Origin: Desulfovibrio legallii
GTDB lineage: Bacteria > Desulfobacterota > Desulfovibrionia > Desulfovibrionales > Desulfovibrionaceae
Assembly: GCF_004309735.1 (NCBI RefSeq)
Contig: NZ_SIXC01000004.1
Coordinates: 63,796-127,795 of the forward strand
Reading direction: 5' to 3'
DNA: 64,000 nucleotides
Numbering within the stretch: position 1 is the stretch's first letter; each line of letters begins with the position of its first letter. Positions 1-64,000 of this stretch are shown here, piece by piece. The notes under the pieces are model-generated. The model was not told the DNA's origin. It made no database searches and worked only from the letters and a program-made list of their open reading frames with translations. A program made the translations under genes and the position numbers.

Positions 1-57
1 TTTATGGAAGACCTCAACCGCTACGGCCTGCCCTGGCAGTGCGTGGAGGTAAAATAA
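1..57 (+). CDS. C-terminal fragment of an unidentified protein
   Basis: An open frame enters from the left edge and ends at TAA 55-57. Only 18 codons are visible, ending in LPWQCVEVK. This is too little to assign a family. It is on the same strand as the following gamma-glutamyltransferase and 75 bp before its ATG, so it could be the preceding gene of the same transcription unit. Confidence 0.5.
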   Translation, partial: FMEDLNRYGLPWQCVEVK

Positions 58-132
58 CCCGCCAACGGCTTTGCGCGAACACGGGCGGCCCTTGTGCCGC
101 AGGGGCCGCCCGCAAGACCAGGAAGTCCCGCC

Positions 133-1755
133 ATGCGCCATCCCTTTGATTTTGACCCCCTTTACGCGCCCCACCCTTCCCGCAGAATACCCATCTACGC
201 CCGCAACGGCATGGTGGCCGCTTCTTCCGCCCTGGCCTCCGCGGCGGGTCTGGCCATGCTGCGCCAGGGCGGCAATGCCGTGGACGCCATTGTGGCCACG
301 GCCGCAGCCCTCACCGTGCTGGAGCCCACCTCCAACGGCTTGGGTAGCGACGCCTTTGCCCTGGTCTGGCAGAACAACGCCCTGCACGGGCTCAATGCCA
401 GCGGCCCCGCGCCCCAGGCCATTTCCATCGAAAAGGTTCTGGCCCGCCACGGCGGCCCCGCCATGCCGCGCTACGGCTGGACGCCCGTGACCGTGCCGGG
501 CGCGGTGGGGGCCTGGGCCGCACTCTCCGCCCGGTTCGGCAAACTGCCCTTCGCCACGCTGCTGGAACCGGCCATCGCCTACGCCAGTGAGGGCTACCCC
601 GTGCCGCCCATGCTGGCCTTTCTGTGGGGCGAAGCCTTCCAGACCCTGCGGGAACACTGCACCGGGCCGGAATTTGCCGCCTGGTACAGCACTTTTGCGC
701 CCCAGGGACGGGCCCCGCTGGCGGGCGAAATTGTGCGCCTGCCCCACCACGCCCGCAGCTTGCAGGCCATAGCCCAAAGCCGCGCCGAAGATTTTTACCG
801 CGGCGACCTGGCGGCCCGTATAGCAGCAGAAAGCGCCGCCTTTGACGGCTACCTCTCGGCCGCGGACCTGGCGGCCTTCCAGCCCCAATGGGTAGACCCC
901 ATCAGCGTGAGCTACCGCGGCTGCGAACTGTGGGAAATACCGCCTAACGGCCAGGGCATCACAGCGCTCATGGCCCTGAACATCCTCAAGGAATTTCCCC
1001 TGGAAAGCCTCGACGCCGTGGAGGCCCGCCATCTGCAATGGGAAGCCATGAAGCTGGCCTTTGCCGACGCCCGCCACTACGTCACCGACAACCGCCACAT
1101 GACCGTGGACTACCACAACTTTCTCGAGCCGGCCTTCGGCGCGGCCCGCGCCCGCCAGATCACCAGCCAGGCCGCCCTGCCCGCGCCTGTGCAGCTGCCC
1201 AAAGGCGGCACGGTCTATCTGTGCGCAGCCGACGCACAGGGCAACATGGTTTCCTACATCCAGAGCAACTATATGGGCTTCGGCTCCGGCATTGTGGTGC
1301 GCGACACGGGCATTGCCCTGCAGAACCGGGGCGCGGATTTTTCCCTGGACCCCCAGCACGCCAATTGCCTGCAGCCGGGCAAAAAAACCTACCACACCAT
1401 CATCCCGGCCTTTATCACCAAGGGCGGCCGCCCCATAGGGCCCATGGGCGTCATGGGGGCCTACATGCAGCCGCAGGGGCACGTGCAGGTCATGTGCAAT
1501 CTTGTGGATTTTAAGCTCAATCCGCAGCAGGCCCTGGACGCGCCGCGCTGGCAGTGGGTGGGCGACCGCCGCTTTCTGGTGGAGCCGTCCTTTCCTGTGG
1601 AAACGGCCCGCCAGCTGGCGGGCAAAGGCCATGAGGTGGAAGTGGCCCTGCAGAGCACGTCCTTCGGACGGGGCCAGCTTATCCTGCGCCTGGACAACAA
1701 CGTGCTGGTGGGCGCTGCGGAACCGCGCACAGACAGCAATATCGCCTGTTATTAA
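133..1755 (+). CDS. ggt: gamma-glutamyltransferase family protein
   Basis: A 540-residue Ntn-hydrolase of the gamma-glutamyltranspeptidase family, which transfers or hydrolyses the gamma-glutamyl group of glutathione and related compounds and matures by self-cleavage. Family features seen: an N-terminal GGNAVDAI motif (about residues 46-53), a small-subunit start at GGTVYLCAAD whose Thr360 is the expected autoprocessing nucleophile, and MGFGSGIV and LNPQQALDAPRWQ downstream. The ATG at 133 follows AGGAAG with a 7-base gap; an in-frame ATG at 94 has no such site. There is no evident signal peptide, unlike the periplasmic E. coli enzyme, so this one may be cytoplasmic (inference), as in YwrD-like members. 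A family A hairpin repeat begins 12 nt after the stop. Family assignment is firm; substrate is not known. Confidence 0.93.
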   Translation: MRHPFDFDPLYAPHPSRRIPIYARNGMVAASSALASAAGLAMLRQGGNAVDAIVATAAALTVLEPTSNGLGSDAFALVWQNNALHGLNASGPAPQAISIEKVLARHGGPAMPRYGWTPVTVPGAVGAWAALSARFGKLPFATLLEPAIAYASEGYPVPPMLAFLWGEAFQTLREHCTGPEFAAWYSTFAPQGRAPLAGEIVRLPHHARSLQAIAQSRAEDFYRGDLAARIAAESAAFDGYLSAADLAAFQPQWVDPISVSYRGCELWEIPPNGQGITALMALNILKEFPLESLDAVEARHLQWEAMKLAFADARHYVTDNRHMTVDYHNFLEPAFGAARARQITSQAALPAPVQLPKGGTVYLCAADAQGNMVSYIQSNYMGFGSGIVVRDTGIALQNRGADFSLDPQHANCLQPGKKTYHTIIPAFITKGGRPIGPMGVMGAYMQPQGHVQVMCNLVDFKLNPQQALDAPRWQWVGDRRFLVEPSFPVETARQLAGKGHEVEVALQSTSFGRGQLILRLDNNVLVGAAEPRTDSNIACY

Positions 1756-1767
1756 GGTGGAATAGCT

Positions 1768-1842
1768 GTGGGGGGAAGGGGACTTTTGTGAACAAAAGTC
1801 CCCTTCCCCCCACGCCCCCCATCCCTCAAAAAACTTTTTTCT
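1768..1842 (+). repeat. Family A hairpin repeat, copy A1
   Basis: A perfect 22-bp inverted repeat: arm GTGGGGGGAAGGGGACTTTT continues through 1789 and its complement occupies 1792-1813, with a two-base loop. A conserved tail follows (C-rich, then ATCCCTC, then A6, C, T6) to about 1840. It starts exactly 12 nt after the ggt stop and lies between convergent genes. It could stop transcription or protect the mRNA 3-prime end; the T-run is not directly after the stem, so a classical intrinsic terminator is not certain. Related copies are at 7224, 19563, 26879, 35226 and 50447. Confidence 0.85.
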
Positions 1843-1845
1843 GCT

Positions 1846-2883
1846 CTAGATTTTGCCGCGTGTGGCGGCCTCCCTGCGGCGACGGGCCAGGGCGCGCAGG
1901 TCTTCCACATTGTCGCTTTCGTCCACAATTTCGCTGCCCAGAATCTCTTCCACCACATCCTCCAGCGAAACCACGCCCGCAAGGCCGCCGTATTCGTCCA
2001 GCACGGCAAACAGATGCTCGTGCGCCTCCAGCATCTCACGCAAAAGCACGTCCAGCGTCTGATTTTCCAGAATAAAATTAATGGGCCGCAGAACAGCCGC
2101 AAGCGGCAGCCCGCCCTGACCATCACGCAGGTTGCGGGCCAGGGCGCGGCGCTCCACAAAGCCCACAATATCCTCGTTATCGTCCCCGTACACCGGCACG
2201 CGGCTGAAATGCCAGATGCGCGGGTCATTATAGGCCGCTTCCACCGTTGCGTTTTCCGGCAGCGAAAAAACCACGGTACGCGGGGTCATGACGTCATAGA
2301 CGCGCTTCTGGTCCAGGGCCAGCACGTTGCGGATAAAGGCTTCCTCATAGGGCTTGATGCGCCCGGCCTGGCGCGACAGGCTGGCGACGGCGCGGATGTC
2401 GTCCTCCGAAACCATCGGCCCGGAAGCGCGCGGCCGCACCACCAGGCGGCTGATACAGGTCGTGACCCACAACAAGGGCGCCAGCAGCCGGGTAAGCACA
2501 GCCAGAGGTCGGGCCATGACCACGGCCAGGGCCTCGGTATGGGCCACCCCCAGGCTCTTGGGCAGAATCTCGCCCAGAATCAGCAGCAAGCCCGTAAAGC
2601 CCACGGCAAACAAAGCCGTGAAGTCCGGCCCGAATTGCGCCAGAAAAGCCGCGCCAGCCACCGTGGCCCCGGCCGTATTGGCAATGGTGTTAAGGGTAAG
2701 AATAGCGGCAATGGGCCGGTTGACCTCCAGCCGCAGCTTGTAGAGCACCGCGCCCGCTGGCCGGCCGGACCGCCGCAGCCGCTCAATGGCAGACCACGGC
2801 AGCGTATAGAGCACGGTTTCCGCCAGGGAACACAAAAAACACACGGCAATGGCCAGAGTGATGGAAAGAACCAGGGTCAGCAT
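1846..2883 (-). CDS. CNNM-type membrane protein with paired CBS domains
   Basis: A 345-residue protein of the CNNM/CBS (former hemolysin-C-like) group, whose members are tied to divalent-cation (Mg2+/Co2+) transport or efflux. Seen: an N-terminal membrane segment from residue 1 (MLTLVLSITLAIAVCFLC), further hydrophobic stretches to about residue 150 with the family signature LGEILPKSLG, then a CBS pair at about residues 185-315 (DVMTPRTVVFSLPENATV; HLFAVLDEYGGLAGVVSLED). The protein ends soon after the CBS pair and lacks the C-terminal CorC/HlyC transporter-associated domain. The chosen start follows AGGAAG by 6 bases; a longer in-frame start would add 43 unlikely Arg-rich residues. It lies downstream of sfsA on the same strand but 339 bp away. 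Substrate is inferred from the family only. Confidence 0.88.
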   Translation of the reverse strand: MLTLVLSITLAIAVCFLCSLAETVLYTLPWSAIERLRRSGRPAGAVLYKLRLEVNRPIAAILTLNTIANTAGATVAGAAFLAQFGPDFTALFAVGFTGLLLILGEILPKSLGVAHTEALAVVMARPLAVLTRLLAPLLWVTTCISRLVVRPRASGPMVSEDDIRAVASLSRQAGRIKPYEEAFIRNVLALDQKRVYDVMTPRTVVFSLPENATVEAAYNDPRIWHFSRVPVYGDDNEDIVGFVERRALARNLRDGQGGLPLAAVLRPINFILENQTLDVLLREMLEAHEHLFAVLDEYGGLAGVVSLEDVVEEILGSEIVDESDNVEDLRALARRRREAATRGKI

Positions 2884-3222
2884 AACGTCTTCCTGCATGA
2901 AGCCTGCGGGGCGCACGCGCCGCCGTCCGCCCAGCATAAGCCGCGCCCGGTCCGCTGGCAACGGCCTTCTTGCGGCCTCCGGGCGCATAAGCCCCGACCG
3001 CTGCGCGGTCATGGGGGGGCTCGCAATCCCTTTCAGAACACTGTGAAGCGCGGGAGAGATTGGGCTGCCAAGACGGCTTTGGGCAGGCAGGATACAGGAA
3101 GGCCGCGCGCAAGTGCGGGAGAAATTTTACGTTCAGACAAGGAATGGACTGCCCGCAACGGGTCTGGACCAAAGAGCGTTGTCCCCGTTTTGACGCCGCC
3201 TGAGCACAAAAGCCCCCCGCGC
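2884..3222. other. 339-bp intergenic region between sfsA and the CNNM gene
   Basis: No convincing coding frame. Near the sfsA end there is a 7-bp inverted repeat, CCTGAGC at 3199 and GCTCAGG at 3221 (approximate ends), whose loop carries the T-run on the - strand, so it is not a standard terminator. The rest should hold the promoter of the CNNM gene on the - strand, but I see no clear -35/-10 pair. Confidence 0.4.
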
Positions 3223-4023
3223 TCAGGCCAGGGGAAGCGCCTCCCCCAGATCCACCCCATTCTGACCAACCAAAGCGCGGAAGGGATATATTTCCACCCC
3301 GCTCCGCCTAGCGGCCGCATACAGGGCGGCGTACTCCGGGTCAATGCAGTCCGCCGGGGCAAAGCAACGGCCGTCGGGCCGCTGCACCAGATAAAACATG
3401 GCGGCCCTTTGACCGTGGGCCACAATATCCATGAGCTCCCGCAAATGCTTGCGCCCGCGTTCGCTGGCCGCATCCGGAAAACAGGCCGCATCGTCTTCCA
3501 CCAGGGTGACGTTTTTGCACTCTACCCAAAGAGGCGGCAGGCCCGGCCCGCTGAACAGACCGTCCAGGCGGCTCTGGCCGCGCCGGGCCTCGCGGGTCAG
3601 CTGCGTATAGCCGATGGCAAAAGGCAGCCGACCGGCCTTGAAGGCCGCTTCAAGCATTTTGTTGGGCACGGAGGTATTGACGCCCACCCAAAAGCCGTCT
3701 TCCGCACCCGGCGGCAGATCAGGCGGCGGCGGACAGGCCGTACGGGCCAGCCAGACGCCTTCCTGGGTATATTTGAGCTTGCGGGCGGGATTGGCCGCCG
3801 GCGAGGCCAGCACAGGCGCGCCAGGCCGGGTCAGGCCCAGCATGCTGCCGGAATTGTTGCTGTGGATCCAGAGCGGCCCTTGCGCCGTACGTATTTCCAC
3901 GCTAAAGCGGTTACGCCGCTGCACAAAGGCCCCCACCACGCAGCCGGACGGCAAAGGCAGCAAAGGCGGTCTGTCCGCGTCTGCTGGCGGCGCATTGCCG
4001 GTTCTGTTCTGGTTCTGGCGCAT
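3223..4023 (-). CDS. sfsA: SfsA family DNA/RNA nuclease-like protein
   Basis: A 266-residue SfsA protein. The E. coli member was named sugar fermentation stimulation protein; the family has a PD-(D/E)XK nuclease-like fold. Seen: N-terminal OB-like part ([12 protein letters not shown]...[11 protein letters not shown]), the central nuclease signature [11 protein letters not shown] (about residues 165-175), [11 protein letters not shown], and the C-terminal FYLVQRPD...CIDPEYA block. Length is slightly above the usual 230-240 because of an N-terminal extension rich in Pro and Asn. It is transcribed away from the neighbouring aminotransferase; only 86 bp separates the two starts, so the promoters overlap or abut. 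Physiological role is unclear for the family. Confidence 0.92.
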
Positions 4024-4109
4024 TTACACCCTGGGCTGAAATTGATAAAACTCTTCACGGTCCGCAGGCGCGGGCCGCAATCGCCCCCTTTGTGCCGCAA
4101 GGAGCCCCC

Positions 4110-5303
4110 ATGCAGATATCGCACCGTCTGAGCAATATCAAACCTTCCCTGACCCTCAGCGTCAACAGCCGCGCGCTGGAGCTCAAAGCGCAGGGCGTAT
4201 CCGTCACCAGCCTGGCCGTGGGCGAACCGGACTTTCCCACTCCTCCGCACGTCTGCGCTGCGGCCAAGGCCGCCATAGACGCCAACTTCTGCCACTATAC
4301 CGCCGTGCCCGGCATCCCGGAGCTGCGCAAGGCCGCAGGCGACTACTTCGGACGCGCCTACGGCGTGCCCGTACCGCGAGAATCCATCATCATCGGCGCG
4401 GGCGGCAAACACTGCCTGTATAATTTCATCCAGACCACCATCAATCCCGGCGACGAGGTGCTTTTGCCCGCCCCCTACTGGCTGAGCTACCCGGACATGG
4501 TCATGCTGGCCGAAGGCGTACCCGTGCCCGTGTCCGCCGGGCCGGAGCAGAACTTCAAGGTCACCCCGGCCATGCTGGAGGCCCACCGCACGGCCAAGAC
4601 CCGCCTGCTCATCCTCAATTCGCCCAGCAACCCCACCGGGGCCGTCTACACTGAGGCGGAGTTCACGGCCATCATGGACTGGGCCCTGAGCCAGGGCATC
4701 TTTGTACTCTCGGACGAAATCTACGACCAGCTCGTGTTTTCGCCGGCCACCATGACCAGCGCCATTGGCTGGTTTGCCGAATACCCCCGGCAGGTGGCCG
4801 TGCTCAACGGCCTTTCCAAAAGCTATGCCATGACCGGCTGGCGCGTGGGCTTTCTGGCCGCGCACCCGGATTTGATCAAAAAAATCTCCTCCATGCAGGG
4901 GCACAGCACGTCCAATATCTGCTCCATCGCGCAAAAGGCGGCCCTGGCGGCCCTTACCGGCCCCATGGACGGTGTGCGCGAAATGTGCCGGGCTTTCCAG
5001 CGCCGCCGCGACCTGGCCATGCATATTATCGAGGACTGGCCCTTTGCCGTCTGTCCCAGGCCGGACGGAGCCTTCTACCTCTTTGTGGACGTGCGCAAAT
5101 GCTTCGGCCGCCTGGCCGCCAATTCCACAGACATCTGCACCCGGCTGCTGGACAAGGCCCATGTGGCTGTGGTGCCGGGAGCGGCCTTCGGCGACGATAA
5201 CTGCATCCGCTTTTCCTACGCCGTGGCCGACGACGTGCTGGCCAAGGCCCTGGACAGGATTGGCGCGGAACTGGCCGTGCTGGCCGAAGCCGCTCAGAAC
5301 TGA
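4110..5303 (+). CDS. aspC: class I/II pyridoxal-phosphate aminotransferase, aspartate type
   Basis: A 397-residue fold-type I aminotransferase, probably aspartate:2-oxoglutarate aminotransferase, linking oxaloacetate and aspartate. Seen: substrate-side GEPDFPTP near residue 38, NSPSNPTGAVY, SDEIYDQLVF, and the Schiff-base lysine in GLSKSYAMTGWRVGF, Lys237 by my count. The ATG at 4110 follows AAGGAG with a 5-base gap; an ATG six codons upstream lacks this. The sequence resembles the subgroup that includes B. subtilis-type AspB and bifunctional aspartate/prephenate enzymes, so an added role in aromatic amino acid synthesis is possible. Its 3-prime end has a clear intrinsic terminator. Confidence 0.9.
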   Translation: MQISHRLSNIKPSLTLSVNSRALELKAQGVSVTSLAVGEPDFPTPPHVCAAAKAAIDANFCHYTAVPGIPELRKAAGDYFGRAYGVPVPRESIIIGAGGKHCLYNFIQTTINPGDEVLLPAPYWLSYPDMVMLAEGVPVPVSAGPEQNFKVTPAMLEAHRTAKTRLLILNSPSNPTGAVYTEAEFTAIMDWALSQGIFVLSDEIYDQLVFSPATMTSAIGWFAEYPRQVAVLNGLSKSYAMTGWRVGFLAAHPDLIKKISSMQGHSTSNICSIAQKAALAALTGPMDGVREMCRAFQRRRDLAMHIIEDWPFAVCPRPDGAFYLFVDVRKCFGRLAANSTDICTRLLDKAHVAVVPGAAFGDDNCIRFSYAVADDVLAKALDRIGAELAVLAEAAQN

Positions 5304-5338
5304 TCCGCCGAACCGCATTGCGGTTATGCGAAAATCAA

Positions 5339-5374
5339 GGGCGCGGCACCGACTTACGGCCCCGCGCCTTTTTC
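5339..5374 (+). terminator. Intrinsic terminator after the aminotransferase gene
   Basis: GGCGCGG at 5340-5346 pairs with CCGCGCC at 5362-5368 and is followed at once by TTTTT. It lies 36 nt after the aspC stop. Confidence 0.75.
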
Positions 5375-5399
5375 ATTGTACCGCCGCAGCAAGGAAAAC

Positions 5400-5592
5400 G
5401 AGAGCAGATTACCTTTGAGAATATGCATTCTCCAAGGTTACGGCACGCTCGTTCCAGCGCTTCACCGCGCAACTACATAGCGCTGCTGTCTTGGCCCGTA
5501 ACTTCCTTCGTCGTAACGGGCCAAGCTCCTGCGTCGCAACGGCTGAAGCTGTGCTTGCGCAACCGCCAGGGCATTGCAACGTTGCAATGCCG
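5400..5592 (-). repeat. Family C twin-palindrome element, copy C1 (longest)
   Basis: Left end AGAGCAGATTACC, then the first palindrome (GAGAAT at 5417-5422 paired with ATTCTC at 5427-5432), a variable interior that contains a near-palindrome around 5494-5524 (GGCCCGTAAC / GTAACGGGCC), then TTGCGCAACCGCCA and the second palindrome, GGGCATTGCAAC at 5569-5580 against GTTGCAATGCC at 5581-5591. The element ends one base before the stop codon (5593-5595) of the gene on the - strand. The same ends and order occur at 32952-33097 and, in part, at 38689, 42541, 43638, 49109 and 60081. Confidence 0.85.
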
Positions 5593-6054
5593 CTACTGGA
5601 TTTTGCAGTTGCCGTCGGCGCAGTCCACCGAAGGAATGACCGGCGTGGCCTGGAACAACACCACTTCATCCCGCCCCTTGTCTTTGACCAGCACCAGCGT
5701 AAAGCGCATCAAGCCCTGCGGTAGTGGGGGTTCGGCGCGGCCCCTGAGGGTGCCGTTGCCGGTGATCAGCGTGGCGTCGCCGATAATGGTCGTGCGGGCA
5801 TTGGTGAAGGAAAGGCGGTCGATGACCATTTCCTTGTTTTTAATGGTGGCGATAAAGTGCTCTTTGTCCTGAATATGCCCATTGGCGTTGATATGCCAGT
5901 AGTTGGGGGCCAGCAGGGTTTCCAGTGCCGGAATATCACCCGTCATGACGGCTTCCGTGTACAGCGCCACCGTGTCTGCCCTGGCCTGGGCCGCTACGGC
6001 CGAACCCAGCATAAGGGTAAAAATCAAGGCGGCGGCAGAAAAAATCTTCATCAT
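5593..6054 (-). CDS. secreted NTF2/SnoaL-like (DUF4440-type) protein
   Basis: A 153-residue protein with a signal peptide (MMKIFSAAALIFTLMLGSAV, cleavage near AQA at residues 22-25), so probably periplasmic. The mature part resembles the cone-shaped NTF2-like fold: an early helix with LYTEAVMTGDIPALETLLAP, then WHINANGHIQDKEHFIATI, and alternating strands to the C-terminus. The family contains catalytic and non-catalytic members, so no reaction can be assigned. Two cysteines near the end (VDCADGNC) could form a disulfide after export. Start ATG at 6054 follows GGAG by about 6 bases. Its stop codon touches repeat C1. It is divergent from cysteine synthase. Confidence 0.75.
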   Translation of the reverse strand: MMKIFSAAALIFTLMLGSAVAAQARADTVALYTEAVMTGDIPALETLLAPNYWHINANGHIQDKEHFIATIKNKEMVIDRLSFTNARTTIIGDATLITGNGTLRGRAEPPLPQGLMRFTLVLVKDKGRDEVVLFQATPVIPSVDCADGNCKIQ

Positions 6055-6171
6055 ATACGCTCCGGTGTTCCGCCGCGCAGTCGGCGCGGCACAAGGTGAA
6101 ACGGCCCCGCCCCTGACGCCCGTACGCTCACGGCAGAGACCGCGCGTCTGCCAAACCCCGGTAGGGGAAAA

Positions 6172-6200
6172 TTGCCAAGGCGGACGCTTTCCTCTATTCT
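6172..6200 (+). promoter_or_regulatory. Probable sigma-70-type promoter for the cysteine synthase gene
   Basis: TTGCCA at 6172-6177 and TATTCT at 6195-6200 are separated by 17 bp. The predicted start is near 6207, giving a leader of about 90 nt before the ATG at 6297. Confidence 0.45.
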
Positions 6201-6296
6201 ACCCTTCAAGTTTCGGGTAAAAAACGTCCAATGTAAAGCAATCCCGAATTTTTCGGCGGCGTGCGCGCCGCCTTTGACGCAATGCGAGGCTTCACC

Positions 6297-7211
6297 ATGC
6301 TGACCACAATTCTTCAAACCATCGGCAATACACCCATGCTGCGCGTGGAGCGCTCCAGCGATCTGCCGGGCACTGTCTGGCTCAAACTGGAAAACCGCAA
6401 CCCTGGCGGGTCCATCAAAGACAGAGTAGCCTTCCATCTTATTGAAGACGCCCTGCAGGAAGGCAAAGTGGAACCGGGCGGCCTGCTGGTAGAACCCACC
6501 AGCGGCAATATGGGCATCGGCATCGCCCTGGTGGCCGCCGTGCGCGGCCTGCGCTGCATCCTGACCATGCCGGAATCCATGAGCATAGAACGCCGCAACC
6601 TGCTCAAGGCCCTAGGAGCCTCCGTCGTCCTCACCCCCGCCGCCCAAGGCATGAGCGGCGCCGTGACCGAAGCCCAACGCATCGCCGCCGCTGAAGACGG
6701 CTGCATCCTCGGCCAGTTCACCAACCCTGAAGCCGTCCAGGCCCACTACAAAACCACCGGGCCGGAAATCTTCAAAGACAGCGTGGGCCACATGGACGCT
6801 CTGGTGGCCGGCGTGGGCTCCGGATCCTCCATTACCGGCACCGGGCGTTTTCTCAAAGAACATATCAAAAACTTCCGGGTTATCGCCGTGGAACCTGCGG
6901 CCTCGCCCGTACTCTCCGGCGGCAAGGCCGCACCCCACCTCATCCAGGGCATCGGCGCGGGCTTTATTCCCAAAATCCTCGACCGCACCCTGCTGGATGA
7001 AATCATCCTCGCCGACGGCGAGGAAGCCATGCGAACCTCCCGCGAGCTCATGAAACAGGGCGTCGTGGCCGGCATCTCCACCGGCGCCAACGTCCGCGCC
7101 GCCCTCAGCGTGGCCGCCAGACCGGAAATGCAGGGTAAAAACATCGTTACCTTCGCCTGCGATACCGGCGAACGCTATATGTCTACCCGCTTGTTTACGG
7201 ATATGCAGTAA
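6297..7211 (+). CDS. cysK: cysteine synthase (O-acetylserine sulfhydrylase)
   Basis: A 304-residue beta-family PLP enzyme that condenses O-acetylserine with sulfide to give cysteine, the assimilation point for sulfide that a sulfate reducer has in excess. Seen: TIGNTPMLRVE at the N-terminus, the PLP lysine in NPGGSIKDRVAF (Lys41), the substrate loop EPTSGNMGIGIALVAA, the phosphate loop GVGSGSSITGTGRFLK, and C-terminal VAGISTGAN. Length fits both CysK and CysM; the two cannot be separated safely by eye. ATG 6297 follows GAGG; upstream in-frame ATGs lack support. Family A hairpin A2 starts 12 nt after the stop. Confidence 0.93.
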   Translation: MLTTILQTIGNTPMLRVERSSDLPGTVWLKLENRNPGGSIKDRVAFHLIEDALQEGKVEPGGLLVEPTSGNMGIGIALVAAVRGLRCILTMPESMSIERRNLLKALGASVVLTPAAQGMSGAVTEAQRIAAAEDGCILGQFTNPEAVQAHYKTTGPEIFKDSVGHMDALVAGVGSGSSITGTGRFLKEHIKNFRVIAVEPAASPVLSGGKAAPHLIQGIGAGFIPKILDRTLLDEIILADGEEAMRTSRELMKQGVVAGISTGANVRAALSVAARPEMQGKNIVTFACDTGERYMSTRLFTDMQ

Positions 7212-7223
7212 ACATCGTGTATT

Positions 7224-7290
7224 GTGGGGGAAGGGAACTTTTGTGCACAAAAATTCCCTTCCCCCCACACCCCATCCTTCAAAAAACCCC
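7224..7290 (+). repeat. Family A hairpin repeat, copy A2
   Basis: Near-perfect inverted repeat: GTGGGGGAAGGGAACTTTTG from 7224 and its complement to 7268, followed by the tail CACCCCATCCTTCAAAAAAC. It starts 12 nt after the cysK stop, the same spacing as copies A1 and A3. It lies between convergent genes. Confidence 0.85.
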
Positions 7291-7343
7291 ATTCTCCCAC
7301 AGAACCGCGCCGGGCCTACCCTGACTGAAAAATAAAGATCTCC

Positions 7344-7568
7344 CTACGCCCAGCCGCCCGCTACTACCCCAATACCCAGAATATTGGCGGCAGCCAGACG
7401 CCACTGGGTCTGCATAAAAGAGGTGGCGCTGTCCTGAGAAAGCAGCTCATCCGCAGCTGCGGTACTGTCATTGATGATGGAAGGATAAAAACCGATGACC
7501 TCGGTGCTGTCCGGCGGCGTGTTCTGCAACACCAGTGTCAGCCCTGTCATGGGGACGAAGACGGTCAT
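7344..7568 (-). CDS. 74-residue protein of unknown function
   Basis: I do not recognise this protein. It is supported by a strong ribosome-binding site (GGAGG four bases before ATG 7568) and by lying alone between convergent structures. Sequence starts MTVFVPMTGLTLVLQ; the middle is polar (DSTEVIGFYPSIINDSTAA); the C-terminus is Gly/Ala-rich and mildly hydrophobic (ANILGIGVVAGGWA). No cysteines, no clear transmembrane helix and no signal peptide. Base use is less GC-rich than the neighbours. It could be a short accessory or phage-derived gene. Confidence 0.5.
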   Translation of the reverse strand: MTVFVPMTGLTLVLQNTPPDSTEVIGFYPSIINDSTAAADELLSQDSATSFMQTQWRLAAANILGIGVVAGGWA

Positions 7569-7614
7569 ACGTCCTCCGAAGATGGAAATTCCGCGTAATT
7601 AAAGCCGAAACTTC

Positions 7615-7743
7615 CTAGAGCAGTTAACGAATGAAATGAGCTAACTGCTCTGCAAGGATTTTCTTGAAAATCCTTGCCACGAAATGCGAGAAGGCAGGCT
7701 TTTGCCTGCAGTAATCGAGCATTTTAAGTGTTAAATGCTCTAA
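7615..7743 (+). repeat. Family B four-hairpin element, copy B1
   Basis: 129 bp from CTAG to CTAA with four consecutive hairpins: AGAGCAGTTA / TAACTGCTCT; GGATTTTC / GAAAATCC extended by GCAA / TTGC; GCAGGC / GCCTGC around a TTTT loop; GAGCATTT / AAATGCTC. The ends are related inverted repeats (CTAGAGCAGTTAAC against CTAGAGCATTTAAC-like on the other strand). It aligns without gaps to the reverse complement of 30874-31002 with about 10 mismatches. Confidence 0.9.
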
Positions 7744-7751
7744 AGACAACT

Positions 7752-9251
7752 TCAGCGATGCCGGCGGCGCGGCTTATCCCGCTGCGGCTCTTTGTCGGCG
7801 TCCTTATCCTGACTGATGACTACGGGAGCTTCCGGAACCAGACTGTCCACCGTGTAAAGCCCCAACGACTGTTCGCCATTGAGATAGGCCAGTTCCTGTT
7901 CCATCACCTTGTGAAAGGCGGACAAGGATTTTTTGCTCACCGGCGCGCCGCGAGGGTTAATGGCCTTGACCGGATTAATGAATTTGCCCCCCTGGCGTAG
8001 ACGGAAATCCAGATGCGGCCCGGTGGAAAGCCCGGTGCTGCCCACAAAGCCGATAACCTGCCCCTGTCGCACGCTCTGCCCCTTACGCAGGCCGCGCGCA
8101 AACCCAGAAAGGTGGGAATACAGCGATTCCAGCCCGGAACCGTGCCGCACTATAATCTGGTTGCCATAGCCCCCGGCCCAGCCCTTATGCGTAACCACCC
8201 CACGACCCACGGCCTTGACGGGCGTGCCCGTGGGCGCGGCGTAGTCCACACCCTGGTGGGGACGACTATACCCCAAGATGGGGTGTTTCCGGCTGTTTGT
8301 AAAGCGGGAGGTAATTCGGGTAAAGGCCAAAGGGGCCTGCAGCAAAGTCTTACGCAGATTTTCGCCCTTGGCGTTGTAGTACTGGGCGGGATTATCGCCG
8401 TCGTGGAACAGGTAGGCTTCGTAGGTGCTGCCCTTGTTGGTGAAGTGGGCGGCCAGAATGCGCCCATAGCCCTTGTAGTCGCCATCGCGGTAGCGTTTTT
8501 CCACCAGGACGGAAAAGCTGTCTCCTGGCTGCAGATCGCGGATAAAGTTGATTTCTGCGCCAAAAAGTTCAGCCAGCCTGAGGGCCATTTGCGGGCTTTC
8601 GCCCACATCCGCCACGGCCTGAAAAAGGTTGTCGGTGATGGTGGCCGTTACCGTGTTCAGCAAGGTGACGTATTCAATGGCCTCTACCCTGGCGGAAGGC
8701 GCTTCCTGCCCTTCCACAACCAGACGGCGGCGGCTGTCGATCTCATATTCAAACCGCTTGACCCGGCCCGTACCCGCATCCGTGACAATGACATAGGGTT
8801 GCCCTTCACGGAAGGCCCGCATGGAAAACACCCGCCGGGCGGCGCTCACATATTCCTGTGCGCCGTCGCTGCCCGCCTCGGCCAGCAGCTTACCCACCGT
8901 ATCCCCTTTTTCCAGGGTGCCGCGCACCACAGCTTCCCCCGGCGCAGCCCCCGCGTCCGCAGCGTCGGCCGCAGCATCCGCGGCTGCAGCGGCATTTTCC
9001 TCAGAATCGGCAGCAGACACGGCAGCATCCGCCGAAGGTCTGGCTGCCCCCTCCGGCGCTTCTGCAGGCTGTTCCGACGGCCCTTCCTCATTCTGTGCAG
9101 GGACCGATGAAGTGGGCGCATCCTGCACTGCCTCTGATACGGCAGTCTTGTGAATCTGCGGCCGCTGGCCGGCGTATCGCACCAGCACAACGGCCAGCAA
9201 AACCACAGCCGCCGCCAGTACCAGCCAGACCTTTTTCTTGGGGAACCACAT
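7752..9251 (-). CDS. M23 family metallopeptidase (LytM domain), membrane-anchored
   Basis: A 499-residue cell-wall peptidase or cell-division factor. Seen: an N-terminal membrane anchor (VWLVLAAAVVLLAVVLV, residues 8-24), a long Ala/Glu/Pro-rich stretch to about residue 110, an OapA/LysM-like region beginning GTLEKGDTVGKLL, then the LytM domain with zinc motif HQGVD (about residue 330), the active-site YSHL (about 375) and HLDF (about 410). This architecture matches the E. coli YebA/MepM-like endopeptidases that cut peptidoglycan crosslinks in the periplasm. All zinc motifs are present, so it is probably active. The C-terminus is very basic (KPRRRHR). The ATG at 9251 has only a weak upstream site. 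It is divergent from dnaA, 240 bp away. Confidence 0.9.
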   Translation of the reverse strand: MWFPKKKVWLVLAAAVVLLAVVLVRYAGQRPQIHKTAVSEAVQDAPTSSVPAQNEEGPSEQPAEAPEGAARPSADAAVSAADSEENAAAAADAAADAADAGAAPGEAVVRGTLEKGDTVGKLLAEAGSDGAQEYVSAARRVFSMRAFREGQPYVIVTDAGTGRVKRFEYEIDSRRRLVVEGQEAPSARVEAIEYVTLLNTVTATITDNLFQAVADVGESPQMALRLAELFGAEINFIRDLQPGDSFSVLVEKRYRDGDYKGYGRILAAHFTNKGSTYEAYLFHDGDNPAQYYNAKGENLRKTLLQAPLAFTRITSRFTNSRKHPILGYSRPHQGVDYAAPTGTPVKAVGRGVVTHKGWAGGYGNQIIVRHGSGLESLYSHLSGFARGLRKGQSVRQGQVIGFVGSTGLSTGPHLDFRLRQGGKFINPVKAINPRGAPVSKKSLSAFHKVMEQELAYLNGEQSLGLYTVDSLVPEAPVVISQDKDADKEPQRDKPRRRHR

Positions 9252-9491
9252 CGTTGCAGCATACCCGCATCAAAAACCCTTGTCCAGATGTCCTTATGCC
9301 GATCCAAACGCCATAGCCCGGCACTGTGCGGCCCAGCGCTTCCCGCAGGCTGCAAGGGGCCACAAGAGCACACACTTGTTTCATGACTTCTTCTATGCTA
9401 TGTGCTATCTTTGTTCTTCCAGACCGACGCCGTGCGGACAAAGGAAAAACACGACTTTTGCGCAGGGCCGCGGGCAGGGCCCGACCATCGT
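9252..9491. other. Divergent region between the M23 peptidase and dnaA
   Basis: 240 bp holding the dnaA promoter region. The stretch 9370-9420 is locally AT-rich with several -10-like hexamers (TATGCT, TATGTG, TATCTT); TTGTTT with TATGTG 17 bp later is one possible pair. No 9-mer matching TTATNCACA on either strand is apparent here or in the dnaA-dnaN gap, so origin function cannot be assigned from DnaA boxes. Confidence 0.35.
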
Positions 9492-10817
9492 ATGTTAAAA
9501 CAATCATTGCGGGATATACTGGCGCGCCATCCGGCTCTGGCCGGGGAAACCTGGCTGGAGTGCCTTACCCTGCGCCAGGAGGAAGATATTCTGCGGGTGG
9601 GCTTTCCCCACAAATATTTCGCACTTTGGTTCGGCCAGCACAAACAGGCACTGTTTGAAGAGGTCTGCAAACGCTGTTTTACCGCGGGCAACAACCCTGC
9701 CATTGTCTACGAGCACGCTGCCCCGCACGCGCCGGCCGCCCGGCATGAATTTCAAGAATACAGGCCGCTGAACGAAACCGCCGCTTCCATAACCAACGGC
9801 ATGGCCCAAGAGGAAGAAGACGTTTTTACGGCTTTTCTCTGCAACAACAAAAACGCTTTTCCCCTTACCGCGGCACGCCAGATAGCCGCAGGCCGCGCGG
9901 GGCGCAGCTATAACCCCTTTTTACTTTGCGGGCGCAGCGGTACGGGCAAAAGTCAGCTTTTACGCGCCATGGCCGCCATGCTCAGCAGAATCTGGGGCAA
10001 AACCAGAGTAATGCACGCCGATGCAGCCCGCTTTTGTACCGAAAATCCGGCCTGGGCCCGCAAGCCGGAACTGCTCTGGGAGCGCTACCAGGTTCTTTTG
10101 CTGGACGATATTCAGGATATTACCAATGAAACGGCCTGGCAAAACAAACTTATCGTCTGTATGGACGCCTGCCCCCGGGCCGTTACGACTTCAGACGTCG
10201 GCGCCGCTCCGCAAATGGTTTTTGCCTGTTCCGGCAGGCCGCAAACCCTCAAAGCCCTGGACGAGCGTCTGCGCTCCCGCCTGGAAAGCGGGCTGGTGGT
10301 GGAGCTTATGGAACCGGACCTGGACGTGCGCCTGCGCTATCTGCAGATCAGCTGCAAGGAGCGCGGCCTGCGCCTCACCCGCGACCAGCTGCTTTTTCTG
10401 GCCCAGCGCTGCACTCAGTTCCGTTTGCTGCAGGGGCTGTTGCTCAAGGTGGAGGCCTTTGCCACCGTCAAGGGATGCACCCTGACCCGCACGGACCTGG
10501 AAAATATCGTGCGCACGGGCCTGGTGGACAAAACTCCGGACTGCCGGGAAATTATTAATGAAGTGGCCTTTGCCCTGAATCTTGACCCAAAAGAGACCCT
10601 GACCGGAAAACGCAGGCCGGACCTGGTTCTGGCCCGGCAGGTGGCCATGTACGTTTGCCGCCGCAAACTGGGCCTCTCCTACCCGGAACTTGGCCGGGCT
10701 TTTGGCGGAAAAGACCACAGTACTGTCATCCATGCCATTAAAAAAATTAACAAACTTTTAGTTAGTGACAAAAGCGTCAGGCAATTGGTGACAAAGGTGG
10801 AAGCAAAGCTGCCCTGA
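9492..10817 (+). CDS. dnaA: chromosomal replication initiator protein DnaA (divergent)
   Basis: A 441-residue AAA+ initiator. Domain I-like part at residues 1-60, an acidic/variable linker, then the ATPase: Walker A GRSGTGKS (about 147-155), Walker B LLLDDIQDI (about 201) and the arginine-finger stretch DERLRSRLESGL. Domain IV carries the box-binding signature with FGGKDHSTVIHAIKKI (about 403-418). The core of the ATPase departs from the usual DnaA wording: Walker B is followed by TNETAWQNKL rather than the common FLAGKE-type sequence, which suggests a lineage-specific form. The start chosen is ATG 9492 (MLKQSLRDIL); an upstream in-frame ATG at 9402 would add 30 residues that do not look like DnaA. 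Order dnaA-dnaN-gyrB-gyrA fits an origin-proximal block. Confidence 0.93.
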   Translation: MLKQSLRDILARHPALAGETWLECLTLRQEEDILRVGFPHKYFALWFGQHKQALFEEVCKRCFTAGNNPAIVYEHAAPHAPAARHEFQEYRPLNETAASITNGMAQEEEDVFTAFLCNNKNAFPLTAARQIAAGRAGRSYNPFLLCGRSGTGKSQLLRAMAAMLSRIWGKTRVMHADAARFCTENPAWARKPELLWERYQVLLLDDIQDITNETAWQNKLIVCMDACPRAVTTSDVGAAPQMVFACSGRPQTLKALDERLRSRLESGLVVELMEPDLDVRLRYLQISCKERGLRLTRDQLLFLAQRCTQFRLLQGLLLKVEAFATVKGCTLTRTDLENIVRTGLVDKTPDCREIINEVAFALNLDPKETLTGKRRPDLVLARQVAMYVCRRKLGLSYPELGRAFGGKDHSTVIHAIKKINKLLVSDKSVRQLVTKVEAKLP

Positions 10818-10901
10818 AAGGAAAAAAACAAGTACAGCCGCGCAAATTGTGCCTTCCGTTCCTGGCCAGAGCGGTGGAGTGTTCCAAAAAAAATAAATAA
10901 T

Positions 10902-10936
10902 TGTCAGTTGTTATATGGCTTACGCACAAACTGACA
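10902..10936. repeat. Inverted repeat upstream of dnaN
   Basis: TGTCAGTT at 10902-10909 and AACTGACA at 10929-10936 are perfect complements separated by 19 bases, 26 bp before the dnaN ATG. The preceding 20 bases are an A/T run. It could be an operator or a leader hairpin for dnaN. Confidence 0.5.
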
Positions 10937-10962
10937 GCCCTAATAACAAGTAAGGAAATTTT

Positions 10963-14522
<3,560 letters not shown>

Positions 14523-14538
14523 GAATTGCGGAGGAAGA

Positions 14539-14556
14539 GCCTTTTTTAAAAAAGGC
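14539..14556. repeat. Palindrome between gyrB and gyrA
   Basis: GCCTTTTTTAAAAAAGGC is an exact 18-bp palindrome, within a longer imperfect one. It lies 17 nt after the gyrB stop. It might slow transcription or destabilise the duplex between the two gyrase genes; the T-run precedes rather than follows a GC stem, so it is a poor intrinsic terminator. Confidence 0.55.
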
Positions 14557-14603
14557 TTCTCTCCCATAAAAAGCATTGCAATTATCAAGCAGCGAGGCCT
14601 GTA

Positions 14604-17150
14604 GTGGCAGAAACGCAGCAGCAAGTCAGTATTGAGAAAGAGCTCCGCAAGTCCTATTTGGAGTATTCGCTTTCTGTAATCATCGGACGCGCCATTCCTG
14701 ACGCGCGCGACGGTCTCAAGCCTGTGCACAGGCGCATTTTGTATGCGCAGTACGAGCTTTCCAACGCTTACAATCGGCCGCACAAAAAGTCGGCGCGCAT
14801 TGTGGGTGATGTGATCGGTAAGTATCACCCGCACGGCGATTCGGCGGTATACGATGCTCTGGTGCGTATGGCGCAGGATTTTTCCATGCGCGATCCCCTG
14901 GTGGACGGACAGGGCAACTTCGGCTCCATTGACGGCGACGCCCCGGCGGCCATGCGTTACACAGAAGTGCGCATGTCGCGTCTGGCGCAGGAGTTTTTGA
15001 ACGATATCGATAAAAACACCGTCGATTTCCGGCCCAACTACGACAATACCCTGCAAGAACCGGCGGTCATGCCCACCAAGGTGCCCAACCTGCTGCTCAA
15101 CGGCAGTTCGGGCATTGCCGTGGGCATGGCCACCAATATTCCGCCGCACAATCTGGGCGAGCTCTGCGAGGCCCTGCTCTATTTGCTGGACAATCCCCAG
15201 TGCGGGGTGGACGACCTCATGGATTTTGTCAAGGGGCCGGATTTTCCCACCCGTGGCTTTGTCTATGCGGGCAAGGGTCTTTACGACGCCTACCATACGG
15301 GGCGCGGCACGGTGAAGGTGCGCGGCCGGGTGGAAATTGAAGACCGCAAAAAGGGCGCGCAGGCCATTATTATCCGCGAAATCCCCTTTGGACTGAACAA
15401 GTCCTCTCTGGTGGAAAAGATCGCCGCATTGGTCAACGACCGCAAAATCGACGGTGTTTCCGACCTGCGGGACGAATCGGACCGTAAGGGCATCCGCGTG
15501 GTTATTGACCTCAAGCGCGGCACCATTCCGGATCTGGTCGTCAATGCCCTGTACAAGTTCACGCCGCTGGAGACGAGCTTCGGCATCAACATGCTGGCAG
15601 TGGTGGACAACCGGCCGCAGCTGCTTACTTTGAAGACAGCGCTGGCCTGCTTTGTGGACCACAGGCGCGAGGTGGTTATCCGCCGCACGCGCTATGATCT
15701 GGAAAAAGCCGAGGCCCGGGCCCATATTCTGGAAGGCCTGCGCATAGCCATTGACAATATTGACGAGGTGGTGGCGCTGATCCGCGCTTCGGCCAATCCG
15801 GACGAAGCCAGGGCGGCCTTGATGGCCCGGTTTGAACTTTCAGAGTTACAGGCCAGGGCCATTCTGGATATGCGTCTGCAGCGGCTCACGGGCCTGCAGC
15901 GCGATGAGCTTATGGCCGAGTACAAGGATTTGCTGCAGAAAATCCAGTTTTATAAGTCTGTGCTGGACAATGCGGAAGTGCTGCGCGGGGAGCTTAAAAA
16001 AGAGATTACGGAACTCCGCGATACCTTTGCCACGCCCCGGCGTACGGAAGTGCTGCGCGAGGCCCTCAACAGCATAGACATTGAGGACCTGATTCCGGAC
16101 GACGAAATGGTCATTACCCTTTCGCGGCGCGGGTACATGAAGCGTACGGCGCTGGAAAACTACCAGCAGCAGAAGCGCGGCGGCAAGGGCATTGCGGCCC
16201 TGCATACGTCGGAAGACGACTATGTGCAGGAATTTCTCACCACCACCAACCACCAGTATCTTTGCCTGTTTACTAACAAGGGGCGCATGCACCAGCTCAA
16301 GGTGCACCAGGTGCCCGAGGGCAGCCGCACGGCCAAGGGCGTGCATATCAACAATCTGCTGCCGCTGGAGGAAGGGGAATGGGTCACCACGGTGCTGGCC
16401 CTGCGGGAATTTGCCGAAGACAAGTTCTTCCTCTTTATCACCAAGCGCGGCATGGTCAAGCGCTCCTCGGCTTCGCTCTACGCCCGCTGCCGCAAAACCG
16501 GCCTTATGGCTGTGGGGCTGCGTGAGGATGACGAACTGGTGGTGGTGCGCTCCATCCGCGACAACAGTCATATTGTGTTGGTCACGGCCGACGGCTTTGC
16601 CATCCGTTTTGCCTGCCAGGACGTGCGGTCTATGGGCCGCGTGGCCACGGGCGTCAAGGGCATTGCCCTGCGGCGGCACGATGCGGTGGTGGCCGGGGTC
16701 ATCCTCAAGGATGTGGACCAGACCACGGAAATTATGTCCATTTCGGCCAATGGCTTCGGCAAACGCACCAGCGTCAAGCTCTACCGCGTTCAGAGCCGGG
16801 GCGGCAAGGGCATTATCAACTTCAAGGTGACCGCCAAAACCGGCCATGTGGTGGGCGCCATGCCCGTGCGGGACAATGACGGCCTCATTTTGCTCACCTC
16901 CACCAACAAGGTGGTGCGCATCGGGGTGGAAGACGTGCGCAGCAAGGGCCGGGCCACCATGGGCGTCATGCTGGTGCGCCTAGACGAAGGCGCGCGCGTG
17001 GTGGGCTTTGACCGTGTGGACGAGGGCGGTCAGACCGGGCGCGATGTGAGCGAGGATATGGACGACGCCCCCGCCATGGCGGAACATCCCGCTGCGGATG
17101 GCAGCACGCCGCAAGCGCCGCAGAGCGAACCCGGAGATGGGGAGAACTAG
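14604..17150 (+). CDS. gyrA: DNA gyrase subunit A
   Basis: An 848-residue breakage-reunion subunit of gyrase. Seen: the catalytic tyrosine in [11 protein letters not shown] (Tyr119 by count), the helix region [17 protein letters not shown] with Ser80 and Asp84 at the positions equivalent to E. coli Ser83 and Asp87, and C-terminal beta-pinwheel repeats including the GyrA-box-like QQKRGGKGI near residue 525. The start is GTG 14604 after GCGAGG. An acidic tail follows the last blade ([10 protein letters not shown]...). The stop is 3 bp before the start of the TPR lipoprotein gene, indicating co-transcription. Confidence 0.97.
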
Positions 17151-17153
17151 CTC

Positions 17154-17978
17154 GTGAGGGCAGGGTCGGTCGGCGCGCCGGGTCTCCCCGTTCGGCAGGT
17201 TTTGTGGGCGCTGCTGGTTTTGTGCGGCTTTGCGTTGCTGACGGGCTGCAACCGGGATCTGACCGGAGACGATCTCACGGAGGCCCGCGCCGCCGTGGCC
17301 CGACAGGACTGGTCTTTGGCCGAACGGCTGCTGGAGCGGTTTTTGCGGGAAGAACAGAACCCGGATCAGCGTTGGGAAGCCTGGCGGCAACTGCTGGAGG
17401 TGGTCAACGCCGCGGGGCAGGAACCCAGGGCCAGTCTGGAGCTGCTGGAAACCATGCTTGAGGAATATATGGACAACGACGCCCGCGCTGCCGTGATTTT
17501 GCGGCGCATGGGTGAAGTGAACGAAAGCCTGCACCGGCACGAGGCCGCGGCCGACGCCTGGAATGCCTATGTAGGCCTGGCTGGTCTTTCTCCGGAGCAG
17601 AGCGTGGAAGGGTACCGCAGGCTGTCGGGCATGCAGTTCAAGTTGCGGCGCTTTGACGCGGCCGAAGACACCCTGCAGCAGTGTCTGGCCCTGCCCGTGG
17701 CGGAAAAGGAAACCCTGCTTTGCGCGTATGATCTGGCGGACCAGAACGTGGCGCGGCAACGCTGGCAGGAGGCTGCGGACCTTGCGCAGCAGATTCTGGA
17801 CAGCGCGCCGGACACGCCTTTGAAGGGGCTGGCGGGCTATGTGCTGGCGGACGCTCTGGAACAACTGGGCAAAACCAGAGAAGCCCTGAAACAGTTTGAA
17901 CTTGCGCGGGACGCGTATCCCAACCCCCCGGTCATTGACAACCGGATTATGCACCTGCGCGGGAAAATGAAGAAGTAA
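17154..17978 (+). CDS. TPR-containing lipoprotein
   Basis: A 274-residue predicted lipoprotein: hydrophobic signal (VLWALLVLCGFALLTGC) with lipobox cysteine Cys32, then helical tetratricopeptide-like repeats, for instance ARAAVARQDWSLAERLLERF, the 95-150 region and EALKQFELARDAYPNP near the C-terminus. Probably an envelope-attached scaffold or protein-protein adaptor; no enzymatic motif. Start is GTG 17154, three bases after the gyrA stop, with GGAG 10 bases upstream. purF begins 6 bp later, so it sits inside a gyrA-to-purF transcription unit. The partner is unknown. Confidence 0.8.
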   Translation: MRAGSVGAPGLPVRQVLWALLVLCGFALLTGCNRDLTGDDLTEARAAVARQDWSLAERLLERFLREEQNPDQRWEAWRQLLEVVNAAGQEPRASLELLETMLEEYMDNDARAAVILRRMGEVNESLHRHEAAADAWNAYVGLAGLSPEQSVEGYRRLSGMQFKLRRFDAAEDTLQQCLALPVAEKETLLCAYDLADQNVARQRWQEAADLAQQILDSAPDTPLKGLAGYVLADALEQLGKTREALKQFELARDAYPNPPVIDNRIMHLRGKMKK

Positions 17979-17984
17979 CAGTGT

Positions 17985-19388
17985 ATGATCAAGCACGAAT
18001 GTGGCGTTTTCGGCATTTATGATCATGACGAGGCAGCGCGCCTGGCCTATTTTGCCCTTTATGCGCAGCAGCACCGGGGGCAGGAAAGCGCGGGCATTGT
18101 CACCTGTGACGCCGACGGCGTGCACGAGCACAAAGGTATGGGGCTGGTGCCGGACGTGTTCGACGAAGCGGACCTGCAGGCCCTGACCGGGCGCATGGCT
18201 GTAGGGCATGTGCGCTACTCCACCACGGGCCGTTCGGTCAGCGCCAACGCCCAGCCCTTTCTGGTGCGCTACAAAGGCCACGACGTGGCCCTGGCCCACA
18301 ACGGCAACCTGGTCAATGCCGGGCAGCTGCGTCAGGATCTGGAAGACGAAGGGGCCATCTTTGCCACAGGCAACGATACGGAAGTGTTTATGCACCTGCT
18401 GGTGCGCGCCCTGCGCCACAACGATATGCCCGGCGCCATCAAGGAGGCCTGCGCCCGCGTGCGCGGGGCCTACTGTCTGCTGGTCATGATGGACGGCGTG
18501 CTGGCGGCCGTGCGCGATCCTTTTGGCTTCCACCCCTTGGCTATGGGGCGCAAAAACGGCAGCGTGGTTTTTGCTTCCGAGACCTGCGCCTTTGATTTGC
18601 TGGAAGCCGAATACGAGCGCAGCGTGGACCCGGGCGAGATCGTCATTGTAGACCAGACCGGTGTGCACAGCGACCGTTTGCTGGGCCAGCCCCCCGCCTG
18701 CAGGCGGCAGTGCATTTTTGAATTGGTTTATTTTGCCAGGCCCGATTCCTATATTTTTGACGAGCAGGTCTACCTTTGCCGCAAAAAAATGGGCTGGAAT
18801 CTGGCGGGAGAATCCACTCCAGAGGTGGATTACGTCATGCCATTCCCCGATTCCGGCGTATATCCGGCTCTGGGTTTTGCCCAGCGTTCCGGTCTGCCTT
18901 ACGAACACGCCATGATCCGCAACCACTACGTGGGCCGTACCTTCATCCAACCTTCCCAGAGCATGCGCAGCTTTGGCGTGCGGGTCAAAATAAACCCCGT
19001 GCGCGAAATGATCGAAGGCAAGCGCATCTGCATTATTGACGATTCCATCGTGCGCGGCACCACCATGACCACCAGGGTGAAAAAACTGCGCGAACTGGGC
19101 GCCAAAGAAGTGCACATCCGCATTTCCTGTCCGCCCGTGAAGTTTCCCTGCCACTATGGCATAGACTTTTCTTCGCGTGGCGAACTCATTGCCGCCCAGC
19201 ACAGTCTGCCGGAGATAACCAGCAGTCTGGGCGCGGATTCTTTGCACTATCTGAGCGTAGAAGGCCTGCTGGGTTCCGTAAGTCGTCCGGACGATTACTG
19301 TCTGGCCTGCTTTACCGGCGACTACCCCGTGCCCTGCGAGGATTGCGGCGACAAATTCCGCTTTGACGCCCCTTGCGGCCAGCGCTAG
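17985..19388 (+). CDS. purF: amidophosphoribosyltransferase, Fe-S cluster type
   Basis: A 467-residue enzyme for the first committed step of purine synthesis: PRPP plus glutamine to phosphoribosylamine. Seen: N-terminal glutaminase with nucleophile Cys6 (MIKHECGVFGIY, five residues before it would be removed), RYSTTG and HNGNLVN motifs, and the PRPP loop IIDDSIVRGTT near residue 348. Four cysteines are placed as in the B. subtilis-type enzyme that carries a regulatory [4Fe-4S] cluster: RRQCIFELVYFARPDS, the KFPCHYGID region and the YCLAC pair. The cluster is inferred from this pattern. It is the last gene of the gyrase unit; purD and purE are about 25 kb away. Confidence 0.95.
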   Translation: MIKHECGVFGIYDHDEAARLAYFALYAQQHRGQESAGIVTCDADGVHEHKGMGLVPDVFDEADLQALTGRMAVGHVRYSTTGRSVSANAQPFLVRYKGHDVALAHNGNLVNAGQLRQDLEDEGAIFATGNDTEVFMHLLVRALRHNDMPGAIKEACARVRGAYCLLVMMDGVLAAVRDPFGFHPLAMGRKNGSVVFASETCAFDLLEAEYERSVDPGEIVIVDQTGVHSDRLLGQPPACRRQCIFELVYFARPDSYIFDEQVYLCRKKMGWNLAGESTPEVDYVMPFPDSGVYPALGFAQRSGLPYEHAMIRNHYVGRTFIQPSQSMRSFGVRVKINPVREMIEGKRICIIDDSIVRGTTMTTRVKKLRELGAKEVHIRISCPPVKFPCHYGIDFSSRGELIAAQHSLPEITSSLGADSLHYLSVEGLLGSVSRPDDYCLACFTGDYPVPCEDCGDKFRFDAPCGQR

Positions 19389-19497
19389 TCCACGGTAACT
19401 ATACCCCGTTTTGCAGGAGAAAAATCCTCAAATCTGCTGCAGAGGCCTGACGGAAAGCTGTCTTCGGCGGTTTTTTGGGCATGACCCTCAAAAAAAT

Positions 19498-19529
19498 TTG
19501 CATTTTTTTGCGGCTTTTTTTGATATATT
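19498..19529 (+). promoter_or_regulatory. Possible promoter for hisS-aspS
   Basis: TTGCAT at 19498-19503, then T-rich spacer and TGATATATT at 19521-19529 (17 bp to TGATAT, 18 bp to GATATA). It lies in the only AT-rich patch between purF and hisS. Confidence 0.3.
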
Positions 19530-19562
19530 GGAGCACCAGAAAAAGTTTCAGGAGGCGGGGGC

Positions 19563-19601
19563 GCGGGGGAGGAGACCCTTTTACAGGAGTCCCTTCCCCG
19601 C
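19563..19601 (+). repeat. Degenerate Family A-type hairpin before hisS
   Basis: GCGGGGGAGGAGAC from 19563 pairs imperfectly with GAGTCCCTTCCCCGC ending at 19601. Wording is like the other family A hairpins but without the A-run tail. Here it would be in the hisS leader. Confidence 0.4.
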
Positions 19602-19631
19602 ACTTCTCCCTTCCCTTCCCCAGGGGACAGT

Positions 19632-20891
19632 ATGAGCATTACGCGCATCAAGGGTTTTGCGGATATGTTTCCGCCGGAAAGCGATACGTTCACGCGCCTG
19701 GAAAACACGGCGCGGGAGGTGTTTTTTCGCTACGGTTTTGTGGAGCTACGCACGCCCATTGTGGAGTTTACGGAGCTGTTTCAGCGCTCCATCGGCGAAG
19801 AAACCGATGTGGTGCAGAAAGAAATGTATACCTTTGCGGATAGGAAGGGGCGTTCACTGACCTTGCGGCCTGAGGCTACGGCCGGGGTTATGCGAGCCTA
19901 TATTGAGGCAGGTCTGGTCAACAGGGAGGCCGTCAGCCGTCTGTTCACCACGGGCCCCATGTTCCGTTACGAACGGCCGCAAAAGGGGCGCATGCGCCAG
20001 TTTCATCAGATTAACTGCGAGTGCCTGGGCAGCCACAGTCCGTACACGGATGCGGAGCTGATCAGCATGCTGCTGCGTTTTCTGGGCGCGTTGGGCCTGC
20101 GGGATCTGACCCTGAAGCTCAATTCTTTGGGCTGCGCTCAGTGTCGGCCCCGCTTCCGCGAAGCGCTGCTGGCCTATCTGGCCGGGGTGGACAAGGCGGC
20201 CCTCTGTCCGGACTGCGCCCGCCGGGTGGAGACCAACCCCCTGCGCGTGCTGGACTGCAAACAGCCCGGCTGTCGGACCATTACGGACGCGGCCCCGCAT
20301 TTGCTGGACTACAATTGTCCGGAGTGCCGGGCGCACTTCGACACGGTGCTGGACCTGCTCACAGCGGCGGGCCTGCCCTATGAGCTGGACCACCGCCTGG
20401 TGCGCGGGCTGGACTATTATTGCCGTACCACCTTTGAGGTGGTGAGCGGCAGCATCGGCGCGCAGGCGGCGGTGGCTGGGGGCGGTCGGTACGACGGCCT
20501 GGTGAAGAGCCTGGGCGGGCCGGACGTGCCCGGCGTGGGCTTTGCCTGCGGCATGGAGCGCCTGGCGCTTATGCTGGAGGGGCGCGCGGCCGCGCCTCAG
20601 GATTTTTATCTGGTCTGCATGGACGAGCTCAGCCGCCGGGAAGGCTGGCTGCTGGCTCAGGGCCTGCGGGACGCTGGCCTGCGCGGCGTTATGAACAGCA
20701 GCGAAGGCGGCTTCAAGAGCCTTATGCGCCAGGCTGGCAAGTCCGGCGCGCGCTATTGTCTGATATTGGGGCCGGACGAACTGGCCCGCGGCGAAGTGGT
20801 GGTTAAACATCTGGAGAGCGGCCGGCAGCAGAGCATGGTCCGGGCCGGACTTGTGGACTTTTTGCAGGCGGGAGCCGAAAGCAATGACTGA
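19632..20891 (+). CDS. hisS: histidyl-tRNA synthetase
   Basis: A 419-residue class II synthetase charging tRNA-His. Seen: motif 1 region near residue 45 to 60, motif 2 with [21 protein letters not shown] (split by the reader at residues 105-125), the histidine-specific [14 protein letters not shown] near residue 258, and motif 3 [13 protein letters not shown] near 300, then the anticodon-binding domain. ATG 19632 follows GGGGA. The 3-prime end overlaps the aspS start by 8 bp. Confidence 0.96.
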
Positions 20892-22758
20892 GCAGATGGA
20901 CGCGGCGGCGCAGGACCGCCAGCAGCAGGATGTGCAGCAGGAGCACCGTAAATACGTTACCGACCTGGGCGACTGGCGGCGCACGCAGCACTGCGGGCAG
21001 CTGACCATTGCCGACGATGGGGCGGAAGTCTGCCTTATGGGCTGGGTGCAGTACCGGCGCGACCACGGCGGGCTGATTTTTGTAGACCTGCGTGACCGCG
21101 AGGGTCTTACTCAGGTGGTCTTCAGCCCGGACATGGCCCCGGCGGCTCACGCCAATGCGCACATTCTGCGCTCGGAATACGTGCTGGCCATCAAGGGCAG
21201 GGTGCGGCCCCGCCCAGAGGGCATGGTCAACCCCAACCTGGTTACGGGTCAGATCGAGGTGGTCGTCTACGAATGGAAGCTGCTCAATACCTCCAAAACG
21301 CCGCCTTTCCCCATTGAGGACCGTTGCGATGCGGGCGAAAATCTGCGTCTGGCCTGGCGCTATCTGGATCTGCGCCGACCGCGCATGCAGGCCAACCTGC
21401 GTCTGCGCCACCGGGTGGCCCAGTGCGTGCGGCGGTTTCTGGACGAGAACGGCTTTACGGAGGTGGAAACCCCTGTGCTCACCAAGTCCACGCCCGAAGG
21501 GGCGCGGGACTTTCTGGTGCCCAGCCGGCTGAATCCCGGCGAATTCTACGCCCTGCCCCAGTCGCCGCAGATTTTCAAACAGCTGCTCATGGTGGCCGGT
21601 CTGGAGCGCTATTTTCAGATCGTGCGCTGCTTTCGTGATGAAGATCTGCGCGCCGACCGCCAGCCGGAGTTCACCCAGGTGGACATGGAGATGAGCTTTG
21701 TGGATGAAGAACAGGTCATGGCCGTGGCCGAGGGCCTGATGGAACGCGTGTTCCGCGAGGTCATGGGCCTGGAGATTCCCCGGCCCTTCCCGCGCCTGAC
21801 CTGGGACGAAGCCATGAGCCGCTACGGCGTGGACAAGCCCGACACCCGCTTCGGGCTGGAGCTGGTGGACGTGACCGCCATTGTGCACGGTTCCGGCTTC
21901 AAGCTCTTTGCGGCGGCCCCCCTGGTCAAGGCCATGAAGGTGCCCGGCGGCGAGAGCCTGAGCCGTAAAGAAATTGACGGCTTTACTGAATTTGTGAAGA
22001 TCTACGGCGCGCAGGGCCTGGCCTGGATCAAGATCAAGGCCGACGAATGGCAGTCGCCCATTGCCAAGTTCCTTTCTGCAGAAGAACGCCAGGGCATTGC
22101 CAAGGCTCTGGATCTGCAGGCGGGCGACATTGTCTTTTTTCAGGCCGGCGATCCGGCCATGGTCAACGCCGCCCTGGGCAATCTGCGCGTGCATCTGGCC
22201 GGGCGTCTGGGGTTGATTCCCGAAAACAGCTTCAATTTCCTTTGGGTGACGGATTTTCCCCTCTTTGAGTACGATGCGGAGGAAAAGCGCTACGTAGCCT
22301 GCCACCACCCCTTTACCGCGCCCGCGCCCGGCCATCTGGAGCTCATGCGCGAGGATCCGGCCAAGGCCCGCGCCCGCGCCTATGATATGGTGCTCAACGG
22401 CAACGAGGTGGGCGGCGGCTCCATCCGCATCCATACGGGCGAAGTGCAGCGTCGCATGTTTGCCGCCCTGGGCTTTTCTGCGGCGCAGGCCGAAGCCCAG
22501 TTCGGCTTTCTTATTCAGGCCCTGGAACAGGGCGCGCCGCCCCACGGCGGCCTTGCCTTCGGCCTTGACCGCCTTATCATGTTGTTGACAGGGGCGGGCA
22601 GCATTCGCGACGTCATTGCCTTCCCCAAAACCCAAAAGGCCACCTGCCTCATGACCGAGGCGCCTTCTCCCGTGTCGGCCAAACAACTGCGTGAGCTGGG
22701 GTTGCGCCTGCGCGAACAGCCTGCCCCGGCGGAGCAGCCAGCCCCGCAGCCAAGCTGA
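20884..22758 (+). CDS. aspS: aspartyl-tRNA synthetase (bacterial long type)
   Basis: A 624-residue class II synthetase. Seen: N-terminal OB anticodon domain ([20 protein letters not shown]), motif 1 around [20 protein letters not shown], motif 2 [19 protein letters not shown], the bacterial GAD insertion in the middle, and motif 3 [15 protein letters not shown]. Because the organism may lack a separate asparaginyl-tRNA synthetase, it could be non-discriminating; this cannot be judged here. The ATG at 20884 lies inside the last codons of hisS. The C-terminus is Gln/Pro-rich. Confidence 0.95.
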
Positions 22759-22917
22759 CGCGCTGCAAGAAGGGCCAGGGGGCTTGTCCCCCGGGGCCCC
22801 CGCTTTCGGGATGCGTACGCATCCTTATGCACGGCGGCCATTGCTTTTCCGCTGCCTGTCGGCGGGAAGGACAATGGCCGTACCGCCTCGCGGGTGTGCC
22901 GCCACAAGGATACTGCC

Positions 22918-23436
22918 ATGCTACTGGACATTGTGACTTACCCGGACCCGCGCCTTAAAGAGGTCTGCGCGCCCATTCAGGAAATAACGGAGGATATCCG
23001 CCGCCTGGCGGCGGATATGCTGGAAACCATGTACGCCGCGCCCGGCGTGGGTCTGGCCGCGCCGCAGGTGGGCCGCAATATCCGCATGCTGGTCATGGAC
23101 CCTTCCGTGCAGGATGGCGAAAAAAATCCCCGCGTACTGATCAACCCCGTGCTCGCCCTTTCGGGCGAAGAAGTGCGCAGCGAGGCCGAAGGCTGCCTTT
23201 CCGTGCCCATGAATTACCGGGCCGACGTCAAACGCATGAGCAAGGTGCACCTGACCGCCACAGACCTGGATGGCAAGCGCATTGAAGAAGACCTGGAAGA
23301 TTTTCCCGCCATTGTGCTGCAGCACGAATACGACCACCTGGACGGCATCCTGTTTATCGACAAAATCAGCCGCCTGCGGCGCAGCCTTTACGACAGCAAG
23401 GTAAAAAAGTGGCTCAAGCGCAAAACTGCCGCCTAG
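22918..23436 (+). CDS. def: peptide deformylase
   Basis: A 172-residue metalloenzyme that removes the formyl group from nascent proteins. All three family motifs are present: GVGLAAPQ (about 43-50), EGCLSVP with the metal-binding cysteine near 92, and QHEYDHLDG near 135-143 with the two metal histidines and catalytic glutamate. ATG 22918 follows AAGGA by 8 bases; an upstream in-frame ATG at 22894 is less supported. The gene overlaps fmt, which adds the formyl group that Def removes. Confidence 0.96.
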   Translation: MLLDIVTYPDPRLKEVCAPIQEITEDIRRLAADMLETMYAAPGVGLAAPQVGRNIRMLVMDPSVQDGEKNPRVLINPVLALSGEEVRSEAEGCLSVPMNYRADVKRMSKVHLTATDLDGKRIEEDLEDFPAIVLQHEYDHLDGILFIDKISRLRRSLYDSKVKKWLKRKTAA

Positions 23437-24401
23437 TGTTCATGGGCACGCCGGACTTTGCCGTGCCCACCCTGCGCCGTCTGGCCGTCTGGCCGCGCGG
23501 CAGCCTCGTCGCCGTCTACACCCAGCCGGACAGGCCCGCCGGGCGCGGCCACAAGCTCAGCATGCCGCCCGTCAAAAGCGCGGCCCTGGAACTGGGTCTG
23601 CCCGTCGAACAACCGGAAAGTTTTAAGGATCCCGCCGCCGTGGCCCGTCTGGCCGCCTACGCCCCGGACGTGCTGGTAGTGGCCGCCTACGGCCTGCTGT
23701 TGCCCCAGTCTGTGCTGGATCTGCCCCGTCTCGCCCCCCTTAACGTGCACGCCTCCCTTTTGCCCCGCTGGCGCGGGGCAGCGCCCATCCAGCGCGCCAT
23801 TATGGAGGACTGGCAGCCCGATGCCCGCACAGGCGTTTCCATCATGCGTGTGGTGCGCCAACTGGACGCCGGTCCGGTATACGCCAGCGCCTCCCTGCCC
23901 CTCAATGACCACACTGCAGGCAGCCTACACGACGCCTTGGCCCAACTGGGCGCAGACCTCCTGCCCCAGGTGCTGGACGCCCTGCTGGAAGGCCGCGCCA
24001 CAGCGGAGGATCAGGATGCCGGCCGCGTCACCTACGCCGCCAAAATGGGCAAACAGGATTCCGTCATTACCTGGAACCGCCCGGCGGTGCAGGTGCACGC
24101 CCATATCCGCGGGGTCACGCCCTGGCCCGGCGCGCGCGTAGTCCTGCACTTCAGCGGTCAGGACAAAACTTTTCCCTGCACTCTGGCTCCGGGCAGGTTG
24201 GCCGAGCCCTGCCCCGGCGTCAGCCCCGGCACGCTCGACCATGCGGATGACACGCTGCGCGTGGCCTGCGCCGACCGTTGGTACGCCCTGGGCGCGCTGC
24301 GTCCCCAGGGCCGCAAGACCATGTCCGCCCGCGACTTTGTCAATGGCGCGTTGCGCGGCCTGCGGCCCGGACCCTGCGGCCTGGTGGAACAGGGGGAATA
24401 A
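23409..24401 (+). CDS. fmt: methionyl-tRNA formyltransferase
   Basis: A 330-residue enzyme that formylates initiator Met-tRNA using 10-formyl-tetrahydrofolate. Seen: FMGTPDFAVPTLRRL at the N-terminus, QPDRPAGRG, the folate-site SLLPRWRGAAPIQRAI near residue 113 and GRVTYAAKMGK before the C-terminal tRNA-binding OB domain. GTG 23409 gives the expected short N-terminal extension and overlaps def by 28 bp; a second GTG at 23436, overlapping the def stop codon as TAGTG, is a real alternative nine codons in. Confidence 0.95.
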   Translation: MAQAQNCRLVFMGTPDFAVPTLRRLAVWPRGSLVAVYTQPDRPAGRGHKLSMPPVKSAALELGLPVEQPESFKDPAAVARLAAYAPDVLVVAAYGLLLPQSVLDLPRLAPLNVHASLLPRWRGAAPIQRAIMEDWQPDARTGVSIMRVVRQLDAGPVYASASLPLNDHTAGSLHDALAQLGADLLPQVLDALLEGRATAEDQDAGRVTYAAKMGKQDSVITWNRPAVQVHAHIRGVTPWPGARVVLHFSGQDKTFPCTLAPGRLAEPCPGVSPGTLDHADDTLRVACADRWYALGALRPQGRKTMSARDFVNGALRGLRPGPCGLVEQGE

Positions 24402-24614
24402 AAAATCTGCCTCCGGCTGTGCCGGGAGGCGCGGCTCCGGCATTCCGCTTTCGGGCGCGTGGCGGCAATGTGGGGCATTTTTTCTTCTGTACAGGGTACG
24501 TCAGCGGATTTTTCTGGAAAGAGAAAATTTTTTGCGGGGTGGGGCGTAGGCGAGGTTCGCGTTTTTCCAGCGAGCGCTCTCGCAGCCTCTTTTTCCCGCG
24601 CTGGATGAGGGTCT

Positions 24615-25478
24615 ATGGCGTTTCTGCGCAAGTCTCCGTATTCCTTGCCGCCGGCGCAGTACGGCGGCGCGCGCAAGCGGGTCTTCATCGGGCTCATGCT
24701 GGGTTCGTGTCTGTTGCTGTGCCTGGCGCTGGCAGTGTTTTTGATTTTGCCCTGGACGGGGTTTCTGGGGGTGCGGCACTGGCTGCCGGCAGTGAGCGTC
24801 AGCGTGGCGGCGGCGGCCATGCTGGCGGTTTTGGGGCTGTGCCTGAGCCTGGTTTTTCATATCTATACGGGGCGGCCTTTGCCGGGCGGCGGCGGCGTGC
24901 GGCACATGACGGTGCGGCTGTTTTTTCCGCTCATGGAGATGCTGGCCAAGCTGGTGGGTCTGGACCGGGCGGCGGTGCGGCGGTCGTTTGTCAAGGTCAA
25001 CAACGAAATGGTGCTGGCGGCGCGCGAACCGGTGCGGCCGGAGCAACTGCTGGTGCTCTTGCCCCATTGCCTGCAGCGCAGCGCCTGCCCACACCGGTTG
25101 ATGCACAATGCGGACCACTGCCGCCGCTGCGGGGCCTGCCCGGTAGGGGCGCTGCTGGACCTGCGCGACGCCTACGGGGTGCGGCTAGCCATTGCCACGG
25201 GCGGCACCATTGCCCGGCGCATCGTGGTCCAGGCCCGGCCGCGCTGCATTATTGCCGTGGCCTGCGAACGCGACCTGACCTCCGGCATTCAGGACAGTTA
25301 CCCTGTCCCTGTGTTTGGCGTGCTTAACGAGCGGCCCCACGGCCCCTGCCTGGACACTTTGGCGCCGCTGGACGCCATTGAGGCCGCCATCAGGCTGTTT
25401 CTGGGGCTGGGCCCTGCGCCGGGCCGGATGGTTGCCGGGTCTGTGGCGGCGGCAAGCAGCGCGCCGGGGAGCAAATAA
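24615..25478 (+). CDS. DUF116 family membrane protein with cysteine cluster
   Basis: A 287-residue protein of the DUF116 family. Two N-terminal membrane segments (about residues 22-46 and 55-82) are followed by a soluble part with a cysteine-rich motif, PHCLQRSACPHRL and DHCRRCGACPVG, spaced like an iron-sulfur or zinc site, and later RCIIAVACERDLTSGI. Function is unknown; in many anaerobes DUF116 genes lie next to the 16S rRNA methyltransferase gene rsmB or fmt, and here the gene lies between fmt and rsmB and overlaps rsmB by one base (TAATG). The gap to fmt (213 bp) has a GC hairpin at 24411-24432 but no T-run. Confidence 0.85.
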   Translation: MAFLRKSPYSLPPAQYGGARKRVFIGLMLGSCLLLCLALAVFLILPWTGFLGVRHWLPAVSVSVAAAAMLAVLGLCLSLVFHIYTGRPLPGGGGVRHMTVRLFFPLMEMLAKLVGLDRAAVRRSFVKVNNEMVLAAREPVRPEQLLVLLPHCLQRSACPHRLMHNADHCRRCGACPVGALLDLRDAYGVRLAIATGGTIARRIVVQARPRCIIAVACERDLTSGIQDSYPVPVFGVLNERPHGPCLDTLAPLDAIEAAIRLFLGLGPAPGRMVAGSVAAASSAPGSK

Positions 25479-26866
25479 TGGGTTTTCCAAAAGGGTTCGG
25501 CAAGTTGCGGGTTACGGCCCGCAATGCGGCTTTGCGGACTTTGCTGCTGACGGACGCGGGTATGCCCGTGCAGGCGGCCCTGGATATGGCCTTAGGTGCG
25601 GCCCCGCACGCCCCTGCGGGACAGGTTGGCAGTGCAGCCTTTGGCACGGCTTTGGCGGCGCGGGACCGGCATTTGTGCGCAGAACTGGCTTACGGCTGTC
25701 TGCGGGCGGAAATCCGCATTGATTATGTGCTGGGACGGGTATTGCCCAGGCCAGGAGGTCTGCCGCGCCCCTTGCGGCACATTTTGGCTTTGGGGGTCTA
25801 TGGACTGCTGCTGCAGGACAGAACGCCCCCCCACGCCGTGCTGCACGAGGCCGTGGAACAGGCGCGGACCCTGTACGGACCACGGCTGGCCGGTCTGACC
25901 AACGGCGCGTTGCGTTCCGTGCAGCGCTTGGGAGAAGCCCCGCGCCATGAGGATTTTTACCGTCAGGGGGCGGCGGACCCGCTGGGCGCGCTGGCCCTGT
26001 TCTGCGCGGCTCCGGACTGGCTGGCCCGGCTCTGGGCGCGGGCCTATGGCGAAGCGGACGCGGCCCTGTTGTTGCGGCGTTCCTGCGGCCGCCCCTGGAG
26101 TGGACTGCGGGTCAATGCCCGCCGCCCTGAAGGCGCCGCCTTGCTGACGGCCTTGCGCGCCCTGCCCGGCGCGGCGGCCGTGGGCGATTGGGGCGTGGCC
26201 TTGGGGCCGGGGGAGCTGCCGGAAAGCGTGATGGATCGGCCGTTAGCCCACTGGCAGGCCCAGGGGGCGCTTTCGTTTCAGTCCGCAGGGTCGCAGCGCG
26301 TCCTTGCGGCCTTGGACCTGTACGCGCTGGAGGGCCCGGTGTGGGACATGTGCGCGGGCTACGGCGGCAAAACTGCGGCTTTGCTGGAGCGCGGCGTGGC
26401 CGTGGGCCTTTGTACGGACAGCAGCTTCGGGCGACTGCGGGCCCTGCCGGGGCACTGCGCTCGTCTGGGTCTGCACCTGCCGTCCGTGTGCCTGCCGCCC
26501 GTGTGCCTAGCGGACGCCGCGCGTCCGCCCCTGGCCCGCTGGCCCGGCTCTGTGCTGCTGGACGCGCCCTGTTCCGGCCTGGGCGTGCTGGCCCGTCGGC
26601 CGGACATCCGGCGTCGGGGGCCGGAGCGCCTGGCGGCGCTGACCGCCCTGCAAGGCCGGTTACTGGAGCGGGCAGCTGCCTTGCTGGAGCCTGGCCGCTG
26701 CCTGGCCTACATCACCTGCACCCTCAACCCCGACGAAAACGAGGGGGTCGTGGCAGGCCTGTTGCGGCAACATCCCGACCTGCGCCTGGAACAGCGCTGG
26801 CAGACCCCTCACGACCATCCTTGGCTGGAAGGCATGTTTGGCGCGCTGCTGCGGCGGCGGGCATAG
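25478..26866 (+). CDS. rsmB: 16S rRNA (cytosine-5) methyltransferase, RsmB type
   Basis: A 462-residue enzyme expected to methylate C967 of 16S rRNA. It begins with a NusB-like RNA-binding domain (about residues 15-160, AARDRHLCAELAYGCLR), then the Rossmann methyltransferase with the SAM loop DMCAGYGGKTAALL (about 290), the catalytic-region DAPCSGLGVL (about 363) and ITCTLNPDENE (about 412), which carry the two cysteines of RNA m5C methyltransferases. Start ATG overlaps the DUF116 stop. Hairpin A3 begins 12 nt after the stop. Confidence 0.92.
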   Translation: MGFPKGFGKLRVTARNAALRTLLLTDAGMPVQAALDMALGAAPHAPAGQVGSAAFGTALAARDRHLCAELAYGCLRAEIRIDYVLGRVLPRPGGLPRPLRHILALGVYGLLLQDRTPPHAVLHEAVEQARTLYGPRLAGLTNGALRSVQRLGEAPRHEDFYRQGAADPLGALALFCAAPDWLARLWARAYGEADAALLLRRSCGRPWSGLRVNARRPEGAALLTALRALPGAAAVGDWGVALGPGELPESVMDRPLAHWQAQGALSFQSAGSQRVLAALDLYALEGPVWDMCAGYGGKTAALLERGVAVGLCTDSSFGRLRALPGHCARLGLHLPSVCLPPVCLADAARPPLARWPGSVLLDAPCSGLGVLARRPDIRRRGPERLAALTALQGRLLERAAALLEPGRCLAYITCTLNPDENEGVVAGLLRQHPDLRLEQRWQTPHDHPWLEGMFGALLRRRA

Positions 26867-26878
26867 GGCGAATACTTT

Positions 26879-26948
26879 GCGGGGGAGGGGACTTTTTTAC
26901 TAAAAAGCGTCCCCTCCCCCGCACGTCCTTCCTCACAAAAACTTTCCC
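26879..26948 (+). repeat. Family A hairpin repeat, copy A3, with adjoining hairpin
   Basis: GCGGGGGAGGGGAC from 26879 pairs with GTCCCCTCCCCCGC ending at 26922. It starts 12 nt after the rsmB stop. A second inverted repeat follows, AAAACTTTC at 26938-26946 and GAAAGTTTT near 26965-26973, ending in T-runs on both strands, so the pair probably works as a two-way terminator between rsmB and convergent cbiK. Confidence 0.75.
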
Positions 26949-26995
26949 CTGCCGCAAGGCGGGAGAAAGTTTTTGCAGGGTGCAGAAAGGATTTG

Positions 26996-27910
26996 TTACT
27001 GCTTTCTGGGTTCCTTGGTCAGGTCGTCGGAGGCGCTTTTGGCGTGCTGCACCAGCAGGGCGCGGGCGCCGGGCACCTGGCCCAGACCCTTAAGGTTGGC
27101 GGTCACCTTGAAGCCCGCGGCCTTGAGCTGAGAGGCCCAGGAATCGGCTTCGTCTCCGGCCAGGTCGTTGCGGGCATGGTCGCCGGCCACCAGCATGAGC
27201 GGCGCGATGACCACAGACTTGACCTTGGCGGCCTTAAGTTCTTTGAGCAGGTCGTCGAAGCTGCGTTCGCCTTCTACTGTGGCCATGAAAACATGTTTGT
27301 CCTGGTTGTGGAACAGGGCGCGCACGCCTTCAAAGGTCAGGCCGGCGCGGCCGTGTTCCTGGCCGTGCCCCATGAGGACAAGGGCGGCGTTTTTGCCGCG
27401 CAGGGCCTTGGTGTCCTCAAGAATGGCGGAGGCCAAGGCCTGGGCGTCGGCTTCAGATTCAAGCATGGGGCGGCCCAGATAGACGGCCTCAAAACGGCCG
27501 GGATTTTTTTGCAGGTCAATGAGCACGGCGCGTTCCAGAGCGGAAAATTCTTCGCCGGCCATGACGTGCAGGGACTGCACGCGCACTACTTTTACGCCGT
27601 CTTTGGCGAGTTTGGCGAGGCCGTCGCTGATGCCGCCCACAGGGCGGCCCTGAGCGGCGATTTTTTTGCGGATGATCTGCGAGGTATAGGCCCAGACCAC
27701 AGGCTGGCCGGGGAAGGCCTGTTTAAACTCCTGGTCCACGGCCTGCATGGCGGGCAGGGCTTCGGGCACGCTGGTGCCGAAGGCCACCAGCAGAACGCCC
27801 TGCTGGGGCGCGTCGGCGGCGTGGGGCGCGGCGGGCGCGGCCAGGGCCGCAAGGAGCAGGAGCAGAAGCAGGAACAGACGGGAGCCCGCAAAGGGCGAAA
27901 AACGCGGCAT
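26996..27910 (-). CDS. cbiK: exported sirohydrochlorin cobaltochelatase (CbiK-P type)
   Basis: A 304-residue anaerobic-type cobaltochelatase that inserts Co2+ into sirohydrochlorin on the way to cobalamin. Seen: a strong signal peptide (MPRFSPFAGS then a Leu/Ala core, cleavage near HAA at about residues 28-31), LLVAFGTSVPEALPAM, the metal-site histidines in LVLMGHGQEH and IAPLMLVAGDHARND. The exported form is known from Desulfovibrio (CbiK-P, reported periplasmic and heme-binding), so a role in periplasmic metal or tetrapyrrole handling is possible besides B12 synthesis. ATG 27910 has GGAGG five bases upstream. A cobalamin riboswitch precedes it, matching its pathway. Confidence 0.92.
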   Translation of the reverse strand: MPRFSPFAGSRLFLLLLLLLAALAAPAAPHAADAPQQGVLLVAFGTSVPEALPAMQAVDQEFKQAFPGQPVVWAYTSQIIRKKIAAQGRPVGGISDGLAKLAKDGVKVVRVQSLHVMAGEEFSALERAVLIDLQKNPGRFEAVYLGRPMLESEADAQALASAILEDTKALRGKNAALVLMGHGQEHGRAGLTFEGVRALFHNQDKHVFMATVEGERSFDDLLKELKAAKVKSVVIAPLMLVAGDHARNDLAGDEADSWASQLKAAGFKVTANLKGLGQVPGARALLVQHAKSASDDLTKEPRKQ

Positions 27911-27941
27911 GGCAACCTCCTCAATGGCGCGTTGACAGGTT

Positions 27942-28165
27942 GAAAAAGGGCATAAACGCCCAGCGGGTATTCGGACTTGAGGGGTTGGCCTCGGCTTCGC
28001 CTTCACCGCTTGCGCGACTGGCTGTCGCGCGCCTGCCGGGCTGCCCGACGGACGCGAAGAAGCCTTGTACCCTCTTACCGCAGCGCGACTGTTTCCGATT
28101 TGCACGGAATTCCCCGCAGCGCAAAACAGACCGTCTTTGCCGAAACATTTCAGCAAGGACGGCGC
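27942..28165 (-). promoter_or_regulatory. Cobalamin riboswitch controlling cbiK
   Basis: Read on the - strand, the leader contains GGGGAATTCCGTGCAAATC, then GCGCTGCGGTAAGAGGG (28090-28070), then GACAGCCAGTCGCG, GGTGAAGGCGAAGCC and AAGTCCGAATACCCGC (near 27980-27963). Order and wording fit the B12 aptamer core, the CCGTGCAAATCGG segment, the B12-box region and the final AAGTCCGAA-type strand. Directly after it GGGC-6 nt-GCCC-TTTTT (27961-27942) looks like a terminator-type expression platform, so cobalamin should switch cbiK off. The 5-prime boundary is approximate. Confidence 0.85.
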
Positions 28166-28369
28166 AATGCCGGGGCGCATGGCGCCGCATAAACGCGCCC
28201 GCGCCCGCCTGACGGACGGCCGCGGGCGGCAGCCTTCCGGGCACTACAGGCGTGACTGTTCTTACCGCAGAGGATACTAGGCCGGGGCAAAAGTCAAGGC
28301 CGGCGGCCTGCGCTGGAGCCGTTTTTTTGGCTTCCTGTGCCCATTTGCGCGGATTTTCCCTTGTTCTTT

Positions 28370-28378
28370 TGGTAAAAT
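28370..28378 (+). promoter_or_regulatory. Possible extended -10 promoter for rpsA
   Basis: TGGTAAAAT at 28370-28378 has the TGN extension and a -10-like hexamer, about 57 bp before the rpsA ATG. No good -35 is seen at the standard distance. Confidence 0.35.
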
Positions 28379-28434
28379 CCTGCTACTAAGTCAACCTCCC
28401 TGGTTGGGGGAAATCATGTTTGGAGGCTGGACAT

Positions 28435-30150
28435 ATGGCAGGTTTGGAAACCGGGCACGACAGCGAAATCAATTTCGAAAGCGCCCTTGAAAACTATCTC
28501 AATCCCGATTTTGGCGACCTTGAGGAAGGCTCCATCACCAAGGGCGAGATTGTCCGCGTGGACGACGACACGGTGCTGGTGGACGTGAACTTCAAGTCCG
28601 AGGGGCAGATCCCCGCGGCAGAGTTCCGCGATCCCGCCGGCAACATGACCGTCAAGGTGGGCGACAAGGTGGACGTCTATGTGGTTCGCAAGAACGAAAA
28701 CGACGGCACCATCACCCTTTCCTTTGAGAAGGCCAAGCGCATGCAGGTCTTTGACCAGCTCGAGGCCGTGCAGGAGACCAACAAGGTCATCAAAGGCCAC
28801 ATTGTGCGCCGCATCAAGGGCGGCTACACGGTGGATATCGGCGGGGTGGAGGCGTTTTTGCCCGGTTCGCATGTGGACCTGCGCCCGGTGCCCGATATGG
28901 ACGCCCTGGTCAACCAGGAGTTCGAGTTCCGCGTGCTCAAGATCAACCGTCGCCGCAGCAACGTCATTGTTTCGCGGCGCGTGCTGCTTGAGGAAGAGCG
29001 CGACTCCAAGCGGCAGGAGCTGCTGCGCACCCTGGCCGAAGGCCAGATTGTGCAGGGCAAGGCCAAAAACATCACCGAATATGGCGTGTTTGTGGACCTG
29101 GGCGGTCTGGACGGCCTGCTGCACATCACGGACATGAGCTGGAAGCGCATCCGCCATCCCAAGGAAATGATCACCATCGGTCAGGATCTGACCCTCAAGG
29201 TGCTTTCCTTTGACCGTGAAACCAACAAAGTTTCTCTGGGCCTCAAACAGCTGGTGCCCGATCCGTGGCAGGACATCTCCGCCCGCTTCCCCGAAGGGGC
29301 CAAATGCACCGGCAAGGTCACCAATCTGGTGGACTACGGCGCTTTTGTGGAACTGGAGCCCGGCGTGGAAGGCCTGGTGCACATCTCTGAAATGTCCTGG
29401 ACGCGCAAGCTGCGTCATCCTTCCCAGATGGTCCACACCGGCGACGAGGTGGACGTGGTCATTCTGGGCGTGGACGGCGACAAAAAACGCATCAGCCTCG
29501 GCATGAAGCAGGTGCGGCCCAACCCCTGGGAACTGGTGGCCGAAAAGTACCCCGAAGGCACCATCCTTGAGGGCGTCATCAAGAACATTACCGAATTCGG
29601 CATGTTCATCGGCATTGAGGACGGCATCGACGGCCTCATCCACGTTTCCGACATTTCCTGGACCAAAAAGGTGCGCCACCCCAACGAGCTGTACAAGGTG
29701 GGCGACACCGTGCAGGCCAAGGTGCTGACCGTGGATCAGGAAAACGAAAAGTTCACCCTGGGCGTCAAGCAGCTGGTGGACGACCCCTGGGGCCATGTGC
29801 CCAACACCTACCCTGTGGGCTGCACGGTCAAGGGCATTGTGACCAACATCACCGACTTCGGCCTGTTTGTGGAGGTTGAAGAAGGCATTGAAGGCTTGGT
29901 GCACGTTTCCGAGCTTTCCAGCAAAAAAGTCAAGTCGCCTGCTGAAATGTACAAGGAAGGCCAGGAAATTCAGGCCAAGGTCATCCATGTGAGCGCCGAA
30001 GAGCGCCGCCTGGGGCTTTCCATTAAGCAGATCAAGGACGAGGACGACCGTCGCAAGCCCAAGGAATTCCATTCCGGACCGCAGGAAGCGGGCCAGAGCC
30101 TGGGCGATCTGCTCAAGCAGAAGTTTGAAGAAAGCGAAAACAACAGCTAG
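28435..30150 (+). CDS. rpsA: 30S ribosomal protein S1
   Basis: A 571-residue RNA-binding ribosomal protein that helps mRNA docking. Six S1 (OB-fold) repeats are visible: starting near EIVRVDDDTVLVDV, HIVRRIKGGYTVDI, KAKNITEYGVFVDL, KVTNLVDYGAFVEL, VIKNITEFGMFIGI and IVTNITDFGLFVEV, the last four carrying the best-conserved loop HIS(E/D)MSW-type ends. Six repeats and this length are typical of Gram-negative S1. ATG 28435 has TTGGAGG 8 bases upstream. A perfect hairpin closes the gene. Confidence 0.96.
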   Translation: MAGLETGHDSEINFESALENYLNPDFGDLEEGSITKGEIVRVDDDTVLVDVNFKSEGQIPAAEFRDPAGNMTVKVGDKVDVYVVRKNENDGTITLSFEKAKRMQVFDQLEAVQETNKVIKGHIVRRIKGGYTVDIGGVEAFLPGSHVDLRPVPDMDALVNQEFEFRVLKINRRRSNVIVSRRVLLEEERDSKRQELLRTLAEGQIVQGKAKNITEYGVFVDLGGLDGLLHITDMSWKRIRHPKEMITIGQDLTLKVLSFDRETNKVSLGLKQLVPDPWQDISARFPEGAKCTGKVTNLVDYGAFVELEPGVEGLVHISEMSWTRKLRHPSQMVHTGDEVDVVILGVDGDKKRISLGMKQVRPNPWELVAEKYPEGTILEGVIKNITEFGMFIGIEDGIDGLIHVSDISWTKKVRHPNELYKVGDTVQAKVLTVDQENEKFTLGVKQLVDDPWGHVPNTYPVGCTVKGIVTNITDFGLFVEVEEGIEGLVHVSELSSKKVKSPAEMYKEGQEIQAKVIHVSAEERRLGLSIKQIKDEDDRRKPKEFHSGPQEAGQSLGDLLKQKFEESENNS

Positions 30151-30194
30151 ACCGCAGCGGCGCGCCACCGGCGTGCCACCGGTGCAGAACATAT

Positions 30195-30225
30195 CCAAGA
30201 GGCGCGCCACCGGCGCGCCTCTTGG
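30195..30225 (+). terminator. Perfect 14-bp hairpin after rpsA
   Basis: CCAAGAGGCGCGCC at 30195-30208 and GGCGCGCCTCTTGG at 30212-30225 are exact complements with an ACC loop, followed by a pyrimidine-rich stretch with TTTTTT further on. A related GGCGCGCCACCGG word occurs just upstream at about 30158, so the area has been duplicated. Confidence 0.6.
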
Positions 30226-30310
30226 CATACCCCCCTTTCTTCATCTTTTTTCCCGCCCCGCGCGCCCCGCGCGCCCGTCGCAACTACAGCCAACGCCGCA
30301 GGAGGTCTGC

Positions 30311-30877
30311 ATGTCCCCCCACACCATCGGTTCCCGCATCAGGGTTTTTCGTGAAGAACGCGAGATGGACCTGCCCACCCTGGCCCAGCATACGGGCTTG
30401 GCCGAAGCGTATCTGGAAAAGCTGGAAAACAATGCCATCTACCCTTGTATCGGTCCCCTGCAAAAGGTGGCTCGTGCTCTGGGCGTGCGTCTGGGCACCT
30501 TTTTGGACGACCAGTTCAGCCGCGACCCCATTGTGAGCAGCATCCAGAATGAAGGCGAGGCCGATGAGGCCCTGCATACCGGGCGCATTCCCCGGCCCAG
30601 TTATGTCTATCACGCCTTGGGCAAGGGCAAGAACGACCGTAATATGGAGCCCTTCCACATCCGTATTTTTCCGGACGGCGGTGAGCGCAAGACGACCTCG
30701 CACGAAGGCGAGGAATTTATTCTGGTGCTCAAGGGTCAGCTTCTGGTGGTGTACGGACGCGAAGCCCATATGCTCAAGCCCGGCGAAACCATCTACTACA
30801 ATTCCATTGTGCCCCACTATGTGGGCGCGGCCGGCGACGAGCCAGTGGAGATTCTGGCCGTCACCTACAATCCCTAG
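30311..30877 (+). CDS. XRE-family regulator with C-terminal cupin domain
   Basis: A 188-residue one-component regulator: helix-turn-helix at about residues 5-65 (IGSRIRVFREEREMDLPTLA; LENNAIYPCIGPLQKVARAL) and a cupin sensor at about 110-188 (TTSHEGEEFILVLKGQLLVVY; LKPGETIYYNSIVPHYVGA). ATG 30311 follows AGGAGGT with a 4-base gap. The next gene, an acyl-CoA synthetase, begins 216 bp on; the pairing of an XRE-cupin gene with an AMP-binding gene suggests it may control it, but a B element lies between them. The stop codon TAG lies inside the CTAG boundary of repeat B2. The ligand is unknown. Confidence 0.88.
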   Translation: MSPHTIGSRIRVFREEREMDLPTLAQHTGLAEAYLEKLENNAIYPCIGPLQKVARALGVRLGTFLDDQFSRDPIVSSIQNEGEADEALHTGRIPRPSYVYHALGKGKNDRNMEPFHIRIFPDGGERKTTSHEGEEFILVLKGQLLVVYGREAHMLKPGETIYYNSIVPHYVGAAGDEPVEILAVTYNP

Positions 30878-31002
30878 AGCATTTAACACTTGAAATGCTC
30901 GCTTACGACAGGCAAGAGCCTGCCTTCTCGCATTTCGTGGCAAGGATTTTCAAGAAAATTCTTGCCGAACAGTTAGCTCATTTCATTCGCTAACTGCTCT
31001 AG
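30874..31002 (-). repeat. Family B four-hairpin element, copy B2
   Basis: 129 bp, flanked on both sides by CTAG, and inverted relative to copy B1. All four hairpins are retained. The left CTAG (30874-30877) contains the stop codon of the XRE-cupin gene, so the element begins at the very end of that coding region. Confidence 0.9.
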
Positions 31003-31093
31003 ACAACGCCATTCCGGGGCCTTTGCCCCGCGCAACGGCAGCGGCGTAAACTCGATTTACTGATCCCCCACAAGGATGCCTCAGGAGGAAAGC

Positions 31094-32779
31094 ATGGACG
31101 AAAAAGTGCGTGAGCGCCAGGCGCAGTTTGAGCTGCGCGAGTGGACCCTGGGGCAGATTCTGGACCACACGGTGGCGCGGTATCCGGACAATGAGGCCGT
31201 TGTCTATGCGGACCGCAGCTACCGCCAGACCTGGCGTGAATTCGGGGAAATGGTGGACCGTTTTGCCAAGGGGCTCATGGCCCTGGGCGTGGAAAAGGGC
31301 GAAAAGGTGGCGGTGTGGGCCACCAATGTGCCCTACTGGGTGGCCCTGCAGTTTGCCACAGCCAAGATCGGGGCTGTGCTCATTACAGTGAACACCAACT
31401 ACCGCGAGCACGAGCTGCGCTATCTGCTTACCCAGTCCGAATGCGAGAACGTCTTTCTTATTGATAGCCTGCGCGACCACGACTATCTGGAAACCTTCTA
31501 CCGCATTGCCCCGGAGCTGCGCTTTCAGTCCCACGATTCTTTTGTCTGCAAAAATCTGCCGCACCTCAAGCGGGTTTTTTTTCTGGGTGCTGAAAAGCAC
31601 CGGGGCATGTATTCCGTGCCTGAGGTTCTGGCGCTGGCCGATATGGTGGACGACGCGGACTATCTGGCCCGTCAGGCCTCCCTGGACCCCTGGGACGCCA
31701 TCAACATGCAGTACACTTCAGGCACCACGGGTTTTCCGCGCGGGGTCATGCTCACGCATGTGGGCGTGGGCCTCAACGGCTACTGGATAGGCAAACACCA
31801 GAATTTCGGCCCCAACGACCGCGTCTGCCTGCCCGTGCCCCTGTTCCACTGCTTTGGCTGCGTGCTGGGCGTTTCGGCCTGCGTCAACCACGGGGCCACC
31901 ATGGTCATCCTGGAATCCTTCAATGCGCTCAAGGTGCTGGCCGCTGTGGACAGCGAACACTGTACGGCCCTCTATGGCGTACCCACCATGTTTCTGGCCG
32001 AACTGGAACACAAGCTCTTCAAGCGTTTTGACGTCTCTCACCTGCGCACAGGCATCATGGCCGGATCCGTCTGCCCGGAACCTCTCATGCGCCGCGTGGT
32101 GGAGGACATGAATATGAAAGAGATCACCATCTGCTACGGCCTTACGGAAGGCTCGCCGGTCATGACGCAATCGGACATCCACGACCCCCTGCCCCTGCGC
32201 TGTGAAACCGTGGGCTGCGCCATGCCCGGCATTGAGGTGCGCGTGGGCGACCCGCAAACCTGCGAGGAACTGCCCCGCGGCCAGGTGGGCGAAATCCTTT
32301 GTCGCGGCTACAATGTCATGAAGGGCTACTACAATATGCCCGAAGCCACGGCCGCCGCCATCAGCCCAGAAGGCTGGCTGCACTCCGGCGATTTGGGCGT
32401 CATGGACGAAAACGGTTATCTGCGCGTCACGGGCCGCATCAAGGATATGATCATCCGCGGCGGCGAAAACGTCTACCCGCGCGAGGTGGAAGAATACCTC
32501 CTGAGCATGCCCGGCGTGCTGGACGTGCAGGTGGTGGCCGTGCCCAGCCGTAAATACGGCGAAGAAGTGGGCGCGTTTGTCATCCCCCGTCCCGGCGTGG
32601 ACATCCGCCCCGAAGATGTGCGTGATTTCTGCCGCGGCAAAATCGCCTGGTTCAAGATCCCCAAATATGTAGAAATAATTACCGGTTTTCCACTCACTGC
32701 CAGCGGCAAAATCCAGAAGTACAAGCTGCGCGAAATGGCCGCCGCGCGCTGGCCTGAAGCTATGCAGGAAAAAAAGTAG
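31094..32779 (+). CDS. AMP-binding acyl-CoA synthetase
   Basis: A 561-residue adenylate-forming enzyme that activates a carboxylic acid to its acyl-AMP and then its CoA thioester. Seen: the P-loop YTSGTTGFPRGVMLTH (about residues 202-217), YGLTEGSPVMTQ (A5), WLHSGDLGVMDENGYL (A7), the hinge GRIKDMIIRGGENVYP (A8) and the adenylation lysine in TASGKIQKYKLRE (A10). Size and wording fit medium/long-chain fatty acyl-CoA ligases, but the substrate cannot be read from sequence. ATG 31094 has AGGAGGAA before it. A 9-bp hairpin follows the gene at 32867. Confidence 0.92.
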   Translation: MDEKVRERQAQFELREWTLGQILDHTVARYPDNEAVVYADRSYRQTWREFGEMVDRFAKGLMALGVEKGEKVAVWATNVPYWVALQFATAKIGAVLITVNTNYREHELRYLLTQSECENVFLIDSLRDHDYLETFYRIAPELRFQSHDSFVCKNLPHLKRVFFLGAEKHRGMYSVPEVLALADMVDDADYLARQASLDPWDAINMQYTSGTTGFPRGVMLTHVGVGLNGYWIGKHQNFGPNDRVCLPVPLFHCFGCVLGVSACVNHGATMVILESFNALKVLAAVDSEHCTALYGVPTMFLAELEHKLFKRFDVSHLRTGIMAGSVCPEPLMRRVVEDMNMKEITICYGLTEGSPVMTQSDIHDPLPLRCETVGCAMPGIEVRVGDPQTCEELPRGQVGEILCRGYNVMKGYYNMPEATAAAISPEGWLHSGDLGVMDENGYLRVTGRIKDMIIRGGENVYPREVEEYLLSMPGVLDVQVVAVPSRKYGEEVGAFVIPRPGVDIRPEDVRDFCRGKIAWFKIPKYVEIITGFPLTASGKIQKYKLREMAAARWPEAMQEKK

Positions 32780-32866
32780 TGCGCCTTCAGTGAAAAGATA
32801 CCCGGCGATTTTTCCGCACGCCCCCCAACCGGCTATTCTGGACAGCCGCCCCGCACACTGGCATAC

Positions 32867-32887
32867 TGCCTGCCTTTCAGGCAGGCA
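32867..32887 (+). repeat. Hairpin after the acyl-CoA synthetase
   Basis: TGCCTGCCT at 32867-32875 and AGGCAGGCA at 32879-32887 form a perfect 9-bp stem with a 3-base loop. No T-run follows, so any terminator role is uncertain. The 356-bp gap 32780-33135 otherwise holds only repeat C2 and the MarC leader. Confidence 0.5.
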
Positions 32888-32951
32888 AATTGGCGTAGAG
32901 GACTGCGCGCGCACTGCACAAACCAACGCTGCCAATGCCGCCCCCGCTTCA

Positions 32952-33097
32952 GGGCGTTGCAACGTTGCAATGCCCTGGCGGTTGCGTAAGCAGACGCCCG
33001 CCGTGGAGGCGCAAGCGCACGTTATTTGCGTGCTTAAACGCCGGGACAAGCGTGCTGTAAACTTTGAGAATATGTATTCTCAAGGGTAATCTGCTCC
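32952..33097 (+). repeat. Family C twin-palindrome element, copy C2
   Basis: Opposite orientation to C1. The palindrome GGGCGTTGCAAC / GTTGCAATGCCC spans 32952-32975, followed by TGGCGGTTGCGTAAGC, a Pro/Arg-coloured interior (GCCCGCCGTGGAGGCGCAAG), then TTTGAGAATATG / TATTCTCAA at 33063-33082 and the terminal GGTAATCTGCTCC. It is 146 bp against 193 for C1, the difference lying in the interior. Confidence 0.85.
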
Positions 33098-33135
33098 GGG
33101 GGGCAGCAAGGCCCCGTGCTCCGTGAGGACGTTTT

Positions 33136-33735
33136 ATGGACATCGTGGCCGACGTGGTGGGCACCAGCATCAAAATTTACGCGCTCATGACGCCGCCGGC
33201 GGTTTTGAGCGCCTTTATCAGCGGCACCCGCACCTTTGATCGCAGGCAAAAGGCCGCCGTGGCCGCCAAAACCTCCACGGCCATCTTCTGTATCGGCGTG
33301 ACGCTTTTTCTGTTCGGGCCGCACCTGTTTGCGCTTTTCGGCTTTACCCTGGACGCCTTTCGCATTGGCGCGGGCGTGCTGCTTTTTCTTACCGCCGTTT
33401 CCCTTATGAACGATGACGGCAAGGAAGTGACCGCAGGCAAGGACGGCGACATCAGCGTGGTGCCCCTGGCCATTCCCCTGGGCATGGGCCCGGCCTCCAT
33501 CGGTGCGGTCATGGTTATGGGCGCTTCGGCCAAGGGGCTGGAGCAGACCCTGGTAGGGGTGCTCTCCTTGCTTCTGGCCGCCTTGGGCATGTTTGTGCTG
33601 CTGCGCATGGCCGATACGGTGGTGCGCGCCCTGCACCGCACGGGCATTGCCGTGCTTTCCAAACTTACGGGCCTGCTGCTGGCGGCCATTGCCGCCCAGG
33701 TAATTTTTACGGGCATCCGCGCCTTTCTGGGCTAA
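33136..33735 (+). CDS. MarC family integral membrane protein
   Basis: A 199-residue protein with six likely membrane helices, in the MarC/YchE group (UPF0056). Seen: an N-terminal half ending in RIGAGVLLFLTAVSLM and a C-terminal half beginning VPLAIPLGMGPASIGAVMVM, the family signature in which PLAIPLGMGP marks the re-entrant loop. MarC proteins were once tied to antibiotic resistance but that link has not held, so function is unknown; solute transport is suspected. It is 51 bp before a purine permease gene on the same strand and may be co-transcribed. Confidence 0.88.
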   Translation: MDIVADVVGTSIKIYALMTPPAVLSAFISGTRTFDRRQKAAVAAKTSTAIFCIGVTLFLFGPHLFALFGFTLDAFRIGAGVLLFLTAVSLMNDDGKEVTAGKDGDISVVPLAIPLGMGPASIGAVMVMGASAKGLEQTLVGVLSLLLAALGMFVLLRMADTVVRALHRTGIAVLSKLTGLLLAAIAAQVIFTGIRAFLG

Positions 33736-33786
33736 GTTCGCCCTTGCGTGTGGGGCCATAATCCACATCCGAACGGAGGAAACGGC

Positions 33787-35097
33787 ATGAGCCTTCTGGA
33801 AACCATTTTCCGGCCAGCGGCCAAGGGCAGCACAGTACGGCGGGAGCTGCTGGCAGGGCTGACCAGCTTTATGGCCATGTGCTACCTCATTTTTGTGGTG
33901 CCCAACATGCTGGCCGACGCGGGCATGCCCAGAGATGGGGCCGTGGCCGCCACCATCTGGGTGACCGTTATTGCCACGCTGATCATGGGCCTGTGGGCGC
34001 GCTTTCCTGTGGGGGTGGCGCCGGGTCTGGGCATTACCGCCTTTTTTGCCTACTACGTCTGCGGCCCGGCGGGCTACACCTGGCAGACGGGCCTGGGCGC
34101 GGTATTCATTTCCGGCGTGGTCTTTCTGCTTCTGACCGTGACCCGCGTGCGTCAGATGATCATTGACGCCGTGCCCATGGATCTCAAATACGCCATTGTG
34201 GTCGGCATCGGAGCCTTTATCGCCTTTATCGGCATGAAGAGCTGCGGCATCGTGGTGAACAGCCCCTCCACCTTTGTGACCCTGGGCAATCTGGCCCAGC
34301 CCGCCACGCTGCTCTCGGTAGCAGGGATATTCCTTATCGGCGGGCTACTGGCGCTCAACGTGCCCGGCGCCATGATCATCGGCATTCTGGTTGTGACCCT
34401 TGCGGGCATTGCCCTGGGTGTGACCCAACTGCCCGAAGGGCAAGTGTTTTCCTTCAGCCTGCCCCTGCCTACGGAAACTTTTTTGCAGATGGACCTCAAG
34501 GGAGCGCTGCACCACGGGCTCATTTCCATCATTTTTACCCTGACCATGGTAGATCTTTTCGACAACATGGGCGTGCTCATCGGCCTGGCGCAAAAAGCGG
34601 GCTTTGTGCGTGAGGACGGCCATATTGAAAATCTGGACAGGGCGCTCATTACCGATTCCGTGGCCACCATGACCAGCGCCGTCATGGGCGCCACCACCGC
34701 CACCAGTTATCTGGAAAGCGCCGCCGGCGTGGCCGAAGGCGGCCGCACCGGGCTCACGGCCGTGACCATTGCCGCGCTGTTCTTTCTGGCTTTGTTCTTT
34801 ACGCCTCTGGTGGGTCTGGTGCCCGCCTACGCCACGGCGCCGGTGCTGATCATCGTGGGCGCGCTCATGATGCAGGAGGTGGGGCGCATCCGCTTTGACG
34901 ACTTTACCGTGGCCCTGCCCGCTTTTCTCACCATCCTGAGCATGCCGCTTACCTTCAACATCGCCACGGGCTTCGGCTTCGGTTTTGTGAGCTGGGTGGG
35001 CGTCAAACTGCTGGCCGGGCGCTTTAAAGACGTGAACCTGGTCATGCTGATCATTGCCCTGTGCTTTGTAATCAACTTCGCCCTGCGGCTTGGCTAG
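33787..35097 (+). CDS. NCS2/AzgA-type purine permease
   Basis: A 436-residue transporter of the AzgA subfamily (adenine/guanine/hypoxanthine:H+ symport). Seen: ARRELL-like start, GLTSFMAMCYLIFVVPNML (TM1), the GLWARFPVGVAPGLGITAFF block, TLTMVDLFDNMGVLIGLAQK and the GATTATSYLESAAGVAEGGR region, all typical of AzgA family proteins, with about 12-14 hydrophobic spans. ATG 33787 follows CGGAGGAAA; an upstream in-frame ATG is unsupported. It would let the cell salvage purines alongside the de novo genes purF, purD and purE in this window. Confidence 0.9.
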   Translation: MSLLETIFRPAAKGSTVRRELLAGLTSFMAMCYLIFVVPNMLADAGMPRDGAVAATIWVTVIATLIMGLWARFPVGVAPGLGITAFFAYYVCGPAGYTWQTGLGAVFISGVVFLLLTVTRVRQMIIDAVPMDLKYAIVVGIGAFIAFIGMKSCGIVVNSPSTFVTLGNLAQPATLLSVAGIFLIGGLLALNVPGAMIIGILVVTLAGIALGVTQLPEGQVFSFSLPLPTETFLQMDLKGALHHGLISIIFTLTMVDLFDNMGVLIGLAQKAGFVREDGHIENLDRALITDSVATMTSAVMGATTATSYLESAAGVAEGGRTGLTAVTIAALFFLALFFTPLVGLVPAYATAPVLIIVGALMMQEVGRIRFDDFTVALPAFLTILSMPLTFNIATGFGFGFVSWVGVKLLAGRFKDVNLVMLIIALCFVINFALRLG

Positions 35098-35225
35098 CGC
35101 TCCTTGCCTTTGCCCGCGCCTGCGGGCATAGTAAGGTGTGGCGGCGCGCTCTGGTCGTTGGGGCGCGCCTGCCCCGACCTGACGTGGGCACGCCTGGCGC
35201 GTCCCCTGAGAAAAATAAAATTTCT

Positions 35226-35290
35226 GAAAGGTTGGGGGTGGCGGAAGGAAACTTGTGCGAACAAAAGTTCCCCTGCCGCCACAAAAAAAT
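35226..35290 (-). repeat. Family A hairpin repeat, copy A5 (divergent)
   Basis: GTGGCGGAAGGAAACTT from 35238 pairs with AAGTTCCCCTGCCGCCAC ending at 35282. The family tail (TTCTGAAAGGTTGGGGG, reversed) is on its left, so this copy points to the - strand, although both neighbouring genes are on +. It sits only 26 bp before the lepB ATG, in the lepB leader. Confidence 0.65.
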
Positions 35291-35308
35291 TAATCAAGAG
35301 GAACCCGC

Positions 35309-35932
35309 ATGGCTACGCTGTTGCAGTCGTCCGCGCGTTACAAAAAGCCCCTGTGGCGCGAGTACGGCGAGGCCCTTCTGGTGGCCCTGGTCCTGGCCTT
35401 GTTCATCCGCACCTTTGTGGTGCAGGCTTTCAAGATTCCTTCCGAATCCATGTTGCAAACCCTGCTGGTGGGCGACCATCTGCTGGCCAGCAAGTTCGCC
35501 TACGGCGTTAAAGTTCCCTTTACCCACACCTACCTGTGGCGGGGGGACGATCCGCAAAAGGGCGACATCATTATTTTTGAATATCCCAACAACCCCAGCG
35601 TGGACTACATCAAGCGCATTATCGGCACGCCCGGCGACGTCATTGAAGTGCGCGACAAGCAGCTCTATCGCAACGGCCAGCCCGTGCGGGAAAGCTATGT
35701 CCGCTTTACCCAGCCGGGCATTGTGGAGCCCGTGCGCGATAACTTCGGCCCTGTGACCGTGCCGCCGGACAAGTTTTTTGTCATGGGCGACAACCGCGAC
35801 AATTCGCTGGATTCCCGCTTCTGGGGTTTTGTGGACCGTACCGCCATCCGGGCCAAGGCCTGGCGCATCTATTGGTCCTGGGCTGGACTGGACGACATCC
35901 GCTGGAGCCGGTTGGGACAGAAAATTCAATAA
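35309..35932 (+). CDS. lepB: signal peptidase I
   Basis: A 207-residue membrane protease that removes signal peptides from exported proteins. Seen: a single N-terminal membrane anchor (ALLVALVLALFIRTFVV), the nucleophile in IPSESML (Ser47), the general-base lysine in VDYIKRIIGTPGD (Lys102), and box E GDNRDNSLDSRFWGFV. The short, one-anchor form is the usual deltaproteobacterial type. A family A hairpin lies in its leader. comM starts 15 bp after the stop. Confidence 0.95.
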   Translation: MATLLQSSARYKKPLWREYGEALLVALVLALFIRTFVVQAFKIPSESMLQTLLVGDHLLASKFAYGVKVPFTHTYLWRGDDPQKGDIIIFEYPNNPSVDYIKRIIGTPGDVIEVRDKQLYRNGQPVRESYVRFTQPGIVEPVRDNFGPVTVPPDKFFVMGDNRDNSLDSRFWGFVDRTAIRAKAWRIYWSWAGLDDIRWSRLGQKIQ

Positions 35933-35947
35933 AAAGGGGCAAAGGGC

Positions 35948-37477
35948 ATGGTGGTCCGGCTGCTGAGCGGCGGCGTGGAGGGCGTGGACGCCTATCCCGT
36001 GGAGCTGGAAGTGGACTGCGTGCGCCAGGGGCTGCCGGGCTTTACCATGGTGGGCCTGGCCGAAGCCGCCGTGCGCGAAGCCAAGGACCGTGTATTTGCG
36101 GCCTTGCGCGCTTCGGGCTTTCGCCTGCCGCCGGCCCGCATCACCGTCAATCTGGCCCCGGCCTGGCGGCGCAAAAACGGCGCAAGTTATGACCTGCCCC
36201 TGGCCGTGGGGCTGCTGGCCGCTGCGGGCCTGCTGCCGGCAGAGCGCCTCAACGGCCTGTATTTGGCCGGGGAGCTTTCCCTTTCCGGACAAATCCGCCC
36301 CGTGAGCGGCATCTTGCCTCTGGCGCTGCTGGCCCGTACCCGCAAGGCGCGCGGTATGCTGGTCCCGCCGGGCAATGGCGCGGAGGCCGCCGTGGTGCGC
36401 GGGCTGAACGTCTTTGCCCCACGCGATCTGGCCCAGTGCGCCGCTTTTCTGGCCGGGGCCGAAAGTCTGGAGCCCTTGCCCCAGCCCCCCGACGACCTGC
36501 CTCCGCCGGTCTGCGGCTGGGACTACGCCGAAGTCAAGGGTCAGGAGGCCGCCAAACGGGCCCTGGAAGTGGCCGCCGCCGGTGGGCACAACGTGCTGCT
36601 GCTGGGGCCGCCCGGCAGCGGCAAGACCATGCTGGCCCAGCGCCTGCCCACCATTCTGCCGCCCCTGAGCTTTGAAGAAGCCCTGGAAGTGACCAAAATT
36701 TACAGCGTGGCCGGCTTGCTGCCCCCGGACGCCGGGCTGGTGCGTCAGCGTCCCTTCCGCGCGCCGCACCATACGATCTCAGACGTGGCCCTGGTGGGCG
36801 GCGGCAGCGTGCCCCGGCCCGGCGAAGTCAGCCTGGCTCATCGGGGCGTGCTTTTTCTGGACGAGCTGCCGGAATTTCATAAAACCGCCCTGGAAGCTCT
36901 GCGTCAGCCCCTGGAAAACGGCACGGCGGCCATTGCCCGCGCCAGCCACCGGGTGGTTTTTCCCGCGGCCTGCATGTTGGTGGCAGCCATGAACCCTTGT
37001 CCTTGCGGTTATTACGGCGACCCCACGCACCAGTGCACCTGCCGTCCGGACCAGCGGGCCCGCTACCGTGCGCGGCTTTCGGGCCCCTTGCTGGACCGCA
37101 TTGACGTGCATGTGGAAGCGCCTGCCGTGGCCTACGCGGATTTTCGCGATACGGGCAGCGCCGGGGCGGACTCTGCGGGCATGCGGCGGCGCGTGTTGGC
37201 CGCGCGGCAGCGGCAGCACGAGCGCTATGGGCCTCAGGGGCCGCGCTGCAATGCCGAGCTCAGCGGCCGGTTGCTGGAGCGGCACTGCGCTTTGGACGCC
37301 ACGGGGCACGCGCTTATGGCGGGTGCGGTGGATCGCCTGGCGCTTTCGGCCAGGGCCTGCGCGCGGGTGCTGCGCATGGCTCGGACCATTGCCGATCTGG
37401 AGGGCGCGGAGCGCATAGCTGCGGAGCATCTGGCCGAGGCCGTGTCCCTGCGGGTTCTGGACCGGGGAGAGGGTTAG
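35948..37477 (+). CDS. comM: ComM/YifB family Mg-chelatase-like AAA+ ATPase
   Basis: A 509-residue protein of the YifB/ComM family, hexameric helicases that promote branch migration during natural transformation in Vibrio and relatives. Seen: an N-terminal Lon-protease-like domain (GLPGFTMVGLAEAAVREAKD), the Walker A GPPGSGKTMLAQRLP near residue 220, the Walker B LFLDELPEFHK, a zinc-type NPCPCGYYGD...QCTC cluster near 355-370, and the C-terminal Mg_chelatase_C region. Co-transcribed with lepB. Followed by the repeat-rich region 37478-38116. Confidence 0.92.
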   Translation: MVVRLLSGGVEGVDAYPVELEVDCVRQGLPGFTMVGLAEAAVREAKDRVFAALRASGFRLPPARITVNLAPAWRRKNGASYDLPLAVGLLAAAGLLPAERLNGLYLAGELSLSGQIRPVSGILPLALLARTRKARGMLVPPGNGAEAAVVRGLNVFAPRDLAQCAAFLAGAESLEPLPQPPDDLPPPVCGWDYAEVKGQEAAKRALEVAAAGGHNVLLLGPPGSGKTMLAQRLPTILPPLSFEEALEVTKIYSVAGLLPPDAGLVRQRPFRAPHHTISDVALVGGGSVPRPGEVSLAHRGVLFLDELPEFHKTALEALRQPLENGTAAIARASHRVVFPAACMLVAAMNPCPCGYYGDPTHQCTCRPDQRARYRARLSGPLLDRIDVHVEAPAVAYADFRDTGSAGADSAGMRRRVLAARQRQHERYGPQGPRCNAELSGRLLERHCALDATGHALMAGAVDRLALSARACARVLRMARTIADLEGAERIAAEHLAEAVSLRVLDRGEG

Positions 37478-37490
37478 GGACGCAAAGGTA

Positions 37491-37610
37491 GGAATAGCGC
37501 AAGCAGGAAGGGGGCGGGGCCGTCGGCAGGGGCCGGTCTGCGGGAAGCCCCGGAATGGAGAATGCCGTACCGCTTGGGCAAAAACAGTCTTTTTTGCGCC
37601 GACGGCGTCA
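37491..37610. repeat. Family D direct repeat, unit D1
   Basis: 120 bp beginning GGAATAGCGCAAGCAGGAA and ending near GCGCCGACGGCGT. It matches 37861-37980 at roughly nine bases in ten, in direct orientation, offset exactly 370 bp. Inside, GCAAAAA and TTTTTTGC form a small hairpin around CAGTC. Confidence 0.85.
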
Positions 37611-37667
37611 ACGGCGATTTTTTGCTGCTCACGGACTTGAGTCCGCTGCGCGCAAAAAATCGCCGTT
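37610..37667. repeat. Long hairpin between the D repeats
   Basis: AACGGCGATTTTTTGC at 37610-37625 and GCAAAAAATCGCCGTT at 37652-37667 are exact complements (16 bp). Inside the loop CGGACT and AGTCCG (37632-37645) form a second stem. The outline is a two-tier stem that could fold in RNA or DNA. Confidence 0.85.
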
Positions 37668-37860
37668 TCCTTGTCGGAATCAAAAAACTCTTATTTTTTT
37701 CAAGCCTTACGACACCAGCCCCCGCCTCGCAAGCTCGGCGGTCCAAGGGGGCTTTGCTCAATAGATTGCTATTGTGCTGGGCTGTGGGGGCTGGAGGCAA
37801 GGCCCACGCCAAGGGACGCAAGGGCCGGAATGACGTAAGGGCCGGAATGATGTAAGGGGA

Positions 37861-37980
37861 GGAATAGCGCAAGCAGGAAAGGATCGGGCCCATCGGCAGG
37901 GCCGGTCTGCGGGGAAGCCCCTGAATGGAGAATGTCGTACCGCTTGGGCAAAAACAGTCTTTTTTGCGCCGATGGCGTAA
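37861..37980. repeat. Family D direct repeat, unit D2
   Basis: Second copy of the 120-bp unit. It shares the AATGG(A)G...CGTACCGCTTGGGCAAAAAC core. After the unit the sequences part: D1 runs into the long hairpin, D2 does not. Confidence 0.85.
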
Positions 37981-38116
37981 CGAACGCTCATGGCAACATA
38001 TTTTTGCCTGGTTCAGTTTGGTTTGCAGCGACTTCTGGAGAAAAAGGGGTTCGCAGGGGGCTGTGCCCCCTGAGCCGCCGCCGGCATTTTTCAGCGCACG
38101 CCTCGTGCGCAAGCGC

Positions 38117-38665
38117 CTATTCCGCCGCCGGAGGCAAGAGCGCTGCGGCCGCTTCGCAGAGGTGTTCCAGGGGCAGGGCGGCGTCCAGGCGGTGGTGGGC
38201 CGCCTCCAGATAGAGGGGCGCGCGGTGGGCCAGCACTTGTTTCATTTCGGCGGCCACGCCCTTGCCGGTGAGGCTGGGGCGCTGGCTGGCCAGGGGGGAG
38301 CTGGTCAGCCGTGCGACCAGCAGAGGGGCTGTGGCCTCCAGATAAAAAACTACGCCCCGCTCTCGCATAAACCGGCGGTTTTCAACTGCCAGGACCATGC
38401 CGCCGCCCGTGGCGATGACCGCGCCCTGCGGGTATTTTGCCACCGTGGCGCGCAGAGCTGCGCTTTCTTGTTGCCGAAAGGCGGGCCAGCCTTTGGCAGC
38501 CACGATTGCCGCCACGGTTTTGCCTGCGGCGGACGTGACGGCCGCGTCCGTATCCACAAAGGGCAGCCCCAGCCGCCGGGCCAGGGCGCGGCCCACGGTG
38601 GTCTTGCCCGAAGCCCGCGCGCCCACAAGAAAAATCAGTATTGGCGAAACCGGGGGGTTTTGCAT
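38117..38665 (-). CDS. aroL: shikimate kinase (AroL-like)
   Basis: A 182-residue P-loop kinase that phosphorylates shikimate in aromatic amino acid synthesis. Seen: Walker A LVGARASGKTTVGRAL (about residues 10-25), the shikimate-binding FVDTD, AFRQQESAALRA, the VIATGGGMVLAVENRRFM block and the lid/adenine region ASQRPSLTGKG. The spacing and wording resemble E. coli AroL (shikimate kinase II) more than AroK, so the symbol is a best guess. The start at 38665 leaves the C3 repeat as leader; a longer frame would translate repeat sequence. On the same strand as pepP, 210 bp upstream. Confidence 0.88.
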   Translation of the reverse strand: MQNPPVSPILIFLVGARASGKTTVGRALARRLGLPFVDTDAAVTSAAGKTVAAIVAAKGWPAFRQQESAALRATVAKYPQGAVIATGGGMVLAVENRRFMRERGVVFYLEATAPLLVARLTSSPLASQRPSLTGKGVAAEMKQVLAHRAPLYLEAAHHRLDAALPLEHLCEAAAALLPPAAE

Positions 38666-38688
38666 ATCAGGCCCTTTGGTTGCAACGA

Positions 38689-38866
38689 GGGCATTGCAAC
38701 ATTGCAATGCCCTGGCTGTTGTGTCCGGTGCCGTCCGCCGTGGGGGCGCAAGTTGTTTGCGCGCTTACGCGCCGGAACGAGCGCGCCCAGCACAGGAGGG
38801 GCAGAAGGCGTGCCTGCACGGGGTGTGACCATGCTCCCGCACGGAGCAGCCTTTTGCGAATGCTCC
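38689..38866. repeat. Family C twin-palindrome element, copy C3 (partial)
   Basis: Palindrome GGGCATTGCAAC / ATTGCAATGCCC at 38689-38712 (one centre mismatch), followed by the family interior (GTCCGCCGTGGGGGCGCAAG; CGCGCCGGAACGAGCG). The second palindrome is absent; a GGAGCA ... TGCTCC pair near 38841-38865 may be the decayed far end. It separates pepP from aroL. Confidence 0.7.
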
Positions 38867-38875
38867 TTCCCACAT

Positions 38876-39949
38876 TTATAAGATCCTGACCCCGTCCTCT
38901 TCCACCAGGACCGTGTATTCCCAGCGCACGCCGCCCCACTGGGGGTAGTAGAGGCCCGGCTCCACGGTCACGGTCATGCCCGGTTTGAGCACGCCGTTGG
39001 CCCTGGGGGAAAGGCTGGGGGCCTCGTGGGTTTCCAGGCCCACCCCGTGCCCAAGCCCGTGGGTGAAGGCCTGGGCCACGCCCGCCTGCACAAATACGTT
39101 GCGGGCCAGGGCGTAGGCTTCGGCCAGGGGCAGGCCGGGGCGCATGGCTTTGAGGGCGGCCTCCTGCGCGGCGCGGGTCAGCTCCAGAGTGCGGCTGAAG
39201 TCCGGCGTGGGGGCTTCACCCACCCAGAAGGTGCGGGTCTGGTCCGAGCAGTAGGCGTCCACCCGGCAGCCCACGTCGATGAGCACCGGGCAGTTTTCCG
39301 TAATCTGGTCCGTGCCGGGCACGGCATGGGGCAGAGCCGCGTTTTTGCCCACGGCCACGATATTGGCGAAAGCCAGCTCCGAAGCGCCGTTTTCGCGAAA
39401 AAAGCGCTCAATGGCCCAGCTCAGATCGCTTTCGCTGCGGCCTGGGGTCAGTTCGCCCGCCACCCAGTGCAGCATTTTGTGATTGAGGGCAAAAGATTTT
39501 TCCAGGGCGGCGATTTCGTCGGCGTCTTTAATCAGGCGCAGGTCTTCCACCAAGCCGTCGGCGGCCTCCAGGCAGAGGCCCGGACCGGTCTGGCTCAGGG
39601 CGCGGACAAAGGCCAGGCTTACGCTGCTGGCCTCCAGCCCGACGCGGCCGCCGCAGCGGCGCAACAGGGCGTAGAGATCCTCCACGCCGTCGCCACCGTA
39701 AATGAAGATGCTTTCCGCGTCCCAGAGCCGGGCGGCGGCGTCGGCATAACGGGCGTCGGTGGCCAGCCAGTCCCGTCCGTCGGCGGTGATGACCAGACGG
39801 CCGGCGCTTTCATTGCACTGGGGGTCGTGCAGCTCAAAACCCGAAAGATAGTAGCGGTTGGCGGCGTGGCTCACCAACAGGGCGTCCAGGCCGCGGGCCC
39901 GCATGGCCCGGCGCAGGTTTTCGCGCCGGGCGGCGTAGGTCTGCTTCAT
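38876..39949 (-). CDS. pepP: M24 family Xaa-Pro aminopeptidase
   Basis: A 357-residue creatinase-fold dipeptidase/aminopeptidase that cuts N-terminal X-Pro bonds. Seen: an N-terminal creatinase-N domain (ALLVSHAANRYYLSGF), then metal ligands in pita-bread order: Asp in LIDVGCRVDAYCSDQTRTF (two), His in HGLGHGVGLETHE, Glu in VTVEPGLYYP, and the last Glu in VRWEYTVLV. In many members the last ligand is written RIEDT, so WEYT is a small change that keeps the glutamate. Length is that of the PepQ/YpdF group. The MCP gene lies 103 bp upstream on the same strand. Confidence 0.92.
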   Translation of the reverse strand: MKQTYAARRENLRRAMRARGLDALLVSHAANRYYLSGFELHDPQCNESAGRLVITADGRDWLATDARYADAAARLWDAESIFIYGGDGVEDLYALLRRCGGRVGLEASSVSLAFVRALSQTGPGLCLEAADGLVEDLRLIKDADEIAALEKSFALNHKMLHWVAGELTPGRSESDLSWAIERFFRENGASELAFANIVAVGKNAALPHAVPGTDQITENCPVLIDVGCRVDAYCSDQTRTFWVGEAPTPDFSRTLELTRAAQEAALKAMRPGLPLAEAYALARNVFVQAGVAQAFTHGLGHGVGLETHEAPSLSPRANGVLKPGMTVTVEPGLYYPQWGGVRWEYTVLVEEDGVRIL

Positions 39950-40052
39950 TATGCGTGTTCTCCTGCGGGCAGTGTAGCGCCTCGGCGCGCAGTTGCAAAG
40001 AGCGCGGGACGGCCCCGCGCCCTCGGGCGTTGTTGTGTCCCGCGCCCGCCGT

Positions 40053-42143
40053 TCAGCTTTGCTGCATTTCGTTGATAAGTTCCTGCAGACGCTGGGCCTG
40101 TTCCGTGAGGTGGGTTACGGCTGCAGCGGCCTGGTGCATGGCTTCAGTGGTCTGGGCGGCAATGGCGTTGACCTGGACAATGGACTGGTTGATCTCTTCA
40201 CTGGCGGAGGACTGTTCTTCGCTGGCGGCGGCAATGGCGCGCACCTGGTCTGCCGCGGCCTCCACATGGCTGACGATCTGCTGCAGGGCCTCGCCGGACT
40301 GGCTGGCAAAGCCGGTGGCGGTCTGCACTTCTTTGAGGGCATTGTCCATGCCGACCACGCTTTTGTCGGCGCTTTCTTGGATGGCCTGGATAGCGCTGCC
40401 CACATCCTTGGTGGCGGTCATGGTTTTTTCGGCCAGTTTGCGCACTTCGTCGGCCACCACGGCAAAGCCGCGCCCGGCCTCGCCCGCACGGGCGGCCTCA
40501 ATGGCGGCATTGAGGGCCAGCAGGTTGGTCTGGTCCGCAATGTCCGAGATGACGCCCATAATCCTGCTGATGGACTGGGCGTGGGCGTCCAGGCGGGTCA
40601 TGTCCTCTTTGAGTTCCAGTGAAACGGCCTGCACCTGATCGATGCTGCTTAGGGCCTGCCCCACGATATCCGCGCCTGATGCGGCCCTGGCTCTGGCCTC
40701 GGCCGAAACCTGCGAGGCGTCGGAGGCGTTTTTGGCCACTTCCTGCACAGTAGCGTTCATTTCGTTCATGGCTGTGGCGGCTTCGGCCAGGCGCTGGGCA
40801 GAGGCCCCGGTGGCCGTGTCGGATTGCTCAATGCGTGTGGCCAGCTGCTGCGCCGCAGCGGAAATAACGGCCACCACCTCTTCCAGATGGCCTGCGGCGG
40901 TCAGCATGCCGTCGCGCCTGGCCCGTTCTGCGGCCTGGCGGGCCTGTTCCGCCTCTTCTGTGGCAGCTTTGGCCAGACGGGTCTGTTCCTCGGCCTCGCC
41001 GCTTTTTTGTTCCGCCGTTTGCAGCATGTTTTTCAGGTTCTGCACCATTTCGGCCAGGGCCTGACGCAGGGCGGCCAGTTCGCCGTAAAAGCCCGCGCCG
41101 TCCAGTTGTACGCTCAGATCGCCGCCGGCCACCTGGTGGGCCATGCCTACCAGCCTGTCCAGCGGCCGGTTGATGGAGCGGACGATCAGCAGGGAGAGCC
41201 CCAGGGCCAGGATGGTGATGGCCGCGCTGATCAGCCCCATATTGCGGATATCCCTGTAGGTGGCGGCGAAAATTTCGTCCTTGGCCTGCAGCGCCGCGAT
41301 TTTCCAGCCGTATTCCGTGGTGCGCAGCGTGGCCAGCATGGGGATGCCCCCCACGCTCACGGCCACCATGCCGTCCTTGGCTTGCTGCAGGGCCTCCAGG
41401 CCGGGGTCTTTGATGTCCTGACCAATGATGTTGCCTGCGGCGTCGGGGTGCTTGGGGTCCGAGAGGATGCGCCCCGTATGTTCAATAAGCATGAAGTAGC
41501 CGGTCTGGCCGAAGTTCAGCTCTTTGAAGCGGGCGGAAAGCCCGGCCAAGGACACGTCCACGCCGAGTACGCCGGTAAAGTTGCCGTCCGCGTCAAACAT
41601 CTTGTGGGTGACGGCAAAAACCATTTCGCCGGTATAGGAGCGGTAGCTTTCCGAAATGCCGTACACGTCCGGCGAGGCTTTGCGGGCCACGTACCAGGGC
41701 CGTTTGGTCATGTCAAAGCCGGGGGCCACCTCCGCATTGTCAATGGAGGAGGCGTAGTTGCCGTCCAGGTACCCGGCGTAGACTTCGGCATAGTCCGCAT
41801 AGCCCTTGTCCAGCCGCGTAAACTTCTCCAGCACGCGGCGCGCTGTCCAGGAAAGGTCCGCGTGGCGGAACAGGGACTTGACGGCGACATTTTTGTAGGT
41901 GGGGAAGGCATCGCCCGCACTGGCCACATCTTGGTCCTGGGCCAGAAGGGCGGCATTTCTTTCGGCCGTCTGCAGAAAACTCGTCACATAGACGGCCATA
42001 AGGCGGAGCTGGCGTTGGGCTGCAGTCTGGTAAGAGGATTCAGCCTCCTGCCGCAGCGAAAAAGCGGCGTTGATCATGATGCCCGCGGCCAGAACTACAG
42101 TGGTAAGAAGAAAACCCAGAATAATGCGTAGACGTATGCTCAT
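40053..42143 (-). CDS. methyl-accepting chemotaxis protein with dCache sensor
   Basis: A 696-residue transmembrane chemoreceptor. TM1 is at about residues 5-28, a large periplasmic sensor follows (about 30-330) with Cache wording ([36 protein letters not shown]), then TM2 (about 333-355), HAMP ([20 protein letters not shown]), a coiled coil and the kinase-control hairpin with the invariant tip [20 protein letters not shown] linker Gln/Glu-rich heptad stretch lies between HAMP and the signalling domain. The frame stays open 108 codons further upstream (to 42467) but the start at 42143 with AGGTG upstream gives the normal TM1; the extension is AT-rich promoter sequence by appearance. No C-terminal NWET(Y/F)-type receptor-modification tail is seen. 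Ligand unknown. Confidence 0.93.
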
Positions 42144-42487
42144 GCCACACCTGCACTTGGCCTGCCCTACCGAAAATATGGGGAGCAGGATAGAGAAAAT
42201 AAAAATACGGTCGCGCCGGACCGGGCGACTCCGGCTGCGCCTCTGTGCGCAAGCGGTGCGGTCACCGCTCCGCGCGCGGACCATGCGGCGCAGACCTTGC
42301 ATCTGTACCCATATCGGCTTGTCATGAAAAAAAAATAGGGAAAGCAACACGGGTACGGCTGTGAAGAATTTTTTAATGTTATCGAAAATGAAATTCAAAG
42401 TAAACGCAGGAAAGTTGTCGTCCGCCCCTTGCGCCATTGCCAGAAGCAGCAGGAGCGTTATTATCAAAGCAGGATGGTGTGCCGTAC

Positions 42488-42538
42488 GGCAGGCTTTTGC
42501 CTGCCGTAAGCGAGCATTTCAAGTGTTAAATGCTCTAG
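42488..42538 (+). repeat. Family B element, copy B3 (truncated)
   Basis: Only hairpins three and four of the B unit: GGCAGGCTTTTGCCTGCC, then GTAAGCGAGCATTTC and TTAAATGCTCTAG. It ends with CTAG at 42535-42538 and is followed directly by element C4. Confidence 0.85.
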
Positions 42539-42540
42539 AG

Positions 42541-42736
42541 GCCGTTGCGCGCAGTGCGCCCTTCAGACCGGCAGCTGCGTACGCAGATGCCCGCCGTGGA
42601 GGCAAGCGTAGCTGCAGCCGTTATGACGCAGGAAGTTACGACAAAGACAGCGGGGCTGTATAGTTGCACGCGTAAGTGTGGAATGAGCGTGCCGTACACT
42701 TTGAGAATGCTTATTCTCAAAGATACTTTGCTCTAA
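42541..42736 (+). repeat. Family C twin-palindrome element, copy C4
   Basis: Its reverse complement aligns with C1 over most of its length, including GTACGGCACGCTCATTCC and TGTCGTAACTTCCTGCGTC. The perfect palindrome CTTTGAGAAT / ATTCTCAAAG is at 42699-42722, then GATACTTTGCTCTAA. The TTGCAAC palindrome is replaced by GTTGCGCGCAGTGCGC, which forms a different small hairpin. Confidence 0.8.
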
Positions 42737-42773
42737 CGATAAAAGGACGGCCGTGAGCCGTTGCAGGTGTTGT

Positions 42774-43637
42774 ATGTACTACAGAACAGTTACAGACGAT
42801 GTTACCGGCCGCCGGACCACAGACGGCGCGGGCGTGCGGCTGGTCCGCGTGCTGGGCGACCCTACGGTGGCGCGGTTTGACCCTTTCCTCATGCTGGACG
42901 CCTTTGACTCCCGCGACCCGCAGGACTACATCAGGGGCTTTCCCCTGCACCCCCACCGGGGCATTGAGACCTTTACCTACCTTGCAGCCGGCAGGATCGA
43001 CCACAAGGACAGCCTGGGCAATGCCGGAAGCATCAGGGACGGCGGCTGCCAGTGGATGACCGCCGGCAGCGGCATACTGCACGAAGAAATGCCCCGCGCA
43101 TCAGAACGCATGCTGGGCCTGCAGCTTTGGGTCAACCTGCCCCGCAGGGACAAAATGGCGCCCCCCCAATACCGGGACATCACCGCCGACCAGGTGCCCG
43201 TGCTGGAGGAGGATGCCGCCCGCGTGGCCGTGGTGGCCGGCAGATATAACGAGGTGGACGGCGCGGCCAGGGGCGCATATGTGGCCGTGCGCTTTCTGGA
43301 CGTGACCCTCAGGCCTGGCAAAACCTGGAGCGTAGCTGCCCCGCCGGAAGATACGCTGTTTGCCTATTTTATGGAGGGCGAGGCGAACTTGGTCCCTGCG
43401 GGCACGCCTTTGCTGGCCCGCCACGCCTATCTGCTGGGTGGGGGCGATACGGCGGCCTTTACCGGTGGCCCAGAGGGCGCACGCCTGGTGCTGGTTTCCG
43501 GCGCGCCCCTGCACGAGCCTGTGGCCTGGGGTGGCCCTATTGTCATGAATACAGAAGCGGAATTGCGGCAGGCCTACCAGGAACTGGAGGACGGCAGCTT
43601 TATCCGCCATGCGGCTCCTGCTCTGCGCCTGCCCTGA
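42774..43637 (+). CDS. pirin family protein
   Basis: A 287-residue bicupin. Seen: GAGVRLVRVLGDPTVARFDP, the N-terminal metal site (HPHRGIETFTYLAAGRIDHK; TAGSGILHEEMP) with the expected two His, one His and one Glu, and the second cupin from about 160. Some bacterial pirins act as quercetin 2,3-dioxygenases or as partners of pyruvate dehydrogenase; the real substrate here is not known. ATG 42774 aligns with the usual N-terminus; GTG 42753, with a better AAGGA site and encoding MSRCRCC in front, is an alternative. The stop is followed at once by a short family C element. Confidence 0.88.
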   Translation: MYYRTVTDDVTGRRTTDGAGVRLVRVLGDPTVARFDPFLMLDAFDSRDPQDYIRGFPLHPHRGIETFTYLAAGRIDHKDSLGNAGSIRDGGCQWMTAGSGILHEEMPRASERMLGLQLWVNLPRRDKMAPPQYRDITADQVPVLEEDAARVAVVAGRYNEVDGAARGAYVAVRFLDVTLRPGKTWSVAAPPEDTLFAYFMEGEANLVPAGTPLLARHAYLLGGGDTAAFTGGPEGARLVLVSGAPLHEPVAWGGPIVMNTEAELRQAYQELEDGSFIRHAAPALRLP

Positions 43638-43683
43638 CGGCCTTGCAACTCTGAGAATAGATATTCTCAAAGATGGTACTCCG
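43638..43683 (+). repeat. Family C element, copy C5 (internally deleted)
   Basis: GGCCTTGCAAC begins one base after the pirin stop and is joined directly to CTGAGAATA / ATTCTCAAAG and GATGGTACTCC. It is therefore the two ends of a family C element with no interior. Confidence 0.75.
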
Positions 43684-43746
43684 TTCGCTTCGGTGTTTGC
43701 CGGCGCAAAAAAAATTGCGTCTACACCTGCGTGCCGGACGCGACAC

Positions 43747-43801
43747 AACCCTGTGGCCCTGGGGCAATTTCATGTTGAAGTTGCTTCAGGCCCACAGGGT
43801 T
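43747..43801. repeat. Inverted repeat between convergent pirin and purE
   Basis: AACCCTGTGGCCCT at 43747-43760 and AGGCCCACAGGGTT at 43788-43801 pair at 13 of 14 positions around a 27-base loop. GGGCCCACAGGG recurs at about 43838. Possibly a two-way terminator, but without clear T-runs. Confidence 0.5.
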
Positions 43802-43881
43802 GTACAAACGTGGCGCCATCTCGGCATCAAAGCCAGATCTGGGCCCACAGGGCACTGGGGGCAGACTTGCGCCCTTCGCGT

Positions 43882-44379
43882 TCAGGCGTATTTGCGGTTG
43901 ATTTCTTCGCCCGCAGCGGCCACATCCGCGCACATCTTTTCGCGGGCGGCTGCAATTCCTGCTGCCAGAGCCGGGTCGTTGAGGGCCAGGATCTGCGCGG
44001 CCAGCCACGCGGCGTTGCGCGCGCCGGCCTTGTCCAGGGCCACGGTGGCCACGGGAAAGCCGGGAGGCATCTGCACGGTGGAGAAAAGAGCATCCATGCC
44101 TGCCAAGGTCGCGCCCCCAATGGGGATGCCGATGACCGGGCGCACGGTGCGGGCGGCTACGGCCCCAGCCAGATGCGCGGCCATGCCCGCCGCGCAGATA
44201 AAGACCTGCGCGCCTTCGGCCTCATAGCGGCGCACCAGCTCCACCGTGCGGTCCGGAGTGCGGTGGGCCGAACTGACGGTGATGGCGCAGCTTACGCCCA
44301 GCCCGCGCAACACGTCCACACAGGGGGCGACTTTTTCTTCATCCGACTTTGAACCCATAAAAATAACTACTTGCGGCAT
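43882..44379 (-). CDS. purE: N5-carboxyaminoimidazole ribonucleotide mutase, PurE class I or II
   Basis: A 165-residue purine synthesis enzyme that yields CAIR. Seen: [20 protein letters not shown] at the N-terminus, [13 protein letters not shown] (catalytic His), [36 protein letters not shown]. No purK was seen in the window, so it could be a class II PurE that uses CO2 directly; this needs residue-level comparison. The start is either ATG 44379 or ATG 44394, five codons earlier, both with weak ribosome sites. It follows purD on the same strand after 90 bp. Confidence 0.93.
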
Positions 44380-44469
44380 CTGCTTTATCCCCATAGCGAC
44401 ATATAGTTACTGCCGAAAAGCGCTTTCTGCAAAGAAGCCATCCCCCCTGCCCCCACAAAAAAGATCTCT

Positions 44470-45750
44470 TTATCCCAGCCGACGCAGGCCCTTATCGCCG
44501 ATATCCCTGCGGCAGAAGCTGTCGGGCATATGGATGCGCTCCACGGCGGCGTAGGCGGCTTTTTGGGCCTGGGCCAGATCGTCGCCCAGGGCCGTGACGC
44601 AGAGCACGCGGCCGCCGGTGGAGAGGAGTTGCCCTTCCTTGAGGCTGGTGCCGCTGTGGAACACCTTGACCTGGGGCAGGGCTTCGGCCTCTGCTATGCC
44701 TGTGATGGGCAGGCCCTTGGGGTAGGCTCCGGGGTAGCCTTTGGCTGTGAGCACCACGCCCAGAGCGGTCTGCGGCTTCTGCCCCAGGGCGGCTGGATTC
44801 AGACGGCCGCGCACGGCGCCCAGCATGATGGCGGGCAGGTCGCCCGTGAGGCGCATAAGCAGGGGCTGGCATTCCGGGTCGCCGAAGCGCACGTTGTATT
44901 CCAGCACCTTGGGGCCCTGGGCTGTGAGCATGAGGCCCGCGTAGAGCACGCCCACAAAGGGATGGCCGTCCTTGGCCAGCGTGCGCAGAATGGGCCGCAC
45001 GGTGGCTTCGGCCATGGCTTCCAGCTGGTCGTCGGGCAGGATGGGCGCAGGGCTGTAGGCCCCCATGCCGCCGGTGTTGGGGCCGGCATCGCCGTCGTAA
45101 ACACGTTTGTGGTCCTGGGCCGAGGGCAGGGGCAGGGCGCGTTCGCCGTCGCAGAGGCAGAGGAAGGAGGCTTCCTCGCCCACCAGGCATTCTTCAATAA
45201 CCACCAGGTTGCCCGCGTCGCCAAAGGCGCGTTGGCCCATGATTTCATCCACGGCATGCAGGGCTTCGTCTTCGGTCTGGGCCACAATGACGCCCTTGCC
45301 CGCGGCCAGGCCGTCGGCCTTGACCACCAGGGGGGCGCCCATGCGCCGGATGTGTTCGCGGGCCGCAGCCGCATCGTCGAATACGGCGCTCTGGGCCGTG
45401 GGCACCTGGGCGCGGCGCATGATCTCCTTGGCAAAGGCCTTGCTACCCTCCAGACGCGCGCCGTAGGCGTCGGGCCCGAAACAGGGAATGCCCGCCGCGC
45501 GCATGCGGTCGGTGATGCCCAAGGTCAGGGGCAGTTCCGGCCCAGGCACCACCAGGTCGATGTGCTCGGCCTGGGCCAGGGCTACCAGGCCGTCCAGATC
45601 GTCCACGGCTACGGGCACATTGCGCGCGCCGTCGCGCGCGGTGCCGCCGTTGCCCGGCGCGGCCAGCACGACGCTGACCTGCGGGCTTTGCAAAAATTTC
45701 CAGACCAGGGCGTGTTCCCGCCCGCCGGAACCTATTACCAGAATGCGCAT
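44470..45750 (-). CDS. purD: phosphoribosylamine-glycine ligase (GAR synthetase)
   Basis: A 426-residue ATP-grasp enzyme joining glycine to phosphoribosylamine, the step after PurF. Seen: MRILVIGSGGREHALVWKF (N-domain), LVVPGPELPLTLGITDRMRA, KADGLAAGKGVIVAQT (ATP-binding), SFLCLCDGERALPLPSAQDHKR, NTGGMGAYSPAP and FGDPECQPLL. Standard length. A strong terminator separates it from the upstream FG-GAP gene, so purD-purE should have their own promoter in the short gap 45751-45771. Confidence 0.96.
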   Translation of the reverse strand: MRILVIGSGGREHALVWKFLQSPQVSVVLAAPGNGGTARDGARNVPVAVDDLDGLVALAQAEHIDLVVPGPELPLTLGITDRMRAAGIPCFGPDAYGARLEGSKAFAKEIMRRAQVPTAQSAVFDDAAAAREHIRRMGAPLVVKADGLAAGKGVIVAQTEDEALHAVDEIMGQRAFGDAGNLVVIEECLVGEEASFLCLCDGERALPLPSAQDHKRVYDGDAGPNTGGMGAYSPAPILPDDQLEAMAEATVRPILRTLAKDGHPFVGVLYAGLMLTAQGPKVLEYNVRFGDPECQPLLMRLTGDLPAIMLGAVRGRLNPAALGQKPQTALGVVLTAKGYPGAYPKGLPITGIAEAEALPQVKVFHSGTSLKEGQLLSTGGRVLCVTALGDDLAQAQKAAYAAVERIHMPDSFCRRDIGDKGLRRLG

Positions 45751-45771
45751 GGTACTTTCCTGTTGCCGGTG

Positions 45772-45808
45772 AAAAAACAGGGGCGGCCCGGCATTGTCGG
45801 ACCGCCCC
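45772..45808 (-). terminator. Intrinsic terminator after the FG-GAP gene
   Basis: On the - strand GGGGCGG (45808-45802) and CCGCCCC (near 45786-45780) form a stem with extra GC pairs inside, followed by TG and TTTTTT (45777-45772). It is 14 nt after the FG-GAP stop. Confidence 0.75.
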
Positions 45809-45821
45809 GGAATCTGCCCGC

Positions 45822-47489
45822 CTAGCGGCCAGGCGTGACCTCAAAGTCGCTCAGGTCCGCAGGCACGTTGGGGTCTGTGGCCGAAACGTCCAGCGGATAG
45901 GCGGTGATCATGCTCTGGCGGCTGCCGATGCCCAGGTCGGGCGAAGTGTTCAGGCCTACCACCAGATCCAGCACGCCGTCGTTGTTCACGTCGGCCAGGT
46001 CCACTTCGGCCACGGAACCGCGGATGCGCCGGGTCTTCCACTTGAGGCCCAGGCCCACGCCATCCCAGTACAGGGCGTGGATTTCGCCCTGGGGGAAGTA
46101 ACGGTAACGGTCAAAGATCTGTGAAGCCGTGGAAATGGGCTTGTTGACCAGCAGCACATATTCGCCGGTATTGCCGATGTCTGCGGCGATAAGGCGCATG
46201 GGCGCGTAGTATTTGCTGGGCAGCTGGTAGTTTTTGTCCACGCCCAGGCCGGGCATGCCCTTGTAGTGGTCCATACCCGTGGCGGAGCCGGAAAAGCGCT
46301 CCATGGTGGTGTGGATAAGGCTGTTGCCGTGGCCCTGAAAAACTTTGAGCCTTTCGGTATCCGTCAGCATGACGAGCTGGTCGCCCTTGTTCTGGCGGCC
46401 GCCGGGCAGCCAGACAATATTGAAGGGCGTGGCGCCGGAAGGCACGTCGATACGGGTACCCAGGGTGTATTTGCCGCCGGACTTGACCATAATGTGCACG
46501 CCGGGCGCGAAAAGTTTGATGGAATCCCAGCCCTGGCCCACCAGGGTGGGCGTGTAGGTGGGGGGCAGGCGCACCACGCTCATGAAGTAGGGCACACGCT
46601 CGGCAAACTGGCGCAGTTTGTTACCCTTAAAGGTGTAGATGTAGCTGTAGGGGCGGTTGCTGTCTTCCTCAAAGGTGGACACCACCAGCTCGGCCGCGCG
46701 GTCGCGATCCAGATCAATGGCCCGCATGGAAAAGCAGACATTGGAGCGGGAGATGGAGGTTTCGCCCAGCAGTTTGAGCTTGCCGTCGGCCTGCCAGCTG
46801 TAGATGCGCAGATTGTGGTCGCTCAGCACGGCGATTTCATTTTTGCCGTCGCCGTTAAAATCGGCCACGGCCATATCCACCATACTGTAAGGCAGGCGCT
46901 GGCTGCGCAGACGAGAGCCGTCCGCGGCTCCGGCGCCCTGATAGCGGAACTGGGGGTTAAGGTAGACCTGCTGCTGGCCCGTTTCATTGACCAGAATATC
47001 GCCGCGGGGCGCGGGACCGCCTGCGGCCGTCATGCCCGGCGTGCGCACGGCGGCCACGCCAAAGGCTTCCTGCCCCAGCGCGGCGGTCAGCTGCTGCACC
47101 GTGGCGGTGAGGGAACTCACCGGCCCTTGCCCGGTCTTGCTCCAGGTCTTGCCGGCCTTGTCCACGCTGTTGACCGTGACTGTGCACTGGCTGCCCATCA
47201 CGCTCACCGAACCCCAGACAGCCGCGTCCGCCCCGGAGGCGGCAAGGGCCTGGCGGGCCTCGGCCTGTGAGGCGGCCTTGGCCTGGCCTGCACGCGCGTC
47301 CAGCACGCCGGGCTGGTTGAGGCGGCCCTGAATGGTGGCCGGCACCGCCTTGGAAAGATAGCTGTAGCTCTGGGGGGCATTGACCGCAAAAGGCAGGACT
47401 ACGGCACTTTTGGCCGCGGCGCCGGAGGCCGTGACCAGACCCAGCGCCAGAAGGCAGAGCGCGAAGGCCAGTGACAGGGTATATTTCAT
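45822..47489 (-). CDS. secreted FG-GAP/VCBS repeat protein
   Basis: A 555-residue exported protein: signal peptide MKYTLSLAFALCLLALGLV (cleavage near AAA at about 28), an N-terminal domain that looks like a CsgG/TolB-type module (KSAVVLPFAVNAP; ADAAVWGSVSVMGSQCTVTV), then a beta-propeller-like part with Ca-binding FG-GAP motifs: DFNGDGKNEIAVL (about 240), DLDRDRAAELVVS (about 290), GNTGEYVLL and DVNNDGVLDLVVG (about 515). Probably a periplasmic or surface protein. I do not know a function. ATG 47489 has AAGGAG 7 bases upstream. Confidence 0.82.
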   Translation of the reverse strand: MKYTLSLAFALCLLALGLVTASGAAAKSAVVLPFAVNAPQSYSYLSKAVPATIQGRLNQPGVLDARAGQAKAASQAEARQALAASGADAAVWGSVSVMGSQCTVTVNSVDKAGKTWSKTGQGPVSSLTATVQQLTAALGQEAFGVAAVRTPGMTAAGGPAPRGDILVNETGQQQVYLNPQFRYQGAGAADGSRLRSQRLPYSMVDMAVADFNGDGKNEIAVLSDHNLRIYSWQADGKLKLLGETSISRSNVCFSMRAIDLDRDRAAELVVSTFEEDSNRPYSYIYTFKGNKLRQFAERVPYFMSVVRLPPTYTPTLVGQGWDSIKLFAPGVHIMVKSGGKYTLGTRIDVPSGATPFNIVWLPGGRQNKGDQLVMLTDTERLKVFQGHGNSLIHTTMERFSGSATGMDHYKGMPGLGVDKNYQLPSKYYAPMRLIAADIGNTGEYVLLVNKPISTASQIFDRYRYFPQGEIHALYWDGVGLGLKWKTRRIRGSVAEVDLADVNNDGVLDLVVGLNTSPDLGIGSRQSMITAYPLDVSATDPNVPADLSDFEVTPGR

Positions 47490-47620
47490 TCCACACTCCT
47501 TGGGCATGGGCGCGCCCGGCACGGGGCACGGGCGGCAAAAGGGGCGGCAGGCCCCGACAGCGCGGGCAATCCGCACCCGGGCACTATACCCGCACTTGCC
47601 TCGGCACGCAATACGCCCGC

Positions 47621-47649
47621 TTGCGTCCGACGCCGCGTGTCCCTAGTAT
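47621..47649 (+). promoter_or_regulatory. Promoter overlapping the RsmF-like gene start
   Basis: TTGCGT at 47621-47626 and TAGTAT at 47644-47649 are 17 bp apart. The predicted transcription start, 7-8 nt after the -10, falls on the ATG at 47657. The upstream ATG at 47648 would be inside the -10 element and so could not be in the mRNA. Confidence 0.5.
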
Positions 47650-47656
47650 GCGCTCC

Positions 47657-49012
47657 ATGAGCAATGCCGCCCGATCCTTTCGTCTGGTCTGTCCCCCTTC
47701 GGCCACGCCCCTGGTGGAGGCGCTGTTGCGCGCCCAGGGCTATGTTTTTGCGCCGGAGCCCTTTTCGCCCTTCTGCCGTCGCCTGCTGGCCGAACCGCGC
47801 CCGTTGGGGAGCTCTTTGGCGGCTTTTTTCGGCTACATCTACATCCAGGATCGCTCTTCCATGCTGCCGCCCCTGGCGCTGAACCCCGCGCCGGGCGCGG
47901 CCGTGCTGGATATGTGCGCCAGCCCCGGCAGCAAAACGGGATTTCTGGCCCAGCTCACCGGGCCCACGGGTTTTGTGCTGGGTAATGAACCCACCCCTGC
48001 CCGCCTGGGCACCTTGCGGGCCAATCTGCACCAGATGAACCTGCTGCACGCGGCCACCTGCGCCTACAGCGGGGACGCCCTGCCCCTGCGCCCGCAAAGC
48101 TGGCGGGCCATCCTGCTGGACCCGCCCTGCTCCGGCTGGGGCACGGCGGCCAAACATCCGCAGGTGCTCAGGCTCTGGCGCGGGGATAAGATTGACAACC
48201 TCACTGCGCTGCAGCGCCGCCTGCTGCGCCAGGCCGCGCGGCTGCTGGCCCAGGGCGGACGGCTGGTCTACTCCACCTGCACCACCAACACCGCTGAAAA
48301 TGAAGCGCAAGTGCACTTTGCTGAAGAAGAACTGGGCCTTGTGCGCGTGCCGTTGCCCCCTTTCCCCGGTTTTGTCTGGGAAGAACAGCCCGGCGGGGAA
48401 GGCACGCTGCGCGTGGATGGGGAGCGCTCCGGCGCGCAGGGCTTTTATGTGGCTCTGTTGGAAAAACCCGGCACGGTCACGGGGCCTTTGCGGGACGTCG
48501 CTGCCCCTGACGCTGCAGTTGCGTCTTCCGGGGAATTTTCTGCCCCGCCGGATGCGGGCCCACGCGGCGGCCGAGCGCCCCGCCGCCACGGCAACCGCGC
48601 TGCGGGCCAGCCCCTGGGCCAGGAACTGCCCCGCACGGCGCTGGACGGCCCGGCCGGGACTGGAGCGCGCCTGCCGCCCGGAGCGGCGGTGGTTTTTGGA
48701 GATCATGTGCGCTTTGTGCCGGAGCAGGCCCCTGCCCTGCTGCCGCCGGAACTGGTCTGGCAAGGCGGGCTGCTGGGGCGGCGGCAGGGCAGCGGCCTGG
48801 ACCCTGCCCCGCGCCTGCGCGCCTTGTTGCCGGAGCGGCCGGAACCGCGGGCCAGCCTGGTGCTGGACACGCCGGAGGAAGTGACGGCCCTGCTCAGCGG
48901 GCAGAGCCGTCAGACGGGCCTTGGCGGCCGTTGGGCCGCCCTGTGGTGGCGCGACCTGCCCCTGGGGTTGGTAGCCCTCAAACAGGGCCGGGCCGTGGCG
49001 GGCTTTCGCTGA
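47657..49012 (+). CDS. RNA (cytosine-5) methyltransferase, RsmF/NSUN type
   Basis: A 451-residue SAM-dependent m5C methyltransferase. Seen: SAM loop DMCASPGSKTGFLAQL (about residues 77-92), DPPCSGWGTAAKHP with the first cysteine and STCTTNTAENEAQVHF with the second, then a Pro/Ala/Arg-rich linker (about 265-330) and a C-terminal domain ending in PLGLVALKQGRAVAGF, as in RsmF whose C-terminal part resembles PUA/ASCH folds. Target (16S C1407-type, or tRNA) is not known. There is no ribosome-binding site before ATG 47657 and a promoter lies directly upstream, so the mRNA may be leaderless. Confidence 0.88.
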   Translation: MSNAARSFRLVCPPSATPLVEALLRAQGYVFAPEPFSPFCRRLLAEPRPLGSSLAAFFGYIYIQDRSSMLPPLALNPAPGAAVLDMCASPGSKTGFLAQLTGPTGFVLGNEPTPARLGTLRANLHQMNLLHAATCAYSGDALPLRPQSWRAILLDPPCSGWGTAAKHPQVLRLWRGDKIDNLTALQRRLLRQAARLLAQGGRLVYSTCTTNTAENEAQVHFAEEELGLVRVPLPPFPGFVWEEQPGGEGTLRVDGERSGAQGFYVALLEKPGTVTGPLRDVAAPDAAVASSGEFSAPPDAGPRGGRAPRRHGNRAAGQPLGQELPRTALDGPAGTGARLPPGAAVVFGDHVRFVPEQAPALLPPELVWQGGLLGRRQGSGLDPAPRLRALLPERPEPRASLVLDTPEEVTALLSGQSRQTGLGGRWAALWWRDLPLGLVALKQGRAVAGFR

Positions 49013-49108
49013 GGCGTCCTGGCCCGGAGTCTTGGCGCAAGTAAGCAATCAGCCCCCGCCGCCGGTGCAGTACGCATGTCGGCGGCGGGGGCTGTTTTGG
49101 TCGGCTGC

Positions 49109-49146
49109 TTACGCAACCGTCAGGGCATTGCAACGTTGCAATACCC
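49109..49146 (-). repeat. Family C fragment, copy C6
   Basis: TTACGCAACCGTCA followed by GGGCATTGCAAC / GTTGCAATACCC at 49123-49146. The last base overlaps the stop codon (49146-49148) of the DUF2333 gene on the - strand. Only the TTGCAAC end of the element is present. Confidence 0.8.
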
Positions 49147-50066
49147 TACATGCGGATGCTGTCGCGAATGTCTTCCAGCCGGGCCTTAGTGAAGAGCAGA
49201 TAGGAAAGAATCAGCTCGCCGGAATTGAAGGTGGAGGTGATATAGAGAGGATCATAAGTGGCGATGCGGTCCATATATGTCATGGCTGCAGCCATATTTT
49301 CCTCGTTGTTTTTGGCCTTGATCTCTGGATAGAGTTGGTAGAGGGCGTTGACGAAGTCGCGCAGCACCAGCACGATGCCCTGTACCTCATAGATGCGGTT
49401 GTCCAGCTCATAGAAGGGCAGGCTCTGGGCGTTTTCCAGCAGGCCCTGGGCGTAGCCCAGCATGTTTTCTCCGGTCATGGTCACAAAAGAGGCGTAGAGA
49501 TCGTCCGTGCGGCAGTTGTAAACCCCTGTGCCTTTATCCAGAGAAGTCTTGTAGTCCTCCAGCAGTTTGAGCCCTTTTTTGTAGGAACCTTCGGCCGAAG
49601 GGAACATGAAGCTGCGTGGATCAATGGCGAAGCTGTTGATGCGGGCTTTGTAGAGAAATTCGCTTTCCCGGTCGCTGGAGCCCAGCTTGGCGATCTGGCT
49701 GGAATAGAGGTCCAGCAGAAACTTAGTGGCGTGGTACACTCCGTACTGGCGGTAGGCGCGGTTATCCAGAATAAAGCGGTTAAAAATAATGTCGTTGAAG
49801 CTCCAGCCAAAGGTGGAGTCGAGCTCGCGGCGCATCTGGTTGCTGATGGAATCCAGCAGAATTTTACCTTTTTCTGTGTCCGGCAGATCGGCGGCCGCGG
49901 CAGGCACGTTCATGGCCTGCGGAAAGGTGGTGCGGTCCACAAAGCTGTAGGCGCGCTGCAGGCCCCAAGCCACCAACAGCACGCCTACCAGCAGACAGGC
50001 CTGCACAGCCAGGGTTTTCAGTACCACCTGCAGTTTCAGGACGGCGGGAAGTTCGGGCAGTTTCAT
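49146..50066 (-). CDS. DUF2333-like single-pass membrane protein
   Basis: A 306-residue protein with one N-terminal membrane segment (VVLKTLAVQACLLVGVLLVAW, about residues 15-35) and a helical extracytoplasmic part (SISNQMRRELDSTFGWSFND; RQYGVYHATKFLLDLYSSQ; LENAQSLPFYELDNRIYEVQ). This wording matches what I recall of the DUF2333 family; function is unknown. ATG 50066 has GAGGAGA four bases upstream; a 25-residue longer frame is not supported. It is on the cbi strand but 487 bp after cbiC, separated by hairpin A4. Confidence 0.7.
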   Translation of the reverse strand: MKLPELPAVLKLQVVLKTLAVQACLLVGVLLVAWGLQRAYSFVDRTTFPQAMNVPAAAADLPDTEKGKILLDSISNQMRRELDSTFGWSFNDIIFNRFILDNRAYRQYGVYHATKFLLDLYSSQIAKLGSSDRESEFLYKARINSFAIDPRSFMFPSAEGSYKKGLKLLEDYKTSLDKGTGVYNCRTDDLYASFVTMTGENMLGYAQGLLENAQSLPFYELDNRIYEVQGIVLVLRDFVNALYQLYPEIKAKNNEENMAAAMTYMDRIATYDPLYITSTFNSGELILSYLLFTKARLEDIRDSIRM

Positions 50067-50553
50067 GGGTCTCCTCACTTGGGGCGGATAGGGAAAGGGA
50101 ATCGCCGCATGGCGGTTGGAACACCGGCCCCGCTTGTACAAGCTAATACAGGGGCGGCCGTTAGTACAGGGGGGCGCCCCGGCGCGGGCGGCTTTTGCCC
50201 CCCGGCTGCGTCAGCGGGCCGTTGCGGTCCGGGGCTGTACCAGAAGAGCACTATCCCCGTCCCGCAACGGCCCACGTCCTTGCCGGAGAACAAAATTCAT
50301 CCCGCACCGCAGTCGGAGGCGACAGATATATTGGGGTATCGGCGCGGCGTGTGCTGCGGGTGTGGAAAACATCGCAGCTATTCTGAACATATTCAATGTA
50401 ACAGCAAGTTGTATTTCGGCCAGGGTATGCCTGGCGCAGTTCTGGGAGAGAAAAAGTTTTTTGAAGGATGGGGGGTGTGGGGGGAAGGGAACTTTTGTTC
50501 ACAAAAACTCCCTTCCCCCCACAAAATCTCCCTTCCCCCTACAGATTCTTTTC
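50067..50553. other. 487-bp gap between cbiC and the DUF2333 gene
   Basis: Holds repeat A4 near the cbiC end and presumably the DUF2333 promoter on the - strand in the AT-rich stretch 50370-50420. Two related words TACAAGCTAATACAGGGGCGG and TTAGTACAGGGGGGCG near 50135-50175 form a small direct repeat. No coding frame is supported. Confidence 0.55.
50447..50522 (-). repeat. Family A hairpin repeat, copy A4 (inverted)
   Basis: Stem GTGGGGGGAAGGGAACTTTT from 50477 against its near-complement ending at 50522, with the tail on the left (GAGAAAAAGTTTTTTGAAGG, then ATGGGGGGTG). Orientation is flipped with respect to A1-A3, and the upstream gene cbiC is also on the other strand, so the tail still points away from the gene it follows. 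Confidence 0.85.
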
Positions 50554-51264
50554 TCACGTTTTTCGTTCGGCCAGGGCCAGTTCGGCCAGGGCGTTGACGC
50601 AGGTGGCGGCCAGGGCAGAGCCGCCCTTGCGCCCCAGGAGGGTGAAGTGGGGCCAGGGGCTTTGGTGGAGCAGGGCTTTGGATTGGGCGGCGTTGACGAA
50701 GCCCACGGGCATGCCGATGATCAGTGCGGGGACGGGCGCTCCGGCGGCCAGGGCGTCCAGCAGGCCCAGCAGGGCGGTGGGGGCGTTGCCAATGGCCACG
50801 ATTTGGCCGCCCATGCGGGGGGCCAGCAGTTCCAGTCCGGCGCGGGTGCGGGTGGTATCGCGGGTTTTGGCCAGCTGGTCCAGGCCGGGCAGGCTCATAA
50901 TGGGTGTAACGCTGACGCCCAGGGGGGTAAGGCGGCGCAGGGGCAGACCGGCGGCGGCCATGCGGGTATCGGTAAAGACCGTGCAGCCGCGCAGCAGGGC
51001 GTCCAGGCCGTTGCGCAGGCCCTGGGCGCTCAGGCGCAGGTCGGGCACGATTTCCGTATCGCCCAGGGTGTGGACGCAGCGTCGGGCCACCTGCCAGAGC
51101 GGACCGGAAAAAGGGCGAGGTTCGGGGATTTCCGCATCAATAACGGCAAAGGAGCGGGCCTCAATGGTGGCCGGGGTGTGGGCCGGATCCAGGACGATTG
51201 CAGACGGCGCGGCGGTGGGGGCGGGAGCCGGGCCATGGGAGGGGGCGGGAGCGATAGGGGGCAT
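50554..51264 (-). CDS. cbiC: precorrin-8X / cobalt-precorrin-8 methylmutase
   Basis: A 236-residue enzyme moving a methyl group from C-11 to C-12 in corrin formation. Seen: IEARSFAVIDAEI, the catalytic histidine in RRCVHTLGDTEIV, the FTDTRMAAAGLP segment and IVAIGNAPTALLGLLD and PALIIGMPVGFVNAAQSK, all family signatures. ATG 51264 has AAGGAA six bases upstream; longer frames run into cbiA. The gene begins 40 bp after the cbiA stop and both follow cheV, so they form one transcription unit. Confidence 0.94.
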   Translation of the reverse strand: MPPIAPAPSHGPAPAPTAAPSAIVLDPAHTPATIEARSFAVIDAEIPEPRPFSGPLWQVARRCVHTLGDTEIVPDLRLSAQGLRNGLDALLRGCTVFTDTRMAAAGLPLRRLTPLGVSVTPIMSLPGLDQLAKTRDTTRTRAGLELLAPRMGGQIVAIGNAPTALLGLLDALAAGAPVPALIIGMPVGFVNAAQSKALLHQSPWPHFTLLGRKGGSALAATCVNALAELALAERKT

Positions 51265-51304
51265 GGAATTTCCTTGCGGGCGATGTTGCGTCGGCCCGGC
51301 GGCT

Positions 51305-53158
51305 TCAGATTGGGGGCAGGGCGCGCAGCCAGGTCCGCCAGAAGCGGCGGGAGCCCTCCGGGTAGCAGTGCAGCCAGGATCCGGCCACGGAGCCCAGACG
51401 GCAGCCTTCTTCGCGCAGCAGACCGCCCGCGCTGTCGTACAGCCGCCAGAGGGGGCGGCAGGCGGCGGGCAGGGGGCCGTCCTCCTGAGCATAGTGGTAT
51501 TCGTGTCCCCGCGTCCAGAGGGGGGCGGCGGTTTGGGTGGGGGCTGGCCAGTCCGGCAAGGCCAGGGCCGCGCGGTAGCCCAGGGCCGCACGACGGTCGG
51601 TGAGGGTGCAGGTCTGGGGCAGCAGACCGCTCATGGGGTAGTCCTGGCCGGAGAGGTGCAGGGAGCGCATGAGATAAATGTAGCCGCCGCATTCGCCGTA
51701 GATGGGCAGGCCTGCGTCGGCCAGACGGGTCAGGGCCGTGCGGAAGGACGTGTTGGCCGCCAGGGCGGCGGCGTGCAGCTCCGGATAGCCGCCGGGAAAG
51801 TAGAGACCCGCGCAGTACGGGGGCGGCGCACTGTCCCGCAGGGGCGAGAAAACGGCCACCTGCGCCCCCAGTTCCTGCCACAGAGCGGGCAGGTCGGCGT
51901 AACAGAAGCTGAAGGCCGCGTCCCAGGCCATACCCACTACGGGGCGTCGTCGGGAACGGCGCGAGGGGCGCCGGGCGCGCGCCGGGGCGGCAGGCGGTGG
52001 CAGGAGAGCGTCGGCTGAGGCCGCTGCGGCAGGGTTGGGGGCGCAGGAAGTTGCGGCTGGCGGCGGGGCCAGGTCCGGCGGCACGGCGCGGGCAGCCGCA
52101 AAGAAACGTGTGGCCGGCGCTGCAGCCGCAACGGGCGCAGTTGCGCGATCTGCGGGGCTGCCTGCCGCCGGCTTGGCGGGCGGCAGGGGGCTTGCAGTAG
52201 CGGTTTGCTTGGCGGTCAGAGTGCCGGTCGGGATGTCGGTCAGATTGGCGGACAGCGCGCGGGCCGGATTGACGGCTGGATCGGGGGGCAGGCTGGGAGT
52301 CAGGCTGAGAGCGTGGCAGGCTGTGAGCCTGGCGGCACTGCCAGCGGGCAGGTCAGCAGGGGCTGCGCGGCCCACGGCAAGACCCAGGCGGCGCAGCAGC
52401 TGATCCAGGCGGCAGTTTTCTTCCATCCAGCGGGCCAGTCCGGCGCGGTCCATGAAGGGCAGGGCCTCGCGGGCCTCTACCAGGCCCAGATGGCGGGAGC
52501 GCAGATCGGGCGCGCCCTGGCGCGGCAGCAGGCCCAGCAGGGGAAGATCCTTGCGCAAAGGGGCCAGGGCCGTGCGCAGCAGGTCAGCGTGGCGTGGGCT
52601 GCCCACATGGGTGCAGATCAGGCCCAGAAAGGCAAGGGGGGCTTCGTGGGCGGCCCAGGCCGGGCGGTGGCGCAAAAAACCTTCGGCCACGGCCGCTGCG
52701 GACTGCCCCAGGCCGCCGGCGTGCAGACAGAGCAGCACGGGCAGGCCCAGCCGGGCCGCCAGAAGGGCCGTGCTGCCTGCGCCCCTGTGTCCGCCGTCAA
52801 AAAGGCCCATGGCCCCTTCCACCACAATCAGGTCCGGCGGGCGGCCGGCCGCGTCGGGCGCGCAGAGCCGGGCGTACAGGCGGCGCAGGCCGGCGGGCAG
52901 TTGGCGGCCCGGCGTTGCTCTGGCCGTGGGCCGGGCCGCGCGGCACATCCAGGTATCCAGGTTGGCGGCGGGCTGGCCCGTAAGCGCGGCGTGGAAGGCC
53001 ACGTCGATAAAGTCCGGGCCGGTCTTGGCGGCGCGCGCCGTCAGGCCTCTGGCGCGCAGGGCGCAGAGCAGGGCCAGAGTGCAGGTGGTCTTGCCGCTGG
53101 CGCTGCCCGTGCCGGCCACCACGCAGCCGGGGGGCGCGACAAGGGCGGGGGCGGACAC
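51305..53158 (-). CDS. cbiA: cobyrinate a,c-diamide synthase with an unusual linker
   Basis: A 617-residue ATP-dependent amidase that amidates the a and c side chains of cobyrinate. N-terminal dethiobiotin-synthetase-like domain: VVAGTGSASGKTTCTLALL (P-loop, about residues 12-30), KTGPDFIDVAFH, VVEGAMGLFDG. C-terminal glutaminase: YFPGGYPELHAAAL, nucleophile Cys in YGECGGYIYLM, and a catalytic-histidine region near GHEYHY. Between them lies about 130 residues of Ala/Pro/Arg-rich low-complexity sequence, so the protein is well above the usual length of about 460. The start is GTG 53158, 11 bp after the cheV stop, with GGAG upstream. A longer frame overlapping cheV is rejected. Confidence 0.9.
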   Translation of the reverse strand: MSAPALVAPPGCVVAGTGSASGKTTCTLALLCALRARGLTARAAKTGPDFIDVAFHAALTGQPAANLDTWMCRAARPTARATPGRQLPAGLRRLYARLCAPDAAGRPPDLIVVEGAMGLFDGGHRGAGSTALLAARLGLPVLLCLHAGGLGQSAAAVAEGFLRHRPAWAAHEAPLAFLGLICTHVGSPRHADLLRTALAPLRKDLPLLGLLPRQGAPDLRSRHLGLVEAREALPFMDRAGLARWMEENCRLDQLLRRLGLAVGRAAPADLPAGSAARLTACHALSLTPSLPPDPAVNPARALSANLTDIPTGTLTAKQTATASPLPPAKPAAGSPADRATAPVAAAAPATRFFAAARAVPPDLAPPPAATSCAPNPAAAASADALLPPPAAPARARRPSRRSRRRPVVGMAWDAAFSFCYADLPALWQELGAQVAVFSPLRDSAPPPYCAGLYFPGGYPELHAAALAANTSFRTALTRLADAGLPIYGECGGYIYLMRSLHLSGQDYPMSGLLPQTCTLTDRRAALGYRAALALPDWPAPTQTAAPLWTRGHEYHYAQEDGPLPAACRPLWRLYDSAGGLLREEGCRLGSVAGSWLHCYPEGSRRFWRTWLRALPPI

Positions 53159-53169
53159 GGGCGCTCCGT

Positions 53170-54123
53170 TCAGGCCCTGGCCGTGGCCAGCAGACGCGAA
53201 ATAAGCTCGTGCAGCTTGACCGAAAGGGCCTTGAGGTCCGGCTTGGTGTACTGGGCGTCCGCACCCACCACTGCGCATTTGCGCGACAGACTCTCGTTGA
53301 TCATGGAAGAAAAGATGGCCACGGGCAGCTGACGCAGCACGGGGTCTTCTTTGATGTGCTTGCACAGGGCCAGGCCGTCCATGGCGGGCATTTCAATGTC
53401 TGTGATGACGCCCTGCACAAAGTCGAAAATGGGGCGGTTTTCCTGCTGGCAGCGGTCGCGCAGTTCCTGCAGGTAGTTCCAGGCTTCCTGCCCGTTGACG
53501 CGCTGTTCCACCACAAAACGTCCCTCTTTGTTGAGCAGGTCCAGAAGCAGAGAGCGGATGCTGCTGGAATCGTCCACATGCAGGATGCGATAGGTTTTGC
53601 CGTCCTTTTCGGTGAGGCCCGCGCCGTCAAAGCGCAGGGCCATGGCCGGGTGCAGCTCGGCTACAATGGCTTCCAGGTCCAGCAGAAAGATGACCCGTTC
53701 TTCCAGGCGCACCACGCCGGTGATGGAGCTGCGGCTCATGTTCTGCAAGAACTGGCCGGGGGCCTCCACATCCGTCCAGCTCAGGCGGTAGATGCGGTTG
53801 ACCCCGGAAACCAGAAAACCCGTGCAGACCTTGTTGAACTCCGTAACGATGACCTTGGCGTCTTCATTGGTGATGGGGCCGCTGCCCAGAAACTGGGCCA
53901 TGTCGATGAGCGGCACAATGCGTCCGTTGCGGTGCAGAAAGGCTCCCAGAAGAGCCTTGTGGCGCATTTCTGGCATGGCGGTCACGGGCTGGCGGCGGCC
54001 GATCTCCACCACCTTGGCCACGTTGAGGCCATAGTGGGCCTCGTAGCCGTCCTGATTGACGAAAAATTCGACAATTTCCAGTTCGTTGGTGCCAGTTTCC
54101 AGCAGAATATTGGTCTGGGCCAT
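53170..54123 (-). CDS. cheV: CheV-type chemotaxis coupling protein (CheW plus receiver)
   Basis: A 317-residue protein with an N-terminal CheW domain (about residues 12-155, EIVEFFVNQDGYEAHYGLNV; LLGAFLHRNGRIVPLIDMAQF) and a C-terminal receiver domain (about 180-300, with ILHVDDSSSIRSLL, the phospho-acceptor aspartate in GVITDIEMPAMDG, and the lysine in YTKPDLKAL). It couples receptors to CheA and can be phosphorylated. ATG 54123 has AAGGAGG seven bases upstream. The gene lies 11 bp before cbiA, an odd pairing of taxis with cobalamin synthesis. It may work with the chemoreceptor at 40-42 kb. Confidence 0.94.
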   Translation of the reverse strand: MAQTNILLETGTNELEIVEFFVNQDGYEAHYGLNVAKVVEIGRRQPVTAMPEMRHKALLGAFLHRNGRIVPLIDMAQFLGSGPITNEDAKVIVTEFNKVCTGFLVSGVNRIYRLSWTDVEAPGQFLQNMSRSSITGVVRLEERVIFLLDLEAIVAELHPAMALRFDGAGLTEKDGKTYRILHVDDSSSIRSLLLDLLNKEGRFVVEQRVNGQEAWNYLQELRDRCQQENRPIFDFVQGVITDIEMPAMDGLALCKHIKEDPVLRQLPVAIFSSMINESLSRKCAVVGADAQYTKPDLKALSVKLHELISRLLATARA

Positions 54124-54201
54124 GCTCCCCTCCTTGGGCGGCCTGCCAGCAGGGGCCGCATAAAGCGTATGCCGGTGTTATCGGTTGTCCGGCAAAAACG
54201 T

Positions 54202-55155
54202 TTAGGCCGCGCCTTCCACCCTGTTTTCCGGCAAGTCTGTCCGGTCCGCATCTGTATCCCGCAGGGCGGCCCGGATGCGGCACACCCCACAGAGATCGCC
54301 AGAAGACGTGGGATAGCCGCACTGCGGGCAAGGCCGCAATGCCTGCCCCTGCTCCGCCTCGCGACGGGCAAAAACCGGGCGGCCGCGGGCCAGAAAACCC
54401 TGGTAGTAGTCCAGCTTGCGGCCGGGCATGGCCGCCTCCAGCTGCTGCAGCAGGCCCTTGAGCACGCTGAAGCTGGCCCCGGGGCTGTAAGGGCAAGGGG
54501 CATAGTGGTTTTCTATGCCCATGAGGAAGGCGTAGTTGGCCGTTTCAAATTCCGTAAGCCGCCAGAGCGGCTTGACCTTGCGCACAAAGCCGTTTTCACT
54601 GTCCAGACGCGGCCCCTGGTCCGAGAGGTAGGCCGTGTCCCAGCGTAGGGTATTGCTGAACAGGCGCGCCACCTCGTCGTCCAAATTGTGGCCGGTGGCC
54701 AGGGCGTCATAGCCATCTTCCATGGCGATTTTATTGAAGAAATAGCGTTTTATCTTGCCGCAGGCGGAACAGATGGGCCGGTGCAGCCGAGCCTTGACCA
54801 GCGGAATGGCCAGACCTTCCGTCACCATTTCTTTGACCATGAGCCGCAGGCCGTGCTTGGCGCAGAAGCGCTCGGTCACGCCGCGCGCCGCCGCCGAAGA
54901 ACCGGGAATGCCCAAGTCAATGTGCAGACCTGTGACGTTGTAGCCCTGGCGGGAAAGCTCCAGCATAAGCGCCAAAGAATCTTTGCCGCCCGAAAGCGCC
55001 ACCAGCACGCGTTCTTCATGGCTGAAGAGGTTCTGTCCCTCAATGCCGCGCGTCACCTGCCGGGCAAAAAATTCTTTGTAGCACGCGGGGCAAAAGGCCG
55101 CATTGTGGCTGCGCAGGGCCACCGCGGCCTCGGCTTTACAGATTTTACACTTCAT
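54202..55155 (-). CDS. TtuA/Ncs6-type tRNA 2-thiolation protein
   Basis: A 317-residue ATP pyrophosphatase of the TtuA/Ncs6 (CTU1) group, which activates uridine for sulfur transfer in tRNA. Seen: an N-terminal zinc finger (CKIC...FCPACYKEF), the PP-loop VLVALSGGKDSLALMLEL (about residues 49-66), a central CSACGKIKRYFF site that in TtuA holds a catalytic Fe-S cluster, ATGHNLDDEVARL, and a C-terminal zinc finger (CPQCGYPTSS...CGVCR). The two zinc fingers distinguish it from TtcA. The sulfur donor is unknown. It is 78 bp upstream of cheV. Confidence 0.88.
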   Translation of the reverse strand: MKCKICKAEAAVALRSHNAAFCPACYKEFFARQVTRGIEGQNLFSHEERVLVALSGGKDSLALMLELSRQGYNVTGLHIDLGIPGSSAAARGVTERFCAKHGLRLMVKEMVTEGLAIPLVKARLHRPICSACGKIKRYFFNKIAMEDGYDALATGHNLDDEVARLFSNTLRWDTAYLSDQGPRLDSENGFVRKVKPLWRLTEFETANYAFLMGIENHYAPCPYSPGASFSVLKGLLQQLEAAMPGRKLDYYQGFLARGRPVFARREAEQGQALRPCPQCGYPTSSGDLCGVCRIRAALRDTDADRTDLPENRVEGAA

Positions 55156-55344
55156 GAACGGTCCGTTGCATCCTGTCTTTTTTGTTATATGGGGGAGGGG
55201 TTTTGGGTGGGGAAAGGAAACTTCCCAAAAACTTTTCCGCGCCGTACCGCTTTGCGGATTTTGAGCCCGTATCGGTGCAAGGGTGTAATACTGTGACAGT
55301 GTGAGCGGCCCCTGGCTGAAGACGAGAAGGCGCAGCCCGCGGCG

Positions 55345-56643
55345 TCAGCTCTGCCCTGCGGGCGCGGCCTCCGGCGCAATCCAGCCCAGTTCGCGTCCCC
55401 AGATCGTATAACAGCGGCAGGCGCGGGCGGCAAAGGCGTTCAGCCCCACCAGGGGGCGCAGGGCCGCGCTGCGTTCCGCCAGGCGGCGGCGCAATGGAGC
55501 GTCGGTCATCATTGCTATCATGGCCTTGGCCAGGGCCTGCGGGTCGTCCGGCGGCACCCACAGGGCGGGGCCGTTTTCCTCCATGCAGAGGTCGGGCGGC
55601 GGCACAGCTGTGCGCTGGGCGGGGCAAGGGCCGTCTGGCTGCAGTGCGGCCGCGTCCAGCCGTTCGCGGTGCAGAGGCGTGCGGGTGCAGATGTTGGGCA
55701 GGCCCGCCGCCATGCCGGACCAGAGAGTTTCGGGCAGCTCTTCCGGCGAGGTGCCGGGGGCTATCCAGACCCGACAGGCGGGCAAGGCCAGGGCCGGGGG
55801 CTGATCGTTGAGCAGGCAGAGCCGCGCGGCCACGCCCAGGGTGAGGGCCTCATCCAGCAGTTCCTGATAGCGCGGGCCGCCGCCCAGGGCGCGCACCTCC
55901 CAAGGGGGGAGGTCTTCCCGCTGCCAGATGGCGGCCATGGCGCGGGTGACGATCTGCGCGCCGGAGCGCGGGGCCAGGGCCTCGCCCAGGCCGAAGACGC
56001 AGCGCGCGCCCGCAGGGGAATCTTCCCGCGCCAGGGGGTGCTCCTCGGCTTCCAGAGCCATGCCTGGGGCCAGCAATACCTGGCGCGGGCCTGGAAGCCG
56101 CGGCGCCGACGGATCTGCGCGCCCGCCCTGCTCGCCGGGATCTGCCGCCGCAGTCAGACGCGCGCGGACATGCCCGGACCCACAAAAAATTTTGTGGGCG
56201 GCGTGCAGGGCAGGATTTTTGCCGTCCAGGGGCGGGCGCAGCAAAAATGCGTGGGCCAGTAAGGTGCTGCCGCACGGCCTCAGGCGGAGCAGGCAATGGC
56301 CCAGGGCCAGCGCTTCCTCGCCCACGGTCTGCACCAGCAAGCGGGCATGGCGGCGCTGCCAGCGCCAGAGGCGGAACAGGGTCAGCGGGTTGGCCGGGTG
56401 TACGCCGGGCAAAGGCAGCACGGGCAGGTTGAGGGTCATGGCCCGGCGATGCAGGGCAGAGCCCTGACGGCAGGCCAGCATGGGGGCCAGGGGACCGCCA
56501 TCGCGCATATGCAGGGCCAGGGCCAGGGCGTGGTCCTCTTCCAGACGGGCCGTGCGCCGGGGGGAGCCCAGCTCGGCCCAGAGGCGCTGCTCTTCCAGAG
56601 TCGGCGGCGGCGCGTTTTGCGGGGCCAGCAGCAGAACGCGCAT
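55345..56643 (-). CDS. probable GT4-type glycosyltransferase
   Basis: A 432-residue protein with a two-Rossmann GT-B layout: acceptor side up to about residue 165 (MLACRQGSALHRRAMTLNLP; PANPLTLFRLWRWQRRHARL) and nucleotide-sugar side with QVLLAPGMALE, WEVRALGGGPRYQELLDEAL, ARLCLLNDQPPALALPACR and the PGTSPEELPETLWSGMAAGLP segment that stands where family 4 enzymes carry E-x7-E. Only part of the consensus is met, so activity and acceptor are uncertain. A degenerate family A-like hairpin lies downstream near 55190-55240. Confidence 0.7.
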   Translation of the reverse strand: MRVLLLAPQNAPPPTLEEQRLWAELGSPRRTARLEEDHALALALHMRDGGPLAPMLACRQGSALHRRAMTLNLPVLPLPGVHPANPLTLFRLWRWQRRHARLLVQTVGEEALALGHCLLRLRPCGSTLLAHAFLLRPPLDGKNPALHAAHKIFCGSGHVRARLTAAADPGEQGGRADPSAPRLPGPRQVLLAPGMALEAEEHPLAREDSPAGARCVFGLGEALAPRSGAQIVTRAMAAIWQREDLPPWEVRALGGGPRYQELLDEALTLGVAARLCLLNDQPPALALPACRVWIAPGTSPEELPETLWSGMAAGLPNICTRTPLHRERLDAAALQPDGPCPAQRTAVPPPDLCMEENGPALWVPPDDPQALAKAMIAMMTDAPLRRRLAERSAALRPLVGLNAFAARACRCYTIWGRELGWIAPEAAPAGQS

Positions 56644-56747
56644 CAGCGGTGCAGCGGCCTTGCGGGATCGGGGCGTGACCCCGGCCGGCTGCCGGAAGGG
56701 CTGGAGGAAGGGAAAATGGCCGGGGCGTGCATGGAGTTTCTCCGGGC

Positions 56748-56774
56748 GTCGGGAAGGCCCGCGGCCTTCCCGAC
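56748..56774 (-). terminator. Perfect 12-bp hairpin after asd
   Basis: GTCGGGAAGGCC at 56748-56759 and GGCCTTCCCGAC at 56763-56774 are exact complements with a CGC loop, 34 nt after the asd stop on the - strand. No T-run, so a terminator role is likely but not certain. Confidence 0.45.
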
Positions 56775-56808
56775 ATCCCTGTGGATACGCTGGCGGAGTG
56801 GATCTCCG

Positions 56809-57855
56809 TCAGCGCAGAAACACGTTTTTATCTCGCACGCGCACCAGGTCGCGGCGGAGCAGCTCTTCGCCAATCTGCACGGCGTTGAGGGCCGCGCCTT
56901 TGCGCACGTTGTCGGCCACAATCCACAGGTTCAGCCCGTTGGCGATGCTTTCGTCCTCGCGGATGCGGCCCACATAGGTGGCGTCTTCGCCCACGCAATA
57001 GGCGGGCATGGGGTACATGAGTTCGCGCGGGTTGTCGAAGACGCGCACGCCCGGAGCCTGCGAGAGCATGACGCGGGCCTCTTTGGGGGTGATTTTCTTT
57101 TCCGTTTCAATGTTCACCGATTCGGCGTGGCAGTAGAACACGGGCACCCGCGCGCAGGTGGCCGTGACCTTGATGGTGGGGTCGTCAAAGATCTTCACGG
57201 TCTCGTTGACCATCTTCATTTCTTCCTTGGTATAGTCGTTGTCCAGGAAGACGTCGATATGCGGCAGCACGTTGAAGGCAATGCGATAGGGATAGACTTT
57301 GTTTTCCGGGTCGCGGGAATTGAAGAGATCGCGCACCTGGCGCTCCAGCTCTTCCATGCCCTTCTGCCCGGTGCCGGACACGGCCTGATAGGTAGAAACC
57401 ACCACCCGCCGGATTTTTCCGGCGTCGTGCAGCGGCTTGAGCACCACCAGCATCTGGATGGTGGAACAGTTGGGGTTGGCAATGATGCCCTGGTGCGCGT
57501 CCAGGGCCTGGGGGTTCACTTCCGGCACCACCAGGGGACAGCGCTCGTCCATGCGCCAGGCGGCGGAATTGTCCACCACCACACAGCCCGCGTGGGCCGC
57601 GTGGGGCGCAAATTTCTGCGAGGTGGCCCCGCCGGCGGAAAAAATGGCCATGTCCACGCCGTCAAAGACGTCTTCTTTCAGTTCGTGCACGGTGAGTTCA
57701 CGCTCGCCGTAGGGCACTTTGACGCCCTCGGAACGGGCGGAAGCGAAGGCCCGCACTTCCGTGGCGGGAAAGTCCCGGTCGTGCAGGGTCTTGAGCATTT
57801 CTCGGCCCACGGCGCCCGTGGCGCCCACAACGGCAACGGTCAGCTTTTTGCTCAT
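56809..57855 (-). CDS. asd: aspartate-semialdehyde dehydrogenase
   Basis: A 348-residue NADP-dependent enzyme reducing aspartyl phosphate to the semialdehyde, for lysine, threonine, methionine and diaminopimelate. Seen: VAVVGATGAVGREMLKTL at the N-terminus, FSAGGATSQKFAPHAA, VVDNSAAWRMDERCPLVVPEVN, the active-site Cys130 in NPNCSTIQML and the base His in ARVPVFYCHAESVNIE. ATG 57855 has AAGGAGAG upstream; the longer frame is not supported. Divergent from the SQR-like gene across a 300-bp AT-rich region. Confidence 0.95.
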   Translation of the reverse strand: MSKKLTVAVVGATGAVGREMLKTLHDRDFPATEVRAFASARSEGVKVPYGERELTVHELKEDVFDGVDMAIFSAGGATSQKFAPHAAHAGCVVVDNSAAWRMDERCPLVVPEVNPQALDAHQGIIANPNCSTIQMLVVLKPLHDAGKIRRVVVSTYQAVSGTGQKGMEELERQVRDLFNSRDPENKVYPYRIAFNVLPHIDVFLDNDYTKEEMKMVNETVKIFDDPTIKVTATCARVPVFYCHAESVNIETEKKITPKEARVMLSQAPGVRVFDNPRELMYPMPAYCVGEDATYVGRIREDESIANGLNLWIVADNVRKGAALNAVQIGEELLRRDLVRVRDKNVFLR

Positions 57856-58155
57856 CTGGTCGGCTCTCCTTGGGTAGTCGCTTCCGCTCCAGGCGGAGGG
57901 ACAGCCAGTATAGACGTCTCCGACGCAAAAGGGAAGGCACTTCGGCAAGGGGTTGCTGCCGCATAATCATACTATTATAGTATTATTAAAATCATACTTA
58001 TCAAATTTTATTGGATTAAATGGTGCAATCAGGAATTTTTTGTGCTAGGCATAAAACATACCTGCTTGCTAAGATATGGCCGACAAAAAGATTGCGGCGC
58101 GTGTCGGGCAAGCCCTTCACGGCAGATTGCCTATTTGCAACCTTGGGTGAGGTTT
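57856..58155. promoter_or_regulatory. AT-rich divergent promoter region with a 7-1-7 palindrome
   Basis: The stretch 57960-58080 is sharply more AT-rich than its surroundings. ATACTATTATAGTAT at 57969-57983 is a perfect 7-1-7 inverted repeat. ATCATACT occurs twice, at 57966 and 57991, exactly 25 bp apart, so two regulator dimers could bind on similar helix faces. This is a good operator candidate for the SQR-like operon or asd. The regulator is not in the window. Confidence 0.55.
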
Positions 58156-59397
58156 ATGAAAAAACTGCTTATTCTTGGCGCCGGCGCCGGCGGGACCATG
58201 ATGGCCACGAAGGTGAGAAAGCTCCTGAGCCCACGGGAGTGGGAGATAACTCTCATTGACCGCGACCCCGTCCACCACTATCAGCCTGGCTGGCTGCTGG
58301 TGCCTTTTGGCGTGGATACGCCGCAGGGCTGCGTTCGCCCCAAAAAAGATTTTATGGTGCACGGCGTCAATTTTGTGCTGGACGCCATCAAGGCCGTGGA
58401 TGCGGAACACCGTAAGGTAGTCTGCCAGGAAGGCACTTATGACTATGACTGGATCATCGTGGCCACCGGGGCCAGAATCGCCCCTGAGGAGGTTCCCGGC
58501 CTCACGGACGACTGGGGCGGCAAGATCCATAATTTCTACACCCCCGACGGCGCGGCCGCCCTGTACGACAAGCTGAAGCATTTCAGGAAAGGGCGGCTGG
58601 TGCTGCACATCTGCGAAACGCCCATCAAGTGCCCGGTGGCGCCTCTGGAATTTGTGTACATGGCGGACTGGTATCTGCAGAAGCTGGGCGTGCGGCAGGA
58701 TGTGGAAATAGAACTGGTCACGCCCCTTACCGGCGCGTTCACCAAGCCGGTGGCCAACAACATCCTGGGGGCGCTCTGCGCCAAAAAGGGCATCAAGGTC
58801 ACCACCAACTGGAGCGTGGACAGCGTGGACGCGGGCCGCGCCGTGATCACGTCGGTGACGGGCGATGAAATTCCTTACGACCTGCTGGTGTCCATTCCGC
58901 CCAACCTGGGGCAGCCTTTCCTGGTCGAATCCGGCCTTGCCGACGTCACCGGCTATATTGATACGGACAAGGAGCTGCTCAAAGCGAAAAAGTTTGAAAA
59001 CATGTACGTCATCGGCGACGCCACCAATGTTCCGGCCTCCAAGGCCGGTTCCGTCGCCCACTTTGAGGCCGACGTCATTGCTCAGAACCTGATGGCGGAT
59101 ATCGAAGGCACGGACAACTACTACCGCTTTGACGGGCACACCAACTGTTTTATCGTTACGGGCTTTGAAAAAGCCTCGCTCATAGACTTCAGCTATGCCG
59201 TGGAGCCCTTGCCGGGCATGTTCCCCCTGCCGGGGGTGGGTCCCTTTGAGCTCTTGGGCGAAAGCCACATCAATTACTGGGGCAAGCTCATGTTCAAATG
59301 GGTGTACTACAACCTCATGATGAAGGGGCACGAACTGCCGTTTGAACCCAACATGTATCTTGCAGGGAAAGACACCTCCTTGCTGCGCAGCAAGTAG
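58156..59397 (+). CDS. sulfide:quinone oxidoreductase-like flavoprotein
   Basis: A 413-residue FAD-dependent protein of the SQR/flavocytochrome c family. Seen: GAGAGGTMMATKVRKLL (FAD loop, residues 8-24), YQPGWLLVPFGV, ATGARIAPEEVPGLTDDWGG, YVIGDATNVPASKAGSVAHF (second FAD motif) and a C-terminal membrane-contact part. Cys159 in ETPIKCPVAPLEF and Cys331 in TNCFIVTGF occupy the positions of the two redox-active cysteines that hold the sulfur bridge in SQR; the third cysteine of type I SQR has no evident counterpart (HNFYTPDGA at that place). A sulfide-, polysulfide- or thiol-linked reaction is therefore plausible but not proved. ATG 58156 follows GAGG. The DUF1641 gene starts 14 bp on. Confidence 0.85.
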   Translation: MKKLLILGAGAGGTMMATKVRKLLSPREWEITLIDRDPVHHYQPGWLLVPFGVDTPQGCVRPKKDFMVHGVNFVLDAIKAVDAEHRKVVCQEGTYDYDWIIVATGARIAPEEVPGLTDDWGGKIHNFYTPDGAAALYDKLKHFRKGRLVLHICETPIKCPVAPLEFVYMADWYLQKLGVRQDVEIELVTPLTGAFTKPVANNILGALCAKKGIKVTTNWSVDSVDAGRAVITSVTGDEIPYDLLVSIPPNLGQPFLVESGLADVTGYIDTDKELLKAKKFENMYVIGDATNVPASKAGSVAHFEADVIAQNLMADIEGTDNYYRFDGHTNCFIVTGFEKASLIDFSYAVEPLPGMFPLPGVGPFELLGESHINYWGKLMFKWVYYNLMMKGHELPFEPNMYLAGKDTSLLRSK

Positions 59398-59411
59398 CCC
59401 GGAGGCGTCGT

Positions 59412-60080
59412 ATGGCATCTGAAGACAAAATTCTGGAGCGTCTTGACGCTATTGAAAACAGGCTGGCGGCCCTGCAGGAACGCGGCGAAAACAGCCGCGC
59501 CCTTCTGGAACAGGCCGCGCCCATAGGCAACCACGCCTTCCGCCTGCTGGTTACGGAGCTGGAGTGTCTTAACGGCCGGGTTTCGCTGGACGACATCCTG
59601 GATCTGTGCCGCAAGGGGCTGCTCACCGTGCCCCGGCTCATCTGGCTGCTGGACCAGCTGGAGAACCTCACCGACCTCTGGCGCATTCTGCATCCTGCCA
59701 TGGGGCCGACCTTTCCGCATCTTATTGAAAAAATGGATGCATGGGACAAGAGCGGCCTGTTCGCCAACCTCGCCGCCTTCAAAACTGCGGGGGGGAACTG
59801 GCTGGCGGCCCAGAGCCCTGAAGATATTGCCAGGCTGGGAGAAAGCCTTGTCTTTCTGACCAGTCAGCTGCAAAAACTGGCCGAACCCGCCCTGCAGGCC
59901 CGCATCACGGCCTTGCTGGAGGCGGTGGCGTCTTATGATCCCGCCCAGGCCCGACCCACGGGCTTGCTGGGACTTCTGGCGGTTCTGCGCAGCGCCGAAG
60001 GCCGACAGTCTTTGGGATTTTTGGCAGAACTGCTGAAAACGCTGGGCAAAACCGCACCGCCGCAGGGAGCAGCCTCTTAG
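59412..60080 (+). CDS. DUF1641-like protein paired with the SQR-like gene
   Basis: A 222-residue helical protein with an N-terminal coiled-coil (DKILERLDAIENRLAALQER), then hydrophobic, Leu-rich helices (LDDILDLCRKGLLTVPRLIW; SLVFLTSQLQKLAEPALQAR; TGLLGLLAVLRSA). This matches the DUF1641 type found next to FAD-dependent SQR-like or formate-dehydrogenase genes in other prokaryotes. It may help the flavoprotein attach to the membrane or to a partner; function is unknown. ATG 59412 follows GGAGG. A family C palindrome starts directly after the stop codon. Confidence 0.8.
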   Translation: MASEDKILERLDAIENRLAALQERGENSRALLEQAAPIGNHAFRLLVTELECLNGRVSLDDILDLCRKGLLTVPRLIWLLDQLENLTDLWRILHPAMGPTFPHLIEKMDAWDKSGLFANLAAFKTAGGNWLAAQSPEDIARLGESLVFLTSQLQKLAEPALQARITALLEAVASYDPAQARPTGLLGLLAVLRSAEGRQSLGFLAELLKTLGKTAPPQGAAS

Positions 60081-60101
60081 GGCCTTGCAACTTTGCAATG
60101 G
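60081..60101 (+). repeat. Family C palindrome, copy C7 (minimal)
   Basis: GGCCTTGCAACTTTGCAATG follows the DUF1641 stop (60078-60080) with no gap. It is a diverged version of the TTGCAAC palindrome only. Confidence 0.6.
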
Positions 60102-60195
60102 CTCTGAAATCGGGACGGGCCGCGCCTGCGGCCGTGGTCGTGATGCCAAGGGCGCGGGTCCGTCCCTTTTTCCCTGTCGCACAAAGTCATCTGCC

Positions 60196-60224
60196 TTGCC
60201 AGGTTCGGGCCTTGCTGGCATACT
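60196..60224 (+). promoter_or_regulatory. Promoter placed for a leaderless HD-domain mRNA
   Basis: TTGCCA at 60196-60201, 17-bp spacer, CATACT at 60219-60224. The ATG at 60231 lies 6 bases after the -10, where transcription should start. No ribosome-binding site precedes that ATG. Confidence 0.45.
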
Positions 60225-60230
60225 CCGGTC

Positions 60231-60875
60231 ATGAACGCCGTCGGTTCCGCCACGCCTCCGGTCAGCCCGCTGTCCGCCCTGCCCTTTCTGCCGCAGCTCT
60301 GCGGCAAAAGCGGGGCCGCGCCCGGCGACGCGGCCTGTTTTGCCCTTTGGGACAAATACGCTATGTTGCCCAACATCCGGCGGCATTCCTTGCTGGTGGC
60401 CCACATCGCCACTACTCTGGCCCGCAAGGCCGAGGCTCTGGGCCTGCCCGTGCGGGCGGCGCAGGTGCGCGCCAGCGCTTTGCTGCACGATATCGCCAAA
60501 ACCTACTGCGTCCGTTACGGCGGCAGCCATGCCCAGGTGGGCGCTGCCTGGACCGTGGCCGAAACCGGCAATTACGCCGTGGCCCAGGGTGTAATGCTGC
60601 ACGTCTGGTGGCCTTGGTCCCTGCCGCAGGGAACGGACATCTGCGCTCTGCCCTTTTTTGTCATGTATGCCGACAAGCGCGTGCGTCACGACGCCTGCGT
60701 CACCCTGGAAGAGCGCTATGACGACCTCCTCCAGCGCTACGGCCGCACCGAGGAAGCCCGCGAAGGCATCCGCGCCGCCTACAGGCAGGGCAAAACCATT
60801 GAAGACGCCCTTGCGGTGTTGCTGGGATGGTCCTTGCATGAAGATTCTTTTGATAGCGGGCGGCTGGTCCACTGA
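60231..60875 (+). CDS. HD-domain phosphohydrolase
   Basis: A 214-residue HD-superfamily protein. Seen: a first metal histidine in NIRRHSLLVAHIATTLARK (about 50-65), the HD pair in ASALLHDIAKTYC (about 86-87) and a final aspartate in VMYADKRVRHD. The size and HD signature fit small metal-dependent phosphohydrolases of the YqeK-like or tRNA-related type, but no substrate can be named. It overlaps ddl by 38 bp, so the two are translationally coupled. The start choice rests on the promoter position. Confidence 0.82.
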   Translation: MNAVGSATPPVSPLSALPFLPQLCGKSGAAPGDAACFALWDKYAMLPNIRRHSLLVAHIATTLARKAEALGLPVRAAQVRASALLHDIAKTYCVRYGGSHAQVGAAWTVAETGNYAVAQGVMLHVWWPWSLPQGTDICALPFFVMYADKRVRHDACVTLEERYDDLLQRYGRTEEAREGIRAAYRQGKTIEDALAVLLGWSLHEDSFDSGRLVH

Positions 60876-61752
60876 GCGCGAAGTTTCGCTCAGCGGCGCG
60901 CAGGCCATGCGCCAGGCGCTCACAGCGCGCGGCCACAACGTCACCCTGTTTGATTTGCTGGAATCCTTCGACGAACTGCTCGCTACAGCCCGCGTTCACG
61001 ACTTTGCCCTTATTAACCTGCACGGCGCGCCCGGCGAGGACGGCCTGGTGCAGGCCATGCTGGAGCGGGTGGGCTGCCCCTACCAGGGGGCAGGCCCGGC
61101 GGGCTCCTTTCTGGCCCTGAACAAGGCCGCGGCCAAGCAGATTTTTCGTCAGGCGGGCCTGCCCACGGCGGATTGGGAGTTTCTGCCCCTGCCCCCGCCG
61201 CTGGGCTGGCAACCCCGGCTGCCCTACCCCCTGTTTGCCAAGAGCAACACCGGCGGCTCTTCTCTGCGGCTGGGCCGCGCCCGAAATCGGCAGGAGCTGG
61301 ACGCGGTGCTGGCGTCCGTTTTTGCCGCCGGGGATGAAGTTTTGCTGGAACCCGTGCTGCCGGGGCGGGAAGTGACCTGCGGCATCCTTGGCGAAGAAGC
61401 CCTGCCGCCCATTCTCATAGAACCCCTGGCCGGAGATTTTTTTGACTATAAAAGCAAGTACGCCAGCGACGGCGCGCGCGAGCTCTGCCCGGCCCCCATC
61501 GGGCCGGAGCTCACAGCCCTGGCGCAGCAGTTCGCCCTGGCCGCTCACCGGGCCCTGGGGCTTACGGGGTACAGCCGGGCCGACTTCATCCTGGGGCCGG
61601 ACAACAGCCTGAACCTGCTGGAGGTCAATACCTTGCCCGGCATGACCGCCACCAGCCTGGTGCCGCGTGAAGCCCGCGCCCTGGGGCTGGACTTTGGTCG
61701 GCTTCTGGAGCGGCTTATAGAACTGGGCATGCAAAAACATCAAAAAAGCTGA
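60838..61752 (+). CDS. ddl: D-alanine-D-alanine ligase
   Basis: A 304-residue ATP-grasp ligase making D-Ala-D-Ala for peptidoglycan. Seen: MKILLIAGGWSTEREVSLSG, LHGAPGEDGLVQAMLERVG, ALNKAAAKQIFRQAGLPTA, the ATP region KSNTGGSSLRLGRA, and EVNTLPGMTATSLVPREA near the C-terminus. The EREVSL substrate loop and length fit the DdlB type. ATG 60838 lies inside the HD-domain gene. A good terminator follows. Confidence 0.95.
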   Translation: MKILLIAGGWSTEREVSLSGAQAMRQALTARGHNVTLFDLLESFDELLATARVHDFALINLHGAPGEDGLVQAMLERVGCPYQGAGPAGSFLALNKAAAKQIFRQAGLPTADWEFLPLPPPLGWQPRLPYPLFAKSNTGGSSLRLGRARNRQELDAVLASVFAAGDEVLLEPVLPGREVTCGILGEEALPPILIEPLAGDFFDYKSKYASDGARELCPAPIGPELTALAQQFALAAHRALGLTGYSRADFILGPDNSLNLLEVNTLPGMTATSLVPREARALGLDFGRLLERLIELGMQKHQKS

Positions 61753-61781
61753 TTGTGCCACATGGGTTTTTGTGTTTTATA

Positions 61782-61815
61782 ACCGCCGCCGGGGCAAGCC
61801 TGGCGGCGGTTTTCT
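61782..61815 (+). terminator. Intrinsic terminator after ddl
   Basis: ACCGCCGCC at 61782-61790 and GGCGGCGGT at 61802-61810 form a 9-bp stem with an 11-base loop, followed by TTTCT. Confidence 0.85.
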
Positions 61816-61943
61816 GCGTCAGGCCGCGCTCTTGACCGGTGGAGGGCATTGGCATAGGTTGAACAAGTTTTCCCCTGACCACAATTAAAAAGGCTCTGGC
61901 TGTAGTCGATGTTGCGACATCCCTGAACGGTATATGGAAGCCT

Positions 61944-63182
61944 ATGAATATTCTTTTGGCCCACAACAATTTTCCCGGCCAGTTTCACCGCCTGGCCGTG
62001 GAACTGGCGGCGGATCCGGCCAACAAGGTTCTGTTTCTTTCCCACTACCGGCGCAAGGATCTGAACGTGCCCAAGGTGGAGTGGCGGCAGGTGCCTCTCC
62101 CCGCTGAAGAAAACACCCCCAGTTCGCCGCGCAAAAAATATCTTACCCTGCTGGCGCAGGGCGAGCGTTTTGCCGACGCCATGGTGGCCCTGCGCAAGGA
62201 GGGCTACAGGCCGGACCTTATCTACGGCCATGTGGGCTTCGGCTGCTGCATCTACGCACCGGACATCTTTCCCGACGCGGCCCACGCCGGCTTTTTTGAA
62301 TGGTACTATTCCGCCGACGCGGACACACGTTTTTTTGCCGGCAACAAGCCCGTGGCGCTGAATACCCGGGCCGAAAACCGCCAGAGCAACATGTGCACCC
62401 TTTCGGCCCTCAAGGAATGCGTGCTGGGCATTGCCCCCACCGAATGGCAGCGCATACAGCATCCGCCGGAATTTCTGCACAAAATCCATACCCTGCACGA
62501 CGGCATAGACACGCAGTTTTTTTCGCCCCAGGCGAATAAAACACCCCTCAAGCTCAAGAGCCTGGATCTCTCCCAGGCCGAGGAAATCGTCACCTACGCC
62601 ACGCGCGGGCTGGAGCCCTACCGCGGCTTTCCCACCTTCTACCGCAGCCTGCCCGCGCTGCTGGCGGCCCGGCCCAAGGCCCATGTGGTCATTATGGCCG
62701 ACGACCGCGCGGCCTACAGCGGCAAGCGTAAGGACGGCAAAACCTGGAAGGACGTGCTGCGCGAGGAAGTGCACGTAGACGAAAGCCGCGTGCACTTTAT
62801 CCCCTTTCAGCCGTATGATCAGTACCGCGCGCTCTTGCGCGCCTCGGACGTGCACGTCTACCTCACCGCGCCCTTTGTGCTTTCCTGGTCCATGCTGGAG
62901 GCCATGAGCTGCGGGTGCCTGCTGGTGGCCTCCAATACCGAGCCCGTGCGTGAAGTGGTGCAGGACGGCGTTAACGGCTTTCTGGCGGATTTCTGGGACC
63001 ACGAGGCCTTGGCCCGGCGCGTGGTTGCCTGTCTGGCCAACCGCGCCAAACTGGACCAGGTGCGGGCCAATGCCCGCAAAACTATCCTGGCGCGCTACGC
63101 CCTGCACAAGCTGTTGCCCAGGCACGTGGCCCTGCTCAAGGCCGCCTGCTACCTGAATCAGGCGCAATTTCCCAAAAGGTAA
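61944..63182 (+). CDS. GT4-family glycosyltransferase
   Basis: A 412-residue GT-B glycosyltransferase. Seen: NILLAHNNFPGQFHRLAVEL at the N-terminus with the acceptor-side glycosyltransferase-4 fold, ADAMVALRKEGYRPDLIYGH, IHTLHDGIDTQFFSP, YATRGLEPYRGFPTFYRSLP, and the catalytic-site FVLSWSMLEAMSCGCLLVAS carrying the E-x7-type pair, then EPVREVVQDGVNGFLADFWD. The start matches the usual GT4 N-terminus. It is 3 bp before the type I secretion gene, so it may glycosylate a secreted adhesin or a surface polymer (inference). Confidence 0.92.
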   Translation: MNILLAHNNFPGQFHRLAVELAADPANKVLFLSHYRRKDLNVPKVEWRQVPLPAEENTPSSPRKKYLTLLAQGERFADAMVALRKEGYRPDLIYGHVGFGCCIYAPDIFPDAAHAGFFEWYYSADADTRFFAGNKPVALNTRAENRQSNMCTLSALKECVLGIAPTEWQRIQHPPEFLHKIHTLHDGIDTQFFSPQANKTPLKLKSLDLSQAEEIVTYATRGLEPYRGFPTFYRSLPALLAARPKAHVVIMADDRAAYSGKRKDGKTWKDVLREEVHVDESRVHFIPFQPYDQYRALLRASDVHVYLTAPFVLSWSMLEAMSCGCLLVASNTEPVREVVQDGVNGFLADFWDHEALARRVVACLANRAKLDQVRANARKTILARYALHKLLPRHVALLKAACYLNQAQFPKR

Positions 63183-63184
63183 GC

Positions 63185-64000
63185 ATGCAATTTCCTACTT
63201 CTATTGTTCCTTGTCTGGCTCTGGCCGCGCATTTGTGCAAGCTGCCCGCCCCTGCCTCCATCAGCGTGCCGCAGAAAGGCACTGTGCCCGAAGCCGACCT
63301 TGAGGCTCTGGCCCAGCGCCTGGGGATCGGCATCAATGTGGTGCACGGGGAACCCTTGGCGGACATAGCCGCCAGGCCCCTGGCCGGCCCCGTGGCCCTG
63401 CCGCTTAAAAACGGCGCTTCCGTGTTGTTTGTGGGCAAGGTGCGGGGCAAGCCCCTGGCCAGTGTCATTGATCCGGCCCAGAAGCCCCTCAAGCAGGTCA
63501 ATATCCCCTTTGCCGATCTGGAGCCCCAATGGACGGGCGTGGCCCTGCTGCTCACCCCCCAGCGCCAGCCCCACCGGCACGTCCAGGCCCTGGTGAGCAT
63601 CGCCCGCCATTACAACAAAGACCTGGCCGCCGACGACCTTATCCATTCCTACCTGCTTCAGAACGGCGAGCCGGACCCCAAACTTTTTCTGCGCATGCTG
63701 GGCGACAACGGCTTTCAGGGCCACACCGCCGCCCTGGGCCTGGATGGCCTTGTGCAGATGCAATCCGCCCTGCCGGCCGTTCTGCACTGCCAAGGCGGCG
63801 GCCTGCTCATCCTCTGGCAGATCAACGAGGACGGCAGCCTGGAAATAGAGAACCCAGATCGCCCCTTTGCCGGGCACGTTTCTTTGCCCAGGGCCGAGGT
63901 GGAGCCCCTGCTTACTGGGCAGGTGACCTTTGTCAAATCCCTGCATGTGGAAAGCGCTATTCCGCCGCCGCCAAAGAAGTTCGGATTTTCATTTTTTCTT
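63185..64000 (+). CDS. type I secretion ABC transporter, N-terminal part (two C39-like domains)
   Basis: The frame from ATG 63185 stays open to the window edge (272 codons seen). Two successive domains resemble the C39-peptidase-like domain of HlyB-type exporters. The first (residues 1-125) has PGPVALPLKNGASVLFVGKV-like wording and ends WTGVALLLTP. The second (about 130-255) has VQALVSIARHYNKDLAADDL, SALPAVLHCQGGGLLILWQI and a terminal TGQVTFVKSL. Neither has the catalytic cysteine of true C39 peptidases, so they should bind rather than cut substrate. The membrane and nucleotide-binding domains would lie beyond the edge. The preceding glycosyltransferase gene ends 2 bases earlier. Confidence 0.75.
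   Translation, partial: MQFPTSIVPCLALAAHLCKLPAPASISVPQKGTVPEADLEALAQRLGIGINVVHGEPLADIAARPLAGPVALPLKNGASVLFVGKVRGKPLASVIDPAQKPLKQVNIPFADLEPQWTGVALLLTPQRQPHRHVQALVSIARHYNKDLAADDLIHSYLLQNGEPDPKLFLRMLGDNGFQGHTAALGLDGLVQMQSALPAVLHCQGGGLLILWQINEDGSLEIENPDRPFAGHVSLPRAEVEPLLTGQVTFVKSLHVESAIPPPPKKFGFSFFL

Follow-up and report, generated by a model that had tools for sequence, protein, structure and literature searches.

An SQR-like flavoprotein and its DUF1641 partner as a candidate two-subunit sulfide-oxidising enzyme in the sulfate reducer Desulfovibrio legallii

What use would a sulfide-making bacterium have for a sulfide-oxidising type of enzyme, and what is the DUF1641 protein encoded directly behind that enzyme for? 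We addressed these questions for a 64,000-nucleotide stretch of the Desulfovibrio legallii genome (the window), in which an earlier note on the same DNA had singled out a sulfide:quinone oxidoreductase (SQR)-like flavoprotein gene and its DUF1641 neighbour (Table 1). The host genome (2.68 Mb in 35 contigs) yielded a single match each for SQR and DUF1641, and the closest named relatives of the window SQR were found in two Desulfovibrio MAGs (88–89% identity). The note's premise that the host is a sulfate reducer was borne out by dsrA, recovered on the same contig as the pair, outside the window. The enzyme is no peculiarity of this host: it belongs to a known family and was present in 62 of the 199 Desulfovibrionaceae genomes sampled. 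The reading that we favour, with a probability of roughly 0.65, is that the pair forms a two-subunit sulfide/persulfide:menaquinone oxidoreductase that feeds quinol oxidases, disposing of self-made sulfide when oxygen is met.

Table 1 Features of the SQR–DUF1641 locus, in window coordinates
Feature	Coordinates	Strand	Basis
Dyad ATACTATTATAGTAT, candidate operator upstream of SQR	57969..57983	.	Related blocks in genus copies
SQR-like flavoprotein, 413 aa, Cys form of NCBIfam NF049943	58156..59397	+	ORF, profile, structure match
Cys59 codon TGC, family-conserved	58330..58332	+	Column counts
Cys159 codon TGC, first redox cysteine (IKCPVAP)	58630..58632	+	SQOR alignment
Cys331 codon TGT, second redox cysteine; TGA (Sec) in some relatives	59146..59148	+	SQOR alignment
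C-terminal helix, residues 371–388	59266..59319	+	Predicted secondary structure; region aligns with human SQOR
DUF1641 (ForE-like) partner, 222 aa	59412..60080	+	PF07849; ForE1 8rqz E 0.0084; SQR adjacency
DUF1641 core region, residues 180–213	59949..60050	+	PF07849 match
Terminator-like stem-loop (weak) after DUF1641 gene	60150..60165	+	Stem-loop scan

The locus and its flavoprotein

The DUF1641 reading frame begins 14 nt downstream of the SQR stop, spacing from which we infer that the two genes form one operon. Both were under purifying selection (dN/dS of ~0.03 for SQR and ~0.16 for DUF1641, between loci L063 and L064), which, together with the frequency of the pair in Desulfovibrionaceae, argues that it is not a relic. 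An aspartate-semialdehyde dehydrogenase gene lies 5′ of the pair on the opposite strand, and 3′ of it are genes for a protein that resembles the C-terminal part of the DVU_1551 NTP transferase model at a score under its cut-off, a D-alanine–D-alanine ligase and a glycosyltransferase-like protein; no functional link was seen between the pair and these flanking genes. AT-rich blocks related to the dyad ATACTATTATAGTAT occur in the region 57969–58155 and are kept upstream of nine SQR copies of the genus. A genome scan for the dyad at up to three mismatches returned five hits, two of them both strands of the site itself and the other three each with three mismatches, so that the dyad was not found elsewhere in the genome at zero to two mismatches; because the hits match the level of a reversed control pattern (four hits), no regulon is assigned. 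No sigma-70-like promoter was found on the plus strand ahead of SQR, and terminator-like sites within 57900–60300 numbered 7, against a shuffled mean of 3.1. In two relatives, a small protein gene sits directly 5′ of SQR (L070:4346-4765 and L087:4492-4902); judging from its N-terminus, the product resembles an Rrf2-type regulator.

The flavoprotein matched NF049943 ('type III SQR, selenoprotein subtype') over positions 1–406 of 406 at 639 bits (cut-off 525), and no other profile model reached its cut-off (the runner-up scored 55.8 of 310); the SQR half of the pair thus belongs, in a Cys form, to a family that already has a name and a publication. Its closest solved protein by sequence (phmmer) was human SQOR (8dhk, E = 1.4 × 10−42). 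Of its six cysteines (59, 90, 153, 159, 208 and 331), Cys159 and Cys331 match both conserved cysteines of human SQOR in the phmmer alignment, which places IKCPVAP opposite VKCAGAP and TNCFIVTG opposite TSCPLVTG, in agreement with the earlier note's claim that the sulfur-bridge pair of SQR is kept. In a set of 70 distinct sequences (≥50% identity, the window SQR among them), Cys occupied position 159 in all 67 that have the column, whichever residue followed; position 331, present in 69, held Cys in 60 sequences, a TGA in 8 and Tyr in one, and position 59 was Cys in 63 of 67 (the window's counted); the residue following 331 was Phe in 60 of 69, and is Phe332 in the window SQR. The third cysteine of type I SQRs lies ~32 residues ahead of the first active-site Cys in the Aquifex enzyme. 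There is no Cys within residues 91–152 of the window SQR, so this third cysteine is absent, as the earlier note had suspected and as is likewise the case in human SQOR, and a type I assignment is ruled out.

The predicted structure pointed the same way. An AlphaFold model (pLDDT 87.8) has the fold of a flavoprotein with two dinucleotide-binding domains, of which SQRs are the closest solved relatives: a fold search gave human SQOR at Z 49.3 (TM 0.87, 393–395 residues), ahead of type I SQRs (Z ≤ 41.6), flavocytochrome c (≤40.8), NDH-2-type proteins (≤37.6) and the ferredoxin-reductase-type proteins listed (≤28.2). By analogy with known SQRs, the predicted helix at residues 371–388 may provide membrane contact and quinone access. 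In a tree that included no reference type III sequence and carried a long-branch warning (L062, L088 and L097 among the branches concerned), Desulfobacterota and haloarchaeal SQRs were split from ten proteobacterial SQRs by a branch with 100/100 support; six changes to selenocysteine in this tree were disregarded, since the 'U' labels that L094 and L095 bear arose artefactually, from alignments overrunning the SQR stop. Sequence, fold and phylogeny, the last among the checks that the earlier note had named, together support an SQR-like protein.

Selenocysteine at the second redox position in relatives

A phylum-wide search found SQR over the cut-off in 28 of 395 genomes (33 copies), with one in-frame TGA in 9 of the 33, whereas none was found among the 66 over-cut-off copies of the Desulfovibrionaceae search. 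The TGA fell exactly at the Cys331 column in all nine TGA loci examined at residue level (five of the nine phylum-search copies, one fragment and three loci from another collection). The window SQR itself is ruled out as a selenoprotein by its TGT codon at this position, and has HTNC where NF049943 has the selenocysteine of its HxxU motif. In the alignment, the Sec column of the relatives falls on the second sulfur-bridging cysteine of SQOR, which supports a redox role for Cys331.

The gene selB was found in all 18 genomes tested, the window's included, and seven of the nine TGA loci share a hairpin (CGAGAAGGGGUCCCUUCUCG) that starts 17 nt past the UGA and has a GGUC loop (two of them, L046 and L081, being identical in sequence there), the other two (L069 and L072) having different hairpins. 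A GGUC-loop hairpin soon after the UGA is the form expected of a bacterial SECIS. Hairpin energies at the TGA loci deviated from shuffles by z of only −0.7 to −1.7, compared with −0.45 to 0.69 in six of seven Cys-form controls and −1.11 in the seventh (L040), and the hairpin is therefore SECIS-like by form, not by energy. The Cys-form SQR L040 still has a hairpin closely resembling the SECIS-like one found in its TGA relatives and possibly represents a recent Sec-to-Cys change.

Cys and TGA forms also occur side by side: one genome (G426, which includes L034) has one Cys-form and two TGA-form SQRs, and two others (G466 and G521) have one of each, which suggests selenium-dependent and selenium-independent SQR isoenzymes. 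The single Tyr (TAC) at the Cys331/Sec column belongs to the SQR of an Olavius algarvensis Delta 4 symbiont MAG (L087:5001-6251), in which the motif around it is otherwise intact. A type III SQR that is a selenoprotein and has an HxxU motif was published earlier (PMC13188914); what the alignments add is the coincidence of the Sec column with the column of the second sulfur-bridging cysteine of SQOR.

The DUF1641 partner and its pairing with SQR

The partner matched PF07849 at 25.5 bits (cut-off 21). Its predicted model (mean pLDDT 47, pTM 0.19) includes a long N-terminal helix, itself a low-confidence prediction, and hydropathy revealed no transmembrane (TM) segment (19-residue Kyte–Doolittle maximum of 1.17), which speaks against a TM protein. 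By inspection, both the SQR and its partner seem to be without a signal sequence, so the reaction would be cytoplasmic. When a profile of SQR-linked partners was compared with the PDB, the formate dehydrogenase subunit ForE1 (8rqz) was the only match below E 0.05, a weak one (E = 0.0084 over 119 positions; the next, unrelated hit had E = 0.12). Two features of a ForE-type menaquinone subunit were present, namely weak profile kinship to ForE and a gene next to that of a redox catalytic subunit. In two relatives the partner is longer, with 282 aa in L081 (L081:6275-7120), where the alignment indicates an internal duplication, and the same length in L046.

Within Desulfovibrionaceae, the two genes were tightly paired. 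With a DUF1641 profile built from SQR-linked partners (A2; threshold E = 1 × 10−6), DUF1641 was found in 62 of the 199 Desulfovibrionaceae genomes, exactly the 62 with SQR (60 over the cut-off and two with copies split at contig ends); because A2 was built from such partners, other DUF1641 proteins may be missed in this count. DUF1641 lay downstream on the same strand, at 30–79 nt by match coordinates, in 67 of the 69 SQR matches (66 over the cut-off plus three fragments with E = 1 × 10−51 or better, generic flavoprotein matches of ≤50 bits having been dropped), and the two matches with no adjacent DUF1641 were contig-end fragments. Among fetched loci with at least 50% identity, DUF1641 was downstream in 74 of 76 rows (three of them the window itself), at ≤21 nt or overlapping in 73 of the 74 and at 333 nt in one; the exceptions were an upstream placement (L072) and a locus interrupted by a run of N (L075). 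Downstream searches detected no DUF1641 for 12 more distant SQR homologues (≤42% identity), eight of these loci having been searched over their whole length as well, and a Chloroflexota SQR homologue also lacks it.

The pair recurred in haloarchaea, to whose plasmids 24 of the 25 matches listed (of 213 records) belonged. By annotation, five of the six plasmid regions read contained the same pair, with a 133-aa hypothetical protein in the place of DUF1641 in the sixth; a TusA gene preceded the pair in three regions, and cydA and cydB followed it in two, giving the order SQR–DUF1641–cydA–cydB in Natrialba magadii and Natribaculum luteum. The tight pairing in relatives of the window SQR suggests a two-part sulfide-to-quinone enzyme. 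A Caldivirga type III SQR is reported to be functional when produced on its own in Escherichia coli, so the DUF1641 partner may not be essential to SQR. On the whole, the DUF1641 protein looks like an electron-transfer mate of SQR: the earlier suggestion of a membrane or electron-transfer mate is favoured in its second half by co-occurrence, adjacency and ForE kinship, and is not supported by hydropathy where a TM membrane mate is meant.

Published DUF1641 proteins offer a possible function. In Bacillus subtilis, ForE is the partner subunit of the formate dehydrogenase ForC and is predicted to have no TM helices; without ForE1, ForC1 was no longer active in the formate:menadione assay and had lost most of its bound menaquinone. 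ForE also affects the integrity of ForC (PMC8808070). A review citing structure 8RQZ describes lipid-occupied cavities at the ForC–ForE interface (PMC13397495). A DUF1641 gene is listed first in the operon of a Parageobacillus Huc-type (group 2a) hydrogenase (PMC12976888). The common thread, we infer, is a soluble or monotopic dehydrogenase coupled to menaquinone. Two Ignicoccus proteins with consecutive locus numbers, one a DUF1641 protein and the other an FAD-dependent oxidoreductase, were up-regulated (PMC3149612). On sulfide ore concentrate, Sulfobacillus thermotolerans increased SQR 5.8-fold and the neighbouring DUF1641 protein, whose function was called unknown, 2.2-fold (PMC7409299). 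SQR–DUF1641 adjacency has thus been in print once, for Sulfobacillus (PMC7409299), whereas the other papers found to mention DUF1641 alongside a quinone oxidoreductase deal with NADH dehydrogenases. The DUF1641 literature, as far as covered here, proposes no quinone role for an SQR-linked member, and neither a ForE-like quinone subunit as the partner nor one-to-one pairing across a bacterial family was put forward in it.

These data also bear on an alternative that we consider unlikely, in which SQR works alone, as do other two-cysteine SQRs, and DUF1641 assists its folding, stability or docking at the membrane with no quinone role. Compatible with it are the predicted C-terminal helix that the window SQR keeps for itself, the Phe beside the second redox Cys, where the SQR of A. 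ferrooxidans has a residue of its quinone site (PMC9666304), the effect of ForE on ForC integrity (PMC8808070) and the existence of homologues with no detected DUF1641. However, a one-to-one pairing in 62 genomes that recurs in haloarchaea and Sulfobacillus exceeds what an occasional helper would need, and ForE1 is reported to be necessary for menaquinone reduction by ForC1 (PMC8808070).

Oxygen, quinones and comparison with known systems

For the two-subunit oxidoreductase, a four-step scheme can be drawn. Following SQR chemistry, sulfide would attack the Cys159–Cys331 sulfur bridge, reducing FAD, with the sulfur presumably released as persulfide or polysulfide. Reduced FAD would then pass its electrons to menaquinone at a C-terminal quinone channel, in which the Phe next to Cys331 (Phe332) is preserved. 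If ForE is a guide, DUF1641 would stabilise the complex and help to deliver menaquinone at the membrane surface or retain it there. Finally, cytochrome bd could reoxidise the menaquinol, such that part of the cell's own sulfide would be disposed of and oxygen scavenged together.

The ability of sulfate reducers to oxidise their own sulfide with oxygen has long been reported, and the distribution of oxygen reductases is consistent with such a role for the pair. cydA (cytochrome bd) is present in the window's genome and in 183 of the 199 Desulfovibrionaceae genomes (61 of 62 SQR-bearing versus 122 of 137 SQR-lacking, P = 0.024), so nearly universal that it discriminates little. Haem-copper oxidase was more unevenly distributed, occurring in 40 of 62 SQR-bearing and 26 of 137 SQR-lacking genomes (odds ratio 7.8, P = 6 × 10−10, phylogeny not removed), a link confounded by phylogeny; within genera, the odds ratio was ~4.1, from few informative genera, and the window's own genus had none (0 of 16 genomes). 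NapA was found in 0 of 199 genomes (TIGR01706 at E = 1 × 10−200), an uninformative result, because other kinds of nitrate reductase would escape such a threshold. Taken with the haloarchaeal cydAB neighbours, the association with oxygen reductases favours quinol oxidation by these enzymes, and hence favours, but does not prove, oxygen-linked sulfide disposal as the role of the pair. A bd-quinol oxidase and a cytochrome oxidase of Desulfovibrio vulgaris have been studied at low oxygen (PMC4383621). Another reading, that the enzyme works in reverse or on a different sulfur compound, with menaquinol or a thiol as the reductant for polysulfide, persulfide or a low-molecular-weight disulfide, seems improbable: the host makes sulfide (dsrA), the flavoprotein is weakly similar to CoA-disulfide reductase models (far under their cut-offs) and the TusA sulfur-carrier genes beside haloarchaeal pairs suggest sulfane sulfur handling, but against it stand the SQR-type fold with both cysteines (Z of 49.3 for SQOR versus ≤28.2 for ferredoxin-reductase-type proteins) and the cydAB genes by the pair in two haloarchaea, which point to quinone reduction, not quinol use.

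Beyond the two-subunit oxidoreductase of the window, a broader generalisation is tentative, at somewhat less than even odds: that in Desulfobacterota and haloarchaea the type III-like enzymes always need two subunits, an SQR and a ForE-like DUF1641 protein, that DUF1641 is a general quinone adapter on unrelated dehydrogenases (formate dehydrogenase, SQR and, by its operon, Huc-type hydrogenase) and that Sec at the sulfur-bridging residue makes a seleno-SQR complex in some lineages. For DUF1641, still labelled as being of unknown function, this would mean that quinone coupling is a shared, testable role not confined to formate dehydrogenase; for sulfate reducers, the pair is a specific candidate, of two genes, for oxidising self-made sulfide with oxygen. 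The reading of the partner as a ForE-like subunit, with family-wide one-to-one pairing, makes a clear biochemical prediction, and natural Sec/Cys variants at a sulfur-bridging residue within one family, and even one genome, are ready tools for studying SQR chemistry.

Among known systems, human SQOR (type II; 8dhk and 6oi5) has a fold in common with the window SQR (Z 49.3) and two aligned redox cysteines, and differs in sequence (25% identity); it is mitochondrial, uses ubiquinone and, to our knowledge, has no DUF1641 partner. NF049943 is matched at full length far over its cut-off and with the same HxxC/U motif (HTNC), the window having Cys in place of Sec, and the printed row for this family is silent on a DUF1641 partner (PMC13188914). 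Desulfurivibrio alkaliphilus likewise has an SQR in a bacterium with a sulfate-reduction gene set, although there the SQR is treated as type I and growth is by sulfide oxidation with nitrate (PMC5516251). Nearer to the pair as a whole, the ForCE system of Bacillus subtilis (ForE being YjgD/YrhD; ForE1 in 8rqz) likewise joins a catalytic subunit to an adjacent DUF1641 subunit, is menaquinone-linked and is without TM helices, whereas ForC is a molybdenum/Fe–S formate dehydrogenase unrelated to SQR and ForE1 is only distantly similar to the window DUF1641. In Sulfobacillus thermotolerans, SQR and DUF1641 are side by side as in the window, with both products up-regulated, a likeness by published description, in which the partner differs in having 335 aa and lying on the 'upstream' side (PMC7409299). 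The haloarchaeal pairs of an FAD/NAD(P)-binding oxidoreductase and DUF1641 differ in identity (33–39% among the matches listed) and in their neighbours (TusA before the pair in three, or cydAB after it in two, of the regions read), and have the window's pair and gene order, on the same side of the 100/100 branch.
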